Origin: Ignavibacteria bacterium
GTDB taxonomy: Bacteria > Bacteroidota > Ignavibacteria > Ignavibacteriales > SURF-24
DNA length: 64,000 nt
Assembly: GCA_025612245.1 (NCBI GenBank)
Contig: JAAXKQ010000002.1
Coordinates: 62,001-126,000 of the forward strand
Direction of reading: 5' to 3'
The position numbers were made by a program, and so were the translations under genes. Positions 1-64,000 of this stretch are shown in pieces. Below the pieces are notes generated by a model, which ran no database searches, had not been told where the DNA came from, and worked only from the letters and a program-made list of their open reading frames with translations. Numbering within the stretch: position 1 is the first letter of the stretch; every line of letters begins with the position of its first letter.

Positions 1-1
1 T

Positions 2-379
2 TATACGGGTATCCACGGGTCCGATAACAAAGGCCTCGAAGGACTTGCCTTTGATGACAAGAATACGCTTTTCGTCTTAAAGGAAAAGGACCCGGCTTCG
101 GTCTTTTTACTCGATGATAACTTCGAAGTATTAAAGCAATATAGCTTGAACTTTGCAGATGACCTTTCCGACATGGATTTCGACCCGACATCTGGCAACT
201 TTTTTATTCTGAGTGATGAATCACGATCTGTTTATGTATGGAACCCTGCCGGTAGGCTAGTAAAAAAGTATCTGCTTGCGTTGACAAAATGTGAAGGCAT
301 TGCAGTCAATCCTGTAAAGAAAAAAATTCTAATCGTAAATGACGCGCTTAATACACTGTATGAGTATGAATACAAATAA
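2..379 (+). CDS. SdiA-regulated-type beta-propeller protein, C-terminal part
   Basis: Frame 2 is open from the left edge to a TAA at 377-379, so this is the last ~125 codons of a gene whose start lies outside the window. The visible part reads as propeller blades: KGLEGLAFDD, then DLSDMDFDPTSGNFFILSDES, then KCEGIAVNPVKKKILIVND. The repeated pattern of a D/EG(L/I)A(F/V)(D/N) strand followed by a strand ending in xxVxNDxLNTLYEY is what I associate with the SdiA-regulated (esterase-like phytase/SMP-30-like) propeller family, usually periplasmic or membrane-anchored. An internal ATG at 146 is not the start, because the reading frame and family pattern continue upstream. Substrate unknown. Confidence 0.6.
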   Translation, partial: YTGIHGSDNKGLEGLAFDDKNTLFVLKEKDPASVFLLDDNFEVLKQYSLNFADDLSDMDFDPTSGNFFILSDESRSVYVWNPAGRLVKKYLLALTKCEGIAVNPVKKKILIVNDALNTLYEYEYK

Positions 380-498
380 TCCGAAGATGGGGGCTTCGAC
401 AAAACCGGCCTGAAGTGACCCTGAAAACCGTTGCCCCGGGTTATATTCTGCAGGTTTGTAACTTGTATTTGAAAAGTAAAATTCCCTTCAGCTTCATG

Positions 499-1245
499 CT
501 ACTTAAGGCTTCCTTCAATTTTACTGATAAGATGCTTCATCCTGTCGTAATGAGTTCCTTTCCAGTATATCCTCAGGCACTCAGGGCAGCGGTAAAATTC
601 CGCCTGCGACTCCCGGACCTTCGGGGGCAGATCGTCTAAAACGTCTTCCTTGTTTACGCTTTCAAGCACGCCGTTACATTCCATGCAGCGCGAGAATTCG
701 CTTAAGTCCCTTCGGAGGTGAAATCTAAAAATTACCTCGCGGGTCTGCTCCAAAGGTTCCTCGCTTCTTATCCAGTAGCCATGAGTCACGTCGTTGCGCT
801 TAAGAAGGTTCCTGTCGCGAGTCAGTATGGTCCTTCTTTTCTCGAGTGAAATATTTACGAGGTCGTCTTTCGAGTAATTATTGCTGTAAAGCGTATCCAG
901 CCCCAGCATTCTCATATAGCGGGCAAGTTTTCCCAAATGCACGTCCAGCACGAACTTCGGCTCTCTTAAGGGTTTATTTCTCAGATGCGTCAGGTCCCGT
1001 ACGTCAAAGGACTCAAAAACGGGGTAAACAGTTATGTCGTCGTCATCCCGGACGAGGTATGAAAAATCCACCGAATGCCCGTTTACCAGTATGAGGTCAA
1101 TTTCCGAATGAGGTACGCCAAGCGACTCTATCATGTCCTTTACGGAAGTGCGGTCGGTATAGAGGTGCGTAAATCTTACTTTTTGTTTGTCTTCGGGCAG
1201 AAAGTCGTTCAGCTCCTCATAAAACCTGAGAAATGCCCTGTGCAT
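499..1245 (-). CDS. Mut7-C RNase domain protein with N-terminal ubiquitin-like domain
   Basis: 248 residues, ATG start. The N-terminal ~85 residues look like the Mut7-C ubiquitin fold (SLGVPHSEIDLILVNG, then DDDITVYPVF). The C-terminal ~150 residues look like the Mut7-C PIN-like RNase domain: KFVLDVHLGKLARYMRMLGL, acidic positions in TILTRDRNLLKR, then a zinc-ribbon-like set of cysteines (CMECNGVLE and FYRCPECLRIYWKGTHYDRM). This domain order is standard for bacterial Mut7-C proteins, whose RNA substrate is generally unknown. It lies downstream of the penicillin-binding protein on the same strand, but a 17-bp hairpin (1326-1364) separates them. Family call is firm; function beyond probable RNase is not. 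Confidence 0.85.
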   Translation of the reverse strand: MHRAFLRFYEELNDFLPEDKQKVRFTHLYTDRTSVKDMIESLGVPHSEIDLILVNGHSVDFSYLVRDDDDITVYPVFESFDVRDLTHLRNKPLREPKFVLDVHLGKLARYMRMLGLDTLYSNNYSKDDLVNISLEKRRTILTRDRNLLKRNDVTHGYWIRSEEPLEQTREVIFRFHLRRDLSEFSRCMECNGVLESVNKEDVLDDLPPKVRESQAEFYRCPECLRIYWKGTHYDRMKHLISKIEGSLK

Positions 1246-1325
1246 TTATCTCTCGTGTAGTATTATTATTAAATATAAAAGTAAAATATGGAGTAAATAA
1301 AAGGGGATTATGTGGTATAATTATG

Positions 1326-1364
1326 CCTAAGGGGATAAAGTGCCTTACACTTTATCCCCTTAGG
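1326..1364. terminator. 17-bp perfect hairpin between two minus-strand genes
   Basis: Positions 1326-1342 pair perfectly with 1348-1364 around a 5-nt loop. The hairpin lies just downstream of the penicillin-binding protein stop codon (1372) on the minus strand, so transcription termination is the simplest role. There is no clean T-run directly after the stem on the minus strand; the plus-strand side is followed by a T-rich stretch about 15 nt later. It could instead be an mRNA-stabilising stem. Confidence 0.5.
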
Positions 1365-1371
1365 AGTCAAT

Positions 1372-3324
1372 TTAATATTTTTTTCCTATCTGATGCTGGT
1401 GAATGTGGCAGCTTCCCTTAAGAAGAAGGAAGTTTACGGGGTAAAGCTTGCGGCGCGGGCAGCTGCCGGTTGCAGGTTCTCCGGAATCCTCGCAGACTTC
1501 AATGTCCGCTACCGTAGAGGGGCGCCTGAACTGGTTGCCGTAGGATCCTGGGTACTGCAGGTGGGCAACCGACATCATCCTTGCCCATATGGGGGCGCAG
1601 GCACTTCCGCCATACTGAAAGCCTCCGCCCAATTTTCTTGAAGGGTTGTCGTACCCGATCCAGATTGCAGTGGAAAGTCTCGTGTTATATCCCACAAACC
1701 ACACGTCGGCCGAATTCTGTGTCGTCCCGGTTTTTCCTGCGGCAACGCCCTTAAAGTAAGGCTTTACAGAGTTTGCGGTGCCGCCGCTTACTACCTCCTC
1801 AAGTGCCCGCGAGGTCAGATAGGCTGTTGCCGAATCGAGCACCGTTTCTGTATTTGTATGAGCCTGATAAAGCACCCTGCTGTTTTTGTCCTCAATTTTC
1901 AGGATTGAGTAGGGCTTTGCATAGAGCCCTTCTGAGGCAAATACCCCGTAAGCCGCAGCCATTTCAAGCGGCGTTACCTCAGCCGTTCCAAGTGCTATTG
2001 AAGGATATGGCGGAATATTTGATTTAATTCCAAGTCTTGAGGCAAAGGCAGCAACGGAATCGGGGCAGGTAAGGTTTACCATTGCATCGGCAGCGCAGGC
2101 GTTAACCGAGTGCTTGATTGCGTCGATCATTGGCGTCATGGAGTAGGAGAAGCTGCCCGTTGAATTCTCAGGCTTCCATTCCCTGACAGTTCCCGAGTCC
2201 ACCACAATCGGGAAGTCCTTTAGTGGTGTGGCAAGAGTAAAGCCTTTCTCGAGCAGGCTTGCGTATAGGAATGGCTTAAAGGATGAGCCCGGCTGGCGGT
2301 GGATTTCGTCCGTATGATTAAGTCCGCGGGATTCCGAGCTGGGGCTTCCGCCTACCATGGCTTTAATCTTACCCGTGCCGACTTCCACTGAAACCAGCCC
2401 CACCTGTGCCTGTTTCATTGAAGCCGGGAAGCGGCCGTACTGCCAGTTAACGGCGTCCTCTGCGGCTTTCTGTATTTCGTAGTCGAGTGTTGTTGTTATT
2501 TTTAACTGATCGCTGTTTAGTGAAATTCCTCTTGAATTCAGTATTGCGAGCGCCTCCTTGCGCACGTGTTCTAAAAAATGGCGGCCCACCCCCTGGTTCA
2601 TTTTAAGTCCCAAAGGCCGGCTGCGGTAGCGCTCAAACTCTCTTTGGCTTAACTTACCTACCTCCAGGAGGTTGTGTAAAACCTCGTTGCGCCTGTTGAG
2701 GGCCTTCTGCGGGGACTTTGCCGGGTCGTAAGCGCTTGGCGACTGCAGAAGTCCTGCCAGCGTGGCGCTTTCAGTAACTGAAAGCTTGTCCGGGGTTTTG
2801 CTGAAGAATTCCTCTGCAGCTGCCCAAATGCCGTAAGCTCCGTGTCCGAAATAGCAGGTATTGAGGTATAAAAGCAGTATCTGGTCTTTGGTGTATTTCT
2901 TCTCCAATTCCCTTGCAATATTTATTTCCGTGAGCTTGCGTGTAATTGTCTGCTCGCGTGAAAGGAAGAGATTTCTTGCAAGCTGCATCGTAAGTGTGCT
3001 GCCTCCCTGCGTAGAGCCGGAAAGCGTCTTAAGTATGGCACGCCCCAGCCCCTTATACGAAACGCCGTCGTGGTTATAAAAATCCCTGTCTTCGGTGGCG
3101 ATGAGTGAATATATTACCCATTTTGAGATGTAGCCCGTGCTTTTGACCTCAACGCGGTGCTTGTCGCCGTAGTAGCCTATAAGGCGTCCGTCGGCTGAGA
3201 GGGCGTAAGAGGAATACTGAAGCTTGACCGGCGGCAGCTGTGGGTAGATGGTGCCGGAAAGGACAGGCAGAAAAATCAAAATGAAAAGTAGTTCTTTCAG
3301 GTTAAATGTGTTTTTTTTATGCAT
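1372..3324 (-). CDS. Bifunctional penicillin-binding protein (class A, PBP1-type)
   Basis: 650 residues. It polymerises lipid II and cross-links peptidoglycan on the outer face of the inner membrane. GT51 glycosyltransferase motifs are visible: EDRDFYNHDG with catalytic Glu78, QGGSTLTMQLARNLFL (106-121) and LYLNTCYFGHGAYG. The transpeptidase motifs are intact: SSFK with nucleophile Ser347, SVN at 406-408 and KTGT at 531-534. The hydrophobic N-terminus (residues 10-28) ends in SGTIYPQ, which looks more like a cleavable signal than the usual uncleaved anchor. At 650 residues it is compact for the class and has no obvious extra OB or C-terminal domain. The next gene upstream is divergent (zwf). 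Confidence 0.93.
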   Translation of the reverse strand: MHKKNTFNLKELLFILIFLPVLSGTIYPQLPPVKLQYSSYALSADGRLIGYYGDKHRVEVKSTGYISKWVIYSLIATEDRDFYNHDGVSYKGLGRAILKTLSGSTQGGSTLTMQLARNLFLSREQTITRKLTEINIARELEKKYTKDQILLLYLNTCYFGHGAYGIWAAAEEFFSKTPDKLSVTESATLAGLLQSPSAYDPAKSPQKALNRRNEVLHNLLEVGKLSQREFERYRSRPLGLKMNQGVGRHFLEHVRKEALAILNSRGISLNSDQLKITTTLDYEIQKAAEDAVNWQYGRFPASMKQAQVGLVSVEVGTGKIKAMVGGSPSSESRGLNHTDEIHRQPGSSFKPFLYASLLEKGFTLATPLKDFPIVVDSGTVREWKPENSTGSFSYSMTPMIDAIKHSVNACAADAMVNLTCPDSVAAFASRLGIKSNIPPYPSIALGTAEVTPLEMAAAYGVFASEGLYAKPYSILKIEDKNSRVLYQAHTNTETVLDSATAYLTSRALEEVVSGGTANSVKPYFKGVAAGKTGTTQNSADVWFVGYNTRLSTAIWIGYDNPSRKLGGGFQYGGSACAPIWARMMSVAHLQYPGSYGNQFRRPSTVADIEVCEDSGEPATGSCPRRKLYPVNFLLLKGSCHIHQHQIGKKY

Positions 3325-3664
3325 CAGTTCAATACGTGAAAATGTGAAAAATTATGTCTTTTGCTTATCCCATGTTCTTTCTACATTAATTAACATGCAT
3401 GGTTCTCGAATTTTGACCATACAAAATTAAAGCTACTCAATGATAGATGCCAATGAGTTTGAAAAAATGTAAACGGGATTTACTCCGGGGCATTAAAGAA
3501 ACAGGATAAATCTTTTTCTTCCAAGGCTCCCCGGAATTCATCTTAACGAAATGCAGTTCGTTAAATATGCTGCTTTTAGCCTTTTAGAGCGCACGTATTA
3601 TGTCATTATCGTTTTACCGGGGTTATTAGTTAAGTCTTAGTGAAGGTCAATAATTTGTATACAA
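3325..3664. other. Divergent intergenic region between the PBP gene and zwf
   Basis: About 340 bases without a convincing gene. It must hold the promoters of both divergent neighbours, but I cannot assign -35/-10 boxes with confidence. It contains two dyads: TTAACGAA-N6-TTCGTTAA at 3543-3564, and the 12-bp palindrome TTTGTATACAAA at 3654-3665, whose last base is the A of the first possible zwf start codon. Confidence 0.5.
3543..3564. promoter_or_regulatory. Operator-like dyad upstream of zwf
   Basis: TTAACGAA and TTCGTTAA form a perfect 8-bp inverted repeat with a 6-nt spacer, about 100 bases upstream of the zwf start and about 220 bases upstream of the divergent PBP gene. The size and spacing fit a dimeric regulator site. 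No regulator gene is adjacent, and the assignment rests on symmetry alone. Confidence 0.3.
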
Positions 3665-5194
3665 ATGAACGGAAAGAAGGATATGGAAAAGCCGGAAAAT
3701 TGCATTATCGTAATATTTGGCGCCTCGGGTGATCTGACAAAAAGGAAGCTTATCCCGGCGCTTTATAAGCTTTTTGAGCACGACCTTTTGCCAGAAAGGT
3801 TTGCCATACTGGGCGTGGCCAGGACGGAATTAACCGATAAGAAGTTCAGAGACGCGGTATTCCAGTTTACAGGCAGCGGAGAAAGTAATAATGAGCTCCG
3901 GGAGAGGTTCAAACGCCACCTTAATTACATCCATCTTAAGGATTACTCCCCTGCTGAATTTGCCGGGTTGAATAAAAAGCTGAAGTCTTTGGATGCCGAG
4001 CTGGAGACAGGTGGCAACTGCATCTACTACCTGGCAACCCCACCGGGGGCATTTGAAGACATAGTGCTCAGCCTGGGCGTGGAGAAAATGCAGTTCCAGG
4101 GGGAGAATAACTGGAAAAGGCTCATAATCGAAAAGCCTTTCGGCAACAGCCTCGAAAGTGCAAAGGAGTTGAACAGGAGGCTCTGCCGCATCTTTAACGA
4201 AAACCAGATATACCGTATAGATCATTACCTGGGAAAGGAAACCGTGCAGAATATATTTGTTACACGGTTCTCAAACGGTATATTTGAACCTTTATGGAAC
4301 AGGAATTATGTGCACCACGTGGAAATAACGGCGGCAGAAAGCGAAGGCATCGGTTCACGCGGGGGCTATTACGATCAGTCCGGCGCATTGAGGGATATGG
4401 TGCAGAATCATCTTCTGCAGGTGCTTGGACTCATTGCCAAGGAACCCCCGTCTTCAATCAGGAGTGAAGCCGTAAGGGACGAAAAACTGAAGGTATTTGA
4501 GTCCTTAAGGATCATGAAGCCCGAGGACGTGGAAAGCCACGTAATACGCGGGCAGTACGTGGCAAATAAAATAGGACGCGAGATTGTGGCGGGCTACCGT
4601 GAGGAAATGGGCGTGGAGAGAGAGTCGCACACCGAGACCTATGTTGCAATAAAGCTTTTTATAGACAACTGGCGCTGGGGAGGGGTGCCCTTTTACCTGA
4701 GAACGGGCAAAAGGATGCCTGCTGCGGTTACAGAGGCCGTTATACATTTCAGGCCAACCCCGCACAGCCTCTTTAGAGGTATGGACGGAAGCCTGAATCA
4801 GCTGGTTATAAGAATACAGCCCGACGAAGGGATGCTTCTTAAGATCAGCATGAAAGTACCCGGGCGCGGCTATAACGTACAGGAAATTAACATGGATTTT
4901 CACTATTCCGAGCTCGCCGGGCAGTACGTGCCTGGTGCATACGAAAGGCTTCTTTTAGACGCAATTGAAGGAGATACGACGCTTTATGCCAGGGGTGATG
5001 CGGTGGAGGCGTGCTGGAATTTCATTCAGCCCATTGTTGATGCCTGGCAGAAGTACCCCGGCATCAAGCTCTTCGGATACCCTGCCGGAACCTGGGGGCC
5101 GGAGAATGCAGACGATCTGATTGAGGAATCCGGTCTGACCTGGCGTTACCCGTGCCGGAATCTTTCCGGGGAGGGATCGTACTGTGAACTGTAG
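3665..5194 (+). CDS. zwf: Glucose-6-phosphate 1-dehydrogenase
   Basis: 509 residues, full length. It oxidises glucose 6-phosphate to 6-phosphogluconolactone with NADP (or NAD) in the cytoplasm, the entry step of the oxidative pentose phosphate pathway. The nucleotide-binding motif GASGDLTKRKL is at 19-29, EKPFG at 156-160, and the substrate-binding signature RIDHYLGKE with its catalytic His at 184-192. The first ATG (3665) lacks a ribosome-binding site and overlaps a palindrome. A second ATG at 3683 follows AGAAGG and gives an N-terminus closer to the family, so the true start may be 3683. No 6-phosphogluconolactonase or gnd gene follows; zwf appears to stand alone. Confidence 0.95.
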   Translation: MNGKKDMEKPENCIIVIFGASGDLTKRKLIPALYKLFEHDLLPERFAILGVARTELTDKKFRDAVFQFTGSGESNNELRERFKRHLNYIHLKDYSPAEFAGLNKKLKSLDAELETGGNCIYYLATPPGAFEDIVLSLGVEKMQFQGENNWKRLIIEKPFGNSLESAKELNRRLCRIFNENQIYRIDHYLGKETVQNIFVTRFSNGIFEPLWNRNYVHHVEITAAESEGIGSRGGYYDQSGALRDMVQNHLLQVLGLIAKEPPSSIRSEAVRDEKLKVFESLRIMKPEDVESHVIRGQYVANKIGREIVAGYREEMGVERESHTETYVAIKLFIDNWRWGGVPFYLRTGKRMPAAVTEAVIHFRPTPHSLFRGMDGSLNQLVIRIQPDEGMLLKISMKVPGRGYNVQEINMDFHYSELAGQYVPGAYERLLLDAIEGDTTLYARGDAVEACWNFIQPIVDAWQKYPGIKLFGYPAGTWGPENADDLIEESGLTWRYPCRNLSGEGSYCEL

Positions 5195-5360
5195 AAAGGC
5201 TGAAAAATTATGGCGTTAAAAGGAGTATTTTTCTGCAGCAGCAGCTGCTCCTACCCCTACCCTACCCCGGGAGGGGGTGAATTTATGCGTGCTGAATATT
5301 GATAATATCATTCAATTTAATTATTCTATACTAACAGTCATGTAGCATTGATTAAATACG

Positions 5361-5366
5361 AGGAGG
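5361..5366 (+). promoter_or_regulatory. Ribosome-binding site that decides the YtxH start
   Basis: AGGAGG lies one base before the ATG at 5368 but seven bases before the ATG at 5374. Normal Shine-Dalgarno spacing favours 5374 as the start of the YtxH protein. Confidence 0.6.
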
Positions 5367-5373
5367 AATGAAT

Positions 5374-5616
5374 ATGAGTAGAGGAACGATGGGTTTTGTT
5401 TACGGTATATTACTCGGTGGAATTGCAGGAGGTATAACTGCTTTGCTTTATACTCCCGTTTCCGGTAAGAAGATGCGGAAACAGATTATCAAGAAGAAAG
5501 ACGACATAATGGAAGACATGAATGACTACTATGAGGCTGTGGAAGACGTGATAAAAGACGGCAAAAAAAGAGCCGAATCCATAATTGAAGATGCAAGGAA
5601 TATCATTAATATCTGA
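5374..5616 (+). CDS. YtxH-domain small membrane protein
   Basis: About 80 residues. A glycine-rich hydrophobic segment (GFVYGILLGGIAGGITALLY) is followed by the PVSGKKMRKQI motif and a charged, coiled-coil-prone tail. This layout matches the YtxH/gas-vesicle-like family, small inner-membrane proteins often linked to general stress, with no known enzymatic activity. The start at 5374 is preferred to 5368 because of ribosome-binding-site spacing. It is monocistronic: a strong terminator follows at 5641-5669. Confidence 0.8.
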   Translation: MSRGTMGFVYGILLGGIAGGITALLYTPVSGKKMRKQIIKKKDDIMEDMNDYYEAVEDVIKDGKKRAESIIEDARNIINI

Positions 5617-5640
5617 AAATATCCTTTATGTGAAATAAAA

Positions 5641-5669
5641 AAAAGCTTGAGGCAACTCAAGCTTTTTTT
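5641..5669. terminator. Bidirectional intrinsic terminator
   Basis: An 11-bp stem (5641-5651 with 5656-5666) is capped by a GCAA tetraloop, with a T-run after it on the plus strand and an A-run before it. It can terminate both the YtxH gene and the convergent GH18 gene. Confidence 0.85.
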
Positions 5670-5698
5670 ATATAACAATCTATTTCCCTAAAGGATTT

Positions 5699-6979
5699 TT
5701 ATGCGCCTTTTTTTAGGATCGGAGACTTCAGCCATTTGGGCAGAATGTCCTTATAATCAAAGATTTTTCCCTTTTCTTCGAATGGCAGCGCTACAAAAGG
5801 CGCGGAGTTATCGTTGAAGATGAACCTTTTTTCAATTTCTTTCCAGAGTTCCTTGCGCTTTCCGTCATAGCCCAATGCCCAGATTCCAATTCCCCTCAGG
5901 TTTTTCGAAATTGCATAGTCATATTTTATTCCGAGGCTCCTCTGGTCTTCGAACCAGACCTGGTGCCATTCATTGTCCTTCTGGTAGCGAATCCAGGGAA
6001 CACTGTTATACTTATCCCAGAATTTCTTATACCTGTTTTTTTCAGCCTCCAGCATCAGGGCATTGTAAGTAGGGGCTTCCACATACCTAATGCTGACTGC
6101 CTGCGGGTTGCCGGTTTCGGTAACCCAGTGGTTGCCGTAATAAGGCAAGCCCAGGATCAGTTTCTGAGGAGTTGTTGAGGTGACGTCGCCGTATCCGAAG
6201 ACTGTGCTTAAAAGTGTACTCTCAATTGAGTAGTAGGTGCCGTTTAATGAGGCCGGCGGGCCTGCAATATTGCTCCTGTTGTCGAAATACTCATATCCCA
6301 TGATGAATATATAGTCGCAGGCTTCCGAAAGCCCCTTAAAGTTCCAGCCACCCCAGTTGACTGCCGGGCCGGCAAAGGATACTTCATAGGCGGGGAATTC
6401 CCGGTGAATATAGGCGGTTAAATCCCTCATATAGCCGATAATGGCTTCGTTCCTGTCTGCCCTCTTCAGGTTCTCAAAGTCTATGTTTACTCCGTCCAGG
6501 CCGAACTCTACAAGAGTGCTTCTAATATTCTGAAAGCTTCTTTGTCTTGCCTTGCTGTTGGAAAGAATATTGTGAATCTGAAGCGAGTCTGAATTCAGGA
6601 CGGTCATTATGACCTTAACCCCGTTGGTGTGTGCCGAATCAATTACGTCTTTCCATGGCCACATATCCGGGTTTTTGATGTTCCCATCCCTATCGGCCGC
6701 AAAATCAAACACAGCCAGGTGTGAAAGCAGCCTGTACTTGATGTTTTTTACGGCTTCCGGGTATTTCCAGGAAGGCAGGTATCCGAAGACGGTTCCCTTC
6801 AGGTTTCTGTTTACGGGCACTGCCGGTTTATTGACTATGAGCAGTGTCGTGTCGGCATGTTTTTTTTCTTTTACGGCCAGGTGACTGTATTTTTTCCCCA
6901 GCGAACTTATTGAAGGCAAAAACAATAAAAAACCAAAAATCAATGAGGCAAGGATTACCTTTACAGCATTGCTATTCAT
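5699..6979 (-). CDS. Glycoside hydrolase family 18-like exported protein
   Basis: 426 residues with an N-terminal hydrophobic export segment (residues 7-26). The TIM barrel begins near VFGYLPSW (64-71). The active-site strand reads LDGVNIDFENL, with Glu169 as the expected catalytic acid; this Asn-containing variant of DGxDxDxE is common in YaaH/spore-germination-type GH18 enzymes that act on peptidoglycan or other GlcNAc polymers. FIMGYEYFD and GLPYYG supply the later barrel strands, and GIGIWALGYD fits the last one. No LysM or chitin-binding domain is present. It is convergent with the YtxH gene and separated from the operon upstream by 207 bases including a terminator. Likely a cell-wall-active or chitinase-like enzyme; substrate not deducible. 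Confidence 0.85.
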   Translation of the reverse strand: MNSNAVKVILASLIFGFLLFLPSISSLGKKYSHLAVKEKKHADTTLLIVNKPAVPVNRNLKGTVFGYLPSWKYPEAVKNIKYRLLSHLAVFDFAADRDGNIKNPDMWPWKDVIDSAHTNGVKVIMTVLNSDSLQIHNILSNSKARQRSFQNIRSTLVEFGLDGVNIDFENLKRADRNEAIIGYMRDLTAYIHREFPAYEVSFAGPAVNWGGWNFKGLSEACDYIFIMGYEYFDNRSNIAGPPASLNGTYYSIESTLLSTVFGYGDVTSTTPQKLILGLPYYGNHWVTETGNPQAVSIRYVEAPTYNALMLEAEKNRYKKFWDKYNSVPWIRYQKDNEWHQVWFEDQRSLGIKYDYAISKNLRGIGIWALGYDGKRKELWKEIEKRFIFNDNSAPFVALPFEEKGKIFDYKDILPKWLKSPILKKGA

Positions 6980-7141
6980 ACGTTGTCTTTCTCAAGGAAT
7001 AAAATCTTAACCTAAAAACACGGTTAAAACTAAAAAGTTCCGGAAAGCTACCGGAAGGAATATCCACTTATGTTCATTTAAATACAAAAATAACAAAAAT
7101 AGGGAAAGGATCAATGGATTTTGGGAAATGAGCAGAATAAA

Positions 7142-7167
7142 AGGGCATAAAAGGAGTTTTATGCCCT
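7142..7167 (-). terminator. Terminator of the TonB/DUF4249/PEGA operon
   Basis: An 11-bp perfect stem (7142-7152 with 7157-7167) and a 4-nt loop lie 20 bases past the last gene of the operon. On the minus strand the stem is followed by TTTATT. Confidence 0.7.
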
Positions 7168-7186
7168 GGTGTTAATAGGGGAAAAG

Positions 7187-8650
7187 CTAATTCCGCTTGC
7201 GCTTTACCAGTCCTGAATTAGCCGTAGTAATCCACACGTTTCCCCGTGAATCCTCTCTGGCGCAAGTAATGTAATTCGAGGGGAGTTTTGTACTGCCCGT
7301 ATTCCATACCGCCCAGTGCCCAGTATCTGAGAATTTCAACAGCCCCCTGTCTGTGCAAACCCAAACAACGTCATTCTGTATGATGATATTTGTGATATAC
7401 CTGGAAGGAAGTGCTGTATAGTTAGTGCGCCAGGAGTTATTCTCCTGAACGGCGAGTCCCCCTTCGTCTTCTCCCTGGGGGATGTTTCTGGAAAAGCCGG
7501 CCCATACCTGTCCGGAGGTCTGCCCAACAGCCAGGGCCGTAATGTCATGCCCGGGCAGCCCGTATTTTTCTTTTGTATGAGAATTCCATTTTGTGCCGTC
7601 GAATGTCATGAGGCCAAAAAGTCCGACTCCGATCCATACCCTCCCGTCGGGGGAAGCAGCAAGGCCCTGAATTAAGTTAGAGGCCAGCGGGGAGTTGCTT
7701 TTGTTGAATAATTGCCAGTTTGACCCCTGAATTCTGACCAGCCCCTGCATGGTTCCTACCCAGACGGCACCGCTTTTGTCCTGGCAGATGGAGGTAATAT
7801 AGTTATCCGGCAGGATTGAGTTTTCTTTTTTGTAAACGCTCCAGCTGTTTCCGCTCATGACTGCAAGGCCATCTTTGGTCCCTATCCAGAGGTTAGTCTG
7901 ATTTACAAAAGTTAGTACTGTAACGTAGTTATTGGGTATTGGTGAAGTCGTGGTATTAAAGCTTTTCCATGAAAGGCCGTCGTATCTGACCACCCCTTCA
8001 CCCAGCGTGCCGAGCCACATGACCTCATTTTTGTCAAATAAGAGCTGAGTGAGCCTGTCTACCGGAAGCCCGGAATTCTTACTGTTGTATGTAACCCACT
8101 CGGTAGTATCGATAAGCTGAACGTATGTGTATTTGACCTTGTTGCTTTCTACTACAGCTTGCAGGCTGTCGTCCCTGCATCCGGTTTTCCGGTATTTTAT
8201 TCTGTGTGTACCGGGAATGAGCCCCTCCAGTGTGGCAGGGGTAAGCTTGCCTGTATTAAGGCCGTCGAGGAAAATTATGGCATTGTCGGGAGTGGTTTCG
8301 CAGGAGATCTTTCCGTACATCAGAGGGTTGGAATAGTAATCAATAAAAACCTCCTTTTTTTTGTCCTCTTCAATGCTGACCGAAAACGTAGTATCCATGT
8401 AGAGCGGGTACTTCAGAGTTATCCTGTACTCGGCCCCTTCCATCCAGCTCAGGCTGTCGGGTGTGTGCCTGCCGGTATTCTTGCCGTTCAGGTAGATTGA
8501 GGTTCCGGGAGGATTGGAGTTTATGAACAGGTATCCTGTGTGCACGGGCGGGTCGGGTGGACTTACGGAAACATCCTTGTCGCATGAAAATGAAAGGGTT
8601 ATAACTGCCAGCAGGCAAAACATTGCGGGAAGCGTTTTTAATATTCTCAT
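7187..8650 (-). CDS. PEGA-domain lipoprotein with two-component-regulator-type propeller repeats
   Basis: About 487 residues from the ATG at 8650; a longer frame to 8764 only adds sequence inside the preceding gene. A lipoprotein signal ends in LSFSC (Cys23). Two PEGA-like modules follow (GYLFINSNPPGTSIYLNG and GKISCETTPDNAIIFLDG). The remainder is a propeller of repeats with the pattern LPxNYITxxxxDxxGxVWxGTxxGLxxxxGxxW, as in the periplasmic sensors of hybrid two-component systems, but no membrane segment or kinase follows. The start lies one base after the stop of the DUF4249 gene, so it is co-translated with it. Probably a surface or periplasmic binding lipoprotein working with the TonB receptor; ligand unknown. 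Confidence 0.82.
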   Translation of the reverse strand: MRILKTLPAMFCLLAVITLSFSCDKDVSVSPPDPPVHTGYLFINSNPPGTSIYLNGKNTGRHTPDSLSWMEGAEYRITLKYPLYMDTTFSVSIEEDKKKEVFIDYYSNPLMYGKISCETTPDNAIIFLDGLNTGKLTPATLEGLIPGTHRIKYRKTGCRDDSLQAVVESNKVKYTYVQLIDTTEWVTYNSKNSGLPVDRLTQLLFDKNEVMWLGTLGEGVVRYDGLSWKSFNTTTSPIPNNYVTVLTFVNQTNLWIGTKDGLAVMSGNSWSVYKKENSILPDNYITSICQDKSGAVWVGTMQGLVRIQGSNWQLFNKSNSPLASNLIQGLAASPDGRVWIGVGLFGLMTFDGTKWNSHTKEKYGLPGHDITALAVGQTSGQVWAGFSRNIPQGEDEGGLAVQENNSWRTNYTALPSRYITNIIIQNDVVWVCTDRGLLKFSDTGHWAVWNTGSTKLPSNYITCAREDSRGNVWITTANSGLVKRKRN

Positions 8651-8651
8651 C

Positions 8652-9629
8652 TTACTCGTCTCCAAGTCTGGTCTTATAGCCGAAACTTTTAATATAGTCC
8701 TTGTCCAGCCTGATCGAGAACCTTGTATTGGCGAAGGATGCGAAGATGCCGAGTCCTCCTTCAATGTTTGTAAAGTCCGTCTGGTCCAGTTTTACTGAAT
8801 AACCGTTATCGAGTATTTTCGAGGCGGAATAATAGGCCGAGAGGTTTTCATCCATGGTCATTATTGCGGCCGTAACAGACAAGATTACATAATTCCTCTT
8901 TTCGGGATCTCCTGCGGAGATTTCCTGCAAAGTACGCCTAATTGCATCCATTTCGATTATACAGGCCGATTCGTTTGTAGGTGAAGCATAAACGGGGACA
9001 TACTTCCCGCCGGAGAGGACATACTTTACGGGCAGCTTTTTTACGTATCTGACAGGAATTCCGTTCTCAAGCCTGAAATAAGAAATCGAGAAGCTGGGAT
9101 AATAAAAAGTTCGCGGATCCGAGTTCGGCAGCCATGAAGCAACGACATAATCCCTTCCAGAAGGGGGAATTATTTCTTCTGTCCCCGAAATGTCGAGCGA
9201 TACGGGCTTCGGAACTATTGTCCTGGCGTGAAGCTTTCTGCCGTTTGGAAGAACGGCCAGAATTTCGGTTTCCCTGAAGCTGTAAAGCTTTACATTTGAA
9301 GCATAGTAGTACTTCAGCGGGGAATTGTACCTGGAAGTGTCGCCTCTTGGCACCTCCCCGCCCTTCATTACATAAACGCTGTCGCCTACCCACAGCCTTA
9401 TATCGGCGTTTTCAATGGCCGGGTCGGTCCTGTTTTCCAGGGGGTCGTATCCCGGTACGTTATAACTTCGGCTCAGTATGGCTGTCTGGACCGTGGTGTC
9501 GGACCTGAGTATGCAGGTGAGGACGTACTTTTCCTTATACTCCCCTTTGGGGCTGAAGCTATCCTCCCGGCAGCCCGTTACAACAAGGGCTGAAGAACAA
9601 AGCAGAATGCCAAAAAGTATTTTCTTCAT
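8652..9629 (-). CDS. DUF4249 lipoprotein
   Basis: 325 residues. The signal peptide ends in VTGC (Cys20), so it is an acylated envelope protein. The DUF4249 features are an N-terminal YVLTCILRSDTTVQTAILSR strand pair, IENADIRLWVGDSVYVM, a central section with YYPSFSISYFRL, and a conserved end (FTNIEGGLGIFASF). DUF4249 proteins in Bacteroidota are regularly encoded next to TonB-dependent receptors and are thought to act as their surface-exposed partners. The ATG overlaps the stop of the receptor gene by 4 bases (ATGA), indicating translational coupling. Confidence 0.88.
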   Translation of the reverse strand: MKKILFGILLCSSALVVTGCREDSFSPKGEYKEKYVLTCILRSDTTVQTAILSRSYNVPGYDPLENRTDPAIENADIRLWVGDSVYVMKGGEVPRGDTSRYNSPLKYYYASNVKLYSFRETEILAVLPNGRKLHARTIVPKPVSLDISGTEEIIPPSGRDYVVASWLPNSDPRTFYYPSFSISYFRLENGIPVRYVKKLPVKYVLSGGKYVPVYASPTNESACIIEMDAIRRTLQEISAGDPEKRNYVILSVTAAIMTMDENLSAYYSASKILDNGYSVKLDQTDFTNIEGGLGIFASFANTRFSIRLDKDYIKSFGYKTRLGDE

Positions 9630-11890
9630 ATTTCAAGCTTTAGTGTTGCAGTTGGTAAAAATGGCAGCATGTTAACGCGCTTGCCCGTGTCACGTTCGAA
9701 ATAAAATATATTTTTCCTGTCGTATGCATTAATTACGCTTACATCCACGTAGAAGTTTGCAAATGCAATAGAAAACTTTTTCGAAAGGCTAAGGTCGAGC
9801 CTGTGATAATCGGGCAAGCGCCCCAGGTTCTTGTCCCCAAGAAGCAGGAATGGCTGGTATGGGGTAAGCATATTCAGGTTGTTAAAGTATTCCTCGGCAT
9901 CCAGCTTGTCGTAGTATCCTGTAAGCTTTGTAAAAGGCAGGCCCGAGCTATAGACCCAGATAATGCTTGCCTGCCAGTCTTTTCCCATATTCCATTCAAG
10001 CGTCAGGTTAACCGAATGCCTTGAATCGTACTTCGGGTAATAGCGCCAGCCTTCTACCGTCTTGTATGTCCAGCCCATGGAGTAAGACCCCATAAAGAAG
10101 AAATCGAGGAATTTATACTTCAGGAGGTACTCCACACCGTAGGCCTCGCCGGAGCCTGAAACAAGATCCTTGTCGGATTCAAATACTTTCTTTTCGTTTA
10201 TTGCGGGGAAATTCTTTATATACTTGTAGTATCCTTCAGTCTCAAGGCTCAGATCCTCTGTAAGGTTGGCCTCCAGGCCAAGTATATAGTGGGTGGAATT
10301 TGTCGGTTCCAGGTATTCGGGGATAATAACCCAGGGCTCAAAAAGCGAAATTACTTCCGATTCGTCTGAAAGTGTGGTCACTTCCTGCTGGAAAATTCCG
10401 CAGGCGCCCTTAAGCGCCAGCTGGGGAATGAACCTGTATGTAAAGCTCAGGCGCGGTTCGTTAAAGAATTTCCCGCCGTTGACCGATAAGCCCGTGAGGT
10501 TAATTCTTGTGCCCAGATCTATTCCGAGGTTCTTGAAGCGAAGATATTTATATTTTGCATACACGCTGAAGTTTGTCCCGTGAGAGCCGATATCCGTAAC
10601 AGTGCCGCTGAGATTTTCCAAAAACAGCTTGGTGTTAAGATTTATGATGTTCAGGCCAACGCCAAGCTGGTCTTTCGAGTCATAGACGTAATTGCAGTCC
10701 ATTCTCATGTTTACGTCCCTGACCTCATTTTTCTTGGACCTGCTTGTGCTGAAATTTGGAATTACTTCTCCCATAAAGTTACTGACCGAAAAGCTCATCT
10801 CAAAGAAAAGGGGGCTGTCGGAAATCTGGAACCACTTAAAGCCGAAGATGCCGTTAGACCACTTTAAGTCGGCTTTCGTGGGGTCATTATTCATTAGCCT
10901 GTCGTCACTTAAGAGCCCCTGGAACGTAATTTTGCTCCCTTCCACAAATTCCGGATTGGCATAGTTTACCTTAAAAGAAAGGTCATAGAAGTCCAAGGGG
11001 ATACTCTTATTGTTCAGGAATTTTTTATATACGTCGCTCGAGTAGCTCTTGCGCCCGGTTACAATAAAAGAGCCGTAAGGAATGGGGCCTTCGGCGAGAG
11101 CCTTTGCGCTCAGGTAGCTTATTCCAACCTTTGTGGAGTAGTTGTTTTTATTGCCGTCCTTTGTAAATATATTCATCACGGAAGAGACTCTGCCGCCGTA
11201 TTCGGCGGTAAAGCCGCCCTTATAAAATTCGATATTATTGACCATTTCGGGGTCAATGATGCTGAAAAGTCCGAAAGCGTGGAAAGGGTTATAAATTGTG
11301 GCGCCGTTTATCATGACGAGGTTCTGGTTGCTTGCTCCTCCGCGGATGTAATACCTGGCCGAAACGTCGCCCGTGGACCTGACGCCCGGCATATACTGCA
11401 GCGACCTGAAAATATCGGTTTCAACGCCTTTGGGCATGAGCTCGAGCTCTTTTATTGTGATTCTCTGCAGGCTTATGTCCGTCGCGTTTTCTTCTGCAAT
11501 GCGTTTTTCGGTTTTTTCGATTACCGGAAGCAGGAGGCTCGAAGGGGCGAGCTTAATATCCAGGTGAGTCATCTTTCCCTTCTCAAGCCTGATGTTAAGC
11601 TTCCGGGTATTGTAGCCCATGTAGGAAACAACCAGCGTAAGCGGTTTTCCCACTGGAAGTGAGGTAATGAGGAAGTATCCCTTGGAGTCGGAGTAGGCGC
11701 CGGTGGAGATTTCTTTAACGACGACGCTGGCGTATGCAAGCGCCTCCCCGCTGGTTGAGTCGGTTATAAGGCCTCTTAAATATCCTCCGCCCGATTGTGC
11801 GGGGGTGTAAGTGGAACAGGAAAGCGCAATAATAAGACAAAGCGCTGTAAAGAGGAAAAACCTGGATCCGGGCAACTTTTTTCCAGACAT
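9626..11890 (-). CDS. TonB-dependent outer-membrane receptor
   Basis: About 754 residues from the ATG at 11890, which puts a normal signal peptide at the N-terminus; a TTG at 11932 would add 14 residues. After the signal peptide comes a carboxypeptidase-regulatory-like domain (GLITDSTSGEALAYASVVVK), then the plug (GVETDIFRSLQYMPGVRS, YYIRGGASNQNLVMINGATI, GGFTAEYGGRVSSVMNI) and a 22-strand-type barrel. The C-terminus ends in an aromatic beta-strand (PFLPTATLKLEI). It imports a ligand across the outer membrane with TonB/ExbBD energy. It is first in an operon with the DUF4249 and PEGA/propeller lipoproteins. The ligand is not indicated by the neighbours. Confidence 0.92.
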   Translation of the reverse strand: MSGKKLPGSRFFLFTALCLIIALSCSTYTPAQSGGGYLRGLITDSTSGEALAYASVVVKEISTGAYSDSKGYFLITSLPVGKPLTLVVSYMGYNTRKLNIRLEKGKMTHLDIKLAPSSLLLPVIEKTEKRIAEENATDISLQRITIKELELMPKGVETDIFRSLQYMPGVRSTGDVSARYYIRGGASNQNLVMINGATIYNPFHAFGLFSIIDPEMVNNIEFYKGGFTAEYGGRVSSVMNIFTKDGNKNNYSTKVGISYLSAKALAEGPIPYGSFIVTGRKSYSSDVYKKFLNNKSIPLDFYDLSFKVNYANPEFVEGSKITFQGLLSDDRLMNNDPTKADLKWSNGIFGFKWFQISDSPLFFEMSFSVSNFMGEVIPNFSTSRSKKNEVRDVNMRMDCNYVYDSKDQLGVGLNIINLNTKLFLENLSGTVTDIGSHGTNFSVYAKYKYLRFKNLGIDLGTRINLTGLSVNGGKFFNEPRLSFTYRFIPQLALKGACGIFQQEVTTLSDESEVISLFEPWVIIPEYLEPTNSTHYILGLEANLTEDLSLETEGYYKYIKNFPAINEKKVFESDKDLVSGSGEAYGVEYLLKYKFLDFFFMGSYSMGWTYKTVEGWRYYPKYDSRHSVNLTLEWNMGKDWQASIIWVYSSGLPFTKLTGYYDKLDAEEYFNNLNMLTPYQPFLLLGDKNLGRLPDYHRLDLSLSKKFSIAFANFYVDVSVINAYDRKNIFYFERDTGKRVNMLPFLPTATLKLEI

Positions 11891-11936
11891 AATTGCTCGC
11901 TTGTTCGTGTGAAGAATTGTTCTGTGGGGCAAGTTA

Positions 11937-11963
11937 TATATTTCACTCCTAAAATGAAATATA
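11937..11963. promoter_or_regulatory. Inverted repeat upstream of the TonB-receptor operon
   Basis: TATATTTCA and TGAAATATA pair perfectly around a 9-nt spacer, 47 to 73 bases upstream of the receptor ATG. Position and symmetry fit an operator or a 5' leader stem. Regulator unknown. Confidence 0.35.
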
Positions 11964-12190
11964 GTTTTCGATAATTTTTCCCGGCCGGCTGAAAATTAAT
12001 CCGAATGGCAGGATAAGTAGATGAATGGACCAGGGAAGGCAAGGGCAGCTTTCCTGAATCATCTTTACTGAAGCAATTTCCAGAAAAGCATTTCCCGTGA
12101 ACTAAGGGCTGAGAGGAAAATGAGAGACTATTTTAGTATATTTTATTTACAAATATGATTAAATGTGTATCTTTATTAAAGGAGACTGGT

Positions 12191-12229
12191 ATGCATTGGT
12201 CTGAGAAACTGGAAAAAACCGGCCCGTGA
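12191..12229 (+). CDS. Possible 12-residue leader peptide before the DEAD-box helicase
   Basis: ATG at 12191 preceded by AAAGGAG (12178-12184, 6-base spacing) encodes MHWSEKLEKTGP and stops at 12227-12229. The stop codon lies in the loop of a short hairpin (CGGCC 12220-12224 with GGCCG 12231-12235) that is followed by ATTTT. This could be a translated leader affecting expression of the helicase 44 bases downstream, or chance. The ribosome-binding site is the best evidence. Confidence 0.25.
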   Translation: MHWSEKLEKTGP

Positions 12230-12272
12230 AGGCCGATTTTAAGTAAATGAAAGTAAACTTAAAGGTGAAAAA

Positions 12273-14171
12273 TTGTTAGGACATATTATTAAGTTTGTCA
12301 GAGACAGATTAAGCAAGATATCAAATACGGGCAAGAAGAAAAAAGAGGGAACTGTAAAGGAAGTTAAGGTTTCAGGTGCGCAGCCGGGAAGGGAAAGGAG
12401 AACCGGAAGAGAAAACAGGCAGCAGCAGCCCGGCAGCGGAAGGCAGCAGACGCCCCAGCAGGCACAGAGGACGCCTCAGCAGGCATCCCAGCCGAGAGGC
12501 AAAAGGCCTCAGCCTCAGCAGCCTCAGCAGCAACAGCAGGCATCGGCAGCAGGAACGCAACCAAGAAGGGAAAGACAGGAAAGGCCCGCTCCAAAGGTTC
12601 AGCAGCCGCCGAAAAAACAGCCCGATAACTGGGATGTTGCACAGTTTAAGGTGGAACCCGCCGAGGGCAAAACAAGGTTTCATGACCTCAATCTCCCTAA
12701 AGAGCTCATGCATGCAATTTATGACCTGGGTTTCCAGTACTGCACTCCGATTCAGGCCGAGATACTTTTTAATACGCTAAACGGCAAAGATGCCACTGGG
12801 CGTGCACAGACGGGTACGGGCAAAACTGCGGCGTTCCTGATTACAATTATAACACGCCTCATGAAAGAAAAGCTGCAGACCAAAAGGCGCAACGGTGCAC
12901 CGCGTGCACTCATAATTGCCCCTACGCGTGAACTGGTTATGCAGATTGCAAGCGATGCCATTAACCTGGGAAAATATACCGACCTCGTCATTATGTCTGT
13001 CTACGGAGGCATGGATTACCAGAAACAGAAACGCCAGCTCAATGGCCAGCAGGTAGACGTACTTGTGGCAACACCGGGTAGGCTGCTTGACTTTTATAAC
13101 CGTCATGACGTGCACTTAAGTCAGGTGGAGATAATGGTAATAGATGAAGCCGACCGCATGCTCGACATGGGTTTTATTCCGGACGTGCGCAAGATCGTGC
13201 GTGCTACTCCGCCCAAAGAAAAAAGGCAGACACTCTTCTTCAGCGCCACACTTACGCCGGACGTGGAGCGCCTCGCTTCTTACTGGACAAAAGAGGCGGT
13301 GAATGTGGAAATTGCACCTGCACAGGTGGAAGTTGAATCTGTAAAACAGATCATTTACATCGTAACCAGCGAGGAAAAGTACCCACTCGTCTATAACTTA
13401 ATTACACAACAGAATATGGACAGGGTTATTATTTTTGCCAACCGGCGGGATGAGACCCAGGGACTGACGGATCACCTTCTGAAGCACGGCATCAGCTGCG
13501 CTCTTATTTCGGGTGACGTTGATCAGCGCCAGAGAATCAGAACGCTCGACGACTTTAAGAACGGCAGGATAAGAGTCCTTGTGGCTACAGACGTCGCCAG
13601 CCGCGGAATTCACGTCGAAGGCATCAGTCACGTAATTAACTATACGCTGCCCCAGGATCCTGAAGATTACGTGCACCGTATAGGGCGTACCGGCAGAGCC
13701 GGGGCTACAGGCACCTCGATCAGTTTTGCCACAGAGGACGATTCATTTTATATTCCTGCAATAGAGGGATTTCTGGGACACAGTCTGCATTGCATTCAGC
13801 CGGAAGAAAAACTCCTTCAGTTGCCGGAAGAGCTGGATACTACGGCAACTGAACAAACTACTCAGGCTGCTCCGGCAGAAGCTGGAGAATCTGGATCCAT
13901 GGAAAATAAACCCCAGGATAACAGGCCCCAGGAAAAAAGACGCCAGTCTCAAAGGCCGCAGGGCAGCGGCGGCTACAGGCGTGGCGGCGGCAACCAGCAA
14001 AGGCGCAGTGGCAGTGGCGGCGGACCAAGGCCACAGGGCAGAAGCGGGCAAAAGCCGCAGCCGGGGGAAAACAGGCCTGAAAGGAAAAATTCAGGCAGAC
14101 AGGAGAAACCTTCTCCTGAAAGAAAAGATGAAACAAAGCCCGAAAAGCCCGGCAGGCAGGAAGAATCTTAA
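12273..14171 (+). CDS. DEAD-box ATP-dependent RNA helicase with Gln-rich N-tail and Arg/Gly/Gln-rich C-tail
   Basis: 632 residues. TTG start supported by AAGGTG at 12262-12267. A low-complexity Gln/Arg/Pro segment (about 35-120) precedes a complete helicase core: Q motif FQYCTPIQ, Walker A AQTGTGKT (178-185), [22 protein letters not shown] with DEAD at 291-294, [22 protein letters not shown] and [10 protein letters not shown]. From about residue 520 the tail is Gln/Arg/Gly/Glu/Pro-rich with [10 protein letters not shown] and [11 protein letters not shown], which should bind RNA without sequence specificity. The core is RhlE/RhlB-like. Likely roles are ribosome assembly, cold adaptation or mRNA decay. 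The disordered tails on both sides suggest condensate-type behaviour (inference). Confidence 0.93.
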
Positions 14172-14941
14172 TAGCGGAGGTGTTTAATCGCTTCCCCTTT
14201 TATCCCGATTTCAGTCATTGCCTCAATTCCAATCTGAAGATGAAGATCGACAAAGGTCTCTGTTACCTTGCGGTCTGATTCTTCAGTTTTTATACCTTCT
14301 GGGATCATGGGCATGTCGGAAACAAGGAGCAGAGCCCCCCTGGCAATCTCATTAACGTGCCCCACAATAAAGATAGTAGCTGTTTCCATGTCGATTCCAA
14401 TGACGGAAAGTTTTTCAAGATAGCGCTTGAAAGCCTCGTCCCATTCCCAGACTCTCCTGTTAGTCGTATAAACGACGCCGGTGCGGTAATCCTGCCGGTG
14501 CTCGACAATTTTTTCCGAGACAAACTTATGGAGCTTAAATGACGGGAGTGCCGGTACCTCGGGCGGCATATAATCGCCTGAGGTGCCTTCGCCCCTGATG
14601 GCTGCAATGGGAAGAATAAAGTGCCCGATTTCCGTGGATTTTTTTATGCCGCCGCATTTACCCAGAAAAAGGACGCCTTTAGGCTGCCGTGCAACCAGAA
14701 GGTCCATTATTGTTGCGGCGTTCGGGGAGCCGATGCCGAAATTTACAATTGTAAGTCCCTGCGAATTTGTAGCCGTCTGCATGGGGCGGCCTATGCCGCG
14801 CATCTCGCAGTTGAACTGCTCGGCAAAGCGCGTTACGTAATTATGAAAATTTGTCAGCAGCAGGTAATCGCCGAATTCATCTATTTTTGTCCCGGTATAT
14901 CGGGGAAGCCAGTTTTGGGCAATTTCCAGTTTTGTTCTCAA
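14168..14941 (-). CDS. amn: AMP nucleosidase, short form
   Basis: 257 residues. It hydrolyses AMP to adenine and ribose 5-phosphate. The protein is a single phosphorylase/nucleosidase domain without the N-terminal regulatory domain of the E. coli enzyme (about 480 residues). Recognisable elements are [24 protein letters not shown], the ribose-binding [12 protein letters not shown] and [10 protein letters not shown]. The start is TTG; the N-terminus [17 protein letters not shown] matches the usual start of this short family, supporting it. The TTG overlaps the stop of the homocysteine methyltransferase gene (TTGA), so the two are translationally coupled, suggesting adenine/AdoMet-cycle salvage as shared context. 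Confidence 0.9.
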
Positions 14942-15846
14942 AATTTTCTTTCCCTGATCTCGTTATACTTATCTGCCAGTTTTCTTATTTCGCGGATGTG
15001 GTGTGGACCGGTGCCGCAGCAGCCGCCAATGATATTGATCCCGATTTTAAGCAGCTCTTCGGCCTTGGGCAATATGATTCCGGGAGTCTCCTTATAAACG
15101 CTGAGGCCGTTAACCCATTCGGGTATGCCGGCGTTTGACTGTGCAAGGACGGGTTTTTCCGTCAGTGGGCGCATTTGCCTCATAACCATAATCATTTCGT
15201 CAAAGCCGCGTCCGCAGTTAGAGCCAATTACGTCTGCCCCTGCCTCAGTAAGCCTTTCGATGCTGGTCTTGACGTCCACGCCCCACATGGTCTTTGGACC
15301 CGAAGGCCCCACTTCATAAGTCATTGAAGCGCATACGGGTAGGCCTGTTTTTTCTTTTGCCGCCTTTACAGCCGTCTCAGCCTCCTCGATAGACATCATG
15401 GTTTCAACAAATATTACGTCCACGCCTCCTTCTGCCAGGGCCTCTGCTTCCTCGGCAAAAGCGTCGTAGGCCTCCTGAAGGTTGAGTGGTCCCAAGGGGG
15501 AGAGTATTTCGCCCGTAGGGCCAATTGAGCCGGCAACAAATTTCCCACGGGGGCATACTTCGCGGGCAAGTTCAGCTGCCTTTCGGGCAAAGTCATAAGC
15601 CCTGTCTTCCTTCTGATGCAGTGAAAGTCTGATGCGGTTACTGCCGAAAGAGTTTGTTTCTACGATATCACTGCCTGCTTCATAATATTCGCTGTGAATT
15701 GACTGTATTATCTCCGGGCTGACAAAATTCAGCTCTTCGGGGCAGGCGCCTGTTTTCATGCCGCGCTTCTGAAGCTCTGTGCCCATGGCGCCGTCTGAAA
15801 GCAGTATTGTGCCTGAATTCAGCTTTGTCAGGAATTCCTTGAACAT
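14938..15846 (-). CDS. Homocysteine S-methyltransferase domain protein (MetH module 1-like)
   Basis: 302 residues, one (beta/alpha)8 Hcy-binding domain. It should activate homocysteine on zinc for methyl transfer. LSDGAMGTELQKRG opens the barrel, and the three zinc cysteines are present: Cys211 in GSNCGRG and Cys276/Cys277 in GGCCGTGPHHI. It ends where the first module of methionine synthase MetH ends; the folate, B12-binding and reactivation modules are absent. Two genes upstream on the same strand encode a reactivation-like domain and a RACE protein, so this may be one subunit of a split cobalamin-dependent methionine synthase. A betaine- or S-methylmethionine-type methyltransferase is the alternative. 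Confidence 0.85.
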   Translation of the reverse strand: MFKEFLTKLNSGTILLSDGAMGTELQKRGMKTGACPEELNFVSPEIIQSIHSEYYEAGSDIVETNSFGSNRIRLSLHQKEDRAYDFARKAAELAREVCPRGKFVAGSIGPTGEILSPLGPLNLQEAYDAFAEEAEALAEGGVDVIFVETMMSIEEAETAVKAAKEKTGLPVCASMTYEVGPSGPKTMWGVDVKTSIERLTEAGADVIGSNCGRGFDEMIMVMRQMRPLTEKPVLAQSNAGIPEWVNGLSVYKETPGIILPKAEELLKIGINIIGGCCGTGPHHIREIRKLADKYNEIRERKF

Positions 15847-15938
15847 ATATTCTTATTCTCTTTTACTCAAAAAATATTAAATGAAATATAACAAAGAAAA
15901 ATCAATTAATTACTGAAAGCCTGTCAATTAGAAAGAGA

Positions 15939-16556
15939 TTATCTGAGGAAGCCGAAAACGCCGCTTGCGGATTTCATCGGAAGCATTAAGAAGGCTTCTG
16001 TCAGCCTGAGTCCCAATTCCCTTCCATTTAAGATGTTAAGGAGCTTTTCCTGCTCGCTTAAGTCCCAGCCGGCATAGCCGGGAGAAAACCTTTTGCCAAG
16101 GCGGAAGCCCTGCCGCCGGGATGCCTCTTCTGCAATTATACCGCGGGCTTTTGCCTGCAGGCTTTCAATAATGCTGCCTGCTGCTGCATTAAGTAGGTAG
16201 CCTTCAAAAAAGTCCTCATCTTCAAGAAGCCCAATCCTCTCGTCAACCTCAGGACCCAGTGTAACTACGTAAACTGCCGCTAATTCTGAATCCTTCAAGA
16301 GGCGGAAAATGCCCTTCCCTGAAAAATAGCTATTTTCATGGAAGTAAATTTTTAGGCCCGGGGGATCTTTTTTTCTAATTTCAAGAATCCTGTATCTCAG
16401 GACCGGCTTAAATAAGTCCCGGTGCTTCAGGTAAATCCCGTGGCAGAGTTCTATCATGGGGAGGGCATTTTCAGCGATTCTCCCGGCTTGAAGGTATTTC
16501 CGTGTGCAGGAAACCTCGGGTAAAATGTTTTCTGCGTTAAAATGAAGAGTTTTCAA
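15939..16556 (-). CDS. Stand-alone methionine-synthase reactivation-domain-like protein
   Basis: 205 residues with a TTG start. The C-terminal half carries the signature of the MetH activation domain: the AdoMet-binding RFSPGY (156-161), DLSEQEKLLNIL, and LTEAFLMLPMKSASGVFGF, which parallels LTE..AMWPGASVSG in MetH. In MetH this domain binds AdoMet to remethylate inactive cob(II)alamin. Here it is a separate polypeptide, and its start overlaps the stop of the RACE gene by 4 bases (TTGA). The pairing of a reactivation fold with a RACE protein suggests that it receives electrons from, or docks with, that partner. Confidence 0.8.
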   Translation of the reverse strand: MKTLHFNAENILPEVSCTRKYLQAGRIAENALPMIELCHGIYLKHRDLFKPVLRYRILEIRKKDPPGLKIYFHENSYFSGKGIFRLLKDSELAAVYVVTLGPEVDERIGLLEDEDFFEGYLLNAAAGSIIESLQAKARGIIAEEASRRQGFRLGKRFSPGYAGWDLSEQEKLLNILNGRELGLRLTEAFLMLPMKSASGVFGFLR

Positions 16557-18406
16557 CGCCCCGCTCCTTCCTGCTGAAAGTGGAAAGGCAAATTCTTTAT
16601 AAAAACGTCCTGAAAATCCTCCCTTCCTGAAATTTCAACGTATCTTACTTTTCCCGGGAGGCTCTCGGCCTTAAGCCTTGCTTCCTCGGAAAGCAGAACT
16701 GCAAGGGCGCCCGACAAGGCGGCGTTGCCGATAAACTTTACCTTTTCAGGCTCCATGTCGGGCAGTAATCCAAGCTCAACTGCGTCTTTACCGTTCAGGT
16801 GGTTACCGAAGGCGCCGGCAACAAAGACCCCCTCAACGTCTGAAGGCGTAATTTTAAGTTCTTTCATCAGTATGCTGATGCCGGCAGAAATTGCGGCCTT
16901 TGCAAGCTGAACCTCGCGTACATCCTTCTGGCAGAGCATAATTCCTTTTCCGGTAAGCTTTATGTCGTTTACCCCGTCTTCAGAGCGCAATATCATGCCT
17001 TTAATTTCAGGGCTCAGCGTTTCAGGCAGTTCGGCCTTAGCCCTAATTCTGCCGCTTTTGTCAATTACGCCTGCACGCAGGAATTCAATAACGAGGTCGT
17101 GCAGCCCGGAGCCGCAGATGCCCCTGGGCTCGGTGTTGCCGATTGTCTTAAGCCTCAGCCGGCCTTTCTCAATTACAGCGCGTTCAATTGCGCCTTTTGA
17201 AGCCCTCATGCCGTTTCTGATGCCCGCCCCTTCCCAGGCCGGGCCCGCCGGAGAGGAGCAGCAGAGTATAGCCTCTTTTGACCCGAGCACTACTTCCCCG
17301 TTGGTGCCGATATCAATGACGAGATAAATTTTACTTTCATTTTCCAGGTCTAGGACCGTAAGAACGCCCGTTATGTCGCTCCCGGCGTAACTGCCCAGAT
17401 CAGGAAGAAGATAAACCATTCCTCCCTTGTTAATGGAAATGCCCAGTTCTTTGGCGTTGAGTCCCAGGGCTCTTTTTAGAACAGGGGTATATGGGCTAAA
17501 GGCTATGTTTTCCGGTGTAATGCCGAGGAAAATGTGGCGCATGATTGTATTGCCCGCAATGGAGACTTTATAGACCGAGTTTTTTTCAATTCCGCTTTCT
17601 GTGCAGAGTTCGTCAATGAGACGGTTTACCTGTCCGACTATGAGCCCGTGGAGCGCTTCAAGGCCGTCTTTATGGCTTAAAATGTAGTTTACCCTTGAAA
17701 TGACGTCTGAACCGAAGGCATTCTGCGGGTTCAAGGCCGAGCCGACGGCATAAACTTCGCCATTGTTTATGTCCAGGAGCTTTGCCGCAACCGTCGTAGT
17801 ACCGATGTCAACCGCGGCGGCATAAAGTGATTTCCTTGTGTCGCCTCCTTCAACTTCAAGAAGTTTTTCTCCGTCAAGAACTGCCGTCAGTCTGAAGTTG
17901 TTTTCTCTTAAAAGCCGCGGGATTTCCTTCAGTATGTGAAAATTAAAGTCATGAATGGTATATCCTTTTTCCTTTAGGCCAAATGCCAGAGTTTCAAAAT
18001 CGAAATAGTTTTGTCCTGGCAAGGGCCTGGGAAGTTCAAGAAAGACTTTCTTCAGTCCCGGGTTCAACGGGAACCCGCCCCTTATTCCCTCGGTCATTAT
18101 TTTCAAGTCGAGGGCCCGTGATTTTTCAGGCACCAGGCAGGTAACGTCTTCTGAAATTATGCTCTGGCAGGAAAGTCTGAAGCCTTTAAGAAGGAGTTCC
18201 TCCTCTGAAAAATGCTCCTGATCAGAAGGCGTGGGATTAAAGAAGCCCTGAGTGATAATGACGGCGCACCTGCCGCACATGCCCAGGCCGCCGCAGGAAG
18301 CTTCAATTACAAGTCCCAGCTCCAGGGCAGCATCTTTAAGGGAAGTGCCTTCCTTAAAGTAACCCGACCTTCCTGAGGGAAGAAATGTAACTTTGTGCTG
18401 TTTCAT
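16553..18406 (-). CDS. RACE-type corrinoid activation protein (2Fe-2S ferredoxin + ASKHA ATPase)
   Basis: 617 residues. An N-terminal plant-type ferredoxin domain has cysteines 38, 44, 47 and 80 (EASCGGLGMCGRCAV and RLSCQS), fitting a [2Fe-2S] cluster. The middle and C-terminal parts form the ASKHA-fold domain of RamA-like proteins (DUF4445), with phosphate-binding VDIGTTTVAAKL (199-210), VIDIGTNGEVVLG and GVFVAGAFGNHL. RACE proteins use ATP to reduce Co(II) corrinoid to Co(I) on methyltransferases. No other corrinoid methyltransferase is nearby; the linked genes are MetH-type modules, so methionine synthase is its likely client. It is cytoplasmic and first in the minus-strand cluster. A small hairpin (18422-18434) sits just upstream of its start. 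Confidence 0.88.
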   Translation of the reverse strand: MKQHKVTFLPSGRSGYFKEGTSLKDAALELGLVIEASCGGLGMCGRCAVIITQGFFNPTPSDQEHFSEEELLLKGFRLSCQSIISEDVTCLVPEKSRALDLKIMTEGIRGGFPLNPGLKKVFLELPRPLPGQNYFDFETLAFGLKEKGYTIHDFNFHILKEIPRLLRENNFRLTAVLDGEKLLEVEGGDTRKSLYAAAVDIGTTTVAAKLLDINNGEVYAVGSALNPQNAFGSDVISRVNYILSHKDGLEALHGLIVGQVNRLIDELCTESGIEKNSVYKVSIAGNTIMRHIFLGITPENIAFSPYTPVLKRALGLNAKELGISINKGGMVYLLPDLGSYAGSDITGVLTVLDLENESKIYLVIDIGTNGEVVLGSKEAILCCSSPAGPAWEGAGIRNGMRASKGAIERAVIEKGRLRLKTIGNTEPRGICGSGLHDLVIEFLRAGVIDKSGRIRAKAELPETLSPEIKGMILRSEDGVNDIKLTGKGIMLCQKDVREVQLAKAAISAGISILMKELKITPSDVEGVFVAGAFGNHLNGKDAVELGLLPDMEPEKVKFIGNAALSGALAVLLSEEARLKAESLPGKVRYVEISGREDFQDVFIKNLPFHFQQEGAGR

Positions 18407-18421
18407 GGCTTTATAGTAGTT

Positions 18422-18434
18422 GCAGGACTCCTGC
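18422..18434 (-). promoter_or_regulatory. Small hairpin in the 5' leader of the RACE gene
   Basis: GCAGG-ACT-CCTGC, 16 bases upstream of the start codon. On the transcript its loop side contains AGGAG. It might affect translation, but the stem is only 5 bp and the AGGAG is too far upstream to be a normal ribosome-binding site. Confidence 0.2.
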
Positions 18435-18645
18435 TTTAGGTTTAATTAAGCTGTTTTTATGCGTAAATCCTTATCTGACAGCATTTAACAGGAATAAATA
18501 TAATCCAATTGAAATGAAGGCGCAAGGCTGCCCGCGGAAGCTCTTAATGAAGAAACTTTATGCTTCACCTTTTGAAAGCTTATATTTATATTTACAGAGG
18601 TGTTATAAATTCAAAGTTTTTAATATAAATTAGCAGAGACTAAAA

Positions 18646-19983
18646 ATGACTGAACCAACTGTAAGCGTAGGCATACTGACGGCGGAGAAAATAAGCTTCG
18701 ACCTTTACGGCGACTTTTCCTCCTTCGGTTTTAAGAATACGTTCAACGGCAGATATACTGCCCGCCTGGAAGATGAGATCATAGTAATTGAAGCGGAAAA
18801 AGAAACTTACAAAGTGACCGGCGAAATTTCCTTCAGCCCGAACGACTTCAGATCCGAATCATTCCTGATAAGAGAGGTTGTAATAGGCGTCAAGTTTCAC
18901 TGGGAGCAGAAAGAGGACCAGAGATTTGCCGGCGTGCTGAAACTTGTCAAAGAAGGCGATAAAATTACAGTCGTAAACGTGCTTCCGGTTGAGTCTTATC
19001 TTACGAGCGTTATTTCCTCTGAAATGAGTGCTACAAGCTCGCTGCAGCTCTTGAAGGCTCATTCCATTATATCCAGAAGCTGGCTTCTGGCACAGATAGA
19101 AAAGGTAAAGGAAAATGCTCCCGGTACAAAGCATGCTTCAACATTTCAGACCGAGGATGAACTGATAAAGTGGTACGATAAGGAAGACCACACACTATTT
19201 GACGTGTGTGCCGATGACCACTGCCAGCGCTATCAGGGTATGACAAAGGCTTACACCGACGCTGTTAAGGAAGCCATAGAAGAAACGCGCGGCATTGTTC
19301 TTACATATAATGATAAGATATGCGATACCAGGTTCTCAAAATCCTGCGGCGGAATTTCCGAGGCTTTTGAGAATGTATGGGAACCGGTAAAACACCCATA
19401 TCTTTCACAGGTAGTTGACTATAAATACGACCCCGAGAACCTGAAGGTGGATTTTTCAGACGAAGAGAGCGCCGACAAGTGGATCCGCTCGAATCCTCCT
19501 TCTTTCTGCAATACGCACGACCACAAGGTGCTTTCTCAGGTGCTGTTGAAATACGACCAGAAGACGACAGACTTTTACCGCTGGAAAGTTGAATATACGC
19601 AGGAAGAAATATCCAAGCTGATCAAGGAGAAAAGCGGAATTGATTTCGGCGACATAGTGGATCTTATTCCGGTGGAAAGAGGCTATTCGGCAAGACTTAT
19701 AAAGCTGAAGATTGTAGGCACAAAGAAGACGCTGACAATAGGTAAAGAGCTGGAGATAAGAAGAGTGCTTTCTCCCTCACACCTCTATAGCTCGGCTTTT
19801 GTAGTGGATAAGGAAGATCTTAAGGACGGAATACCCGCTAAGTTCATACTGACGGGTGCCGGCTGGGGACACGGCGTTGGCCTCTGCCAGATCGGAGCCG
19901 CAGTTATGGGCGAGATGGGTTACAGCTTCGATGAGATCCTCTTGCATTACTTTAAGGGCGCAAAGCTGAAAAAGATATACTAA
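18646..19983 (+). CDS. SpoIID/LytB-domain protein without a signal peptide
   Basis: 445 residues. SpoIID/LytB hallmarks: VESYLTSVISSEMS, LLKAHSIISRSWLL, then TRFSKSCGGISEAFENVW, and the C-terminal GAGWGHGVGLCQIGAAVMGE followed by LLHYFKGAKLKKIY. SpoIID is a peptidoglycan lytic transglycosylase in endospore formers, and LytB enhances amidases, so these proteins are normally exported. Here the protein begins directly with MTEPTVSVGILTAEKI and has no hydrophobic segment. An in-frame TAG 15 bases upstream rules out an N-terminal extension. An insertion of about 100 residues (KHASTFQTEDELIKWYD and onwards) lies inside the domain. Wall remodelling or an unrelated cytoplasmic use are both possible. 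Confidence 0.85.
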   Translation: MTEPTVSVGILTAEKISFDLYGDFSSFGFKNTFNGRYTARLEDEIIVIEAEKETYKVTGEISFSPNDFRSESFLIREVVIGVKFHWEQKEDQRFAGVLKLVKEGDKITVVNVLPVESYLTSVISSEMSATSSLQLLKAHSIISRSWLLAQIEKVKENAPGTKHASTFQTEDELIKWYDKEDHTLFDVCADDHCQRYQGMTKAYTDAVKEAIEETRGIVLTYNDKICDTRFSKSCGGISEAFENVWEPVKHPYLSQVVDYKYDPENLKVDFSDEESADKWIRSNPPSFCNTHDHKVLSQVLLKYDQKTTDFYRWKVEYTQEEISKLIKEKSGIDFGDIVDLIPVERGYSARLIKLKIVGTKKTLTIGKELEIRRVLSPSHLYSSAFVVDKEDLKDGIPAKFILTGAGWGHGVGLCQIGAAVMGEMGYSFDEILLHYFKGAKLKKIY

Positions 19984-20035
19984 GAAAAGGTGTATTAAAA
20001 AGATATATTAAGCCGGGAAGCTATTGCCCGGACGA

Positions 20036-20067
20036 GGCCCGGTGAACACTTCATTTCCCGGGCCTTT
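20036..20067 (+). terminator. Probable terminator after the SpoIID-like gene
   Basis: GGCCCGG at 20036-20042 pairs with CCGGGCC at 20058-20064 around a 15-nt loop, followed by TTTGACTTTT. It lies 53 bases past the stop codon. Confidence 0.55.
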
Positions 20068-20245
20068 GACTTTTAATCCCCCTCCCATTTACGAGAGAAA
20101 GGCTGTCTTATTTTTATATTGCTGTTAAACGGACAAGTTCCTATTTTTATGGTAAAGGAAACGATTTTAAGGCGGGATGCGCCTGATGATACGGGCCGGC
20201 ATCCTTTGCATAAACAACAGATTTAGAGGGAAAAATTTTTCATAA

Positions 20246-22342
20246 ATGACATTTCTTAATCCTGCAATATTATTTGGTCTTATTGCAACTGCAATCCCCG
20301 TATTATTGCACCTGCTTAATTTAAGGAAACTAAAACGCATAGAATTCAGCACACTTACTTTCCTCAAAGAACTACAGAAAAACAAAATACGCAGGATAAA
20401 GCTGAAACAGTGGCTGCTTCTGGCACTCAGGTTTTTAATAATTCTTTTTGTGGTCTTTTCATTTGCAAGGCCCACGCTCCAGGGCGTTTCAATTGGCGGA
20501 ACCACCAGCTCGGCTAAGACCACGGCGGTTTTTATACTGGATAATACCTTCAGCATGTCTGTGGTAAACGAGAAAGGCTCCGACTTTAACCGTGCGCGCC
20601 AGGTGATAAAGACTCTCTTAAATGAACTTCAGGAAGGCGACGAGGTCGCCCTTGTTACGGTTGCCGGGGCGGGTAAAGAAGATGTAAAAACCACGACCAA
20701 CCTGGCTGAATTCAGGAAAAAGCTGGATGCGGTTGAGCTTTCCTATGAAAGCGGTACCATCAACAAGGCTGTGATCATTGCAGGGGAGATCCTTTCGGAA
20801 AGCCACAATTTCAACAAGGAAATCTACCTCCTGAGCGATTTCCAGAAAACGGACCTCTCAGAGCCCAATCAGCCGCTTTCAAACCTGAGCAACATACTAA
20901 ACGACAAGGTAAAGCTCTATACGTTTGACTTCTCGGGTAAAGACGTCTTCAACCTTGGCATCGACAACCTTGAGGCAAATAACCAGATTTTTGAAAAAGG
21001 AAAGCCCGTAAGCTTTACGGCACAGGTTACCAATTACTCCTCAAGAAGCGCACAGAATACGATTGCTTCTTTGTTTATCAACGGCGAAAGAAGCGCACAG
21101 CAGAGCGTAAGCCTCGCTCCGGGTGAGACAAAAGAGGTCGTCTTTGAAACCCAGCTCAAGTCCTCGGGCTATACGGAGGTTTCAGCTGGCCTGGAAGATG
21201 ACGATATTAACCAGGATAACAAGCGCTACATGAACATTGTTGTTCCCGACAAGATATCAATAGTGATATTTTCCGACAGGGATCAGGATGCAAGTTTTGT
21301 GGCACTTGCCCTTACAGCCGCGAGTGAAAACGGCACAATTAACATTACAAAAAGAAACTTTAGCCAGGTTTCTTCTGTTGATCCTAATAGTTACGATGCT
21401 GTAGTTGCCATCGGTTCCGAAGGCCAGAATAGCGCCGGAAAGCTGAAAAGCTATGTGGCTAACGGGGGAAGTCTTTTCATAATGCCCGGTTCAGGCTCAG
21501 ACCTTTCCAACTTCAGGAGCCTGCTTTCAATGTTTCAGCTCCCGGAACCTTCCTCAATGGCCGGGAACCCAAATTCCACTGCAGGCGGAGCCATCTTTGA
21601 CAAAATTGACTTTGAACACCCGGTTTTTGCCGATCTTTTTGCAAAAGGGGCTAAAAAACAGGTGGAATCGCCGGACATTTACTACTATTTCAGGTTAAAC
21701 ACACAGGGAAAAGGAAAGAACATAATTACATTGCCCGATAACTCCTCTTTCCTGAGCGAATATTCAGTCGGAAAAGGCAAAGTGCTCCTGATGAATACGG
21801 CGCCTGTCCTTAACTGGAGCAATTTCCCGCTCAAAGGCTTATTTGCCCCGGTAATGAATAAAGCGGTTTATTACCTGGCCAGCAAGGATCACCACATGAA
21901 CAGCTTTACTGCAGGCGAGATGGTGACATTAAACCTGCAGGCTAGGATTCTTCCGCAGATAAAGATTGCAAGGCCCGATAAAACGAATGAGGTAATTAAT
22001 CTGGAAAACCAGAGCCAGAATTTTATTACCTACAGCAATACAAACCTGGCAGGTAATTACAGGGTGCTTTCGGGTGAGAGGCTGGTGGATTATTTTTCCA
22101 TAAACCACTCCCCCAGGGAGTCGAACCCGGGCAGCCTGACGCTCAAGGAGTTCAACGAATACCTGAGCAAGACTGGTTTTAAGGGCAAACAGTTCAGGCT
22201 GGACGTAAATGATAATTACACGCGTGAAATTCAGCAGGCCAGGTTCGGCTCCGAGCTCTGGCGGCACTTCCTGCTGATGGCCCTGATACTGGCGCTCGTT
22301 GAAATGCTGATCTCCCGGAGCGCAAAGAAAGACACGGTGTGA
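20246..22342 (+). CDS. BatA/VWA-domain membrane protein
   Basis: 698 residues. The N-terminal BatA segment is clear: FLNPAILFGLIATAIPVLLHLLNLRK with the RIEFSTLTFLKEL motif, then a second membrane helix (about 56-74). A von Willebrand A domain follows, with a metal-site motif DNTFSMS at 99-105 in which Thr replaces the first Ser of DxSxS. A GAT1-like segment (YDAVVAIGSEG, then LKSYVANGGSLFIMPG) precedes the C-terminal transmembrane helix (LLMALILALVEMLI). This is the common long BatA/VWA protein of Bacteroidota envelopes; in other genomes it sits beside MoxR and other Bat genes, none of which is here. Role probably in envelope stress or complex assembly, not established. Confidence 0.85.
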   Translation: MTFLNPAILFGLIATAIPVLLHLLNLRKLKRIEFSTLTFLKELQKNKIRRIKLKQWLLLALRFLIILFVVFSFARPTLQGVSIGGTTSSAKTTAVFILDNTFSMSVVNEKGSDFNRARQVIKTLLNELQEGDEVALVTVAGAGKEDVKTTTNLAEFRKKLDAVELSYESGTINKAVIIAGEILSESHNFNKEIYLLSDFQKTDLSEPNQPLSNLSNILNDKVKLYTFDFSGKDVFNLGIDNLEANNQIFEKGKPVSFTAQVTNYSSRSAQNTIASLFINGERSAQQSVSLAPGETKEVVFETQLKSSGYTEVSAGLEDDDINQDNKRYMNIVVPDKISIVIFSDRDQDASFVALALTAASENGTINITKRNFSQVSSVDPNSYDAVVAIGSEGQNSAGKLKSYVANGGSLFIMPGSGSDLSNFRSLLSMFQLPEPSSMAGNPNSTAGGAIFDKIDFEHPVFADLFAKGAKKQVESPDIYYYFRLNTQGKGKNIITLPDNSSFLSEYSVGKGKVLLMNTAPVLNWSNFPLKGLFAPVMNKAVYYLASKDHHMNSFTAGEMVTLNLQARILPQIKIARPDKTNEVINLENQSQNFITYSNTNLAGNYRVLSGERLVDYFSINHSPRESNPGSLTLKEFNEYLSKTGFKGKQFRLDVNDNYTREIQQARFGSELWRHFLLMALILALVEMLISRSAKKDTV

Positions 22343-22413
22343 ACCGTTAAAAGATTTAATTATTAAACAATTTCTGCCAAATAACAGAAAATTTGTTTAC
22401 ATGAAAGGGATGT

Positions 22414-23694
22414 ATGATAGAAAACCAAAAGAATACGACAGAAAAAGCAATACTGGTATCTCTTAATACCAGAGAATACACAAAGCATGAAGTAGAAGAG
22501 CACCTGGACGAGCTGGAAATGCTTGCCATGACGGCCGGAGCCGATACGAAGATGAAAGTTATACAGGACCGCGACAGGGCTGAACCTGCTTATTACCTTG
22601 GAAAAGGAAAAGCCGAGGAACTGGCGCAGCTGGTGGAATTTAACGATATTGACCTGGTTATTTTTGACGACGACCTCACCCCGGTGCAGGTCAGGAATCT
22701 TGAAAAGCTGGTAAATAAAAAGATAATCGACCGCTCGGGCCTCATTCTGGACATATTTGCCACGCGCGCTAAGACACGCGAGGCAAAAACACAGGTGGAG
22801 CTCGCGCAGCTTCAGTACATGCTTCCAAGGCTTACGCGTGCCTGGACTCACCTGAGCAAGCAGTACGGCGGCATTGGAACAAAAGGACCAGGTGAAACAC
22901 AGATTGAAACCGACAGGCGAATGATCAGGACACGCATCGGAATGCTGAAGGAAAAGCTGGGAAAAATTGAGTCGCAAAGGCAGACCAGGAGTTCCAACAG
23001 GAAGGATTTCTTCAGGGCGTCACTGGTAGGCTATACGAACGCCGGCAAATCCACGCTGCTTAACCTGCTTACAAATGCAGGCGTGCTGGCTGAAGATAAA
23101 CTCTTTGCCACGCTTGATTCCACGACGCGCTCTTTAAGGCTGGACAGCGGGCAGAACATACTCCTCAGCGATACGGTAGGATTTATCAGAAAGCTGCCCC
23201 ACCACCTGGTTGCTTCCTTTAAGAGCACACTTAACGAGGTTTCTGAGGCCGATCTGGTGCTGCACGTTATAGATGTTTCACATCCTTTCTTTGAGGATCA
23301 TATTTCGGTTGTGGACCAGACACTCAAGGATCTTGGCGTGGAGAAGAAGGCACAGATAAAAATATTCAACAAAGTTGACGCGCTGGAGGACAAGAGCAGA
23401 ATCGATTACGTCCTTGGAAAATACAGCAACGCAATTTTCGTCTCGGCCGAAAGAGGAATTAATATACAGGGGCTGAAAGAGAAAATTAGATCTGTCATTG
23501 AAGAGGAATTTAAGGAAGAAACAGTGGAACTGGAACTTACGGATTCCAGGACAGTCGCAAAGATACATTCGCTTGCAGACGTTATCAGTGCGACTTATGA
23601 TGAGGACAGGATATTGATTAAATACAGGGCAAATGATGCCTCATCCAATAAAATAAAAAGAATACTGCATGAAAAGACAAATCATGGAAGTTGA
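22414..23694 (+). CDS. hflX: GTPase HflX
   Basis: 426 residues. It is a ribosome-associated GTPase that splits or rescues stalled and heat-damaged ribosomes. The N-terminal HflX domain includes DRDRAEPAYYLGKGKAEEL, DDDLTPVQVRNLEK and the helical RAKTREAKTQVELAQLQY. The G domain has G1 GYTNAGKSTLLN (206 onwards), G2 near ATLDSTTR, G3 DTVGF and G4 NKVD. AAAGGG precedes the ATG at 22414. The gene lies 71 bases after the BatA/VWA gene and its end overlaps the next gene by up to 26 bases. Confidence 0.96.
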   Translation: MIENQKNTTEKAILVSLNTREYTKHEVEEHLDELEMLAMTAGADTKMKVIQDRDRAEPAYYLGKGKAEELAQLVEFNDIDLVIFDDDLTPVQVRNLEKLVNKKIIDRSGLILDIFATRAKTREAKTQVELAQLQYMLPRLTRAWTHLSKQYGGIGTKGPGETQIETDRRMIRTRIGMLKEKLGKIESQRQTRSSNRKDFFRASLVGYTNAGKSTLLNLLTNAGVLAEDKLFATLDSTTRSLRLDSGQNILLSDTVGFIRKLPHHLVASFKSTLNEVSEADLVLHVIDVSHPFFEDHISVVDQTLKDLGVEKKAQIKIFNKVDALEDKSRIDYVLGKYSNAIFVSAERGINIQGLKEKIRSVIEEEFKEETVELELTDSRTVAKIHSLADVISATYDEDRILIKYRANDASSNKIKRILHEKTNHGS

Positions 23695-25234
23695 CGGGAA
23701 TTCCCTGAGCCTGGATAAAATCGAATTCTTCCTCAGGGAAAATCCACTTGTCCGCCTTTCCAGGGAATCTGAAAAGAAGGTAAAAAGGGCAAGGGCCTTA
23801 ATTGAAAAATGGGTCGAAAACGAAGAAGTCATCTACGGCGTTACGACGGGCTTCGGGGAATTTTCAAACGTCAGGATTTCAAAAGAGGATCTTGCCACAC
23901 TGCAGGAAAACCTCATCTTAAGCCACTCCGTGGGAACGGGAGAGTACCTTCCCCCATTCATAGTCAAAATAATGATGCTCTTAAGGGTAAACGCCCTGGC
24001 CAAAGGCTATTCGGGCATCAGGCTTTCCACTATCAAACTATTAATCGAAATGATGAATAACAACATCATTCCGGTTGTTCCCTCTCAGGGTTCGGTTGGC
24101 TCGAGCGGCGACCTGGTGCAGCTTTCGCACCTGGTGCTGGCCATGATAGGGAAAGGCAGGGTTCAGGTAATTAAGGACGTTACAAGTGATGAGGCCAGGA
24201 ATGAAAAGATACTTCCTGCCTCAAAGGGGCTTAAGAAGTTCGGGCTTGAGGCGGTAAGACTCCAGGCAAAAGAAGGCCTGGCGCTTATTAACGGCACGCA
24301 GATGATGACTTCCTTTGCCGCGTATATATGCATACAGGCAAAAAAGCTGATCAAGACGGCAGACATCAGTGCCGCGCTTACTCACGAGGCCTTAAGGGCA
24401 ACCGACAGGGCCTTCGACCATAAGCTCCACCAGCTCCGTCCCTATCCCGGGCAGATTGAAACCGCTGAGAATATGCTTTCACTTATTGCGGGAAGCGAGA
24501 TCCGTAAGTCGCACATCGCAGGTGACAAGAGGGTGCAGGACGCATACTCTTTAAGGTGCATACCGCAGATACACGGGGCCTCGAGGGACGCAATCAACTA
24601 CGTCTGTTCGCGCGTTGAAATTGAAATCAACTCGGCTAACGACAACCCCCTTATTTTTCCCGAAGAAGAAGAACACATCGAAGGGGGCAACTTTCACGGG
24701 CAGCCAATGGCTCTTCCGATGGACTTTATGTCGATAGCCCTTTCCGAGCTTGCAAACGTTTCTGAAAGAAGGACCGAGCGCATGGTAAACGGCGCCTTAA
24801 GCGGGCTGCCGAGGTTTCTTGCAACCAGGGGAGGCTTAAATTCAGGGCTCATGATAGCGCAGTACACTGCTGCAAGCCTGGTTTCGGAAAACAAGGTCTT
24901 AAGCCATCCGGCAAGCGTGGATTCAATACCGACCTCGGCCAACCAGGAGGATCACAATTCCATGGGCTCCATTGCGGCGCAGAAATGCTTCCGTATAATG
25001 CAGAACCTGCAGTCGGTGCTTGCAATTGAACTATTGACTGCAAGTCAGGCAATTGAATTTCACAAGCCCTTGAAGTGCGGAACGGGGACATCCATAGCAT
25101 ATAATGAGGTAAGAAAAGTTGTGCCCCCGATGGAGCGCGACCGCGTTTTATATGACGACGTGCAGGAGGTTTTGTCCTTAATCAGGAACGACACGGTGCT
25201 TAACAGTGTGGAAGCAAAAGTCAAACTGAACTGA
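23669..25234 (+). CDS. hutH: Histidine ammonia-lyase (MIO family)
   Basis: 521 residues. It should deaminate histidine to urocanate. Family elements: YGVTTGFGEFSNVRI with the catalytic Tyr56, LSHSVGTGE with the His that marks histidine-specific members, the MIO-forming region GSVGSSGDLVQLSH (Ser145-Ser146-Gly147 in place of the usual Ala-Ser-Gly), NSANDNPLIF, and SENKVLSHPASVDSIPTS with the Glu found in HutH. It begins inside the end of hflX (ATG at 23669, or ATG 23684 giving a 5-residue shorter protein), so translation is coupled. No hutU, hutI or formimidoyl hydrolase gene is adjacent. A related aromatic ammonia-lyase or aminomutase is the alternative. Confidence 0.82.
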   Translation: MKRQIMEVDGNSLSLDKIEFFLRENPLVRLSRESEKKVKRARALIEKWVENEEVIYGVTTGFGEFSNVRISKEDLATLQENLILSHSVGTGEYLPPFIVKIMMLLRVNALAKGYSGIRLSTIKLLIEMMNNNIIPVVPSQGSVGSSGDLVQLSHLVLAMIGKGRVQVIKDVTSDEARNEKILPASKGLKKFGLEAVRLQAKEGLALINGTQMMTSFAAYICIQAKKLIKTADISAALTHEALRATDRAFDHKLHQLRPYPGQIETAENMLSLIAGSEIRKSHIAGDKRVQDAYSLRCIPQIHGASRDAINYVCSRVEIEINSANDNPLIFPEEEEHIEGGNFHGQPMALPMDFMSIALSELANVSERRTERMVNGALSGLPRFLATRGGLNSGLMIAQYTAASLVSENKVLSHPASVDSIPTSANQEDHNSMGSIAAQKCFRIMQNLQSVLAIELLTASQAIEFHKPLKCGTGTSIAYNEVRKVVPPMERDRVLYDDVQEVLSLIRNDTVLNSVEAKVKLN

Positions 25235-25241
25235 AATATTA

Positions 25242-25268
25242 CCTGCGGGAGCCTTGGGCTCCCGCGGG
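25242..25268 (+). terminator. GC-rich hairpin after hutH
   Basis: CCTGCGGGAGCC and GCTCCCGCGGG form an almost perfect 12-bp stem with a 3-nt loop, starting 7 bases after the stop codon. It lacks a following T-run, so it may stabilise the mRNA end or act with Rho. Confidence 0.5.
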
Positions 25269-25294
25269 ATCAACCTGTCATAATTTGTGCGAAG

Positions 25295-25318
25295 TATTTC
25301 TTAATGCATTAAGAAATA
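25295..25318. repeat. 24-bp perfect palindrome in a convergent intergenic region
   Basis: TATTTCTTAATG immediately followed by CATTAAGAAATA, with no spacer. It sits between the ends of two convergent genes, so it is not placed as a promoter operator. It could be a protein-binding site or a cruciform-prone or terminator-like element. Confidence 0.6.
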
Positions 25319-25364
25319 AGTAACTGTTGCCCGTCGTCTTTTCCTGGCTCCAGGCAGAGGCGGC

Positions 25365-26345
25365 TTATTTCTGACCGGCCATTTTACTTTCCGTAAGGGG
25401 TAATATTCCTTTGGTTTCATTTATGAAGGAATTTATGTCAGCTGACCAGAGTATGGGGTTATAGCCAATACATCTGCTAAAAATGACTTTCCCCCTTGAG
25501 TCTGCAACTAATACGTAGAACCTGGCATTTACATGATGCTGAGCTTCACGTTCAATGGCAAACGGTATGTATATTACTGAAGTGGTATCTTTAAGCTCAA
25601 TCGAGGCACTTTCTCCCCAGCCCAAAGGTGTAGCCTTGCCGGAATAGCAATCATCAAGTATTTGTCCATAGTATTTAAGGTAGCGATCGAAGTTATCCGT
25701 GTCTTTGTCAATAAGCTCTACCGTCTGGTTATTTTCCCCGAGTAATGTCTTCAGGTGGCCCATTATTCCCGATTCTGTGGCCGGGTAATGCACGAGTTCC
25801 TTTTTACCATTCTCATATACGGTGGTGACAGAAAAAGGCAGAAGAATTATGTTCTTTGTTGATTTTGAAAGCATACCGGTGTTCCCAAAATCGCTGCAAG
25901 AAGAACAATCGTTAAAAGCAATAAAGGACTGATCGGAGGCATCAGGAGGAGCCAGTAAGTTTTCATAGGTTAGACTATCTACAGCCGGGCCATGATAAGC
26001 ATAAGCCATAGCCTTTATCCTGTAGCAGGTGCTAAAGCCGTCCGGTTTCTTGACCTCAATGAGCTTAATTGCATCTGCTCCGATTTTTTTTGCTCTTTCA
26101 ATTGCTATTACTAAGACATCACGGAAACTGCAATTTGCCGCAAGGCCGGCATCAAATACATTTATCTGTCCCAATGGTACACACTCATCGATGAGTCTGT
26201 CCTCAGGCTCAGCAATGATCATATTGTAATCCTTTGGCTTCGGGGGCCGGTTCTCCTTGAGCGAAGTTACGTTGACTGCCGGGCCGCACGAGAAAAACGT
26301 AAATGAGACTATGGATGAGATAAGTAATAAGTTAAAATATTTCAT
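25365..26345 (-). CDS. Hypothetical lipoprotein
   Basis: 326 residues. The signal peptide ends in FFSC (Cys20), so it is an acylated envelope protein. Residues 40-115 (YNMIIAEPEDRLIDECVPLG, then VLVIAIERAKKIGADAIKLI) resemble the small alpha/beta fold of RcsF/DUF4156-like lipoproteins, in which GADAI marks a conserved helix-strand junction. The C-terminal half has a second alpha/beta region (IYIPFAIEREAQHHVNARFY, VADSRGKVIFSRCIGYNP) that I do not recognise. It is transcribed alone and is convergent with hutH. No function proposed. Confidence 0.65.
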   Translation of the reverse strand: MKYFNLLLISSIVSFTFFSCGPAVNVTSLKENRPPKPKDYNMIIAEPEDRLIDECVPLGQINVFDAGLAANCSFRDVLVIAIERAKKIGADAIKLIEVKKPDGFSTCYRIKAMAYAYHGPAVDSLTYENLLAPPDASDQSFIAFNDCSSCSDFGNTGMLSKSTKNIILLPFSVTTVYENGKKELVHYPATESGIMGHLKTLLGENNQTVELIDKDTDNFDRYLKYYGQILDDCYSGKATPLGWGESASIELKDTTSVIYIPFAIEREAQHHVNARFYVLVADSRGKVIFSRCIGYNPILWSADINSFINETKGILPLTESKMAGQK

Positions 26346-26775
26346 TCAATACACTCCCGTATACTTTTTTAGATGGAGACTGTCTCCTCGCTTAATTAAT
26401 AACATATAGCTTGTCATATGCTCCTATTGTATAGATTTCATGCCGTCTTCATTATAAGCTATAGGATCAACAGAAATACAAAACGAGTCTTAAAAGGTAT
26501 TAAGTCTTACAAAAGAAATTATATTGAAATTCATTTATGCTGGGAAACATATAAAGAATCGTTTCCAGGCAGAAATATATGCTTCACATAAACAGAAGGC
26601 AAATCTTATGTCCGTCTTGCTATTACATGACTTGCCTGCAAAGTATAGAATAGCCTCCGGCAGTTCAATTAACTGCATATTAGGCCGCTAACCTATGGAG
26701 CTATTCTTTTTGAAGAGAGGGGCAGCGGTACCAGCGCTGTCCCTTTCGTAATTGTTTTCTTAGCTTTTTTCTCCT
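26346..26775. other. 430-base intergenic region between two lipoprotein genes
   Basis: No convincing gene. The main structure is a 9-bp hairpin at 26719-26743 (GGGGCAGCG with CGCTGTCCC), 30 bases past the stop of the propeller lipoprotein gene on the minus strand. It may terminate that gene, although only a poor T-run follows. The rest is AT-rich and presumably carries the promoter of the 25365-26345 gene. Confidence 0.45.
26719..26743 (-). terminator. Hairpin downstream of the propeller lipoprotein gene
   Basis: A 9-bp stem with one G-T pair and a 7-nt loop, about 33 bases after the minus-strand stop. No clean T-tract on the minus strand. Weak call. Confidence 0.35.
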
Positions 26776-27846
26776 TTAGTCGTTTAATTTCCCGTGCAGC
26801 ACCAGTGTTTTACCTCTATCCAGGGCTAGAAAGAATACGTCTTTTTCAAGAATTACGGGCACGGCTATTATAATCATTGTAGGTGAAGGGGAATGATATA
26901 TGTACTGAATGTCAGTCCCGTTATAATGTGCCAGACCGTCTTGCATCCTGATGATAATGTCTCTTTCGCTTCTGCCATAACAGCAGTAGCCGTAATTTAT
27001 ATTGTCAACTGAGAGCACCTTAACTAGAAGACCATCTTCATATCTAAAGAAATTATACCCTATTGAAAAATAAACCTTACCGTTCATAATCAAATTGTTA
27101 CCCATAATAATTTTGCTTATAGAATTGGAGAATAATTTTTCCAACTTTCCATTATTAGTTAGCTGGTAATATATGTCTGAATTATTGTAATCCTGAAAAG
27201 TAAACGACCAGACAAAAATCTTTCCTTCGCTCTTTCTAACGGATAGGAACTGAGAATTAAAGTCTCCACGGCAGACTTCCTTCCAGGTATTGCCGTCATA
27301 ATGCAGAACAAAGCCCTTAATGGATTCCGGTTCATAAGCAGAAGTCTTGTACAGAATAAAGCCGCATGCATATACGTCATCAGGCCTGGAGCCCCAGATG
27401 TCGCAGATGTCGACAAAATGGGTGCCATCTACCTCAAAGTCAAAGTTTAAGGTCCACTCCCTGCCGTCATAGTGCAGTATCTGTCCGTCATTTGAACCCA
27501 TCCAAACGTCATCCTTGCTGAATCCGAAGATGCTAAACCCGTTGACGAGAACATCCAGCGCTTTCCAGGTCCGTCCGTCAAAGTGCTGCATCCCTTGACC
27601 TGCAGGCCCTCCTGTCCCGCAGACCCATACATCACCGGCTGCTGAACCCCAGATGGATTCTCCCGGGTTTACAGGCATATAAAGAGTATCCACTTTCCAG
27701 ACGTAGTCCCGCCTTCCAGGAATGGAGGGATCTTCGGGTGCAAGAGAGTTGGGCTTTCCGCATCCCAAGTCCAGCAGGGAAAGAATGGCAAGAGAAAAAA
27801 ACAGTAATATGGCTGATGAGCAGTGATGCCTTAATGAGTCTTTCAT
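26776..27846 (-). CDS. Beta-propeller-like lipoprotein
   Basis: 356 residues with a lipoprotein signal ending in LDLGC (Cys29). After a Pro-rich linker come repeats of the form W-G-SAAGDVWVCGTGG...HFDGRTWK, FGFSKDDVWMGSNDGQILHYDGREWT, IWGSRPDDVYACGF...LHYDGNTWKE. This DVWxxG...HYDGxxW pattern is a propeller repeat seen in secreted bacterial proteins, and it differs from the repeats in the lipoprotein at 7187-8650. Probably surface or periplasmic and ligand-binding. It stands alone, with 430 and 700 base gaps on its two sides. Confidence 0.72.
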   Translation of the reverse strand: MKDSLRHHCSSAILLFFSLAILSLLDLGCGKPNSLAPEDPSIPGRRDYVWKVDTLYMPVNPGESIWGSAAGDVWVCGTGGPAGQGMQHFDGRTWKALDVLVNGFSIFGFSKDDVWMGSNDGQILHYDGREWTLNFDFEVDGTHFVDICDIWGSRPDDVYACGFILYKTSAYEPESIKGFVLHYDGNTWKEVCRGDFNSQFLSVRKSEGKIFVWSFTFQDYNNSDIYYQLTNNGKLEKLFSNSISKIIMGNNLIMNGKVYFSIGYNFFRYEDGLLVKVLSVDNINYGYCCYGRSERDIIIRMQDGLAHYNGTDIQYIYHSPSPTMIIIAVPVILEKDVFFLALDRGKTLVLHGKLND

Positions 27847-27941
27847 ATTTTTACCCCAAAAGGATAGAAAGTGTAATAGCCATTATTCAGGATGGGAAAC
27901 GAATTATTTTTATATGGATGATCCAGAGCTTACTTATTTCT

Positions 27942-27969
27942 AAAATAACTTACGCTGGTAAGTTATTTT
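27942..27969 (-). terminator. 12-bp hairpin directly after a small minus-strand ORF
   Basis: AAAATAACTTAC and GTAAGTTATTTT pair perfectly with a 4-nt loop. On the minus strand it starts 4 bases after the TGA at 27974-27976 and ends in TTATTTTAG, so it has the form of an intrinsic terminator. Confidence 0.5.
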
Positions 27970-27973
27970 GGTC

Positions 27974-28150
27974 TCAGGCTTCCTTTTGAGGCGGAGCCAC
28001 TGGGAAAATCATTCTTAATGGGGTTCTCACTACGGGAGTGGAAGATGAGTAGTATTGGTGGCTGGAGAAAGGAGAGGCTGTCTTAAGAGCCCGTTTAATC
28101 TGTTTCATCGGAAGATCCATGAAATATTTATGATTTAATTTAAGGATCAT
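27974..28150 (-). CDS. Possible small protein or gene remnant
   Basis: 58 codons from the ATG at 28150, or 48 from the ATG at 28120. The core reads MKQIKRALKTASPFSSHQYY and ends in IFPVAPPQKEA. There is no recognisable domain and no ribosome-binding site before either ATG. What supports it is the terminator-like hairpin placed four bases after its stop codon. It may be the surviving end of a decayed gene. Low confidence. Confidence 0.22.
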   Translation of the reverse strand: MILKLNHKYFMDLPMKQIKRALKTASPFSSHQYYSSSTPVVRTPLRMIFPVAPPQKEA

Positions 28151-28546
28151 CAGAAATAACAAAACAGAGAACCTGACCTGGGAATGTCTTTTGATCTATA
28201 CAGAAGTTACTTTACCGGAATTCTTTATCATAAAATCAGTTCTTATGGATATGTTCCATGAGGAAAAGATTCTCTCCGGTCAAGATAAATCGATGTCTTT
28301 GCCTCATCTGCATTCAAGTTAAGGGAATTATTATTTCCTGTCAAGGAAAATTTTACCTTATCCCTGCTACCCGGTTTGAATGTTTTTCCATCTAAAAAGC
28401 AGTAGCTGTTTTGTTTGAATGCTGCAATTTATCTAACTTTGATAAAGTGATTAAAAATAATTTTAAGGAAGTTCAAATACAGTAATATTCCTATTTAAAT
28501 AGGAAATCTTCACACAATTACTTTCATCAAATAAAGGGTTACAGAA

Positions 28547-29215
28547 ATGTCAAAAAGAGTTGCTTTAATTACTGTTTTTTTACTCATCTCTCAATTTGAA
28601 CTTTTTTCTCAAAACAATGTCCCCTCTCCTTTCTATGTCTCTTTGAACATCGGCGGGTTTATTTCAGCACGGGAAGGTTTCAGCGAGGTATACGATTCAA
28701 GACTGGGGTTTTCTTTCGGCGGGGGGCTGGGGCTTCCATTATCCTCCCAAATGTATCTTACGGGAAGAGCCACTTACTTCTCAAAGTCCGGCGTGCCATT
28801 TACATATAATTACCATTATGATCGTGAGAATGGAGACTTAACAGGCATCACCAGGACAAAGGACGGATCGGCAACATACAAGCAATGGATGATTAACGGG
28901 GGACTGGAATATAAGATCCCTCTTTCGGACATCCTTACCTTATATCCAATGGCGGGGCTTACCTATTCCAAGTATACCGAAGAAAGTAAAAGTTCCGATG
29001 GACGGCTTGGCTCGACTACAGACGCTTCGGGAATGATAGGCTATTATGCCGGGACGGGATTAGAGGGAAAACTTAATGCAATACCATTGACAGTCTTTGC
29101 AGAGGCGTACTACAATTTCCTGCGGCAGTCACTGCTTGGCATAACCGGCAATGTCGGCGGAGCCAATCTTAATGCCGGCGTTAGATATTACCTGGGACAA
29201 AAAAAGAGCCGGTAA
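28547..29215 (+). CDS. Small outer-membrane beta-barrel protein
   Basis: 222 residues. A signal peptide (ALITVFLLISQFELFSQ) is followed by alternating amphipathic strands with aromatic girdles (PFYVSLNIGGFIS, GFSFGGGLGLPLS, MYLTGRATYFSK, WMINGGLEYKI, LTLYPMAGLTYSKY, GMIGYYAGTGLEGK, LTVFAEAYYNFL) and a C-terminal strand NLNAGVRYYLG, the usual pattern of 8-stranded OmpA/OmpW-like barrels. AAAGGG upstream supports the ATG. Monocistronic, ending at a strong terminator. Specific role unknown. Confidence 0.78.
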   Translation: MSKRVALITVFLLISQFELFSQNNVPSPFYVSLNIGGFISAREGFSEVYDSRLGFSFGGGLGLPLSSQMYLTGRATYFSKSGVPFTYNYHYDRENGDLTGITRTKDGSATYKQWMINGGLEYKIPLSDILTLYPMAGLTYSKYTEESKSSDGRLGSTTDASGMIGYYAGTGLEGKLNAIPLTVFAEAYYNFLRQSLLGITGNVGGANLNAGVRYYLGQKKSR

Positions 29216-29256
29216 GTTTTAATTGCATGATGCCTGTCAGGTAGGATAATGAAAGA

Positions 29257-29301
29257 AAAGCACAAAGACGAATTAAAGTCGTCTTTGTGCTTTAATTTTT
29301 T
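29257..29301. terminator. Strong intrinsic terminator
   Basis: A 15-bp perfect stem (29257-29271 with 29279-29293), a 7-nt loop and AATTTTTTT on the plus strand. It ends the outer-membrane protein transcript; the A-rich left flank could also serve the convergent gene at 29342-29647. Confidence 0.88.
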
Positions 29302-29341
29302 TATGGGCGGAAAAAAAGCTGCGCCCGGGTACAAAAAAAGA

Positions 29342-29647
29342 TCAGACCTTTGTAATATTTATTATACCGGAAAGGGGAATTTCCCTTTTCGAGGATATGA
29401 TGACGGATATAATTTCGTCTTCCGAGAGCCCCAGCTCCTTCAGTGTTCTTTTCAGGAGCGCCCTTTCCAGTTCCCTTCTTATTGTGTCTTCAAGCAATGA
29501 TATCCGGTAGCCATGGAACTCAAAGTCCTTATTGCCGCTTTCAAGGAGTTCATTATGGAACTCATCCATCAGCCTCATATATTCATCTTTTAACCTGTCG
29601 TATTCTTCCTTCAGTTCAATCAGGCGCTTTGCCTTATCCTCCAGCAT
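29342..29647 (-). CDS. Hypothetical coiled-coil protein
   Basis: 101 residues from the ATG at 29647, chosen over a GTG one codon upstream because GGAG lies 8 bases before it. Residues 1-35 form a highly charged coiled coil (AKRLIELKEEYDRLKDEYMR). The C-terminal part includes LKELGLSEDEIISVIISSKR. It is soluble with no signal peptide. The small size and coiled coil suggest an adaptor or regulatory protein, but I do not recognise the family. Confidence 0.6.
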   Translation of the reverse strand: MLEDKAKRLIELKEEYDRLKDEYMRLMDEFHNELLESGNKDFEFHGYRISLLEDTIRRELERALLKRTLKELGLSEDEIISVIISSKREIPLSGIINITKV

Positions 29648-29751
29648 CACATTTTCTCCATAGTTATATAATTATAAGTATGGAAAACGTTCCTCTAAAT
29701 CAATCCACTTAAAAAATGAATTTCCTTAGAAGCCGGATGCCCGGGGAAAGG

Positions 29752-31137
29752 CTATTCAGGATTAAACAGGAGCATTACTTCCAGGTTTGGCGTTCCGGGG
29801 AACATATCCAGGGGAACTACCCGTTTAAGGCGGTAGCCGTTTTTTGTCCATAGCTTCAGTTCCCTTGGTATTTCATCCACTCCGCAGAAAATGTGGATTA
29901 CCTTTAAGGGATTTCTTTCTGTAACCGATTTTATCACGCCTGTAGCTGTTCCCTGCCTCGGGGGATCGAGGAGGAAGACTTCAGGTTTCCCGTCCTGGGG
30001 AAGTGAATCTTCCAGAGTCTGGCTTTCAATTTTGTGTGCTAAGAACCTTACCCTGCCTTTATGTGAAAAGTAAGGGGTGTTTTCAATTGCGGATTTAACG
30101 GATGCTCCCTCGGCTTCAATGCCGGTGGCTTCAGAAAAGCTGTCCGCCAGGAAGTGAGTAAAGAGCCCGTAGCCGCAGAAAAGGTCAATAAAACGCGCGT
30201 CTTTTTCGGGAACGCTTAGCATTTCCTTTGCCAGATCCAGCATCACGGGAACCATTGAAAGGTTGACCTGGGAGAACGATGTGGGGTGAAAGGAATATTT
30301 TTTGCCGTTTACCATAAGAAAGATCTTATCGGCCCCGAAAAGTTTCTTGAAGTTCATCTGGTCCTTCGGTCTCAGGTTTTCAAGGTAATATTCCGAGCGC
30401 GTGGGATCCAGGTAAATGAAAGATGAGGCTATATTTACTTCCAGCTTCTGCATCTGGAGTGAAAGCGCCCTGAGTTTTCTTACAATTTCTGCATTTAACG
30501 TGTGCACATTAAATATGACCGTAAACTCCGTATAACTGCCGCGGATAATGAGGTAATTAAGGTTAAAGCCAATGAGCCTGAATGCGGGTTCGTTTATTTT
30601 GTCCAAAAGGAACTTATAAATGGCATTATGCTCCTCGGGTTCAAGCTCCGAATAGCTGAAGAGGTTCTCCCCTGAAGGCCTATGGCTTTCGCTGAAGAAA
30701 AGGTGGAATCTTCCCTTAAGGTTTACGACCCTTCTTTTTGTCGTGGTGCGGTAATGCCTTGCTTTTGGCGAGCGCCTGATGGCTTCGGGCTTTAATGGGA
30801 GCCTGTTTAACTGCCAGAATTCGGCAAATGCGTCGTTCTTAAGCCTGAGCTCCGCTTCGTAGTCCATAGCGGAGAGAGGTTCAATGTCGTCTTTTTTTAC
30901 TTCCCTAGGAATGCTCCTGAGTAAAATTCCGGAGAATGAGCCCGCACCGGCTTCTTCCGCCTTTATGGGGCTATCTTTTTTTACACGCAGGCTTGCAGGC
31001 CTGAAATTGTTTTCTTCCCTGTTTTTTTTAACGGGTCTGCCGGACTTATCCGGAGCGTTAAATTTTTCTGTTTTGTCTTGTTTTCCAATCCTGTGAGGTC
31101 TTTCAGTCCCGGATGGTCTATTATAATTTCGCTTCAT
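29752..31137 (-). CDS. RNA uracil-C5 methyltransferase-like protein (TrmA/RlmD family)
   Basis: 461 residues. A disordered basic N-terminal tail of about 85 residues precedes the domain. The Rossmann methyltransferase core has FIDLFCGYGLFTHFLA as AdoMet motif I, ATGIEAEGASV, and the catalytic acidic segment VFLLDPPRQG. The catalytic Cys region reads IHIFCGVDEIPRELK, matching the usual SCNP(x)TLARDL position, and DMFPGTPNLEVMLLF ends the domain as in TrmA/RumA proteins. It lacks an N-terminal TRAM domain and 4Fe-4S cysteines. Probably forms 5-methyluridine in rRNA or tRNA using S-adenosylmethionine. Confidence 0.82.
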   Translation of the reverse strand: MKRNYNRPSGTERPHRIGKQDKTEKFNAPDKSGRPVKKNREENNFRPASLRVKKDSPIKAEEAGAGSFSGILLRSIPREVKKDDIEPLSAMDYEAELRLKNDAFAEFWQLNRLPLKPEAIRRSPKARHYRTTTKRRVVNLKGRFHLFFSESHRPSGENLFSYSELEPEEHNAIYKFLLDKINEPAFRLIGFNLNYLIIRGSYTEFTVIFNVHTLNAEIVRKLRALSLQMQKLEVNIASSFIYLDPTRSEYYLENLRPKDQMNFKKLFGADKIFLMVNGKKYSFHPTSFSQVNLSMVPVMLDLAKEMLSVPEKDARFIDLFCGYGLFTHFLADSFSEATGIEAEGASVKSAIENTPYFSHKGRVRFLAHKIESQTLEDSLPQDGKPEVFLLDPPRQGTATGVIKSVTERNPLKVIHIFCGVDEIPRELKLWTKNGYRLKRVVPLDMFPGTPNLEVMLLFNPE

Positions 31138-31221
31138 AATCCATGTAATTCTTCTTTACTTGAAACGTAGCTTATTTATGCATAAATTCAAAACCCTTTT
31201 TGAATTATTTGATTCTGAATT

Positions 31222-32094
31222 ATGGATAATCTAAAAAATATGGAAAAAACATCTTCTATTATAAAAAGTTACTTGATCATTACACTGGGGCTTTTTATTT
31301 ACGCCCTGGGCTGGACCGCATTTTTAATTCCGTCGAAAATTATTGGCGGCGGATTAAGCGGTGTGGGTACGCTGGTTTATTTCATGACGGGAATTCCCGT
31401 GGGTCTGACATTCCTAGTGCTGAATGCAGTCCTTATAGCCATGTCAATTAGAATTCTCGGTTCCGGATTTGGGATAAAGACAATTTACGCGGTGATAGTT
31501 TTATCCGGATTCCTTTATTTTCTGCAGTATATGATAAAAGCGCCCGTGGTAAAAGATGCCTTTATGGCCTCTATACTGGGCGGAATGCTGGCCGGTGCGG
31601 GTATAGGAATGATCTTTACCCAGGGCGGGAGCTCGGGCGGTACGGATATAATTGCAATGATTATAATAAAGTATAAGAACCTGAGTCCCGGCAAGGTACT
31701 GCTGGTTACAGACGTCATAATAATATGTTCGTCGTACCTGATATTTGGGTCTCTGGAGAAAATTGTTTATGGATGTGTTGTAATGGCTGTTACCACCTAT
31801 ACGATTGATATGCTTCTGGAGGGAGCAAAACAGTCCATGCAGGTCTTCGTTTTCTCAAACAACAATGAGGCCATTGCCGAAAAGATTGGGAAAGATCTCC
31901 ACCGCGGCATAACGTTCCTCAAAGGCAAAGGCTGGTACACCAACGAGGAAAAGGAAGTACTTATGGTAGTGGCCAGAAAAAATGAACTGGGTCTTATACT
32001 CAGAATTGTAAAGGAAGCGGACGAGGATGCATTCCTTTCTTATAACTCCGTAATGGGGGTATTCGGCAAGGGCTTTGAGAAGATAAAGTACTAG
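31222..32094 (+). CDS. YitT-family membrane protein (DUF161 + DUF2179)
   Basis: 290 residues. Five or more membrane helices (LIITLGLFIYALGWTAFLIP, IIGGGLSGVGTLVYFMTGIP, then AGIGMIFTQGGSSGGTDIIA) form the YitT membrane domain, whose GGSSGGTD signature is intact. The cytoplasmic DUF2179 domain is at the C-terminus (GITFLKGKGWYTNEEKEVLM, then AFLSYNSVMGVFGKGFEKIK). Transported substrate unknown; members are inner-membrane proteins. Confidence 0.92.
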   Translation: MDNLKNMEKTSSIIKSYLIITLGLFIYALGWTAFLIPSKIIGGGLSGVGTLVYFMTGIPVGLTFLVLNAVLIAMSIRILGSGFGIKTIYAVIVLSGFLYFLQYMIKAPVVKDAFMASILGGMLAGAGIGMIFTQGGSSGGTDIIAMIIIKYKNLSPGKVLLVTDVIIICSSYLIFGSLEKIVYGCVVMAVTTYTIDMLLEGAKQSMQVFVFSNNNEAIAEKIGKDLHRGITFLKGKGWYTNEEKEVLMVVARKNELGLILRIVKEADEDAFLSYNSVMGVFGKGFEKIKY

Positions 32095-32192
32095 AGCAGT
32101 AAAGCCGGAATTTCAGGAAAATTAAATTATTTTTATATTTGCACATTAATCTGCAATAAATTAAGCAACTAACAAAGGGTAATAGAATATTT

Positions 32193-32687
32193 ATGGAAAA
32201 CTGTCCTTGCGGATCGGGTAAAGCATACAGTGAATGCTGCCTTCCATTGATCAAAGGTGAAAGAGCCGCCCAGACGGCTGAAGAACTGATGAGATCACGG
32301 TTCACGGCTTACGTAAAGCATGAAATAGATTACATTTACGATACAACTCATCCTGAGCACAGGGATGACTTCGACAGGGATGCCACACGTGACTGGTCTG
32401 AAAACTCGGAATGGCTTGGAATAGAAATTAAGAACACTTCCAAAGGCGGCCCGGGCGACGAGGAAGGTGAAGTTGAGTTTATCGCCTCCTTTGCGCAGAA
32501 AGGCATAAGGAAAGATCACCACGAGCTGTCCACTTTCAAGAAGAAAGAGGGCAAATGGTATTTTGAGGATGGAAAGGGTGTTTCTGTAAGGCCTTACGTA
32601 AGGGTGGAAGATAAAATCGGGCGCAACGATCCCTGTCCATGCGGAAGCGGCAAAAAGTATAAAAAATGCTGCGGCAAAGAGCAGTAA
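32193..32687 (+). CDS. YchJ-family (UPF0225) protein with two SEC-C motifs
   Basis: 164 residues. A SEC-C zinc motif opens the protein ([13 protein letters not shown]) and another closes it ([19 protein letters not shown]), flanking the NTF2-like central domain ([39 protein letters not shown]). This is the standard YchJ architecture. The SEC-C motif resembles the SecB/ribosome-binding end of SecA, suggesting ribosome or chaperone association, but the function of the family is not settled. AAAGGGTAA precedes the ATG. Confidence 0.9.
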
Positions 32688-32730
32688 CAATCAGTCATAA
32701 AATTCTTCTTTTTTTAAGGGGCAGCAGTCT

Positions 32731-34056
32731 TTATCTGCTGCCTCTTAGTATCAGCCATCCTACGAGTCCCGAGAGCACAGAAGCCGAGAGAATTCCGATT
32801 TTTGCGAAGCTTAAGAAAGGGCTCTCGCTTCCGAAGGCAAGATTTGCTATAAAAATTGACATTGTAAAGCCGATTCCGGCTACGGCCCCCGTTCCGAGCA
32901 TTGAAACCCAGTTTGCCCCGGCAGGAAGGCTTGCAAGACGAGACTTTACGGCCAGGAAGGAAAAGAACGTAATTCCAAGGGGTTTACCCAGGAACAAGCC
33001 CAGCATGACTCCAATTGTCGAAGGCATGGAATAGGCCTGAGAAAGTTCACTTCCCACGATAACGCCCGCATTTGCAAGCGCAAAAAGGGGCATAATTAAA
33101 TAAGATACCCAGGGCTGAAGCTTATGCTCAATTCTCTGAAGGGGTGTCTGTGCGTTTTCACTGATGGTCGCTAGTCCAAGCAAGGCTTCCTGCTCTTCCT
33201 GCGTAACAAGCGGTGTTGCGGGCGTCTTTGGTGCCCTGTCGTATTCCGTTAAATAGTGTCTGGCCCAGTCGGTGAAATTCCCATTCATGAGCTTTGTTCT
33301 TGCCGGAATTGCAATTGCAGAAAGGACACCCGCAATTGTGGGGTGAACTCCCGTTTTCCAGAGTGCAAACCAGAGCCCAATGCCAAGTATGGCATAAACG
33401 GAGTTTTTGTGGACGTTGAGGCGGTTCATTAAAACCTGCAGTGTAAAGAACGCTGCGGCAGCAATAAGCCAGCCAAGGGAGATGCCGGAGGAATAAAATA
33501 TGGCAATTATTACAACTGCTCCCATGTCATCTGCAATTGCCAGGGCGGCAAGAAAAACCTTGAGACCCAGGGGGACCTTCTTTCCCACCAGCGACATGAT
33601 CCCAATTGCAAATGCAATGTCTGTTGCAGTTGGAATTCCCCAGCCGTGAGCCGAGGGAGTGCCGAAATTAAAGATCAGATAGATCAAGGCTGGAAACAGC
33701 ATTCCCCCGACTGCCGCAATTACGGGAAGAACTGCAAGCCTGGCAGAAGAGAGTTCCCCGGCAAGAATTTCTCTTTTTATTTCGAGTCCCACCAGGAAGA
33801 AGAAAATTGCCATCAGTCCGTCGTTGATCCAGAAATGCAGGGATTCGTCCATTAGAAAGTCTCCAAAGCCAAGGCTGAGCTTTGTGTGCCAAAGGCTGAA
33901 GTAAGACTCCGAGAAAGGCGAATTTGTCCATATTAGCGCCAGGAGTGTAAAGAATAAAAGGAGGATTCCGCTGAAGGTCTCTGCCTGTACGAACTGCTGG
34001 AATGGCTGCAGTATTCTCTTAAAGCGTTTCCTTCCTTCCTGCTGAAGTTTTTTCAT
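32731..34056 (-). CDS. nhaA: Na+/H+ antiporter NhaA
   Basis: 441 residues from the ATG at 34056; a GTG at 34119 would add 21 residues not typical of the family. It expels Na+ in exchange for H+ across the inner membrane. NhaA features: FFLVGLEIKREI, GWGIPTATDIAFAIGI with the paired transport-site aspartates (LAIADDMGAVVIIA), FTMSIFIANLAF, and about 12 hydrophobic helices. An internal loop with acidic residues (TQEEQEALLGLATISE) lies between helices 8 and 9. It is convergent with the YchJ-like gene and divergent from the MFS gene. Confidence 0.95.
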   Translation of the reverse strand: MKKLQQEGRKRFKRILQPFQQFVQAETFSGILLLFFTLLALIWTNSPFSESYFSLWHTKLSLGFGDFLMDESLHFWINDGLMAIFFFLVGLEIKREILAGELSSARLAVLPVIAAVGGMLFPALIYLIFNFGTPSAHGWGIPTATDIAFAIGIMSLVGKKVPLGLKVFLAALAIADDMGAVVIIAIFYSSGISLGWLIAAAAFFTLQVLMNRLNVHKNSVYAILGIGLWFALWKTGVHPTIAGVLSAIAIPARTKLMNGNFTDWARHYLTEYDRAPKTPATPLVTQEEQEALLGLATISENAQTPLQRIEHKLQPWVSYLIMPLFALANAGVIVGSELSQAYSMPSTIGVMLGLFLGKPLGITFFSFLAVKSRLASLPAGANWVSMLGTGAVAGIGFTMSIFIANLAFGSESPFLSFAKIGILSASVLSGLVGWLILRGSR

Positions 34057-34236
34057 AAGAGCACATTTTATTACTGAATAATTATATGATACATAAAACT
34101 CTTTAATTATTCTATTCACCTGCCGGAAAAAGCAGCTGCAAAGTCTTTAATCGGCACGCGGGGAGTCCATGCAATTGACACGGGAGCGAAAATTTTCTAA
34201 GTTTAACTGTAATTTTGAAACGATATGTGTTGAAAG

Positions 34237-35643
34237 ATGATGACGGAAAATAATTCTTCTGTTCTTACGGCCTCCCGGAATGAAAAGGTAAAGAAGACCG
34301 CGCTTTTAATTACAACAATAACCGCCTTTACCACCCCTTTTATGAGCTCAAGCATAAACATTGCGCTTCCTGCAATCGGTAAGGAATTTATGCTCAACGC
34401 CGTATTATTAAGCTGGGTTGCAAGCTCATTCCTGCTTTCTGCCGCTGTATTGCTCGTTCCCTTTGGTAAGCTTGCCGACATATACGGAAGAAAAAAGCTC
34501 TTCATGGTTGGTGTTATAATATATACTGCGGCTTCACTTTTCTGTGCCCTTTCACCAACGGTTTTACTTCTAATTGCCTTTCGAATAATCCAGGGCATTG
34601 GCAGCGCGCTCGTCTTTGGAACCGCCGTGGCAATCCTGAGCTCGGTTTACCCGCCGGGAGAAAGAGGCAGGGCACTTGGCATTAACGTATCAGTTACCTA
34701 TCTGGGCCTTTCAATTGGTCCTTTCCTCGGGGGAGTGCTGACGCAGAACCTCGGCTGGCGGAGCCTGTTTTATGTTAACGTCCCGCTTGGAATTATTGTC
34801 ATCTTTCTTGTACTTGCAAGGCTCAAGGGAGAATGGGCCGAGGCCAGGGGTGAGAAGTTTGACGCCGGGGGATCGGTTATCTTATGCCTGGCGCTCGTGG
34901 CGCTTATGTACGGATTTACTCTCCTGCCATCTATAAATGGGAGTATTCTTCTGTTGTTTGCAATTGCCGGATTTTTAATTTTTATTAGGTGGGAGTCGCG
35001 TGCTGAAAGCCCGGTCTTGAACCTCAGGCTTTTCAGCAACAATACGGTTTTCATGTTTTCCAACGCGGCGGCACTAATAAACTACAGCGCTACCTTTGCA
35101 ATTGGATTTCTCCTGAGCCTTTACCTGCAGTACATCAAGGCTTTTACGCCGCAGAGGGCGGGGCTTGTTCTGGTTGCACAGCCTGTGGTTATGATGCTCG
35201 TTTCCCCTTTTGCAGGAAGGCTTTCCGACAGGGTTGAGCCGGGAGTGCTTGCCTCAATTGGAATGGGACTTCTTACGCTGGGGCTTTTTGTCCTTGCATT
35301 TATTTCAGCCCTTACGCCCACGGGCTACATTATCTTGGCACTCCTGGTAATTGGAATAGGTTTCGGGCTTTTTACTTCGCCGAACACAAATGCCATAATG
35401 AGCTCAGTGGAAAAGAAACTCTACGGCGTGGCCTCGGCTACGCTTGCAACAATGCGCCTTACCGGGCAGATGCTGAGTATGGCGATATCCATAATGGTTT
35501 TCTCAGTTGTAATCGGAAACATAAGAATTACGCCTGAATATTACGGATTGTTTCTCTACAGCGTAAAGATGCTCTTTGCCGCTTTTTCAGTGCTTTGCCT
35601 TCTGGGAGTCTTTGCCTCGCTGAAAAGAGGAAAATTAAGGTAG
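34237..35643 (+). CDS. MFS drug exporter, 14-helix DHA2-type
   Basis: 468 residues with 14 predicted membrane helices. Motif A reads GKLADIYGRKKLF, motif C-type helix GINVSVTYLGLSIGPFLGG, and NLGWRSLFYVNVPLG is the usual helix 5/6 junction of the DHA2 (EmrB/QacA) family, which exports drugs and other hydrophobic compounds with H+ exchange. There is no partner membrane-fusion protein next to it. It starts a plus-strand run that continues through the prenyltransferase, DUF4440 and SNF2 genes with gaps of about 50-70 bases. Confidence 0.9.
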   Translation: MMTENNSSVLTASRNEKVKKTALLITTITAFTTPFMSSSINIALPAIGKEFMLNAVLLSWVASSFLLSAAVLLVPFGKLADIYGRKKLFMVGVIIYTAASLFCALSPTVLLLIAFRIIQGIGSALVFGTAVAILSSVYPPGERGRALGINVSVTYLGLSIGPFLGGVLTQNLGWRSLFYVNVPLGIIVIFLVLARLKGEWAEARGEKFDAGGSVILCLALVALMYGFTLLPSINGSILLLFAIAGFLIFIRWESRAESPVLNLRLFSNNTVFMFSNAAALINYSATFAIGFLLSLYLQYIKAFTPQRAGLVLVAQPVVMMLVSPFAGRLSDRVEPGVLASIGMGLLTLGLFVLAFISALTPTGYIILALLVIGIGFGLFTSPNTNAIMSSVEKKLYGVASATLATMRLTGQMLSMAISIMVFSVVIGNIRITPEYYGLFLYSVKMLFAAFSVLCLLGVFASLKRGKLR

Positions 35644-35691
35644 AGAGAGGAATTGTCAGTGTAGAATAAAAGCAACAGAAAACGGGGTTTT

Positions 35692-36648
35692 ATGGCCTTA
35701 AGACTGAAGAACAAGAGTTTTATTAGGGATAAGCTCATCTCCTGGATAAAAATTATACGCATTCAGTTCTATCCCATGACTTTTATTGCCTACAGCCTTG
35801 GCTCGGCTGCCGCGCTATTTCTCCCCGGGGGCGCATTTAACCCCGTGGCGTACTTCTGGGGCTACACACTCCTTTTTTTTATTGAGCTGCTTACTATACT
35901 ACTGAATGAATACTTTGACTTTGCGACAGATAAGCTAAACAAGAATTTCAGCCTCTTTACGGGCGGGACAAGAATGCTTGTTGAAGGGAAAATCACCAAG
36001 GGTGAAATTCAGGCTGCCTCAGGCATTGTAAGCTTACTTGTTTTGATAAATTCTTATCTTTTGCTTAAAAGCACTCCTGCTTTTTCACACTGGCTTGTTT
36101 TAACGATGATTTCTGTAAGCCTGGTTCTTGGCGTCGGCTATACCGCGCCCCCTCTTAAATTCTGCTACAGGGGCCTGGGTGAACTTACCGTCAGCGCTAC
36201 GCACAGCCCGGTTGTAATTATGTGCGGATTTATATTCCAGGAAGGAAGGTGGAATTACCCGCTGCCGTGGCTTTTAAGCATACCGCTTTTCTTTGCAGTC
36301 ATGGGTGCAATAACGCTTGCCGGCATACCGGATTACAGTGCCGATGTGAGGGTCGCAAAAAGAACAATTCCCGTCCTGCTCGGGCCCAGAAAGGCTGCCA
36401 TGCTTTCAATTGTATTTACTGCCATGGCGGCAGCGGCATACCTGGTACTCTGGCAGTACGAGGTTATTAGAGGTCTTGCGGGAACTGCGGTGCTGCTTGT
36501 GCTTTTTCACGCCCTTATTCTCTGGCTTAATGTGTACAGGCTTATTAAATCAAATGACTTCGACCGCAGGATAAATTCCATTATGCAGATTGCCCTTAGC
36601 TATATAATCTGGTTCGGTATAATTCCGCTTGCATATTATTTATTGTAA
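35692..36648 (+). CDS. UbiA-family prenyltransferase
   Basis: 318 residues and about 8-9 membrane helices. Both Asp-rich diphosphate sites are present: NEYFDFATDKLNK and IPDYSADVRVAKRT. The first motif, with NxxxDxxxD spacing, and KRTIPVLLG resemble MenA-like or digeranylgeranyl-type prenyltransferases. It attaches an isoprenyl chain to an acceptor in the membrane. Without other menaquinone genes here the acceptor cannot be named. It lies 48 bases after the MFS exporter. Confidence 0.85.
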   Translation: MALRLKNKSFIRDKLISWIKIIRIQFYPMTFIAYSLGSAAALFLPGGAFNPVAYFWGYTLLFFIELLTILLNEYFDFATDKLNKNFSLFTGGTRMLVEGKITKGEIQAASGIVSLLVLINSYLLLKSTPAFSHWLVLTMISVSLVLGVGYTAPPLKFCYRGLGELTVSATHSPVVIMCGFIFQEGRWNYPLPWLLSIPLFFAVMGAITLAGIPDYSADVRVAKRTIPVLLGPRKAAMLSIVFTAMAAAAYLVLWQYEVIRGLAGTAVLLVLFHALILWLNVYRLIKSNDFDRRINSIMQIALSYIIWFGIIPLAYYLL

Positions 36649-36697
36649 CAATTAGTCGAATTTTTGTGGGATTTCTCAGGAAAAAAAGGGGGATATT

Positions 36698-37159
36698 ATG
36701 AAGTTACTTGCTGCGGTTTTGCTGTCGATTATTTTTCCCTGCGGAGCCTTCTGCCAGGAGACGCTTCAGAAAGAAAGGGACCTACTTATCAGGACCGACC
36801 TTGAATTTTCCAGGCTTTCAGAGGAAAAGGGATCAAATGAGGCTTTCCTCACTTTTGCCTCCGACAGCGCGGTTCTGCTCAGGAAGAATAGCTCCCCGGT
36901 TGAAGGGAGGATTGCCATTTCACAAATGCTCAGAGAGCACCCCGACACCTCATTTACGCTCAGCTGGAAGCCCATGTTTTCTGAAGTGGCTCTTTCAGGA
37001 GAACTCGGTTATACTTACGGCATCTATGAGGTAAGAAGCCGCGGGGGAATAAAAACTATTGGTGAAGGAACTTACGTTACAATCTGGAAAAAGGACAGGC
37101 AGGGAAACTGGAAATTCGTGCTCGACGCGGGTAACGAAGGGCTGGGGCCCAAGAAATAA
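36698..37159 (+). CDS. Exported DUF4440 (NTF2-like) protein
   Basis: 153 residues. A signal peptide ends near GAFCQ. The mature part is an NTF2-like domain of DUF4440 type: RDLLIRTDLEFSRLSEEKG, AFLTFASDSAVLL, GYTYGIYEVRSR and a C-terminal strand IWKKDRQGNWKFVLDAGN. The fold usually forms a small hydrophobic pocket; no catalytic residues are assignable. AAGGGGG precedes the ATG at 36698. Confidence 0.85.
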   Translation: MKLLAAVLLSIIFPCGAFCQETLQKERDLLIRTDLEFSRLSEEKGSNEAFLTFASDSAVLLRKNSSPVEGRIAISQMLREHPDTSFTLSWKPMFSEVALSGELGYTYGIYEVRSRGGIKTIGEGTYVTIWKKDRQGNWKFVLDAGNEGLGPKK

Positions 37160-37226
37160 ATTTGACCACTAATTATTTCAGTTATTCTCTATCTTTATAA
37201 GGAAAGGTAATCTTTATGAGGATAAG

Positions 37227-40200
37227 GTGGCAAGAAACGAGTTTGGAAGGACCTGGTGGGGCAACGCATGGATTGAGGCACTGGAAAAAGGCGGCGTCGA
37301 CAAGGAAAAACTTGAAGAGGCTAAGGCCAGTGCCGCAAAGGGAAACGTAAAGGAAATTAAAATTAAAAACCGTGAAATACGGGCTTTTGTGCTGGACCAG
37401 CAGGAGACCTATGAGCCGAAGATAAGCCTGATTGAATTTAGCGAGGAAGAAAAAAAAGAGGTACTGAATATCATAAAGGGAAACCCCGCCCTTGCTTCCG
37501 GGCTCAGCCTGGGCAGGCTTCCTGAGGGAATACTGGATTTGATGAAGGATGAGGGAATTCCGCTTTTTCCCACAAGCTGGCAGCGCGTTACCTCTTCCTG
37601 CACATGCCAGGACAGTGAGAACCCATGCCTCCACCGCATGGCAGCCTACTTCCTGATTGCAAACGAGGTGGATAAAAATCCCTTTATACTCTTTAACCTG
37701 CGGGGTATCAGTACGGAGTGGATGATGGGAAAACTGGGCCTTGTTGCCATTGAAGAGATAAACAGGGAGGATGAGGAATTTACACCTTATGAAAAACTAA
37801 AGGCAGGAGCCCCGCTGCCGGAAGAAACAGAACCCGATCTTTCCTTTGATGACCTCAACATCAGGTCTCTTTTTACGCTCCTACCCGACAGCCCCCTTTT
37901 TTACAACGAGGGAAACTTTAAGCTCATGCTTATTGAAAAATATAAGTCGCTTGCCTCGTATGCAGAAACCATCAGCATTGAAGACGAAATAAATCCCGCT
38001 CTAAAGCGCCTTGAGATTTATATGACCTTCCAGGGCAAAAAGCCCGGAACAGGCAATGACCCGGAAGAAGAGCCCTCTTTTTTGTTTTCACCCGAGACCT
38101 ACATTCAGGGCATTAAAACGCAGGATGACCAGCTTACGGTTAATATACCTGTCCTGTCCCCTTCGGGGCCCGAGCTTCAGAAAAGGAAAATGAAGGTTGC
38201 AGGCAGAACGGAGGTGATGAATTACTTCCTTTCACTTCCGCTGGAGCTTTCTAAAGAAAGCTCATCCCGCTCTGTAAGGTTCTTAAATCTTGCCTCATCC
38301 ATTGCGCTTGCGCTGGTCAGGACATTTTCTTTTGTCCCCGAGCTCAAGCTTTTTGAGGATAACAGCTTTTCAATACACTTTATACCCCTTATACATGACG
38401 AAAAGACGCGCGCGGCAATGGACCTCTTAAAGCATCTGGCCCCTGAAAACTTCATGTTCGGCAAAAACGGCCGGGAAGTATATAAAGAGCCCGGGAACTT
38501 CATACTTCAGGAATTTATAACATACATAGTGCACCAGCAGGAGGCCAGGCTGGGGCGGAATTTCTACTTCAGCGACCGGAAGATCTACAACGCCTTTTTC
38601 AAGGGGGAGAGGTTTAAGCCCGAAAGGTTTGAAGAGGAAAGCTACGCAAAGGCGGTACTGGACTGGCTTGAAAGGCTGGCATTTAGAAAAAGGGCTCTTC
38701 AGCCGGCAGTTGTGGTAAAAAGTCTCTCGGCCGACAAGTATTCCCTACAGGTTGAAATATGGGACAGGAGAAATGAAAACTCAAAGCCCCTCCCCTTCCA
38801 AATGCTCTTTGAACAGGAGGACAGGCTTCGGGGAATTGAAAGTGAAGTAATCAGAACGGAAACGTTGCGCGAGATTAAAATTGCCGGAGAATATTTCCCG
38901 CAGCTTAATACGATTCTGAACAGCCGCGGTAGTGAATGCGGAGTTTTAACTTCCGAGGAAATATTTGACTTTATTACGAGGACCTCAGACATACTGAAGC
39001 TCCTGGGGCTCAAGGTTATACTGCCTGAAAACATTAAGGATCTGGCTGAACCAAAACTCATACTGACTGCAAGGGACAGGAGCCATCATGATTCACTGAC
39101 CTATTTTTCGCTCAAGGATGTACTTGAATTCCAGTGGGAAGTTGCAATAGGCAGCAGTGTAATCTCAGCCGAGGAATTCAGGAAGATGGCCGAGTCCTCA
39201 AGAGGAATCGTAAAGCTTAAGGAAAGCTACTTTCTCCTGGATCCGGAGAAAGCACAGACAATGCTAGGCGAGATCAACCGGAAGCCCGGGGATTTTGCCC
39301 CGCGGGATATACTTCAGACCTTTCTTACAGGCGAGTTCCAGGGCAAAAAGTTCATTCCGGACGAAGGAGTTACAAAAAAACTTGGCGAACTCTTAAAGGC
39401 CGGTGAGGAAGTCGGCTACCCCGAGAGCCTGCGGACCAGGCTCCGTCCCTACCAGCAGGCAGGATTCAGGTGGCTTTATACAAACCTTACAAAAGGCTTT
39501 GGCTGCTGCCTGGCCGATGACATGGGACTTGGTAAGACCGTGCAGGTAATTGCGCTTATTCTAAGGTTTAAGGAAGAAGGAAAGCTCGATAAGCCTGCTC
39601 TTGTCATCTGTCCGACTACGGTTGTCGGCAACTGGTACAAGGAACTCACGAGGTTTGCGCCAACACTAAAGGTTTTTATTTATCATGGCTCTCAAAGAAG
39701 GCTTACGCTTAAAAATGCGGACGTCGTAGTTACGAGCTACGGCACGCTGAGAAGTGACGAGGAAAAGTTCGGGAAGTATTCCTGGACTTTTGGAATCATT
39801 GACGAAGCACAGAATATCAAAAATCCCGATGCCGCACAGACTAGGGCCGTTAAATCCATCAGCGCAAAAAACCGTGTTGCAGTGAGCGGCACACCCGTAC
39901 AAAACAGGATGACCGAGCTCTGGAGCATATTTGACTATATAAATAACGGCTACCTTGGCAGCCTTGGCAGCTTTAAGAAAAACTTTTCCGTGCCGATTGA
40001 AAAATACAGGGATAAAGACATGATATCGAGGCTTAAGAAAATTACATCGCCTTTTATCTTAAGGCGCCTCAAGACGGATGAAACCATAATTAAGGACCTG
40101 CCCGATAAAATAGTTTTTGACGAGTACTGCTACCTTACAAAGGACCAGACCGTGCTTTATGAAAGCGTGGTCAAGTCAGCTCTCAGTGAACTGAAGCTGA

Positions 40201-40859
40201 ATAAGGGAGCTTCAAGAACAGGCGCAATCTTTAAGCTCATTACGGAACTTAAACAGATCTGCAACCACCCTTCACAGTTTACGAAAGAGGAAGACTACAG
40301 GAAGGATCTATCGGGTAAATCCGAAAAAACAGTTGAGCTCCTGGAGAAAATGCTCCGTCAGGAAGAGAAAATTCTCATCTTTACGCAGTATAAGGAGATG
40401 GGTGACATACTTAAGAGCATGATTAGGAGTGACTTAAAGCAGGAGGCATTTTTCTTTCACGGCTCTCTTACAAGAAGCCAGAGGGATAAGATGGTTGCAG
40501 GTTTCCAGGAAAAGCCGGACAATAAGATAATGATTGTCTCGCTTAAGGCAGGCGGAACCGGTCTTAACCTTACGGCTGCCGCAAGAGTAATTCATTACGA
40601 CCTCTGGTGGAACCCCGCCGTGGAAGCACAGGCAACCGACAGGGCCTACCGCATTGGACAGCATAAAAATGTTACCGTACACCGGCTTATTACACTGGGG
40701 ACCTTTGAGGAGAAGATAGACGACATGATAAAGCAGAAAAAAGAGCTCTCTGAGCTTACGGTTGCAGTAGGAGAAAGCTGGATTACGGAGCTTCCGGAAA
40801 GAGAACTTAAAAAGATATTCAGCCTCCAGGGGCGCTCCTTTGAAGCCGGGGGATTTTAA
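37227..40859 (+). CDS. SWIM zinc-finger SNF2-family DNA translocase
   Basis: 1,210 residues, GTG start with GAGG five bases upstream. The N-terminus (FGRTWWGNAWIEALE) is the conserved start of bacterial SWIM proteins. The SWIM ligands follow: Cys125, Cys127, Cys134 and His136 (CTCQDSENPCLH). A long alpha-helical middle region (about 150-730) leads to the SNF2 core: DDMGLGKT near 764-771, DEAQ near 858-861, SGTPVQNRM, and motifs V/VI in SLKAGGTGLNLTAA and ATDRAYRIGQ. In many genomes the SWIM part and the helicase are separate genes; here they are fused. Probably remodels or translocates on DNA. No methylase, nuclease or phage-defence partner is adjacent. Confidence 0.93.
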   Translation: MARNEFGRTWWGNAWIEALEKGGVDKEKLEEAKASAAKGNVKEIKIKNREIRAFVLDQQETYEPKISLIEFSEEEKKEVLNIIKGNPALASGLSLGRLPEGILDLMKDEGIPLFPTSWQRVTSSCTCQDSENPCLHRMAAYFLIANEVDKNPFILFNLRGISTEWMMGKLGLVAIEEINREDEEFTPYEKLKAGAPLPEETEPDLSFDDLNIRSLFTLLPDSPLFYNEGNFKLMLIEKYKSLASYAETISIEDEINPALKRLEIYMTFQGKKPGTGNDPEEEPSFLFSPETYIQGIKTQDDQLTVNIPVLSPSGPELQKRKMKVAGRTEVMNYFLSLPLELSKESSSRSVRFLNLASSIALALVRTFSFVPELKLFEDNSFSIHFIPLIHDEKTRAAMDLLKHLAPENFMFGKNGREVYKEPGNFILQEFITYIVHQQEARLGRNFYFSDRKIYNAFFKGERFKPERFEEESYAKAVLDWLERLAFRKRALQPAVVVKSLSADKYSLQVEIWDRRNENSKPLPFQMLFEQEDRLRGIESEVIRTETLREIKIAGEYFPQLNTILNSRGSECGVLTSEEIFDFITRTSDILKLLGLKVILPENIKDLAEPKLILTARDRSHHDSLTYFSLKDVLEFQWEVAIGSSVISAEEFRKMAESSRGIVKLKESYFLLDPEKAQTMLGEINRKPGDFAPRDILQTFLTGEFQGKKFIPDEGVTKKLGELLKAGEEVGYPESLRTRLRPYQQAGFRWLYTNLTKGFGCCLADDMGLGKTVQVIALILRFKEEGKLDKPALVICPTTVVGNWYKELTRFAPTLKVFIYHGSQRRLTLKNADVVVTSYGTLRSDEEKFGKYSWTFGIIDEAQNIKNPDAAQTRAVKSISAKNRVAVSGTPVQNRMTELWSIFDYINNGYLGSLGSFKKNFSVPIEKYRDKDMISRLKKITSPFILRRLKTDETIIKDLPDKIVFDEYCYLTKDQTVLYESVVKSALSELKLNKGASRTGAIFKLITELKQICNHPSQFTKEEDYRKDLSGKSEKTVELLEKMLRQEEKILIFTQYKEMGDILKSMIRSDLKQEAFFFHGSLTRSQRDKMVAGFQEKPDNKIMIVSLKAGGTGLNLTAAARVIHYDLWWNPAVEAQATDRAYRIGQHKNVTVHRLITLGTFEEKIDDMIKQKKELSELTVAVGESWITELPERELKKIFSLQGRSFEAGGF

Positions 40860-40903
40860 TTTATCAGGAACATTCCTTATCTTTGCTTCAAAATGGCTTA
40901 AAT

Positions 40904-41332
40904 ATGAAGGCTGCGGAAATAAAAAACATCATCCTTTCTAAGGCACTGCTTCTTCTACTTTTTCTTCCGGCCTTACTTTCGGCTCAGGAGAGGGTCCCGG
41001 GGGAATATGAGGCGTGTTTTAATTCCGTGCTTCAGGATTCCGCCATGGGCGATACGTGCCTTAACATACAGCTTAATGATGACAACTCATATAGCCTTCA
41101 GGTAAAATATCCTTCTGAGATCAGGACTGAAAACGGCTCGTGGCGCCTGGAAGGGAACACATTTCTGCTTACGCCTTATAACAGTTCGGACTATTACGAC
41201 CTTTATGACACTCTTCTGGACAGCCTCCTCAAGGAAAGGAGGCTTGAAGTTAATGGTGAAAACCTGCTGTTATGGCGGTTCCGCAACGGAAGGGCTGTAT
41301 TCCTGAAGAAGGTTAGAAAGTGCAACTGCTGA
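40904..41332 (+). CDS. Hypothetical exported protein
   Basis: 142 residues from the ATG at 40904; a TTG at 40883 adds 7 residues before the signal peptide. The signal peptide (ALLLLLFLPALLSAQE) is followed by a small beta-rich domain (GEYEACFNSVLQDS, YSLQVKYPSEIRTENGSWRL, FLLTPYNSSDYYDLYDTLLD, NGRAVFLKKVRKCNC), which resembles lipocalin-like or NlpE-like META folds by pattern only. It ends with CNC. It follows the SNF2 gene by 44 bases and may share its transcript. Confidence 0.65.
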   Translation: MKAAEIKNIILSKALLLLLFLPALLSAQERVPGEYEACFNSVLQDSAMGDTCLNIQLNDDNSYSLQVKYPSEIRTENGSWRLEGNTFLLTPYNSSDYYDLYDTLLDSLLKERRLEVNGENLLLWRFRNGRAVFLKKVRKCNC

Positions 41333-41459
41333 AAAAAAGTGTCTAAGAGTAAATGGCCGCCGGCGCGGGCAATTCTTAGCGGCAAAAGCTATGCGGTGAG
41401 GCATTTCAAACAATGCTTTTGTTTTTTAAGCTAGGCTTAATTACTTTTGTCTTTTATTT

Positions 41460-43268
41460 TTGGAGAAAAGGTTACAAGGAATCAGTCCGAACAGATATAT
41501 GCAACTAACCCAGGAACAGAAGAACATAATAAACAGCCATGGTGATCTTAAGATCAATGCCGTAGCCGGCTCCGGAAAGACAACCACACTGATTGAATAC
41601 GCCCGAAAGAGAGCAAAGAAAAATGAAAAGCTCCTTTACCTGGCTTTTAACTCATCCGTAAAAAAATACGCACGCGAGAAATTCCTCTCGGAAGGAATGA
41701 AAAACGTAAGGGTTGAAACCGCTCATTCGCTGGCTTTCGACAGCGTGGTTAAAAGAAGCAATTATACCATCGGCAACGGCCTCGGTACCAGCCAGGTCAG
41801 GGACGCACTTTCACTTAACTCGAACAGCCGCGACAGGAATGCGGTTTATATACTTGCAAACCACATTAAAAAGTTTGTCTCCTACTACTGCAACAGCACA
41901 AAGGAGAAGGTGCAGGAACTCGATTACAGCAGCGTGGTAAGCGACCCGGTTGCCAGGGCCTTCGTTAAGACTTATTATGAACAGATCGAGTACGGCACGC
42001 GGCTTCTTCTGACCAAAATGCTGAAGGCTGAGGTGGACATTACGCACGACTTTTATCTCAAGATGTTCCAGCTTAAGGAGCCTTACCTCAAATATGACTA
42101 CATACTCTTTGATGAAGGCCAGGATGCCTCTCCTGCCATGCTCGACGTTTTCCTGAACCAGAAGTCTACCCGCGTCATTGTAGGAGACACTCACCAGCAG
42201 ATCTACGGCTGGCGCTATGCCATTAACTCACTGGAAAACGTGGAAGGCTTTGAAGAAATGTCACTCGGAACCAGTTTCCGTCTGGACAGTGAGATGGCGC
42301 GCCTTGCAATGTCGGTCCTTAAGTGGAAGGAAAACTTCACCAGCTACAGGGAAAACCTCATTACGGGACTTGGGCACAGGAAGGAATTAAAAACCAGGGC
42401 CGTAATTGCACGCACAAACCTGAGGCTGCTAGTAAAGGCAATTTCTCTTGTTACGGGTTTTAGCGGAATAAACAAAATTTATTTTGAAGGAAACCTGAAT
42501 TCCTATATCTTTGCCGGCGAAGGAGCTTCTCTCTACGACGTCCTGAACCTCTCTACGGGCAATCTTCACCTGATACGAGATGAGCTCATAGGAAGGATGA
42601 AAGGAATCGATGAGCTCAAGGAATATGCCGAACAGTCCGAGGAAACCGAGCTCCTGATGCTCATTGACATAGTTGAGGAATACGGGAAAGAACTTCCACG
42701 GCTGATAAAGCTTCTAAAGGAAAGACACCTGCCCGACAGTGAACGCCACAAGGCCGATATGATATTCTCAACCGTGCACCGCTGCAAAGGGATGGAGTAC
42801 GACGAGGTTACGCTTGAAAAGGATTTTATTTCCGAGGAAGCCATCAAAAAGGCAATCAGGAAAGAAGGCATTAAGAATATCGATGCCGCGGGGCTTTCCG
42901 AAGAGATAAACCTCCTTTATGTAGCCATAACACGCACTAAAAGCAGACTGAAGATTCCCGAGGAACTCTTGAGTCCTGATCTCCGGGAGGACCTGCTTTC
43001 CTCGGAAAAACATTTCCTCATCCCTGCTCGTGAAGCCCCGGGAAGGTATTCCCCGGGAATTAATAAAAGCATACTGTTTAAGAAACCGGCTTCCTCAAAC
43101 ATCAGATGGACCCCTGAGATGGATGCCGAACTGGAAAAAAGGGTTTGTAAAAACGTTCCCATGAAGTTTATTGCCGAATATTTCGGCGCAACAAGAAAAG
43201 CGGTTAGAAAACGCCTTGGTGAATTGGACCTGTATGGCAAGTACGACCTGGACGCTGAGAGATACTGA
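41460..43268 (+). CDS. UvrD/FBH1-like superfamily 1 helicase with C-terminal helix-turn-helix
   Basis: 602 residues from a TTG; the ATG at 41499 gives 589 and a start directly at the helicase (MQLTQEQKNIINSHGD). SF1A motifs: I VAGSGKTTTL, II FDEGQDAS, III GDTHQQIYGW, IV SFRLDSEMARLA, V STVHRCKGMEYDEV and VI NLLYVAITRTKS. The compact set without 1B/2B UvrD extensions resembles the FBH1-type helicases found in bacteria and phages. The last ~50 residues form a Myb/SANT-like helix-turn-helix: RWTPEMDAELEKRVCKN...EYFGATRKAVRKRL. Likely works in DNA repair or recombination. No nuclease or RecB-type partner is visible. Confidence 0.85.
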   Translation: MEKRLQGISPNRYMQLTQEQKNIINSHGDLKINAVAGSGKTTTLIEYARKRAKKNEKLLYLAFNSSVKKYAREKFLSEGMKNVRVETAHSLAFDSVVKRSNYTIGNGLGTSQVRDALSLNSNSRDRNAVYILANHIKKFVSYYCNSTKEKVQELDYSSVVSDPVARAFVKTYYEQIEYGTRLLLTKMLKAEVDITHDFYLKMFQLKEPYLKYDYILFDEGQDASPAMLDVFLNQKSTRVIVGDTHQQIYGWRYAINSLENVEGFEEMSLGTSFRLDSEMARLAMSVLKWKENFTSYRENLITGLGHRKELKTRAVIARTNLRLLVKAISLVTGFSGINKIYFEGNLNSYIFAGEGASLYDVLNLSTGNLHLIRDELIGRMKGIDELKEYAEQSEETELLMLIDIVEEYGKELPRLIKLLKERHLPDSERHKADMIFSTVHRCKGMEYDEVTLEKDFISEEAIKKAIRKEGIKNIDAAGLSEEINLLYVAITRTKSRLKIPEELLSPDLREDLLSSEKHFLIPAREAPGRYSPGINKSILFKKPASSNIRWTPEMDAELEKRVCKNVPMKFIAEYFGATRKAVRKRLGELDLYGKYDLDAERY

Positions 43269-43356
43269 TGAAGATGACTGCGGGTATAAAAGCATCCGCT
43301 ACCAGATAATGTGATCCGCATAACCAATTACTATCACTAATTTACGGATAAATAAC

Positions 43357-45495
43357 TTGAAAACTCTCTCTATTGGCAATATAGCCCGGCCACTGGGAAT
43401 TCTTATTTTGTTGCTCCTCATTTTTACTGTGCAGAAGATTACGCCAGCACAGCAGAGGCTTGAAAGCGACGGGGCAGTTGCACTGCTTAAAAGCAATAAG
43501 ACTCCCCTTTCCTACTACAGCCCGTATATGAATGCTTTTGCTTCCTACGGCATTAAAATTAAGCCCCTTGCCTCTTCAGGCCTTCTTAAACTCTCCGGGG
43601 TGAAAGTGCTCGTCATACCCTCAGAGGCGGCCTTGAAAATGACTGAGGGTGAGGTAAAGATAGCCCTGGATTTTCTCCGCTCCGGGGGCAACATTATTAC
43701 CGAAGGACCTTCTTTGCTTTCAAGGCAGATGGGGGTAAAGTTCTCGGGTAAAAGTAAAGCCGTCAAGTTCGCGCGGGACCTAAGTCACCCGGATGTCGAA
43801 ATAAAATTCCGCAGCAGCCTTCAGGCAGAAGAATTTAGGGGTGAAGGCCTTAGCATATTTTCAGACGAGCCAGGTACAAATTTGCCTTTAGCCGCCGGGG
43901 GCAGTCTTGGGAAAGGAAAATTCATATATCTTGCGCTTCCGCTCGACAAGCCGGGCTCCTTCGGCTACGAAAGATTTCCATATTTTCACGAGTACTTCTT
44001 TAACTTCTTTAATTATAAGCCTTTTGTGAAGGATAACCGTCTGGTTTGTTATGTCGATTATGGATTTCATGACATGGATGACCCCGCGGAGCTGGCCTTA
44101 AGGCTCAAGGGCTACGGAATTGGGGAAATTCACCTGAGCGGTTGGTACACGCTGGAGAACTGCGGGGAATTTTATGGCAGCTTTATAGAGGAATGTCATA
44201 AAAACGGCATACTTGTATACCTATGGCTGGAGCTCCCGATGGTAAGCGATGAATTCTGGAACATGCATCCGGAATGGCGGCAGAAGAAGGCGACCGGTGA
44301 GGATGCGGCCCTTGACTGGCGCAAGCTCATGGCTCTTGAGGTTCCTGAATGCTTCAGTGCCGTTGAAGATTACCTGAAAAAGTACATTGAGTCGCTGGAC
44401 TGGGACGGAGTTGATGTGGCGGAATTGTATTTTGAATCCCTTACAGGCTACAGGCACCCTGAGGCGTTTACTCCCATGAGCTCTTACGTAAGAAATGAAT
44501 TCAAGGGGAAATACGGCACCGACCCTATAATGATCTTTACAAAGGGTAATCCTTTTTATTATGAGAAGAATAAAAGCATGCTGAATAAGTTCCTGGGCTA
44601 CAGGGCTGAACTTTGTACAAAGCTGAACCGGAGGGTGATGGAATTCCTGCAAACGATGAAAAAAGAAAAGGACTTCGATATATACCTGACACAGATAGAC
44701 AACCCCCTCAGTAAAGACGTCAAAAGCGCCATTGGCGTTGAAACAAAGGATTATGTAAGCCTGCAGAAAGAATTCGGCTTTACGATGCAGGCAGAAGACC
44801 CTTACCCATTGTGGGTCCTGGGTCCCGACCGCTATAAAAAGATAGGCAACTTTTACAGGAGTAAGCTTGGTCCCAGGGCTACGCTGACGCTTGACATAAA
44901 CGTGGTGGATGAGGGCCGGGATGATCCCTACCCAACTGCCGTACAGACGGGGCTTGAGCTGCTGGAACTCATACGCGAGGCCTCAATGCATGCCGACAGG
45001 GTGTGTATATATGCCGACAATACGCCTTATCCTTACGACTATAAGTATACACCCTATGCCCTGGCTTCGGCATCGGCTGTAAAGAAGGTCAATGTGGATG
45101 AATACGTTACAGAGTCACCCAGGTCCTTTATTTTTGAAGCGGATACTTCCTGGCCTGAAGTAACTCTTAACGGCAAAGCCTGGCCGCTTGTTAACATGAG
45201 GTCCTTTATAGTGCCTGCCGGGAAAAACACAATAAAACTTTCGGGCGCCGGCAACAAAGAAAAACTTTTTATCACGTCTCTGAGCTGCGAGGTAAAAAAT
45301 GCCGAAAGGACCGGCAAAAGGCTTGAGGTTTCATACAAGGAAAACAGGAATGTATATATAAGCCTGAATAAAAAGCCCGGTGGCATTTGGGTTAACGGGG
45401 AAGAAAAAGACGTTACGGAATATTTTAATCCTGCTACGGGGGAATATACCTTCAGATGTCCTTCGGGGGAAAATAAAATTATCTTTGAGCAATGA
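43357..45495 (+). CDS. Exported protein with GAT1-like and TIM-barrel (glycosidase-like) domains
   Basis: 712 residues, TTG start, N-terminal export segment (GILILLLLIFTVQ). Residues ~30-215 read as a catalytically degenerate GAT1-like fold (VKVLVIPSEAALKMTEGEV, LRSGGNIITEGPSLL). Residues ~225-570 read as a TIM barrel: RLVCYVDYGFHDMDD, GEIHLSGWYTLENCG, KNGILVYLWLELPMV, DWDGVDVAELYFES and TLTLDINVVDEGRDD. The arrangement resembles GHL10/YngK-like hydrolases, with acidic residues at the ends of strands 4 and 7, but I cannot place it in a named family. The C-terminal ~130 residues are beta-sandwich-like. A strong terminator follows at 45520. Confidence 0.6.
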   Translation: MKTLSIGNIARPLGILILLLLIFTVQKITPAQQRLESDGAVALLKSNKTPLSYYSPYMNAFASYGIKIKPLASSGLLKLSGVKVLVIPSEAALKMTEGEVKIALDFLRSGGNIITEGPSLLSRQMGVKFSGKSKAVKFARDLSHPDVEIKFRSSLQAEEFRGEGLSIFSDEPGTNLPLAAGGSLGKGKFIYLALPLDKPGSFGYERFPYFHEYFFNFFNYKPFVKDNRLVCYVDYGFHDMDDPAELALRLKGYGIGEIHLSGWYTLENCGEFYGSFIEECHKNGILVYLWLELPMVSDEFWNMHPEWRQKKATGEDAALDWRKLMALEVPECFSAVEDYLKKYIESLDWDGVDVAELYFESLTGYRHPEAFTPMSSYVRNEFKGKYGTDPIMIFTKGNPFYYEKNKSMLNKFLGYRAELCTKLNRRVMEFLQTMKKEKDFDIYLTQIDNPLSKDVKSAIGVETKDYVSLQKEFGFTMQAEDPYPLWVLGPDRYKKIGNFYRSKLGPRATLTLDINVVDEGRDDPYPTAVQTGLELLELIREASMHADRVCIYADNTPYPYDYKYTPYALASASAVKKVNVDEYVTESPRSFIFEADTSWPEVTLNGKAWPLVNMRSFIVPAGKNTIKLSGAGNKEKLFITSLSCEVKNAERTGKRLEVSYKENRNVYISLNKKPGGIWVNGEEKDVTEYFNPATGEYTFRCPSGENKIIFEQ

Positions 45496-45519
45496 AGCAG
45501 GAGTGAAACTCTGAATGCA

Positions 45520-45550
45520 AAGGGCATCTGAAAAGTGCCCTTCTTTTTTT
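45520..45550. terminator. Intrinsic terminator
   Basis: AAGGGCA (45520-45526) pairs with TGCCCTT (45536-45542), followed by CTTTTTTT. It ends the 43357-45495 gene 24 bases after its stop. Confidence 0.82.
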
Positions 45551-45560
45551 TACTCGCGTG

Positions 45561-45722
45561 CTATTTTTCCGGTTCCTGATCCTGTTTTTCCGCGGTTTCC
45601 GCAGGAACCGGGTATTCCGCTTCGGCCTCATTTATTATTTCCTGGAGTTCCTTTACGTGCTCCTTAATGGCTTCAATGAGCTGCTCCAGCCTGTTTTTTT
45701 TAAGTTCGTTATTACTGTCCAT
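45561..45722 (-). CDS. Small acidic coiled-coil protein
   Basis: 53 residues from the ATG at 45722, which follows GGGGA by nine bases. An ATG at 45728 is also possible, while the longer frame to 45914 extends into unlikely sequence. It reads MDSNNELKKNRLEQLIEAIK then a charged helix (HVKELQEIINEAEAEYP) and a polar tail with no membrane segment. It is convergent with the gene before it and lies on the far side of the terminator. Function unknown. Confidence 0.5.
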   Translation of the reverse strand: MDSNNELKKNRLEQLIEAIKEHVKELQEIINEAEAEYPVPAETAEKQDQEPEK

Positions 45723-46001
45723 AATCATTTTCCCCAAAATAAATGATTCTTTATAATATATATATGGTGACGAGTGCGGTTTTCGGAAAATTATTTTTAA
45801 AATATGCGCAATATATGAAATTTTTCCCCCGGAAAACTTTAAAATGAATGGCTTGAGTCCAAAAAAATTACTGTTTTTCCCCATCCCCATTCCCGCAGAA
45901 ATTCCCGATCCCAAAAAGCAATAAACACTTTATAATGACCGGTCAAATTATTATTTTAATAGGCAAGACAGCGGAAAATGTAAAACAATTGCGAGGATAA
46001 A

Positions 46002-46592
46002 ATGCCACTGTTTACCTTGATCCCAAAGTCCGAGGCCAGGAAAAAGGTCCTTGAAATAAGGCATAATCTTAGTCCTGCTGAAATTTCACTTAGGACCGAA
46101 AGAATCATCGGCCGTCTGCAGAATACCGATGAATTTAATTATGCAAAGAAGGTGCATATTTATATCTCCGGCAGGCCGGGTGAAGTTGATACGCGCAAGA
46201 TCATTGATCTTGCAATCGGGCGTGGAAAAGAGGTGGTGATCCCGAAGTTTAACAAAGAATCCAAATCCTTCAGGCGCGGGCAGTTTACCGGCTGGAATGA
46301 GGTGGAACAGAATTCGGAAGGATATTGGGAGCCGCGCATTTCTTCGGGTGAAGAGCTTGATGACATTGACCTTTTCATTGTGCCTGCAGTTGCCATTTCC
46401 AGATCGGGCCAGCGCGTGGGCCGGGGCGGAGGGCATTACGACAGGCTTTTGAGCAAGACGTTTGCTCCAAAGCTGGTGACAGCTTTTGAATTCCAGGTTT
46501 TCGATTACATAGAAAGCGACCCGCATGACGTCAGAATAGATAAGATCGTAACCGAGCTGAGGATAATTAATACCAGGGAAAGCGGAAAGTAA
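46002..46592 (+). CDS. 5-formyltetrahydrofolate cyclo-ligase
   Basis: 196 residues. It converts 5-formyl-THF to 5,10-methenyl-THF using ATP in the cytoplasm. Family elements: a basic N-terminal ATP-binding region (SEARKKVLEIRHNLSPAEIS), IYISGRPGEVDTRKII, VIPKFNKESKS, LFIVPAVAISRSGQRVGRGGGHYDRLLSK, and the C-terminal HDVRIDKIVTE. Length is normal for the family. GAGG six bases before the ATG supports the start. It stands alone and feeds the one-carbon pool used by methionine synthesis. Confidence 0.93.
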   Translation: MPLFTLIPKSEARKKVLEIRHNLSPAEISLRTERIIGRLQNTDEFNYAKKVHIYISGRPGEVDTRKIIDLAIGRGKEVVIPKFNKESKSFRRGQFTGWNEVEQNSEGYWEPRISSGEELDDIDLFIVPAVAISRSGQRVGRGGGHYDRLLSKTFAPKLVTAFEFQVFDYIESDPHDVRIDKIVTELRIINTRESGK

Positions 46593-46759
46593 ACGCCTCC
46601 CCGGTCATTTTACGTGGAGCTCTCGATGCTTGATACGTTTATGCATGAACATAATGATGCCTTGCAAATGAAATGGGCTTGTCTTAATTATTACTATGTG
46701 TACAATTTAACTAACTGATTATAAGCTTGGGCAGTAAAACTGTCTTACAATAATAAGAG

Positions 46760-47275
46760 ATGCTGATGTTTAAGAAATATGTTTTTGTTCTCCTTGTGCT
46801 GATGACGGCTTTTTCTCAAAAGAGTATGGCGCAGGGACCCGAAGGAAAGAATTTTGGATTCGGAATTATACTGGGGGAACCCACGGGTCTTACACTTAAA
46901 TACTGGTTTAACAGGCAGAATGCACTTACCGGGAGCATCGGAGGCTCGTACTTTGGCAGTCCGCGCATAAATGTGGATTACCTGTGGCACATCGACGCCT
47001 TCCGTTCTCGCAATGCAACGCTCTATGCCGGCCTCGGCGGGGCTTTGGGATTTGGTTCGGGGGGAGACGGATTCTGGTATAAAGATGAAAAAGACAGGTT
47101 CTTCTACAGGACCACAAATGAGGCGGGACTGGGCGTGAGGGGCACCTTCGGCCTTAATGTTATACCCGACAGGGTGCCGCTTGAGACATTCCTTGAAATC
47201 GGGGCTCTTGTAGGGCTAGTCCCGAGTTCAGGCGCTGCAATAGACCTGGCCATTGGGCTCAGGTTTTATCCTTAA
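46760..47275 (+). CDS. Small outer-membrane beta-barrel protein
   Basis: 171 residues; an ATG at 46766 would give 169. A signal peptide (FVLLVLMTAFSQKSMAQ) precedes beta strands with glycine turns: FGIILGEPTGLTLKYWF, ALTGSIGGSYFGSPRINVDY, LYAGLGGALGFGSGG, GLGVRGTFGLNV, LETFLEIGALVGLVP and a closing AIDLAIGLRFYP with terminal aromatic residue. The short eight-strand pattern resembles the DUF3996/BAPKO_0422-like barrels. Function unknown. Confidence 0.72.
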   Translation: MLMFKKYVFVLLVLMTAFSQKSMAQGPEGKNFGFGIILGEPTGLTLKYWFNRQNALTGSIGGSYFGSPRINVDYLWHIDAFRSRNATLYAGLGGALGFGSGGDGFWYKDEKDRFFYRTTNEAGLGVRGTFGLNVIPDRVPLETFLEIGALVGLVPSSGAAIDLAIGLRFYP

Positions 47276-47299
47276 CACGTTGGGGTTTTCAGAAAGAAG

Positions 47300-47899
47300 T
47301 TAAAAGCTGCAATCGGCAAGATAGGCGCGGCCGAGGTATTTTTCGTACTCCTGGAATGTAATTTCCACCGCTCCGAACATTTTAAGGTGCTCGGTCTGGT
47401 ACTGCACGTCGAGGAGCTGAAAGCCCTTTCTATTGAGGTGTTCCATCAGTTTAATGAGGCAGGCCTTTGAGGCCTGCGGCACTTTTGAGAACATCGATTC
47501 TCCGAAAAAGGCCCCGCGGTATGTAATGCCGTACAGACCTCCGACAATCTTATCCTCCTGCCAGGCTTCCACCGTATGCAGGTGCCCGGCCTTGTGAAGG
47601 CGTCTGTATGCTTTTATTAGTTTGTCGGATATCCAGGTGGTTTCACGGCTGGCGCAGCCTTTAATTACCCTCATGTAACTATAGTCAAAGCGGTATTCGA
47701 AGCCGGAATTTTCCATGAATTTGCGCAGGCTGCGCGGAAAGTTATAGCTCTCCAGCGGTATGACCGTGCGTGTCTGCGGCCAATACCAGTCTATCCTTCC
47801 TTCATCATCAGCCATCGGGAAGGCCCCTCTGGAATAGAGAATGATCATGTTCTCAGGTTCCAGGAGCTCATCTTCTGAGAACTGTCCGTTATTATTCAT
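47300..47899 (-). CDS. aat: Leucyl/phenylalanyl-tRNA--protein transferase
   Basis: 199 residues. It adds Leu or Phe from aminoacyl-tRNA to N-terminal Arg/Lys of proteins, marking them for ClpS/ClpAP (N-degron pathway). Family elements: ILYSRGAFPMADDEG, IDWYWPQTRTVIPLESYNF, CASRETTWISDKLIKAYRRL, HKAGHLHTVEAWQEDKIVGG, AFFGESMFSK and LLDVQYQTEHLKMFGAVEI. Length matches short bacterial Aat. The ATG lies inside the end of the DUF2721 gene (8-base overlap), so the two are coupled. Confidence 0.95.
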   Translation of the reverse strand: MNNNGQFSEDELLEPENMIILYSRGAFPMADDEGRIDWYWPQTRTVIPLESYNFPRSLRKFMENSGFEYRFDYSYMRVIKGCASRETTWISDKLIKAYRRLHKAGHLHTVEAWQEDKIVGGLYGITYRGAFFGESMFSKVPQASKACLIKLMEHLNRKGFQLLDVQYQTEHLKMFGAVEITFQEYEKYLGRAYLADCSF

Positions 47900-48383
47900 C
47901 GGCAGCTACTTCATATTTAACTATATCGTAGCCCTTCTTGGTTTCAAAAAACGCAAAGCCGACTCCGGTAAAAACCACTATCATTCCGACCAGGAAGGCT
48001 CCAATGATTAAGGCCTGAAGATCGAGTCCCTGGTTGAAATAGTCGAAGGCAATTAAAAGCGAAGTTAAAACAAATAAAGCCACTGCCGCGGTATAGCTTA
48101 AAACCGCGTTGCGCACGAGGCGGACGCGGAAGACGAGCTCTCTTAGCTGGTGGGCAATGCTTTCCAGGCGCACGCCCTCTTCATAAGTAAAATCCCTTCC
48201 CCCGGCTTTTAATGTAAGAATGCGTTTTTCTTCGTTAAGCAGGCGTACCCTGTTTACGACGATGGAATATTTATTATTAATGCCCAGTATGAGCAGCCCG
48301 CAAGCATTTATCATAACTGCGGGTGCCAGCATGAGCTGTATTATCTGTGTTACCGAAACACCCTGTCCTGGTATCTGGATCAT
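47892..48383 (-). CDS. DUF2721 membrane protein
   Basis: 163 residues from the ATG at 48383, chosen because AGGTG lies six bases upstream; the GTG three codons earlier overlaps that site. Three hydrophobic helices: LAPAVMINACGLLILGI near the N-terminus, then VLSYTAAVALFVLTSLLIAF and LIIGAFLVGMIVVFTGVGFA after a charged loop (NRVRLLNEEKRILTL...LRELVFRVRLVRNA). This is the DUF2721 layout. It precedes and overlaps aat. Function unknown. Confidence 0.85.
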   Translation of the reverse strand: MIQIPGQGVSVTQIIQLMLAPAVMINACGLLILGINNKYSIVVNRVRLLNEEKRILTLKAGGRDFTYEEGVRLESIAHQLRELVFRVRLVRNAVLSYTAAVALFVLTSLLIAFDYFNQGLDLQALIIGAFLVGMIVVFTGVGFAFFETKKGYDIVKYEVAADE

Positions 48384-48642
48384 TTTTCTCACCTGTGTTA
48401 AATCAATTAATCCTGAAGCATAATTTATAATTTATGCAGAACTTTACTGCAAAAGCAACCACAATACCTCAAAAATAAAAAATCCTTCCCCAAATTTCCC
48501 GCGAGATAATTATTCCATGGCTTTGTTTATTCCTATATACCGGAAAGAAATTTTTTAAGATAAGGCATTTCCATTCCTCAGAACGGGGTAAATTATACGT
48601 GGAAGAGCTTTTAACCTGTGCTTTTATTTATTACTTTGCAGC

Positions 48643-49572
48643 ATGAACATTTCCCAATCTATATACAGAAGAAGGTCCATCCTTTATTCAGTAAGCGCCG
48701 TATTGTTCTGGTCCACGGTGGCTACGGCTTTTAAGCTCGCCCTTGAAGGCCTGAGCTACGCTCAGCTTTTATTCTATTCGTCGCTTTCAAGCACAATTGT
48801 CCTTTTTTTTATTCTTCTTCTTTCGGGCAGGAAGAAAAGAATTCTCCCGGAACTGAAAGGAAGATACATGCTAAACAGCATGTTTCTGGGATTCCTGAAC
48901 CCGTTTCTTTACTATATGGTGCTCTTTAAGGCCTATTCGCTTCTGCCTGCCTATGAGGCGCAGCCTCTTAACTACACCTGGCCGATAATAATTTCTCTAA
49001 TGTCGGCTTTCTTCTTAAAGGAACGCCTTGGCTTTAGGACGGTTTTGGGGCTATTAACTGCCTTTATTGGTGTGGTTATAATAGCAACAAGGGGGGAGAT
49101 TTTCAGCCTGAAGTTCCAAGACCCCGAAGGCGTAATTCTTGCCGTCGGGAGCTCACTGATCTGGGGCTCATACTGGATATTAAACGTTATGGACAAAAGA
49201 GAGGCTCCGCCAAAGCTTTTCGGGGCATTCTTTATGGGAACAATTTATTCAGCCTTGTATCTTTTATTCTTCGGAAGCTTCAGTGTCAAGAGTTCTTTAT
49301 ACATAGCCGGTGCAGCATACGTGGGCGTTTTTGAAATGGGCGTTACTTTCTTCCTCTGGATGAAAGGGCTTGCCCTGAGTAAAAATAAGGCAAGGACTTC
49401 CACGCTGGCGTACCTGTCGCCTTTTATATCGCTCATTTTTATTACGTTAATTCTGAATGAAAAGATTTCGGTTTATTCCGTCATTGGCCTTATGCTGATC
49501 ATCGGCGGAATAATTTATCAGCAGGCGGATAAAAAGCTTCCCAAAAGTGAAAGAGTGCCTGCAAACAGGTAA
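48643..49572 (+). CDS. EamA/DMT-family transporter
   Basis: 309 residues, ten membrane helices in two EamA repeats: SVSAVLFWSTVATAFKLALE to VLGLLTAFIGVVIIATRGEI, and VGSSLIWGSYWILNVMD to VIGLMLIIGGIIYQQ. Repeat motifs such as YTWPIIISLMSAFFLKERLG and YLSPFISLIFITLILNEKIS are typical of RhaT/YdcZ-like drug or metabolite exporters. Substrate unknown. It is convergent with the hicAB-like pair. Confidence 0.88.
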   Translation: MNISQSIYRRRSILYSVSAVLFWSTVATAFKLALEGLSYAQLLFYSSLSSTIVLFFILLLSGRKKRILPELKGRYMLNSMFLGFLNPFLYYMVLFKAYSLLPAYEAQPLNYTWPIIISLMSAFFLKERLGFRTVLGLLTAFIGVVIIATRGEIFSLKFQDPEGVILAVGSSLIWGSYWILNVMDKREAPPKLFGAFFMGTIYSALYLLFFGSFSVKSSLYIAGAAYVGVFEMGVTFFLWMKGLALSKNKARTSTLAYLSPFISLIFITLILNEKISVYSVIGLMLIIGGIIYQQADKKLPKSERVPANR

Positions 49573-49580
49573 TTAGACTT

Positions 49581-49817
49581 CTAAAGGGGGAATTCCTCCG
49601 GCATTTTATCCGGGACTTCAATGTACTTTGAGTAACATTTGGGCTCCGGTATGAGGTAGCCTTCATCCTTCAGGCTTTTCAGATGGGCTCTTAAGGCCTG
49701 CAGCATTGATTCTTCCACCTCTTCTTTTGTAAAGCCCGTGGCAACGCAGCCTTCAAGGTCGGGTGAATATGCAGAAAAACCGGTTTTTGTGTTTTCCACT
49801 ACTATCAGGTATTTCAT
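49581..49817 (-). CDS. hicB: HicB-like antitoxin, short form
   Basis: 78 residues. The partially degraded RNase H-like fold of HicB is clear: LIVVENTKTGFSAYSPDLEGCVATGFTKEEVEE then QALRAHLKSLKDEG and a Pro-rich end. There is no C-terminal ribbon-helix-helix or HTH DNA-binding domain, so autoregulation would need another protein or is absent. The ATG shares one base with the stop of the hicA-like gene (TAATG), the usual close coupling of these pairs. Confidence 0.85.
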   Translation of the reverse strand: MKYLIVVENTKTGFSAYSPDLEGCVATGFTKEEVEESMLQALRAHLKSLKDEGYLIPEPKCYSKYIEVPDKMPEEFPL

Positions 49818-50002
49818 TATCTTAAACCTGCTTTGTCAAGAATGTTATTTATGGAGTTATGGGCCAGCAGGCCATGCGCCCTGCCAGAGATTGTAATTAT
49901 GCCCATTTTAAGTGTGTGCTTAAACTGCCGGATTTCCCCTTCTGAGCCGAAGCGGTACCACCCGTCCTTTTCCACAATTCTTATGAGTTCCCTGGTTTTC
50001 AT
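49817..50002 (-). CDS. hicA: HicA-like toxin lacking the usual catalytic histidine
   Basis: 61 residues from the ATG at 50002, chosen because AAGGTGG lies nine bases upstream; the ATGs at 50026 and 50029 would add an atypical N-terminus. The double-stranded-RNA-binding-like HicA pattern is present: TRELIRIVEKDGWYRFG, a basic segment EIRQFKH, GIITISGRAHG and SINNILDKAGLR. HicA toxins cleave mRNA using a His in the G(S/D)HxxFxH segment. In this protein the aligned residues are EIRQFKH, so the first, catalytic His appears to be replaced by Ile. It may be inactive or use a different mechanism. Confidence 0.8.
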   Translation of the reverse strand: MKTRELIRIVEKDGWYRFGSEGEIRQFKHTLKMGIITISGRAHGLLAHNSINNILDKAGLR

Positions 50003-50085
50003 GGCAGACACCACCTTTTTTCGCATCATATAACATTATATAAGAAGCAGTGCAATTTTTCAACCCTATTACCTGGTGAGTGCCT

Positions 50086-51024
50086 TCAGATCTGGAAGCT
50101 CTGGCCAATCTCGTTGAGGCCAAGCTTAAAGGGGTAGTTCTTAACGGACTCATTAAGCCACTTTAAGGGTTCATCCCTGGGCTCCATTCCCTGCTGAAAT
50201 GTGTTGCAGTGTATAGGTATAAAATATTTTGCTCTCATTCTGTCTGCCATAATAAGAGCTTCCTCGGGGTTGCAGTGGTTGAATTTCCAGGGGCGGTATG
50301 CTCCGATAGGCATAATTGCAACGTCCACGCCCTCGGTTTTCAGAACGTCAAGCTTACTGGTGTTTGCCGTGTCGCCCCCGAAGAGTATCTTTTTTCCGTT
50401 CCTTTCTATAAGGTATGCGTTATAGCTCCTGCCGTCCTTAAAGAATCCTCTCGAACGGTCTTTTTCCCAGGGGAATCTCCATCCGAAATGCTTTACCTCG
50501 TAAGCGCGTAAAAGTGTAGAGTCAATTTCGTGGCTTTCGCCCCAGTCGAGCTCGGTTAAGGATTTCCAGGGGAGTTCCCCAATGACGTCTTTGGAGTGAT
50601 AGGAAGTTAGAACGTCTATTTCGCCGGGCTGCCTTTCTGAAATCGTCTTCAGTGATTCCCAGTCCATGTGATCCATATGTGCGTGTGAAAGGAGTATGAG
50701 GTCCACCCTGGGCAGTTCGTCAATTGAAAGTGCGGGTGCCGTATAGCGTGAAGGTCCCCAGGTGAAGCCAAGGGCATAGACTCCCACGCGCCCGAAGAAG
50801 ACGGGATCTGTAAGGATCCATTTGCCGTAGAAATTCATAAGGACAGTCGAATGCCCGATCCAGGCGAGGCTTACTTTATCGTTGCTCCAGAGCGAGGTGT
50901 CGGGGTGGTGTACCCTGAGCGTAGCCGCCTTAAGGCTTTCGTCTTTTCTATCGAGGAAGGGAGAAGTAAATACAAAGCCAAGAGAAGCCAGAAATCCCCT
51001 GGTAATAAAAGATCTTCTATTCAT
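50086..51024 (-). CDS. Exported metallo-beta-lactamase-fold hydrolase (NAPE-PLD/UlaG-like)
   Basis: 312 residues. The N-terminus begins with NRRSF plus a short hydrophobic stretch (GFLASLGFVFTSPF), resembling a twin-arginine signal. Metal-binding motif HAHMDHMD at 114-121, further ligands in VKHFGWR, FGGDTANTS and PIHCNTFQQ. WIGHSTVLMNFYGKWILTDP is the signature start of the NAPE-PLD/RomA-type MBL family, which hydrolyses phospholipids or related esters. A Tat route would mean export folded with metals (inference). Divided from the hicA-like gene by about 80 bases. Confidence 0.85.
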   Translation of the reverse strand: MNRRSFITRGFLASLGFVFTSPFLDRKDESLKAATLRVHHPDTSLWSNDKVSLAWIGHSTVLMNFYGKWILTDPVFFGRVGVYALGFTWGPSRYTAPALSIDELPRVDLILLSHAHMDHMDWESLKTISERQPGEIDVLTSYHSKDVIGELPWKSLTELDWGESHEIDSTLLRAYEVKHFGWRFPWEKDRSRGFFKDGRSYNAYLIERNGKKILFGGDTANTSKLDVLKTEGVDVAIMPIGAYRPWKFNHCNPEEALIMADRMRAKYFIPIHCNTFQQGMEPRDEPLKWLNESVKNYPFKLGLNEIGQSFQI

Positions 51025-51074
51025 TGTAGCTATTTACTTTCTAAAAACTTATAAAACAAATTTATGGGCAGGAT

Positions 51075-51533
51075 TTACCTGAATGAGACCGTATCGGGAA
51101 GCTCATTGGTATCATCTTCCTTAACCGGGAAGTGCCTGCTTAGAATTTCGCCAACCTTTTCGATGCCAAGTATAATTCCTTCGCGGAAGAACCCCTGCCG
51201 GAACTTCTCCTGCATTTCGTCCTTTATTTTGTGCCAGGTGTTCTCTTCCACCTTCTCATTTATTCCCGTATCGGCGAGTATGTGAAACTGCTTATGTGAA
51301 AGTAAAAGGTATATCAGTATTCCGGTCTTGTCGCGTGTCTTATCCATCCCAAGGCGGAAGAATTCTTCCTTTGCGAGCTCATCAATAGTTTTCTTGCGTT
51401 TTAAGAAAGGTTTCTTCTCCCTGGCGCTGACGCGGATTTCGCCGGAGGTCGTTTTTTCGGCTTTGCTTATGGCGTCTGAAATCATAAGCAGGTCATCGTC
51501 ATCCATAAGGTGGTATATTAAAGGCAGTTTCAT
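51075..51533 (-). CDS. TPM-domain (TLP18.3/Psb32/MOLO-1) protein
   Basis: 152 residues, one TPM domain, no signal peptide. Visible elements: ISDAISKAEKTTSGEIRVS, ELAKEEFFRLGMDKTRDKTG, ILIYLLLSHKQFHILADTGI and MQEKFRQGFFREGIILGIEK. These match the family's usual strand-helix order. TPM proteins often sit beside LemA and a second exported TPM protein; neither is here. It is probably cytoplasmic; function unknown. The gap to gpmI is 330 bases. Confidence 0.86.
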   Translation of the reverse strand: MKLPLIYHLMDDDDLLMISDAISKAEKTTSGEIRVSAREKKPFLKRKKTIDELAKEEFFRLGMDKTRDKTGILIYLLLSHKQFHILADTGINEKVEENTWHKIKDEMQEKFRQGFFREGIILGIEKVGEILSRHFPVKEDDTNELPDTVSFR

Positions 51534-51863
51534 GCTGTTAAGAGATATAATTGTTGCAAAATTCTTTATTTCCCGTCACAGATAAAAATACTTAACCCGT
51601 GGATATATTACAAGTATATTATCCCTGCGCCGTGCTAGCCGGGGCCTCAGTGTTCGTTGGTGTATGGGCGAGCATCTGTGGCTTGTCCGAACGGTAATGC
51701 GATAAATCTTCGCATTTATGTTGATTTAAGGCACTTGAAATAATTTCAATAAGCCTTAGCTTTACTATAATTTCAGAAACTTCTTTTGCCTTTATTCTTC
51801 ATTCTCTATATTGTATAATAACTTTAAAAAGACTTTACAAAAAAATAGAAATGAAGGATAAAA
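51534..51863. other. Divergent intergenic region, TPM gene / gpmI
   Basis: 330 bases without a gene. Holds the divergent promoters. Towards gpmI there is TTTATT-N17-TATAAT (51791-51819). A short stem AATGCGA-N7-TCGCATT lies near 51698-51718. Nothing else is assignable. Confidence 0.45.
51791..51819 (+). promoter_or_regulatory. Possible sigma-70-type promoter of gpmI
   Basis: TTTATT (51791-51796), 17-base spacer, perfect -10 box TATAAT (51814-51819). Transcription would start near 51826, leaving a short leader with the GAAGGA ribosome-binding site five bases before the ATG. The -35 box is weak. Confidence 0.35.
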
Positions 51864-53492
51864 ATGGCGTTTAAACTAGAAAGACTGAATAATTTTCATG
51901 GCAGAAAAGGCCCCCTTTTACTCATAATTATGGATGGAATGGGACTTGGAAAGAATGCTGATAATAATGCAATCTATCTGGCCAAGACTCCCGTACTTGA
52001 TAAACTGATGACAATTCCCCTAAAGACTCAGCTTAAGGCGCACGGCCCTGCCGTAGGCATGCCTTCGGATGACGACATGGGCAACAGCGAAGTCGGTCAC
52101 AATGCTCTTGGTGCAGGACGCGTCTTTGCGCAGGGTGCAGCACTGGTAAGCCTGGCAATTGAAAACGGCGCAATATATAAGTCCAAGGCCTGGAAGAAGA
52201 TTCTTGAAATCGGTAAAAGCGGCCATACGGTTCACTTTATAGGGCTGCTTTCAGACGGTAACGTCCATTCGCACATAAAGCATCTTTTTGCCCTGATCCA
52301 TAATTGCGCTTCTGAGGGAGTAAAAAGAGTTCGCATTCACGCCCTGCTGGACGGACGCGATGTGGCTGAAAAGTCGGCTCTTACGTATGTTTACCCTACT
52401 GAAGAGCTGTTAAAGAAAATTTCAGATGAAAACGGCTACGACTATAAAATTGCCTCGGGCGGCGGCAGAATGAATGTTACCATGGACAGGTACAATGCCG
52501 ACTGGTCGATTGTAAAGCGCGGCTGGGAAGCACACGTTCATGGCGAGGGAAGGAAATTCCACTCGGCTACAGAGGCCGTGAAGACCTTCTACGATGAAGA
52601 TCCTAAAATGACCGACCAGTACATGGATTCTTTTGTCGTCGTGGATGAAAGTGAAAAGCCGGTCGGGACAATTGAAGACGGCGATGCCGTGGTATTCTTT
52701 AACTTCAGGGGCGACAGAGCCATTGAGATATCAAAGGCTTTTGACGACAAGAACCTAGATGCATTCGACCGCGGCAGAATTCCTGACGTGTTCTACGCCG
52801 GAATGATGGAGTACGACGGCGACCTGCACATACCGGGCAACTTCCTGGTTTCTCCGCCGGAGATTGACTGTACGGTAAGCGAATACCTCTGCGGTGAAAA
52901 GGTGACGAGTTTTGCAATTTCGGAGACGCAGAAGTTCGGGCACGTAACTTACTTCTGGAATGGTAACCGTTCGGGCTATATAGATGAAATGCTCGAGAAA
53001 TATCTTGAAATTCCTTCCGACAGGATTACATTCGACAAGGCGCCCTGGATGAAGGCAAATGAAATTACAGAAGAAACCATAAAGCTTTTAAGAACGGGCC
53101 AGTACAAGTTCGGACGCCTTAATTTTGCAAACGGCGACATGGTGGGCCATACAGGCGACATGCAGGCTGCAATTACGGCAGTTGAAACCGTCGACAAGTG
53201 CGTCGGAGAGCTCCTTAAAGTTGTAGAAGAGCTGCATGGCATTGCACTCGTAACAGCCGACCACGGCAATGCCGAGGAGATGTTTACGGTCAAAAACGGG
53301 GTGAAAACTCCAAAGACCTCGCATACTCTTAATCCCGTGCCTTTTATTATATTTGACCCCGAATACCAGGGCGAATATAAAATGGCAGAGGTCAAAAATC
53401 CGGGACTCTCGAACGTCGCTTCAACAATATTAAACCTTCTGGGCTTTAAGAAAGTTGAAGAATACGACGAATCCCTGATTTCTGTCGATTAA
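51864..53492 (+). CDS. gpmI: 2,3-bisphosphoglycerate-independent phosphoglycerate mutase
   Basis: 542 residues. It interconverts 3- and 2-phosphoglycerate in glycolysis using two Mn2+. Visible: LLIIMDGMGLGKNADNN (metal site), the phosphoserine segment DMGNSEVGHNALGAGRV, HALLDGRDV, FNFRGDRAIEI, FANGDMVGHTGD and TADHGNAEEM with metal ligands. Length is at the upper end of the family (about 510-550). GAAGGA five bases before the ATG supports the start. Monocistronic; a GC hairpin follows at 53506. Confidence 0.96.
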   Translation: MAFKLERLNNFHGRKGPLLLIIMDGMGLGKNADNNAIYLAKTPVLDKLMTIPLKTQLKAHGPAVGMPSDDDMGNSEVGHNALGAGRVFAQGAALVSLAIENGAIYKSKAWKKILEIGKSGHTVHFIGLLSDGNVHSHIKHLFALIHNCASEGVKRVRIHALLDGRDVAEKSALTYVYPTEELLKKISDENGYDYKIASGGGRMNVTMDRYNADWSIVKRGWEAHVHGEGRKFHSATEAVKTFYDEDPKMTDQYMDSFVVVDESEKPVGTIEDGDAVVFFNFRGDRAIEISKAFDDKNLDAFDRGRIPDVFYAGMMEYDGDLHIPGNFLVSPPEIDCTVSEYLCGEKVTSFAISETQKFGHVTYFWNGNRSGYIDEMLEKYLEIPSDRITFDKAPWMKANEITEETIKLLRTGQYKFGRLNFANGDMVGHTGDMQAAITAVETVDKCVGELLKVVEELHGIALVTADHGNAEEMFTVKNGVKTPKTSHTLNPVPFIIFDPEYQGEYKMAEVKNPGLSNVASTILNLLGFKKVEEYDESLISVD

Positions 53493-53505
53493 ACGCGTAT
53501 TTTCA

Positions 53506-53528
53506 GGGCGGGGCTTTCAGCCCCGTCC
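53506..53528 (+). terminator. GC hairpin after gpmI
   Basis: A 10-bp stem (53506-53515 with 53519-53528, one G-T pair) lies 14 bases past the stop. It has no T-run, so factor-dependent termination or mRNA protection is likely. Confidence 0.5.
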
Positions 53529-53670
53529 CATATTCCGGTATTTTCTGAAACTTACCCAAAGCGGGCATACTTCGTCCGGGTGAGTTAATTTAACCTTGAT
53601 TTTCACGCATTATTTCTGAATTTTTTCGTTCAAAATTGCCACGTTTATTACATGTTTTGGAGTAAAATTG

Positions 53671-54720
53671 ATGCTTAAAAAAATCTTGCTCGCGGTCTTT
53701 CTTTTGATGCTTTCCCTCGGTCAGGCAAATGCCCAGCTGAAAATCGGCAAGTATGCCGGGGAATTCATGGCTATTGGCGTCGGCGGCAGGGCAAATGCCA
53801 TGGGCGGTGCTTATGTGGCTGTGGCAAATGATGTTACGGCAGGCTACTGGAACCCTGCGGCACTGGCAAGGATAGACTATCCCGAGATCTCACTCATGTA
53901 TTCACAGAACTTCGGCAACCTGGTAAATTACAATTACGCTTCTGCGGCGCTACCGTACGGGGATGACATGAGCTTCGGGCTCTCAATTATCCGCCTTGGG
54001 GTTGACGGAATTCCCGATACAAGACAGGCGCTGGTTGATGACGCTAATAAGGGCAATGTAATTTACGATATCTACAGTCCCAATGCTCGCATTGACCCTT
54101 CGCGCGTTAAGGAATTCAGCAATGCCGACTGGGCATTTTATTTTACATTTGCCAAGAGGCATTCCGATAAGCTTTACTACGGTGCAAACGTTAAGCTGAT
54201 CAGGCGCGACATAGCCGAATACAGTGCTACAGGCATCGGCTTTGACGTGGGAATTTTGTATCAGCCGACCGGCAGGCTTTCACTGGGTGCAAACGTGCAG
54301 GATATAACAACCACACTGGTAGCCTGGAATACGGGTACAAATGAGCTCATATCTCCTACGGCTAAAACGGGCATTGCCTACACATTTGACTTCCTGTACG
54401 GCAAGGTTACACCCGCGGCCGGTTTCGACATGAGGTTCGAAAACCGCAGGTTTGCCAGCCAGATGAACATTGGCCCTGTAAGCCTTGACTTCAGGGGAGG
54501 ACTGGAATACAGCTATAACGACATACTGGCAGTACGCATGGGATATAATGATATTAAGGACTTTACCGTTGGAGCCGGCGTGCGCCTTCCTAAACTTAAT
54601 ATCGACTACTCATTTGCTCATTTCAGCGGAGCAAAAGACGACGCCCTTGGAGATTCACACAAGATTTCCTTAACGCTTACGCTGGAATCCCCGAAATTCC
54701 TCAGGGGCAGCGGCAAATAG
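53671..54720 (+). CDS. PorV/PorQ-family outer-membrane protein
   Basis: 349 residues from the ATG at 53671 (GGAG eight bases upstream; a TTG one codon earlier is less likely). The signal peptide ends near GQANAQ. The conserved PorV opening is present (GVGGRANAMGGAYVAVANDV then AGYWNPAALA), followed by a FadL-like series of strands: YPEISLMYSQNFGNLVNYNY, ADWAFYFTFAKR, SLGANVQDITTTLVAWNTG, LDFRGGLEYSYN and FTVGAGVRLP. PorV proteins are shuttle or barrel components of the type IX secretion system in Bacteroidota, but many homologues serve unrelated roles. No T9SS core gene (porK/L/M/N, sprA) is in view. Confidence 0.82.
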   Translation: MLKKILLAVFLLMLSLGQANAQLKIGKYAGEFMAIGVGGRANAMGGAYVAVANDVTAGYWNPAALARIDYPEISLMYSQNFGNLVNYNYASAALPYGDDMSFGLSIIRLGVDGIPDTRQALVDDANKGNVIYDIYSPNARIDPSRVKEFSNADWAFYFTFAKRHSDKLYYGANVKLIRRDIAEYSATGIGFDVGILYQPTGRLSLGANVQDITTTLVAWNTGTNELISPTAKTGIAYTFDFLYGKVTPAAGFDMRFENRRFASQMNIGPVSLDFRGGLEYSYNDILAVRMGYNDIKDFTVGAGVRLPKLNIDYSFAHFSGAKDDALGDSHKISLTLTLESPKFLRGSGK

Positions 54721-54740
54721 AATTCTTAGCAAAAAACGAG

Positions 54741-55352
54741 ATGAAAAAACTTCCTCAAATATTAAATAACTTCTTCCGTGCGGTAATTATAACGGCAGTC
54801 TTTTCATCTCCTTTTTTCTTCAATTCATGCGCTACTTCCCGCACGGGAAGCGCACTCTACCCAGAGGCAGATTACCCTCTTACCAGCGACACCGCTTATT
54901 CGGCTTCAAGCGACCTTACGCTGAGGGTCCCGAGGGGCTGGGTTAAGGCTGAACCTGGAGAAAATAAAACCATAGACCTGTGGCTTATCAGGAGTGACTT
55001 TTCTGCAACCATGAACCTTGTGGCGCTTAATGCCGACAGCATCTTCCACTCAGGTACTGTGGAAGACTCGCTTTTATTTGCTCTTAATTTCAGCCGCCAG
55101 CTCAAGATAAACAGGCTGGGCGAACGCTATAAAGCCCTGCAGGAAGATGAGTTTTTTAGCTTTAACCAGAAAAGGTTTGGCGCTTATGAATACCAGGGTG
55201 ACGAGGGTTTGCCGGTTAGAGTAGTAATATTTACGCATAAAGGAATGTACTTTGAGTTCTCCGCACTCCCCACACAGGCCGTTGGCCAGGGGAAGGTTGA
55301 CCCTAAGGAGCTCTTCCGCGTTCAGCAGTCACTTATTGCGACCATAAGATAA
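54741..55352 (+). CDS. Hypothetical lipoprotein
   Basis: 203 residues. The signal peptide ends in FFNSC (Cys30). The mature part has a PsbP/LpqN-like beta-sandwich pattern: LTLRVPRGWVKAEPGENKTI, WLIRSDFSATMNLVALNAD, ALQEDEFFSFNQKRFGAYEY and VRVVIFTHKGMYFEFSALP. It begins 20 bases after the PorV-like gene and is probably its operon partner in the envelope. Function unknown. Confidence 0.68.
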   Translation: MKKLPQILNNFFRAVIITAVFSSPFFFNSCATSRTGSALYPEADYPLTSDTAYSASSDLTLRVPRGWVKAEPGENKTIDLWLIRSDFSATMNLVALNADSIFHSGTVEDSLLFALNFSRQLKINRLGERYKALQEDEFFSFNQKRFGAYEYQGDEGLPVRVVIFTHKGMYFEFSALPTQAVGQGKVDPKELFRVQQSLIATIR

Positions 55353-55677
55353 ATTTCTCCCATCTTCCTTCCCTCTGCCATTACTCCATAGAGATATTAA
55401 TTTTACGCATGCATTCATACACCGCAGCTATCCAAAGAGAATAGTGCAAAGGCGATGTATGAACATTTAGCCGCAGTAAAATTCTCCATTTATTTTCACT
55501 CATGAAAAAAATATTTTTATTATTTTTGTTGCCAGCAAAAGTTCCGGTTATACATAAATATAGTTGTTCGGCTGCCTGTAGCACAGGAACTATTCCGCCT
55601 TCCGGGAAGGTCTTTCAACTGATTTATTCCATCTCCAGGACGCATACTTATTTCTCACAAAAACTTGAGGTATTGCC
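55353..55677. other. 325-base intergenic region
   Basis: No gene I can support. An ORF starting at 55502 begins with a signal-like MKKIFLLFLLPAK but runs out of frame into the next gene without a domain. The promoter of the 55678 gene should be here; no clear boxes. Confidence 0.4.
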
Positions 55678-56523
55678 ATGTTTTCTTTTAAGCGATCATT
55701 TTCAGCTATGCTCTTCTTTTTTACTCTTATATCCGGTACGGTTTTCCCGCAGGAATTAATGATGAAAAGTATCCCCCAAGATAAGGCGGCATTCAGTTTG
55801 CGATACCTGCATCCATACTTTAAAGAGAATTCTTCGTCTGAGATGAGCACTTTTTCCGGAATTTATGAGTTAGAAGCCACTATTCCTGTAACCGATAAAA
55901 TATATCTTAATTTTCAGCTCCCTTTTGTAGGATATTCATCAAAGTCAGGATGGGATGAAACAACTGAAAGTTCAATCGGTAACATCTATCTTGGAATACA
56001 GGCAAAGAATGTTACATCAGATATTCATACCAATTATTTTTCAGCAGGTTTATACCTGCCCACTGCAAGTGAAAAGCACGATGGGGTTACAATACTGGGA
56101 GCATTTGCGGATTATCCGTCGTTGTCTAAATATGCAGTAAATATATTCTCATTTTACGGCAATTTCGCCAGCCAGTGGAATTTTCCTTCGGGAGCAGGTA
56201 TTGCATTCGATTTGGGCCCGACAATCCTGGTGCCGACAGAGGACAATGGCTCCGAGGATACAGAAGTAATGCTGCATTATGGAATTACCGGGAAATATAG
56301 TTTTAACCATTTTTTCGGGGCAGCCGAAGTTAATGGAAGTTACATACTTACCGAAAGTGAATTGGATTTTGCTGACAAAATTTTTAATAATGTATCACTG
56401 GGAGCAGGCTGGAGTGGCAGTTATGTAACTCCTTCCCTTTTCTATCAGTGGAACATTAACAAACAGTTAAGTAATATTGTGACGGGGGCATTTGGAGTAA
56501 AACTGGAAGTCGTGCTGCCGTAG
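55678..56523 (+). CDS. Outer-membrane beta-barrel protein
   Basis: 281 residues. A signal peptide (FKRSFSAMLFFFTLISGTVFPQ) is followed by antiparallel strands: AAFSLRYLHPYF, YELEATIPVTDKIYLNFQLP, IGNIYLGIQAK, YFSAGLYLPTAS, SGAGIAFDLGPTILVP, VMLHYGITGKYSFNHFF, VSLGAGWSGSYVTPSLFY and a closing NIVTGAFGVKLEVVLP. Eight to twelve strands fit a small channel or transport barrel (the MetA-pathway/OmpW-like superfamily by pattern). A 12-bp hairpin follows at 56530-56569. Confidence 0.68.
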   Translation: MFSFKRSFSAMLFFFTLISGTVFPQELMMKSIPQDKAAFSLRYLHPYFKENSSSEMSTFSGIYELEATIPVTDKIYLNFQLPFVGYSSKSGWDETTESSIGNIYLGIQAKNVTSDIHTNYFSAGLYLPTASEKHDGVTILGAFADYPSLSKYAVNIFSFYGNFASQWNFPSGAGIAFDLGPTILVPTEDNGSEDTEVMLHYGITGKYSFNHFFGAAEVNGSYILTESELDFADKIFNNVSLGAGWSGSYVTPSLFYQWNINKQLSNIVTGAFGVKLEVVLP

Positions 56524-56942
56524 AATTTTGCCGGGTTGTGATTGATTATCTAAACACTCACAACCCGGCGCTAGCTGATGAAGAGCGAATTCTGGCATCT
56601 TTTTCCTCCAGGTAACATCCACTAATTTCTTCTGTCTGATATTTTAGCAAAGCTTACTTTTCCGGCTCCGTCCTTAAAACTTCCGAATAGTTTTTTACCT
56701 TTTGTTTTTAGTGCCACATAGGCATATCGCAAAAAATGTTGATTTGCTGACATTATAAGTTTACTTAATGTCTCGAAGTCCGGAGACCCCCATACAAGAA
56801 AATTGGTTCCCGGGCGTGTAAGCCCTGGTATAAATATGCATAAAAATATAATTCGATATATTTCCCGGATGTATTATATTATCTATACGCATCTTTAGCG
56901 GCATGTCAGGCTTTGATTTTGCCATTATTTCAGGGAGGAACA
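56524..56942. other. 419-base intergenic region with a hairpin
   Basis: It begins with a terminator-like hairpin for the preceding gene. The rest is AT-rich, without a supported gene, and should contain the promoter of the SppA-fusion gene at its right end (the ribosome-binding site AGGGAGGA ends at 56938). Confidence 0.45.
56530..56569 (+). terminator. 12-bp hairpin after an outer-membrane gene
   Basis: GCCGGGTTGTGA at 56530-56541 pairs perfectly with TCACAACCCGGC at 56558-56569 around a 16-nt loop, seven bases past the stop codon. No T-run follows. Confidence 0.55.
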
Positions 56943-59363
56943 ATGAAATTCAAAAAAGTTTTTACCCTTTTCATGCTATGTTCTGCAATAAGCTACGCAC
57001 AGCAGGGCTTTAATACATTTAACGAACAGAACGATTTCCTTCTTACTTCGCCCGGAGCCATGAGGTATGGTCTGCTGGGCTATGATAATCCTGCCATCTT
57101 AACATACCTTGAAGGTCCTGAGGCCGTCTTTAACTGGTCGGATCAGAACGGGCGGTGGAACGATTTCAGGCGCTGGGGGCTTTTTGGCGCGGTAAGGAAT
57201 CTTGGTTTCGGTATGATACATCAAAAGGTGCAGGATAAAGCGGTTACGGACTACAGACTCTCGGCAGCCATGGGAAACAGGGCCTTCAGCCTTGGACTGG
57301 GTTACGGTTGGTCTGGAGGCGACAAGGAAACCTTCGGCCGGTCAAATATTCTAAGGGCGGGACTGCTGATCCGTCCGTCGAGATACCTCTCGCTTGGAAC
57401 CTCAGGTATCGCGTCAACTGAATATTCAACAAAGGAACTCTACAGCGAACTTGCAGCCCGCCCATTGGGAAATGAGTTTATTACGCTGTTTGCCGACATA
57501 GTACTGAGAAATACTGAGATCATACGGGGTAAAAAGGAAGTCTGGAGCGCCGGAGCGGCATTGGAAGTAATTCCGGGTTTAAGGATTACAGGCAGGTACT
57601 TCCAGACAAAAGCCTTCAGTACGGGAATTCAGCTTTCACTTGGGAACATAGGTTTTACTGGGCAGGCGCACTATAACGAAAACCAGGCTCACGCATACAA
57701 TACCTACGGAATACGCATTGGCACATACGACAGGAACTTCTTAGGCTCTCTTTTCCCTAAAAAAGACTATCTGAACATTACGCTTAAAGGAGAGCTAAAA
57801 TACCAGCGCTATGTTTTCTTTGACGAGTCCAACACGCTTTATGACGTTATAAGCCAGATAAATGCCGCAAAAACCGATCCCGGCATCAGGGGAATTGCCT
57901 TAAACGCAACTGAGCTCAAGGTGCCCGGTGAAATGCTCTGGGAGCTGCGTGAACGCCTGCTGGATTTCAGGAAATCGGGCAAAAAGGTGGTCGTATTTCT
58001 TGAACGCCCCGATATGGCAGACTATTACTTTGCAAGCGCGGCGGATAAAATTGTACTGGATCCCCTTGGAACGCTGAGCCTTCAGGGGCTTGTTACGGGA
58101 AGAACGTTTTACAAGGGCACACTGGACAAGCTTGGTATAGGCTTCGATGAACTCAGGTTCTTCAAGTACAAATCCGCAATGGAAAGTTTTTCCAGGGAGA
58201 ATATGACTGAAGCCGACCGTGAGCAGAGGCAAAGGCTTATTGACGTTTATTACGAGCTGATGCGCGATGGCATCAGTAAAGCAAGGGGGATTTCGCCGGA
58301 AAAGCTGGACAGCATTGTAAACAATAAGATGGGTCTTCTTCCACGTGAAGCCATTGAGCTTGGACTTATAGATACTCTGGACCGCTGGGAGAATTCCAGT
58401 GAAGTGATAAAGAAAATTGAAGGAACCAAAAGATCCCTCGTTTCAGCCGGGGCACTGGAAAAGTACAGGCTGCCGGATGACAACAAGTGGGGTGAGTTCG
58501 ACAGGATTGCGATTATCTATGCGATCGGGTCCACTTCAATGGATGGAGGCATTAACGCACGCAAGCTGGTCAAAGACGTGCAAAGTGCGGCGGAAAACCC
58601 GCGCGTAAAGGCAATAATAATAAGGGTCGACTCGCCCGGCGGGGATGCAATGGCGTCTGACTATATTGCAGAGGCAATAAAGAAATACAAGAAACAGAAG
58701 CCCGTTATTGTCTCACAGGGTGCCGTTGCGGCTTCGGGAGGGTACTGGCTTTCAATGTATGCCGATACCATAATCTCCGCCCCGAACACAATTACAGGCT
58801 CAATTGGCGTAATTGGCGCGTGGGTTTACAATGGGGGTTTTTCGGAAAAGCTGGGCTTTACGACGGACCTTGTCAAAAGGGGCGAACATGCTGACCTGGG
58901 CTTCGGGGCAAGCCTTCCATTCCTGGGGCTCGGGCTTCCCGACAGGGCGCTTACGCCCGAGGAAAGAGGCAGAATAGAATACATGATAAAGGACAGCTAC
59001 GACATGTTCATTACCAAGGTTGCCGAAGGAAGGCATCTTAAGCCGGGGTATGTGGATTCGGTTGGACAGGGACGGGTATGGATGGGTCCCGATGCGAAAG
59101 ACAGGCATCTTGTAGACATCATTGGCGGCCTCTATGATGCAATAAAAGTAGCCAAACAGAGGGCAAAGATTTCAGAGGACAAGGAGATCAGATTTATTCA
59201 GTTCCCTGCAATGCCTTTGTTTGATTTTTCATTCCTGAGGCCTTCAATCGTGGGATTTGAGCTGAAGGAAAACGAATTCGTCAACTACATGAAGCTCATA
59301 ATTGAGCATAACGGTCAGGCCATGCCGAGGCTCCCAGTGGAGGATCTGCACCTGATAAAATAA
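56943..59363 (+). CDS. sppA: Beta-barrel-like domain fused to SppA (S49) signal peptide peptidase
   Basis: 806 residues from the ATG at 56943, preceded by GGGAGGA. The signal peptide ends near ISYAQQ. Residues ~20-270 look like a PorV/beta-barrel-like region (MRYGLLGYDNPAILTYLEGP, LSAAMGNRAFSLGLGYGW, LLIRPSRYLSLGTSGIAS, IRIGTYDRNFLGSL). Residues ~290-790 are a complete double-domain 67K-type SppA: the general-base lysine in FFKYKSAMESF (Lys410), and the nucleophile in GAVAASGGYWLS (Ser598) with GSIGVIGAW. Classical SppA is anchored in the inner membrane and cleaves leftover signal peptides. The barrel-like front would place the protease in the outer membrane or periplasm (inference). Ends at a 10-bp hairpin (59371-59396). 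Confidence 0.88.
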   Translation: MKFKKVFTLFMLCSAISYAQQGFNTFNEQNDFLLTSPGAMRYGLLGYDNPAILTYLEGPEAVFNWSDQNGRWNDFRRWGLFGAVRNLGFGMIHQKVQDKAVTDYRLSAAMGNRAFSLGLGYGWSGGDKETFGRSNILRAGLLIRPSRYLSLGTSGIASTEYSTKELYSELAARPLGNEFITLFADIVLRNTEIIRGKKEVWSAGAALEVIPGLRITGRYFQTKAFSTGIQLSLGNIGFTGQAHYNENQAHAYNTYGIRIGTYDRNFLGSLFPKKDYLNITLKGELKYQRYVFFDESNTLYDVISQINAAKTDPGIRGIALNATELKVPGEMLWELRERLLDFRKSGKKVVVFLERPDMADYYFASAADKIVLDPLGTLSLQGLVTGRTFYKGTLDKLGIGFDELRFFKYKSAMESFSRENMTEADREQRQRLIDVYYELMRDGISKARGISPEKLDSIVNNKMGLLPREAIELGLIDTLDRWENSSEVIKKIEGTKRSLVSAGALEKYRLPDDNKWGEFDRIAIIYAIGSTSMDGGINARKLVKDVQSAAENPRVKAIIIRVDSPGGDAMASDYIAEAIKKYKKQKPVIVSQGAVAASGGYWLSMYADTIISAPNTITGSIGVIGAWVYNGGFSEKLGFTTDLVKRGEHADLGFGASLPFLGLGLPDRALTPEERGRIEYMIKDSYDMFITKVAEGRHLKPGYVDSVGQGRVWMGPDAKDRHLVDIIGGLYDAIKVAKQRAKISEDKEIRFIQFPAMPLFDFSFLRPSIVGFELKENEFVNYMKLIIEHNGQAMPRLPVEDLHLIK

Positions 59364-59370
59364 ATTGCGG

Positions 59371-59396
59371 GATGCCGGGAACCCAATCCCGGCATC
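59371..59396 (+). terminator. 10-bp hairpin after the SppA-fusion gene
   Basis: GATGCCGGGA and TCCCGGCATC pair perfectly around ACCCAA, seven bases past the stop. No T-run. Confidence 0.5.
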
Positions 59397-59468
59397 ATTC
59401 GTCCCATTGTGGAAAAGTCCCCAATTTATTATTTTTACCCGACACACAAAAAAGCATTAGTCTGAATA

Positions 59469-61034
59469 ATGTATAAACCCGTAAAAAAAATCGCGCTTAT
59501 CTTAATTCTTGCAATACTTCTTCCCGTAGTATTCCTTTCTGTTTATGAGCTCTCAAGTGTAAATGAAAACGAAAGACTTATAGAAGATACTTTTAATAAT
59601 CAGCTTAATGCCATTCTCTTCAGCGTAAACCAGTATACAGAAGACGTAGTAAACGGCTGGGTGAATAAGATTAACTCAGGCCTCCTGGAAAAGAACCTGA
59701 AGCCGGAGAATTTTAGGAGCGCTATAGAAAAACTTCAAAGTGAAAATCCCATAAATGTTATCTTTACGGCAGATGATTTAACCCTCGGGAATTTTTCCGA
59801 ATTTGACAGCCTTAAGAACGAGGGCACTCGTGAGGCGGTAAAAGAAGGGATTAAGAAAATTCTTGGTCAAAACACTCAGAAGATTAAACGCCTGTATACT
59901 TATAAGCGCGGGGGATATACAAAAATTGAAGCTCTGCCGGGCGTGCCCGGATGCTTTACGGGACTTATGATTTTTATTCCGGATGGTGGAGCAGAGGGAA
60001 AAATTGCCGGGATCGGGATAAGCACAGAAGATTTTGTGCGCTCCAAAATGGGCCCCAAGCTCCAGGAGATCTCGGGCGGAAGGATGCTTATATCTGTTTA
60101 TAAAGGAAAAAACATTCCCGTCTACAGGACAGATGCGGCATTCAGAACTGAAGCCACGCAGAAGCGTCCCATATGGCTTCTACCCGGCTACAGCCTTGGC
60201 ATTGCGCTAAAAGGAGCCACAATTGAAGAGCTGGTTTCCTACAGGTACCGCTTAAGCCTGATACTTGTTATTTCGGTTAACCTGCTTTTAATTGCCGGCA
60301 TCTGGCTCGTCTTCAGGAGTATCAAAAAAGAGATCCGCCTGGCACAGATAAAGTCGGACTTTGTTTCCAATGTTTCGCACGAGCTGAGGACACCGCTGGC
60401 CCTGATCAGCATGTATGCAGAGACACTTGAGATGGGAAGGGTTAAGACAGAGGAGAAAAAAAAGGAATATTATGGTATACTAAGCCAGGAGGCTGTCCGC
60501 TTGAGCCGGATAGTAAATAAGATACTGAGCTTTTCGCAGATTGAAGCGGGACGGAAAAAGTACAGCTTTAAGGAATCGGATCTGAATGAAGTCGTTCAGG
60601 AGGTGTTTAATACCTACAGATTTCACATGGCAAGCAGCGGCTTTAATTTTACCTTTGAGCCTGAGGAAAAGCTGCCTGGAGTAATGCTCGACTGTGAAGC
60701 CGTGGGCCAGGCCGTCATTAACCTCATTGATAACGCTGCCAAGTACAGTGGCGATAAAAAAATTATAAAAGTAACTACAGGGAAAGACCAGGAGTATGCA
60801 TTCGTTGAGGTCCGGGATGAAGGAATTGGCATTTCCCAGGAGGACCATGAGCATATATTTGAGAAATTCTTCCGCGTTTCAACGGGCGACGTGCATAATG
60901 TAAAAGGCACCGGACTTGGGCTGACGCTGGTAAAGCACATAATGGAAGCGCACGCCGGGAAAGTGACGCTTAAAAGCCGCCTTGGTGAAGGGAGCACTTT
61001 CAGGCTGAGTTTTCCTCTTATAAAAAATAATTAA
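59469..61034 (+). CDS. Sensor histidine kinase
   Basis: 521 residues. Two membrane helices (about 8-27 and 262-283) enclose a ~230-residue periplasmic sensor domain. There is no HAMP domain; the second helix leads straight into the kinase core. H box SNVSHELRTPLALI with phospho-acceptor His304; N box LIDNAAKYSG; G boxes DEGIGISQEDHEHIFEKFFR and GTGLGLTLVKHIMEAHAG. It signals to the OmpR-type regulator encoded 10 bases downstream. The sensor domain has no family I recognise, so the signal is unknown. Confidence 0.93.
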   Translation: MYKPVKKIALILILAILLPVVFLSVYELSSVNENERLIEDTFNNQLNAILFSVNQYTEDVVNGWVNKINSGLLEKNLKPENFRSAIEKLQSENPINVIFTADDLTLGNFSEFDSLKNEGTREAVKEGIKKILGQNTQKIKRLYTYKRGGYTKIEALPGVPGCFTGLMIFIPDGGAEGKIAGIGISTEDFVRSKMGPKLQEISGGRMLISVYKGKNIPVYRTDAAFRTEATQKRPIWLLPGYSLGIALKGATIEELVSYRYRLSLILVISVNLLLIAGIWLVFRSIKKEIRLAQIKSDFVSNVSHELRTPLALISMYAETLEMGRVKTEEKKKEYYGILSQEAVRLSRIVNKILSFSQIEAGRKKYSFKESDLNEVVQEVFNTYRFHMASSGFNFTFEPEEKLPGVMLDCEAVGQAVINLIDNAAKYSGDKKIIKVTTGKDQEYAFVEVRDEGIGISQEDHEHIFEKFFRVSTGDVHNVKGTGLGLTLVKHIMEAHAGKVTLKSRLGEGSTFRLSFPLIKNN

Positions 61035-61044
61035 AGGAAGCGGT

Positions 61045-61731
61045 ATGAACAGAATTCTTATTGTTGAAGACGAAACCCACATGAGGATGGGGCTTGCAGA
61101 CAACCTGGAGTTTGAGGGTTATGAGATTGACCAGGCAGAAGAAGGCAATGAGGGCTTAACGAAAATACTTGAAAACCAATATAGCCTCATACTGCTTGAC
61201 GTGATGCTTCCAAACATGTCGGGTTTTGAGATATGCAAGACAATAAGGGCAAAGGGAATCTCGACGCCGCTGATTTTGCTTACTGCAAAGGGGGAAGAGA
61301 TCGACAAGGTAAGAGGGCTTGAGCTTGGGGCCGATGACTACATTACGAAGCCTTTCAGCCTGAGGGAACTGCTGGCGCGTGTAAAAGCGGTATTAAGAAG
61401 GGGTGAGATGAGTAGTCCGGAGAAGAAAAGCGTGATGGCAAAGATCGGAAGGCTTGAGGTTGACTTCCCTTCATACAACGCTTTTTCGGAAGGCTGCCAG
61501 GTGCAGATGTCGCACAAGGAGTATGAGATATTAAAATATCTTTACGAGCACAAAAACAGGACTGTAAGCCGCGATGACCTGTTAAAGAACATCTGGGGAT
61601 ATGAAGAAAGGGTAACAACGCGTACGGTAGACAATTTCATATTAAAGCTAAGGCAGAAGATAGAGGAAGATCACGAGCACCCGCAGGTGATCCTCACCGT
61701 GCACGGTACGGGATATAAGCTGCTTGGGTAA
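61045..61731 (+). CDS. OmpR-family response regulator
   Basis: 228 residues. The receiver domain has the acidic pair in VEDE (8-10), phospho-acceptor Asp52 (LILLDVMLPNMSG), Thr80 in LLTAKG and Lys102 in YITKPFSLRELLARV. The C-terminal winged helix has SHKEYEILKYLYEHKNRTVS and RTVDNFILKLRQKIEEDHEH then VHGTGYKLLG. It is co-transcribed with the kinase (10-base gap, AAAGGAAG site). Target genes unknown. Confidence 0.95.
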   Translation: MNRILIVEDETHMRMGLADNLEFEGYEIDQAEEGNEGLTKILENQYSLILLDVMLPNMSGFEICKTIRAKGISTPLILLTAKGEEIDKVRGLELGADDYITKPFSLRELLARVKAVLRRGEMSSPEKKSVMAKIGRLEVDFPSYNAFSEGCQVQMSHKEYEILKYLYEHKNRTVSRDDLLKNIWGYEERVTTRTVDNFILKLRQKIEEDHEHPQVILTVHGTGYKLLG

Positions 61732-61845
61732 GCTTAATGTTTTATTAACTGAGCGAGCATGGCATCGGACATTCCCCGGCAAGTATGATCTGCCTTTGTG
61801 CTGATAGGGCGTAACAGATAAATTTTGGACAAATATAATTATTCC

Positions 61846-61863
61846 TATCCGCGTTAGCGGATA
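61846..61863 (+). repeat. REP-like palindrome, type A, copy 1
   Basis: TATCCGC-GTTA-GCGGATA, a perfect 7-bp stem with a 4-nt loop. First of seven related elements in this kilobase; followed 10 bases later by a type B element. Confidence 0.8.
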
Positions 61864-61873
61864 CCTGTTCTCA

Positions 61874-61891
61874 GGACCACGCTAGTGGTCC
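61874..61891 (+). repeat. REP-like palindrome, type B, copy 1
   Basis: GGACCAC-GCTA-GTGGTCC, perfect 7-bp stem. Followed by CATATT as in the copy at 62806. Confidence 0.8.
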
Positions 61892-61907
61892 CATATTTTT
61901 CCTGTCC

Positions 61908-62360
61908 TTAACCAAACACGTATTTAAGGTTATATTTCACTCCGAAAGATTTCAGAAAATTAAGGTATTCTTCCTGAAATGTTTGCCTTCTGTGGTGCTC
62001 TTCCTGACACGCAATGTACCTGACTACACTGTTAATCTGCGAATGTGAATATGAAAATGCTCCATATCCATCCTGCCATTTGAATTCACCCACACATAGC
62101 CTCTTGTCATTGATAAAAAATGTTGATGACCGTTTTATATCCCTGACTGTTTCAGCGATGGATATTTCAGTATTCAGGCCAAGGAAATAATGAATATGAT
62201 CGCTGACGCAGTTTATTGCAATCATCTTCTGATGTTTTTTCGATACAACCCCTGTAATGAATTTGCAGAGAGGCTCCTTGAAATCCGGATGGATCAGAGG
62301 TGCCCTCTGTATTGTGGAATGAACAATATGGATGTAGACCTGGGAATATGTGTTTGCCAT
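61908..62360 (-). mobile_element. Y1 HUH transposase of IS200/RAYT type
   Basis: 150 residues from the ATG at 62360 (MANTYSQVYIHIVHSTIQ; an ATG at 62375 adds five). HUH motif in CVSDHIHYFLGL (His55, His57); the helix with the expected catalytic Tyr is SVVRYIACQEEHHRRQTF (Tyr115). FKWQDGYGAFSYSHSQI is typical of the small Y1 transposases of Bacteroidota. These enzymes act on single-stranded DNA and recognise hairpins. The gene is bracketed by palindromes in inverted orientation, so it either mobilises itself as an IS200-like element or is a domesticated RAYT managing a REP family. No TnpB or Fanzor partner is present. Confidence 0.9.
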
Positions 62361-62443
62361 GCCAACATACCTCATAATTGTTTTAACAATATTATTACAA
62401 ATAATACCACAATATGCAAGCGGGAATGGAAAATTGGAATGGG

Positions 62444-62461
62444 TATCCTCTAACGTGGATA
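62444..62461 (-). repeat. REP-like palindrome, type A, degenerate copy upstream of the transposase
   Basis: TATCCTC-TAAC-GTGGATA. It matches type A in reverse orientation (reverse complement TATCCAC-GTTA-GAGGATA) with one mismatched pair. It lies 84 bases upstream of the transposase start. Confidence 0.6.
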
Positions 62462-62514
62462 TGACATTTAACTATTTCATGCAAAGTCCCAGATTTTCTA
62501 AAAGGCAGAATATG

Positions 62515-62532
62515 GGACCACTGACGTGGTCC
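62515..62532 (-). repeat. REP-like palindrome, type B, inverted copy
   Basis: GGACCAC-TGAC-GTGGTCC; on the minus strand the loop reads GTCA. Perfect 7-bp stem. Order relative to the type A element at 62566 is the mirror image of the left-hand pair. Confidence 0.75.
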
Positions 62533-62565
62533 TGAATTATGTTTGACCCATTTTCTACAAACAGG

Positions 62566-62583
62566 TATCCGCTAGCGCGGATA
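62566..62583 (-). repeat. REP-like palindrome, type A, inverted copy
   Basis: TATCCGC-TAGC-GCGGATA; on the minus strand the loop is GCTA and it is followed by CCTGTTTGTAGAA, the same flank as the copy at 62754. Confidence 0.8.
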
Positions 62584-62753
62584 GGATATTCCCTCCATGG
62601 GCTGGTAATTGTGTTTAATTATGGACGGAATTTAATCCCTAACCGAGTTAGAGGCCATCTGTTTGTAGCACATTAAAAGAATTTCCGAATTGTGTACTGG
62701 TTTATATTCCAATTTGTACAAAATCTTAACTTTGTACGGATAATAAAGTGCCC

Positions 62754-62771
62754 TATCCGCGCTAGCGGATA
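62754..62771 (+). repeat. REP-like palindrome, type A, copy 4
   Basis: TATCCGC-GCTA-GCGGATA followed by CCTGTTTGTAGAA. Direct orientation relative to copy 1. Confidence 0.8.
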
Positions 62772-62805
62772 CCTGTTTGTAGAATCCAAGAAAAAACTAT
62801 TCTCT

Positions 62806-62823
62806 GGACCACGCTAGTGGTCC
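62806..62823 (+). repeat. REP-like palindrome, type B, copy 3
   Basis: GGACCAC-GCTA-GTGGTCC followed by CATATT. Same A-then-B order as at 61846-61891. Spacer between A and B is 34 bases here, 10 in copy 1. Confidence 0.8.
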
Positions 62824-62970
62824 CATATTCTTGTGCCCCATTCCCCCTGTGACAATTTTTTACAAACCTTTACCGAACCATGACAACTTGTTTCAACTTA
62901 AGGCCGTCTTAATTATTAGATTACAGAAAGAAAGATTATTTAATAATTAAACGCCGAAAGGAGGCCTGAA

Positions 62971-63435
62971 ATGAAACGTAACAGCTTGTACCATAGCACA
63001 GTATCCGTAAAATGCAGTTTATTAAGCCTGCCCATGGTTTTGATAATAATGGTTTTCTTAACTTCCATGAGCACATTTGCACAGACAAATTCTGTGGATG
63101 CAAAGGCGGCAAAAAAGAAGTTCAACGCCATAGAGAGTCTCATTGCAGGAATAGGATCCGATAATGAAGGACTCAGCAGAAGCAGCGTTTATTTTGCCGG
63201 TTTGTACAGAGTCCCCGAAGCTGTTGAGCCGCTGCTGTATAAAATGAAGAATGAAACAGATCCTTCGACAAAGGTGCTCATAGCTCTTGCCCTTTTCAGG
63301 ATCGGTGACCAGGAAGGAATGAAAATGATAGAATCACTGGCCTTAAAGGATCCAAATCCAAAGGTAAGGAGAATGTGCAGCGCAATATTTAATGAATATG
63401 TTTCTCCCGATTCACTGGACTATGTAGCAAGATAA
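62971..63435 (+). CDS. Exported HEAT-repeat protein
   Basis: 154 residues. The signal peptide ends near STFAQ. Two to three HEAT/PBS-lyase-like repeats follow: LSRSSVYFAGLYRVPEAVEP, DPSTKVLIALALFRIGDQEG and NPKVRRMCSAIFNEYVSPDS. Such helical repeats bind proteins; this is a small periplasmic scaffold with unknown partner. AAAGGAGG six bases before the ATG makes the start firm. Confidence 0.82.
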   Translation: MKRNSLYHSTVSVKCSLLSLPMVLIIMVFLTSMSTFAQTNSVDAKAAKKKFNAIESLIAGIGSDNEGLSRSSVYFAGLYRVPEAVEPLLYKMKNETDPSTKVLIALALFRIGDQEGMKMIESLALKDPNPKVRRMCSAIFNEYVSPDSLDYVAR

Positions 63436-63502
63436 AAGGACGAAAAAATATTCCGGATGAATAAGAGAAATATTTCCAGGATTTATTATATTTTAAGCCG
63501 TT

Positions 63503-64000
63503 ATGAAAGATAAATTAAAATTATTTGTAATTACTGCATCCGTCCTGATGATTCTAAGTCAAATTACTTTCAGCCAGGAAAGTGAGTGGAAGGTTCTGAG
63601 CCTTAAAGGGAAATGGAAATTTTCCATAGGGGACGACAAGAAATGGGCGCGCGCGGACTATGACGACAGGAGCTGGGAAATTATAAATGCTCCAAGTCCA
63701 TGGGAGGAACAGGGGTTCCACGGTTATGACGGCTACGCCTGGTACAGGAAACACTTCTATTGTCCCGCGGCGGTTAAAGGAAAATTTCTTACGCTTCAAC
63801 TGGGTTATATTGATGACGTTGACGAGGTCTATATTAACGGAAAACTAATTGGTTCCACGGGCTCATTTCCTCCTGCCTATGAGACGGCTTATAGTGCAGA
63901 AAGAAGATATACGGTGCCCGAAAGCATTCTTAAATTAAATGGTTATAACCAAATTGCTGTGCGAGTCTATGATGCGGAGCTTTCGGGGGGCATCATGTCT
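63503..64000 (+). CDS. Exported jelly-roll glycosidase-like protein, N-terminal part
   Basis: The frame is open to the right edge (166 codons seen). A signal peptide ends near ITFSQ. The mature start LSLKGKWKFSIGDDKKW then YDDRSWEIINAPSPWEEQGF, YAWYRKHF, and YIDDVDEVYINGKLIGSTG is the galactose-binding-like sugar-binding domain found at the N-terminus of GH2-type beta-galactosidases, some sialate O-acetylesterases and related secreted enzymes. The catalytic domain lies outside the window, so the enzyme class cannot be fixed. Confidence 0.75.
   Translation, partial: MKDKLKLFVITASVLMILSQITFSQESEWKVLSLKGKWKFSIGDDKKWARADYDDRSWEIINAPSPWEEQGFHGYDGYAWYRKHFYCPAAVKGKFLTLQLGYIDDVDEVYINGKLIGSTGSFPPAYETAYSAERRYTVPESILKLNGYNQIAVRVYDAELSGGIMS

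Follow-up and report, generated by a model that had tools for sequence, protein, structure and literature searches.

In the usual account, SppA sits in the inner membrane and clears signal peptides. The E. coli enzyme (protease IV, 67K; PDB 3bez/3bf0) carries an N-terminal transmembrane helix and, as a tetramer tied to the inner membrane, degrades peptides released from there into the periplasm (PMC9360617). In Flavobacterium columnare, loss of the ordinary SppA raises vesicle production and stops gliding (PMC13236525). This phenotype concerns a helix-anchored SppA and implies that SppA activity matters for envelope balance in this broad group of bacteria.

Outer-membrane barrels of the FadL type are another set of known systems. 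FadL and TodX are channels for hydrophobic substrates; they have 360–440 residues, a 14-stranded barrel, an N-terminal hatch and an NPA motif. PorV of the type IX secretion system (T9SS) tethers a proteolytic enzyme, the sortase PorU, which is held as a separate protein at the cell surface (PMC5562754). BamG of the Bacteroidota BAM complex is a FadL-family barrel that forms a BAM subunit of its own and lacks an enzyme domain (PMC12578637).

The window, a stretch of 64,000 nucleotides from an Ignavibacteria bacterium, encodes both folds in one chain. The gene (56943–59363, plus strand, as are all its parts) is open and intact in a direct reading of the sequence and codes for 806 amino acids and a stop. 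GGAGG is located immediately upstream of the ATG, in a Shine–Dalgarno-like stretch (AGGGAGGA; limits approximate, 56932–56936, plus strand, read directly from the sequence). Both halves are known folds; their joining, placement and conservation appear new. No account of an SppA linked to the outer membrane, a beta-barrel, PorV, FadL or Ignavibacteria turned up among open-licence papers, which is weak evidence.

The protease half (residues 275–745, 57765–59177) has the tandem S49 fold of E. coli SppA over its full length. It was delimited by two stretches matching Pfam S49 (PF01343), by TIGR00705, which spans residues 295–753, and by 3bez, with a target TM of 0.85 over about 500 columns. Two S49 matches per fusion were found in most genomes. 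The TIGR00705 score of 308.8 bits is just below the equivalog cut-off of 311.45, and the fusion is therefore assigned to peptidase family S49 and not to the SppA_67K equivalog; the TIGR00706 domain score of 220.6 bits is above its cut-off of 155.45. The sequence-only reading had claimed that both catalytic residues are retained, and this was confirmed. Residue 410 is the lysine of FKYKSAMES (general base, 58170–58172) and residue 598 the serine of AASGGYW (nucleophile, 58734–58736). They align with K209 and S409 of E. coli SppA, so that the Ser/Lys dyad is at equivalent positions, and neither varies among 62 aligned fusions. The C-terminal tail (residues 746–806, 59178–59360) has a conserved NGxPMPxLP motif in the alignment consensus and low confidence in the structure model.

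Unlike E. coli SppA, the fusion starts with a signal peptide and a 14-stranded barrel. Sequence and hydrophobicity predict a signal peptide of residues 1–19 (56943–56999) with cleavage near SYA/Q; Q20 is nearly invariant. The best 19-residue window averages 1.0 on the Kyte–Doolittle scale, which is below anchor strength, in comparison to 2.5–3.4 for SppA proteins with a helix anchor from the window's genome and related ones (one of these, L218, has a masked start). Relatives of 588–661 amino acids carry a strong helix. In the model, the barrel occupies the place of this helix and ends about 14 residues before the first S49 strand, the gap being the linker (residues 261–274, 57723–57764). The usual membrane anchor is thus replaced by a signal peptide and a beta domain, as had been proposed from the sequence.

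Single-chain AlphaFold2 models were calculated for the whole protein with 62 full-length sequences (pLDDT 89, pTM 0.85) and for the N-domain alone with 54 N-domains (pLDDT 91.5, pTM 0.85). Both predicted 14 strands between residues 60 and 260 (57120–57722). The top structural matches of the N-domain are FadL, TodX/TbuX/CymD, PorV and BamG with Z-scores of 20–24 and 223–241 aligned residues at 2.9–3.5 Å for most. PorV structures (6h3i_F, 8gl6_F) matched the predicted model with Z 23.1–23.3 over 239–241 residues at 2.9–3.0 Å, and BamG (9hjm_F, 9hiv_F) with Z of about 20. Unrelated barrels, OmpG and CymA, reached only 15–16. The match runs from residue 5 to 243 of the 273-residue model, from the hatch through the last strand. 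This end-to-end match suggests closure of the predicted barrel by strand 1 on strand 14. The hatch (residues 20–59, 57000–57119) matches the N-termini of FadL and PorV. It includes an N49-P50-A51 triplet (57087–57095) whose context, YGYDNPALL, reads like the FadL hatch motif; N49 and P50 are invariant and A51 nearly so in the alignment of 62. An NPA deletion mutant of FadL (PDB 2r4o) is among the structural matches. Unlike FadL and TodX, the fusion barrel is small, with about 240 residues and short loops, is followed by a protease and has no match to the Pfam family Toluene_X.

Residues 1–290 matched no Pfam or NCBIfam family, including PorV/PorQ (NF033709, PF19572) and Toluene_X. The aligned N-domains had no PorV or PorQ family match, with scattered weak hits in relatives at chance level, and a profile search of solved structures found no significant sequence relative of the N-domain. 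Profile comparison with hhalign was weak for a FadL alignment (probability 60%) and negligible for PorV alignments (<2%; 9% for the PorV of the window itself), so that descent from FadL/PorV barrels is based on the fold and the NPA motif. The initial description of some 250 beta-rich, PorV-like residues holds for the predicted fold, with FadL and PorV as closest structures (Z about 23), and does not extend to the sequence level.

The modelled strands average 9.9 residues with one hydrophobic and one polar face. The hydrophobicity of the outward face minus that of the lumen is 2.43, in comparison to 1.21 when residues were shuffled within strands (2000 shuffles, sd 0.23, maximum 1.97). A barrel too short for a membrane is therefore not evident, the face polarity being far above that of shuffled strands. 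The absence of any sequence family match for the N-domain would suit a merely soluble or inner-leaflet-bound beta domain; the protein would then be an SppA of the periplasm or inner membrane whose N-terminus is unusual. This is extremely improbable: the 14-stranded barrel is predicted with confidence, it matches FadL and PorV from end to end with Z of about 23, and its hydrophobic outer face exceeds all shuffles. The soluble fold that would have contradicted the membrane assignment was not seen.

Outer-membrane barrels usually have variable loops outside and tight turns in the periplasm. In the fusion, the loops after odd strands have 6.4 residues and a variability of 2.69 bits, and the turns after even strands have 3.0 residues and 1.65 bits. 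The longer and more variable loops after odd strands place the C-terminus, and hence the protease, on the periplasmic side. PorU, held at the cell surface by PorV (PMC5562754), is a precedent for a barrel that displays the S49 part outside the cell, and a functional parallel to the fusion. For the fusion, such a display is very unlikely, because the even number of strands and the periplasmic hatch direct the C-terminus into the periplasm and the turns are short and conserved on the side where S49 exits. Unlike the separate PorU, the fused protease is predicted to be periplasmic. An outer-membrane location with the protease in the periplasm is thus suggested by the predicted barrel and the missing helix, in agreement with the location first proposed.

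An inward-facing SppA anchored to the outer membrane by a FadL/PorV-type barrel is the best reading of these observations, and we consider it probable. After Sec export and signal peptide removal, residues 20–260 would form a compact 14-stranded barrel in the outer membrane, with the N-terminal hatch as a plug. The last strand would end on the periplasmic side, and the tandem S49 part would be suspended about 14 residues beneath the periplasmic face of that membrane. In this arrangement, the barrel would do the work of the single helix by which ordinary SppA is held in the inner membrane. A tetrameric bowl, as in SppA, is the most likely assembly of the S49 part. With a barrel attached to the end that otherwise carries the helix, this bowl should be directed toward the inner leaflet of the outer membrane. 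The predicted Ser598/Lys410 dyad may cleave hydrophobic peptides or unfolded segments arriving there; conceivable substrates would be outer-membrane proteins that have stalled, or remnants of secretion. Domain order, catalytic residues, barrel fold and conserved architecture are computational results, from which we infer the outer-membrane location, the periplasmic side, the tetramer and the activity; a substrate different from that of the usual SppA is a guess. Signal peptides have no obvious supply away from the inner membrane, which counts against the reading as an anchored SppA.

Conservation within the N-domain opens the question of a transport function. Hatch residues 34–59 are the most conserved stretch (1.16 bits), the side facing the lipid varies more (2.17 bits) than the lumen (1.50 bits), and the charged lumen residues R144, E165, D185, E208, R218 and R258 are invariant or nearly so. 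Together with the FadL-like NPA motif, this would fit a channel that passes or laterally extracts hydrophobic peptides, much as FadL handles fatty acids, and hands them to the S49 bowl. The loops are very short and the barrel is small, and structural barrels too conserve hatch and lumen, for folding. We regard the channel as unlikely. The same judgement applies to a one-chain peptide disposal at the outer membrane, in which a FadL-type barrel feeds the SppA bowl with substrates separate from those of the inner-membrane SppA; it is doubtful.

The location beneath the outer membrane would also suit a quality control of outer-membrane proteins, in which barrel proteins that stall or misfold are removed at the assembly machine. 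Periplasmic proteases of the BepA type are the model for this function. The presence of BamG, a BAM subunit (PMC12578637), among the top structural matches points in this direction. This likeness is common to all FadL-type barrels; a conserved neighbourhood of BAM genes is missing, and the digestion of folded proteins is not known for SppA. Quality control is a tentative and rather unlikely explanation. An outer-membrane anchor for SppA remains the preferred reading.

The domain order is conserved. A homologue search for the same domain order had been suggested. Among 84,980 species genomes scanned, 78 further loci encode the barrel and 76 of these continue into S49. The scan used one peptide pattern, and divergent fusions such as the L214 and L215 discussed below are under-counted. 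The reading frame passes through the S49 serine motif in 75 of the 78 loci. Of the others, one reaches the lysine motif before the contig end (L083), one meets a contig end inside the barrel (L124) and one has an early stop at residue 341 (L070). A few loci have YKT, YKSF or YKSG in place of YKSA in the lysine motif. Chance or an artefact of a single assembly is ruled out by the identical layout in many genomes of several phyla.

In the phylum of the window, the N-domain profile matches 27 of 296 genomes, with frames of at least 800 residues in all but one weak match. No free-standing copy of the N-domain was found; the sole short-frame match is this weak one (G282, E 1.9e-4). Carriers are mostly Ignavibacteria, Kapabacteria, Chlorobiota and Balneolia, with additional unclassified Bacteroidota. 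The fusion is also present in Saccharospirillum and Natronospirillum (Gammaproteobacteria, two named strains), which makes an exclusive link to T9SS unlikely. Among 299 genomes of the phylum to which Saccharospirillum belongs it occurs in 1, the search-centre genome itself. Three carriers are bins classified as 'Bacillota'; these genomes also have Omp85 and are therefore diderm, so that an outer-membrane barrel is plausible in them. The protein of a lone 'Desulfobulbaceae' bin shares 88% identity with one from Ignavibacteriae, and this bin may be misassigned. No conserved operon partner was detected, the commonest neighbour family being present in 12 of 66 loci, which identifies the two fused domains as the conserved unit. 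A spread on plasmids was rejected, as no plasmid match was found.

The phylogenetic analysis of the S49 part placed 36 fusions on one side of a branch (SH-aLRT 100) and 19 ordinary SppA on the other. Two divergent SppA fusions with a more distant barrel domain, L214 (872 amino acids, genome G271) and L215 (832 amino acids, genome G259), were placed on long branches among ordinary SppA in the free tree. A single clade of all fusions including these two was not rejected (p-AU 0.57), and a single origin is the most parsimonious interpretation. The barrel-domain match of L214 and L215 has E-values of 1e-12 and 1e-17, and L214 has a YNPA motif. Judging by these two proteins, the architecture seems to predate the main clade and to extend beyond it. 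The gammaproteobacterial fusions (L103, L116, L122) are nested inside Balneolia in the S49 tree, which suggests a transfer between halophiles, bacteria of saline habitats.

Ordinary SppA is often encoded alongside. The genome of the window has a second SppA of 590 amino acids with a strong N-terminal helix. A search for S49 proteins covered 26 genomes with the fusion, and most of these also encode an ordinary SppA, either about 590–670 or about 300–320 amino acids long. In six genomes of one family (G132, G140, G156, G236, G263, G294), no S49 protein other than the fusion exceeds the curated cut-off. Most lineages retain both forms of SppA, and the fusion can be the sole form. The presence of both in many genomes and of the fusion alone in some enables a clean test of the role of SppA at the outer membrane. 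If the proposed anchoring is true, a conserved lineage of SppA hung from the outer membrane provides a second workplace for this type of protease. The FadL/PorV barrels, already scaffolds for secretion and barrel assembly in Bacteroidota, would also gain a branch that bears an enzyme.

The fusion gene stands alone between an upstream ORF that ends at 56523 and a downstream histidine kinase that starts at 59469. The gap that separates the fusion gene from this upstream ORF contains a strong inverted repeat (cgggttgtg...cacaacccg, 56533–56566), possibly a terminator, though without a clear T run. The upstream ORF (55678–56523, plus strand) codes for a signal-peptide protein of 281 amino acids that resembles another outer-membrane barrel and has no Pfam or NCBIfam match. 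A separate barrel gene of the PorV/PorQ family (53668–54720, plus strand) is located 2.2 kb upstream of the fusion; it scores 144 bits with the NCBIfam PorV_fam model and 204 bits with the PorV2 model, below the PorV2 cut-off. The genome of the window has a large set of 26 PorV-family matches. Downstream, an IS200-like Y1 transposase (PF01797, E 8.6e-21) is encoded on the minus strand (61908–62375).
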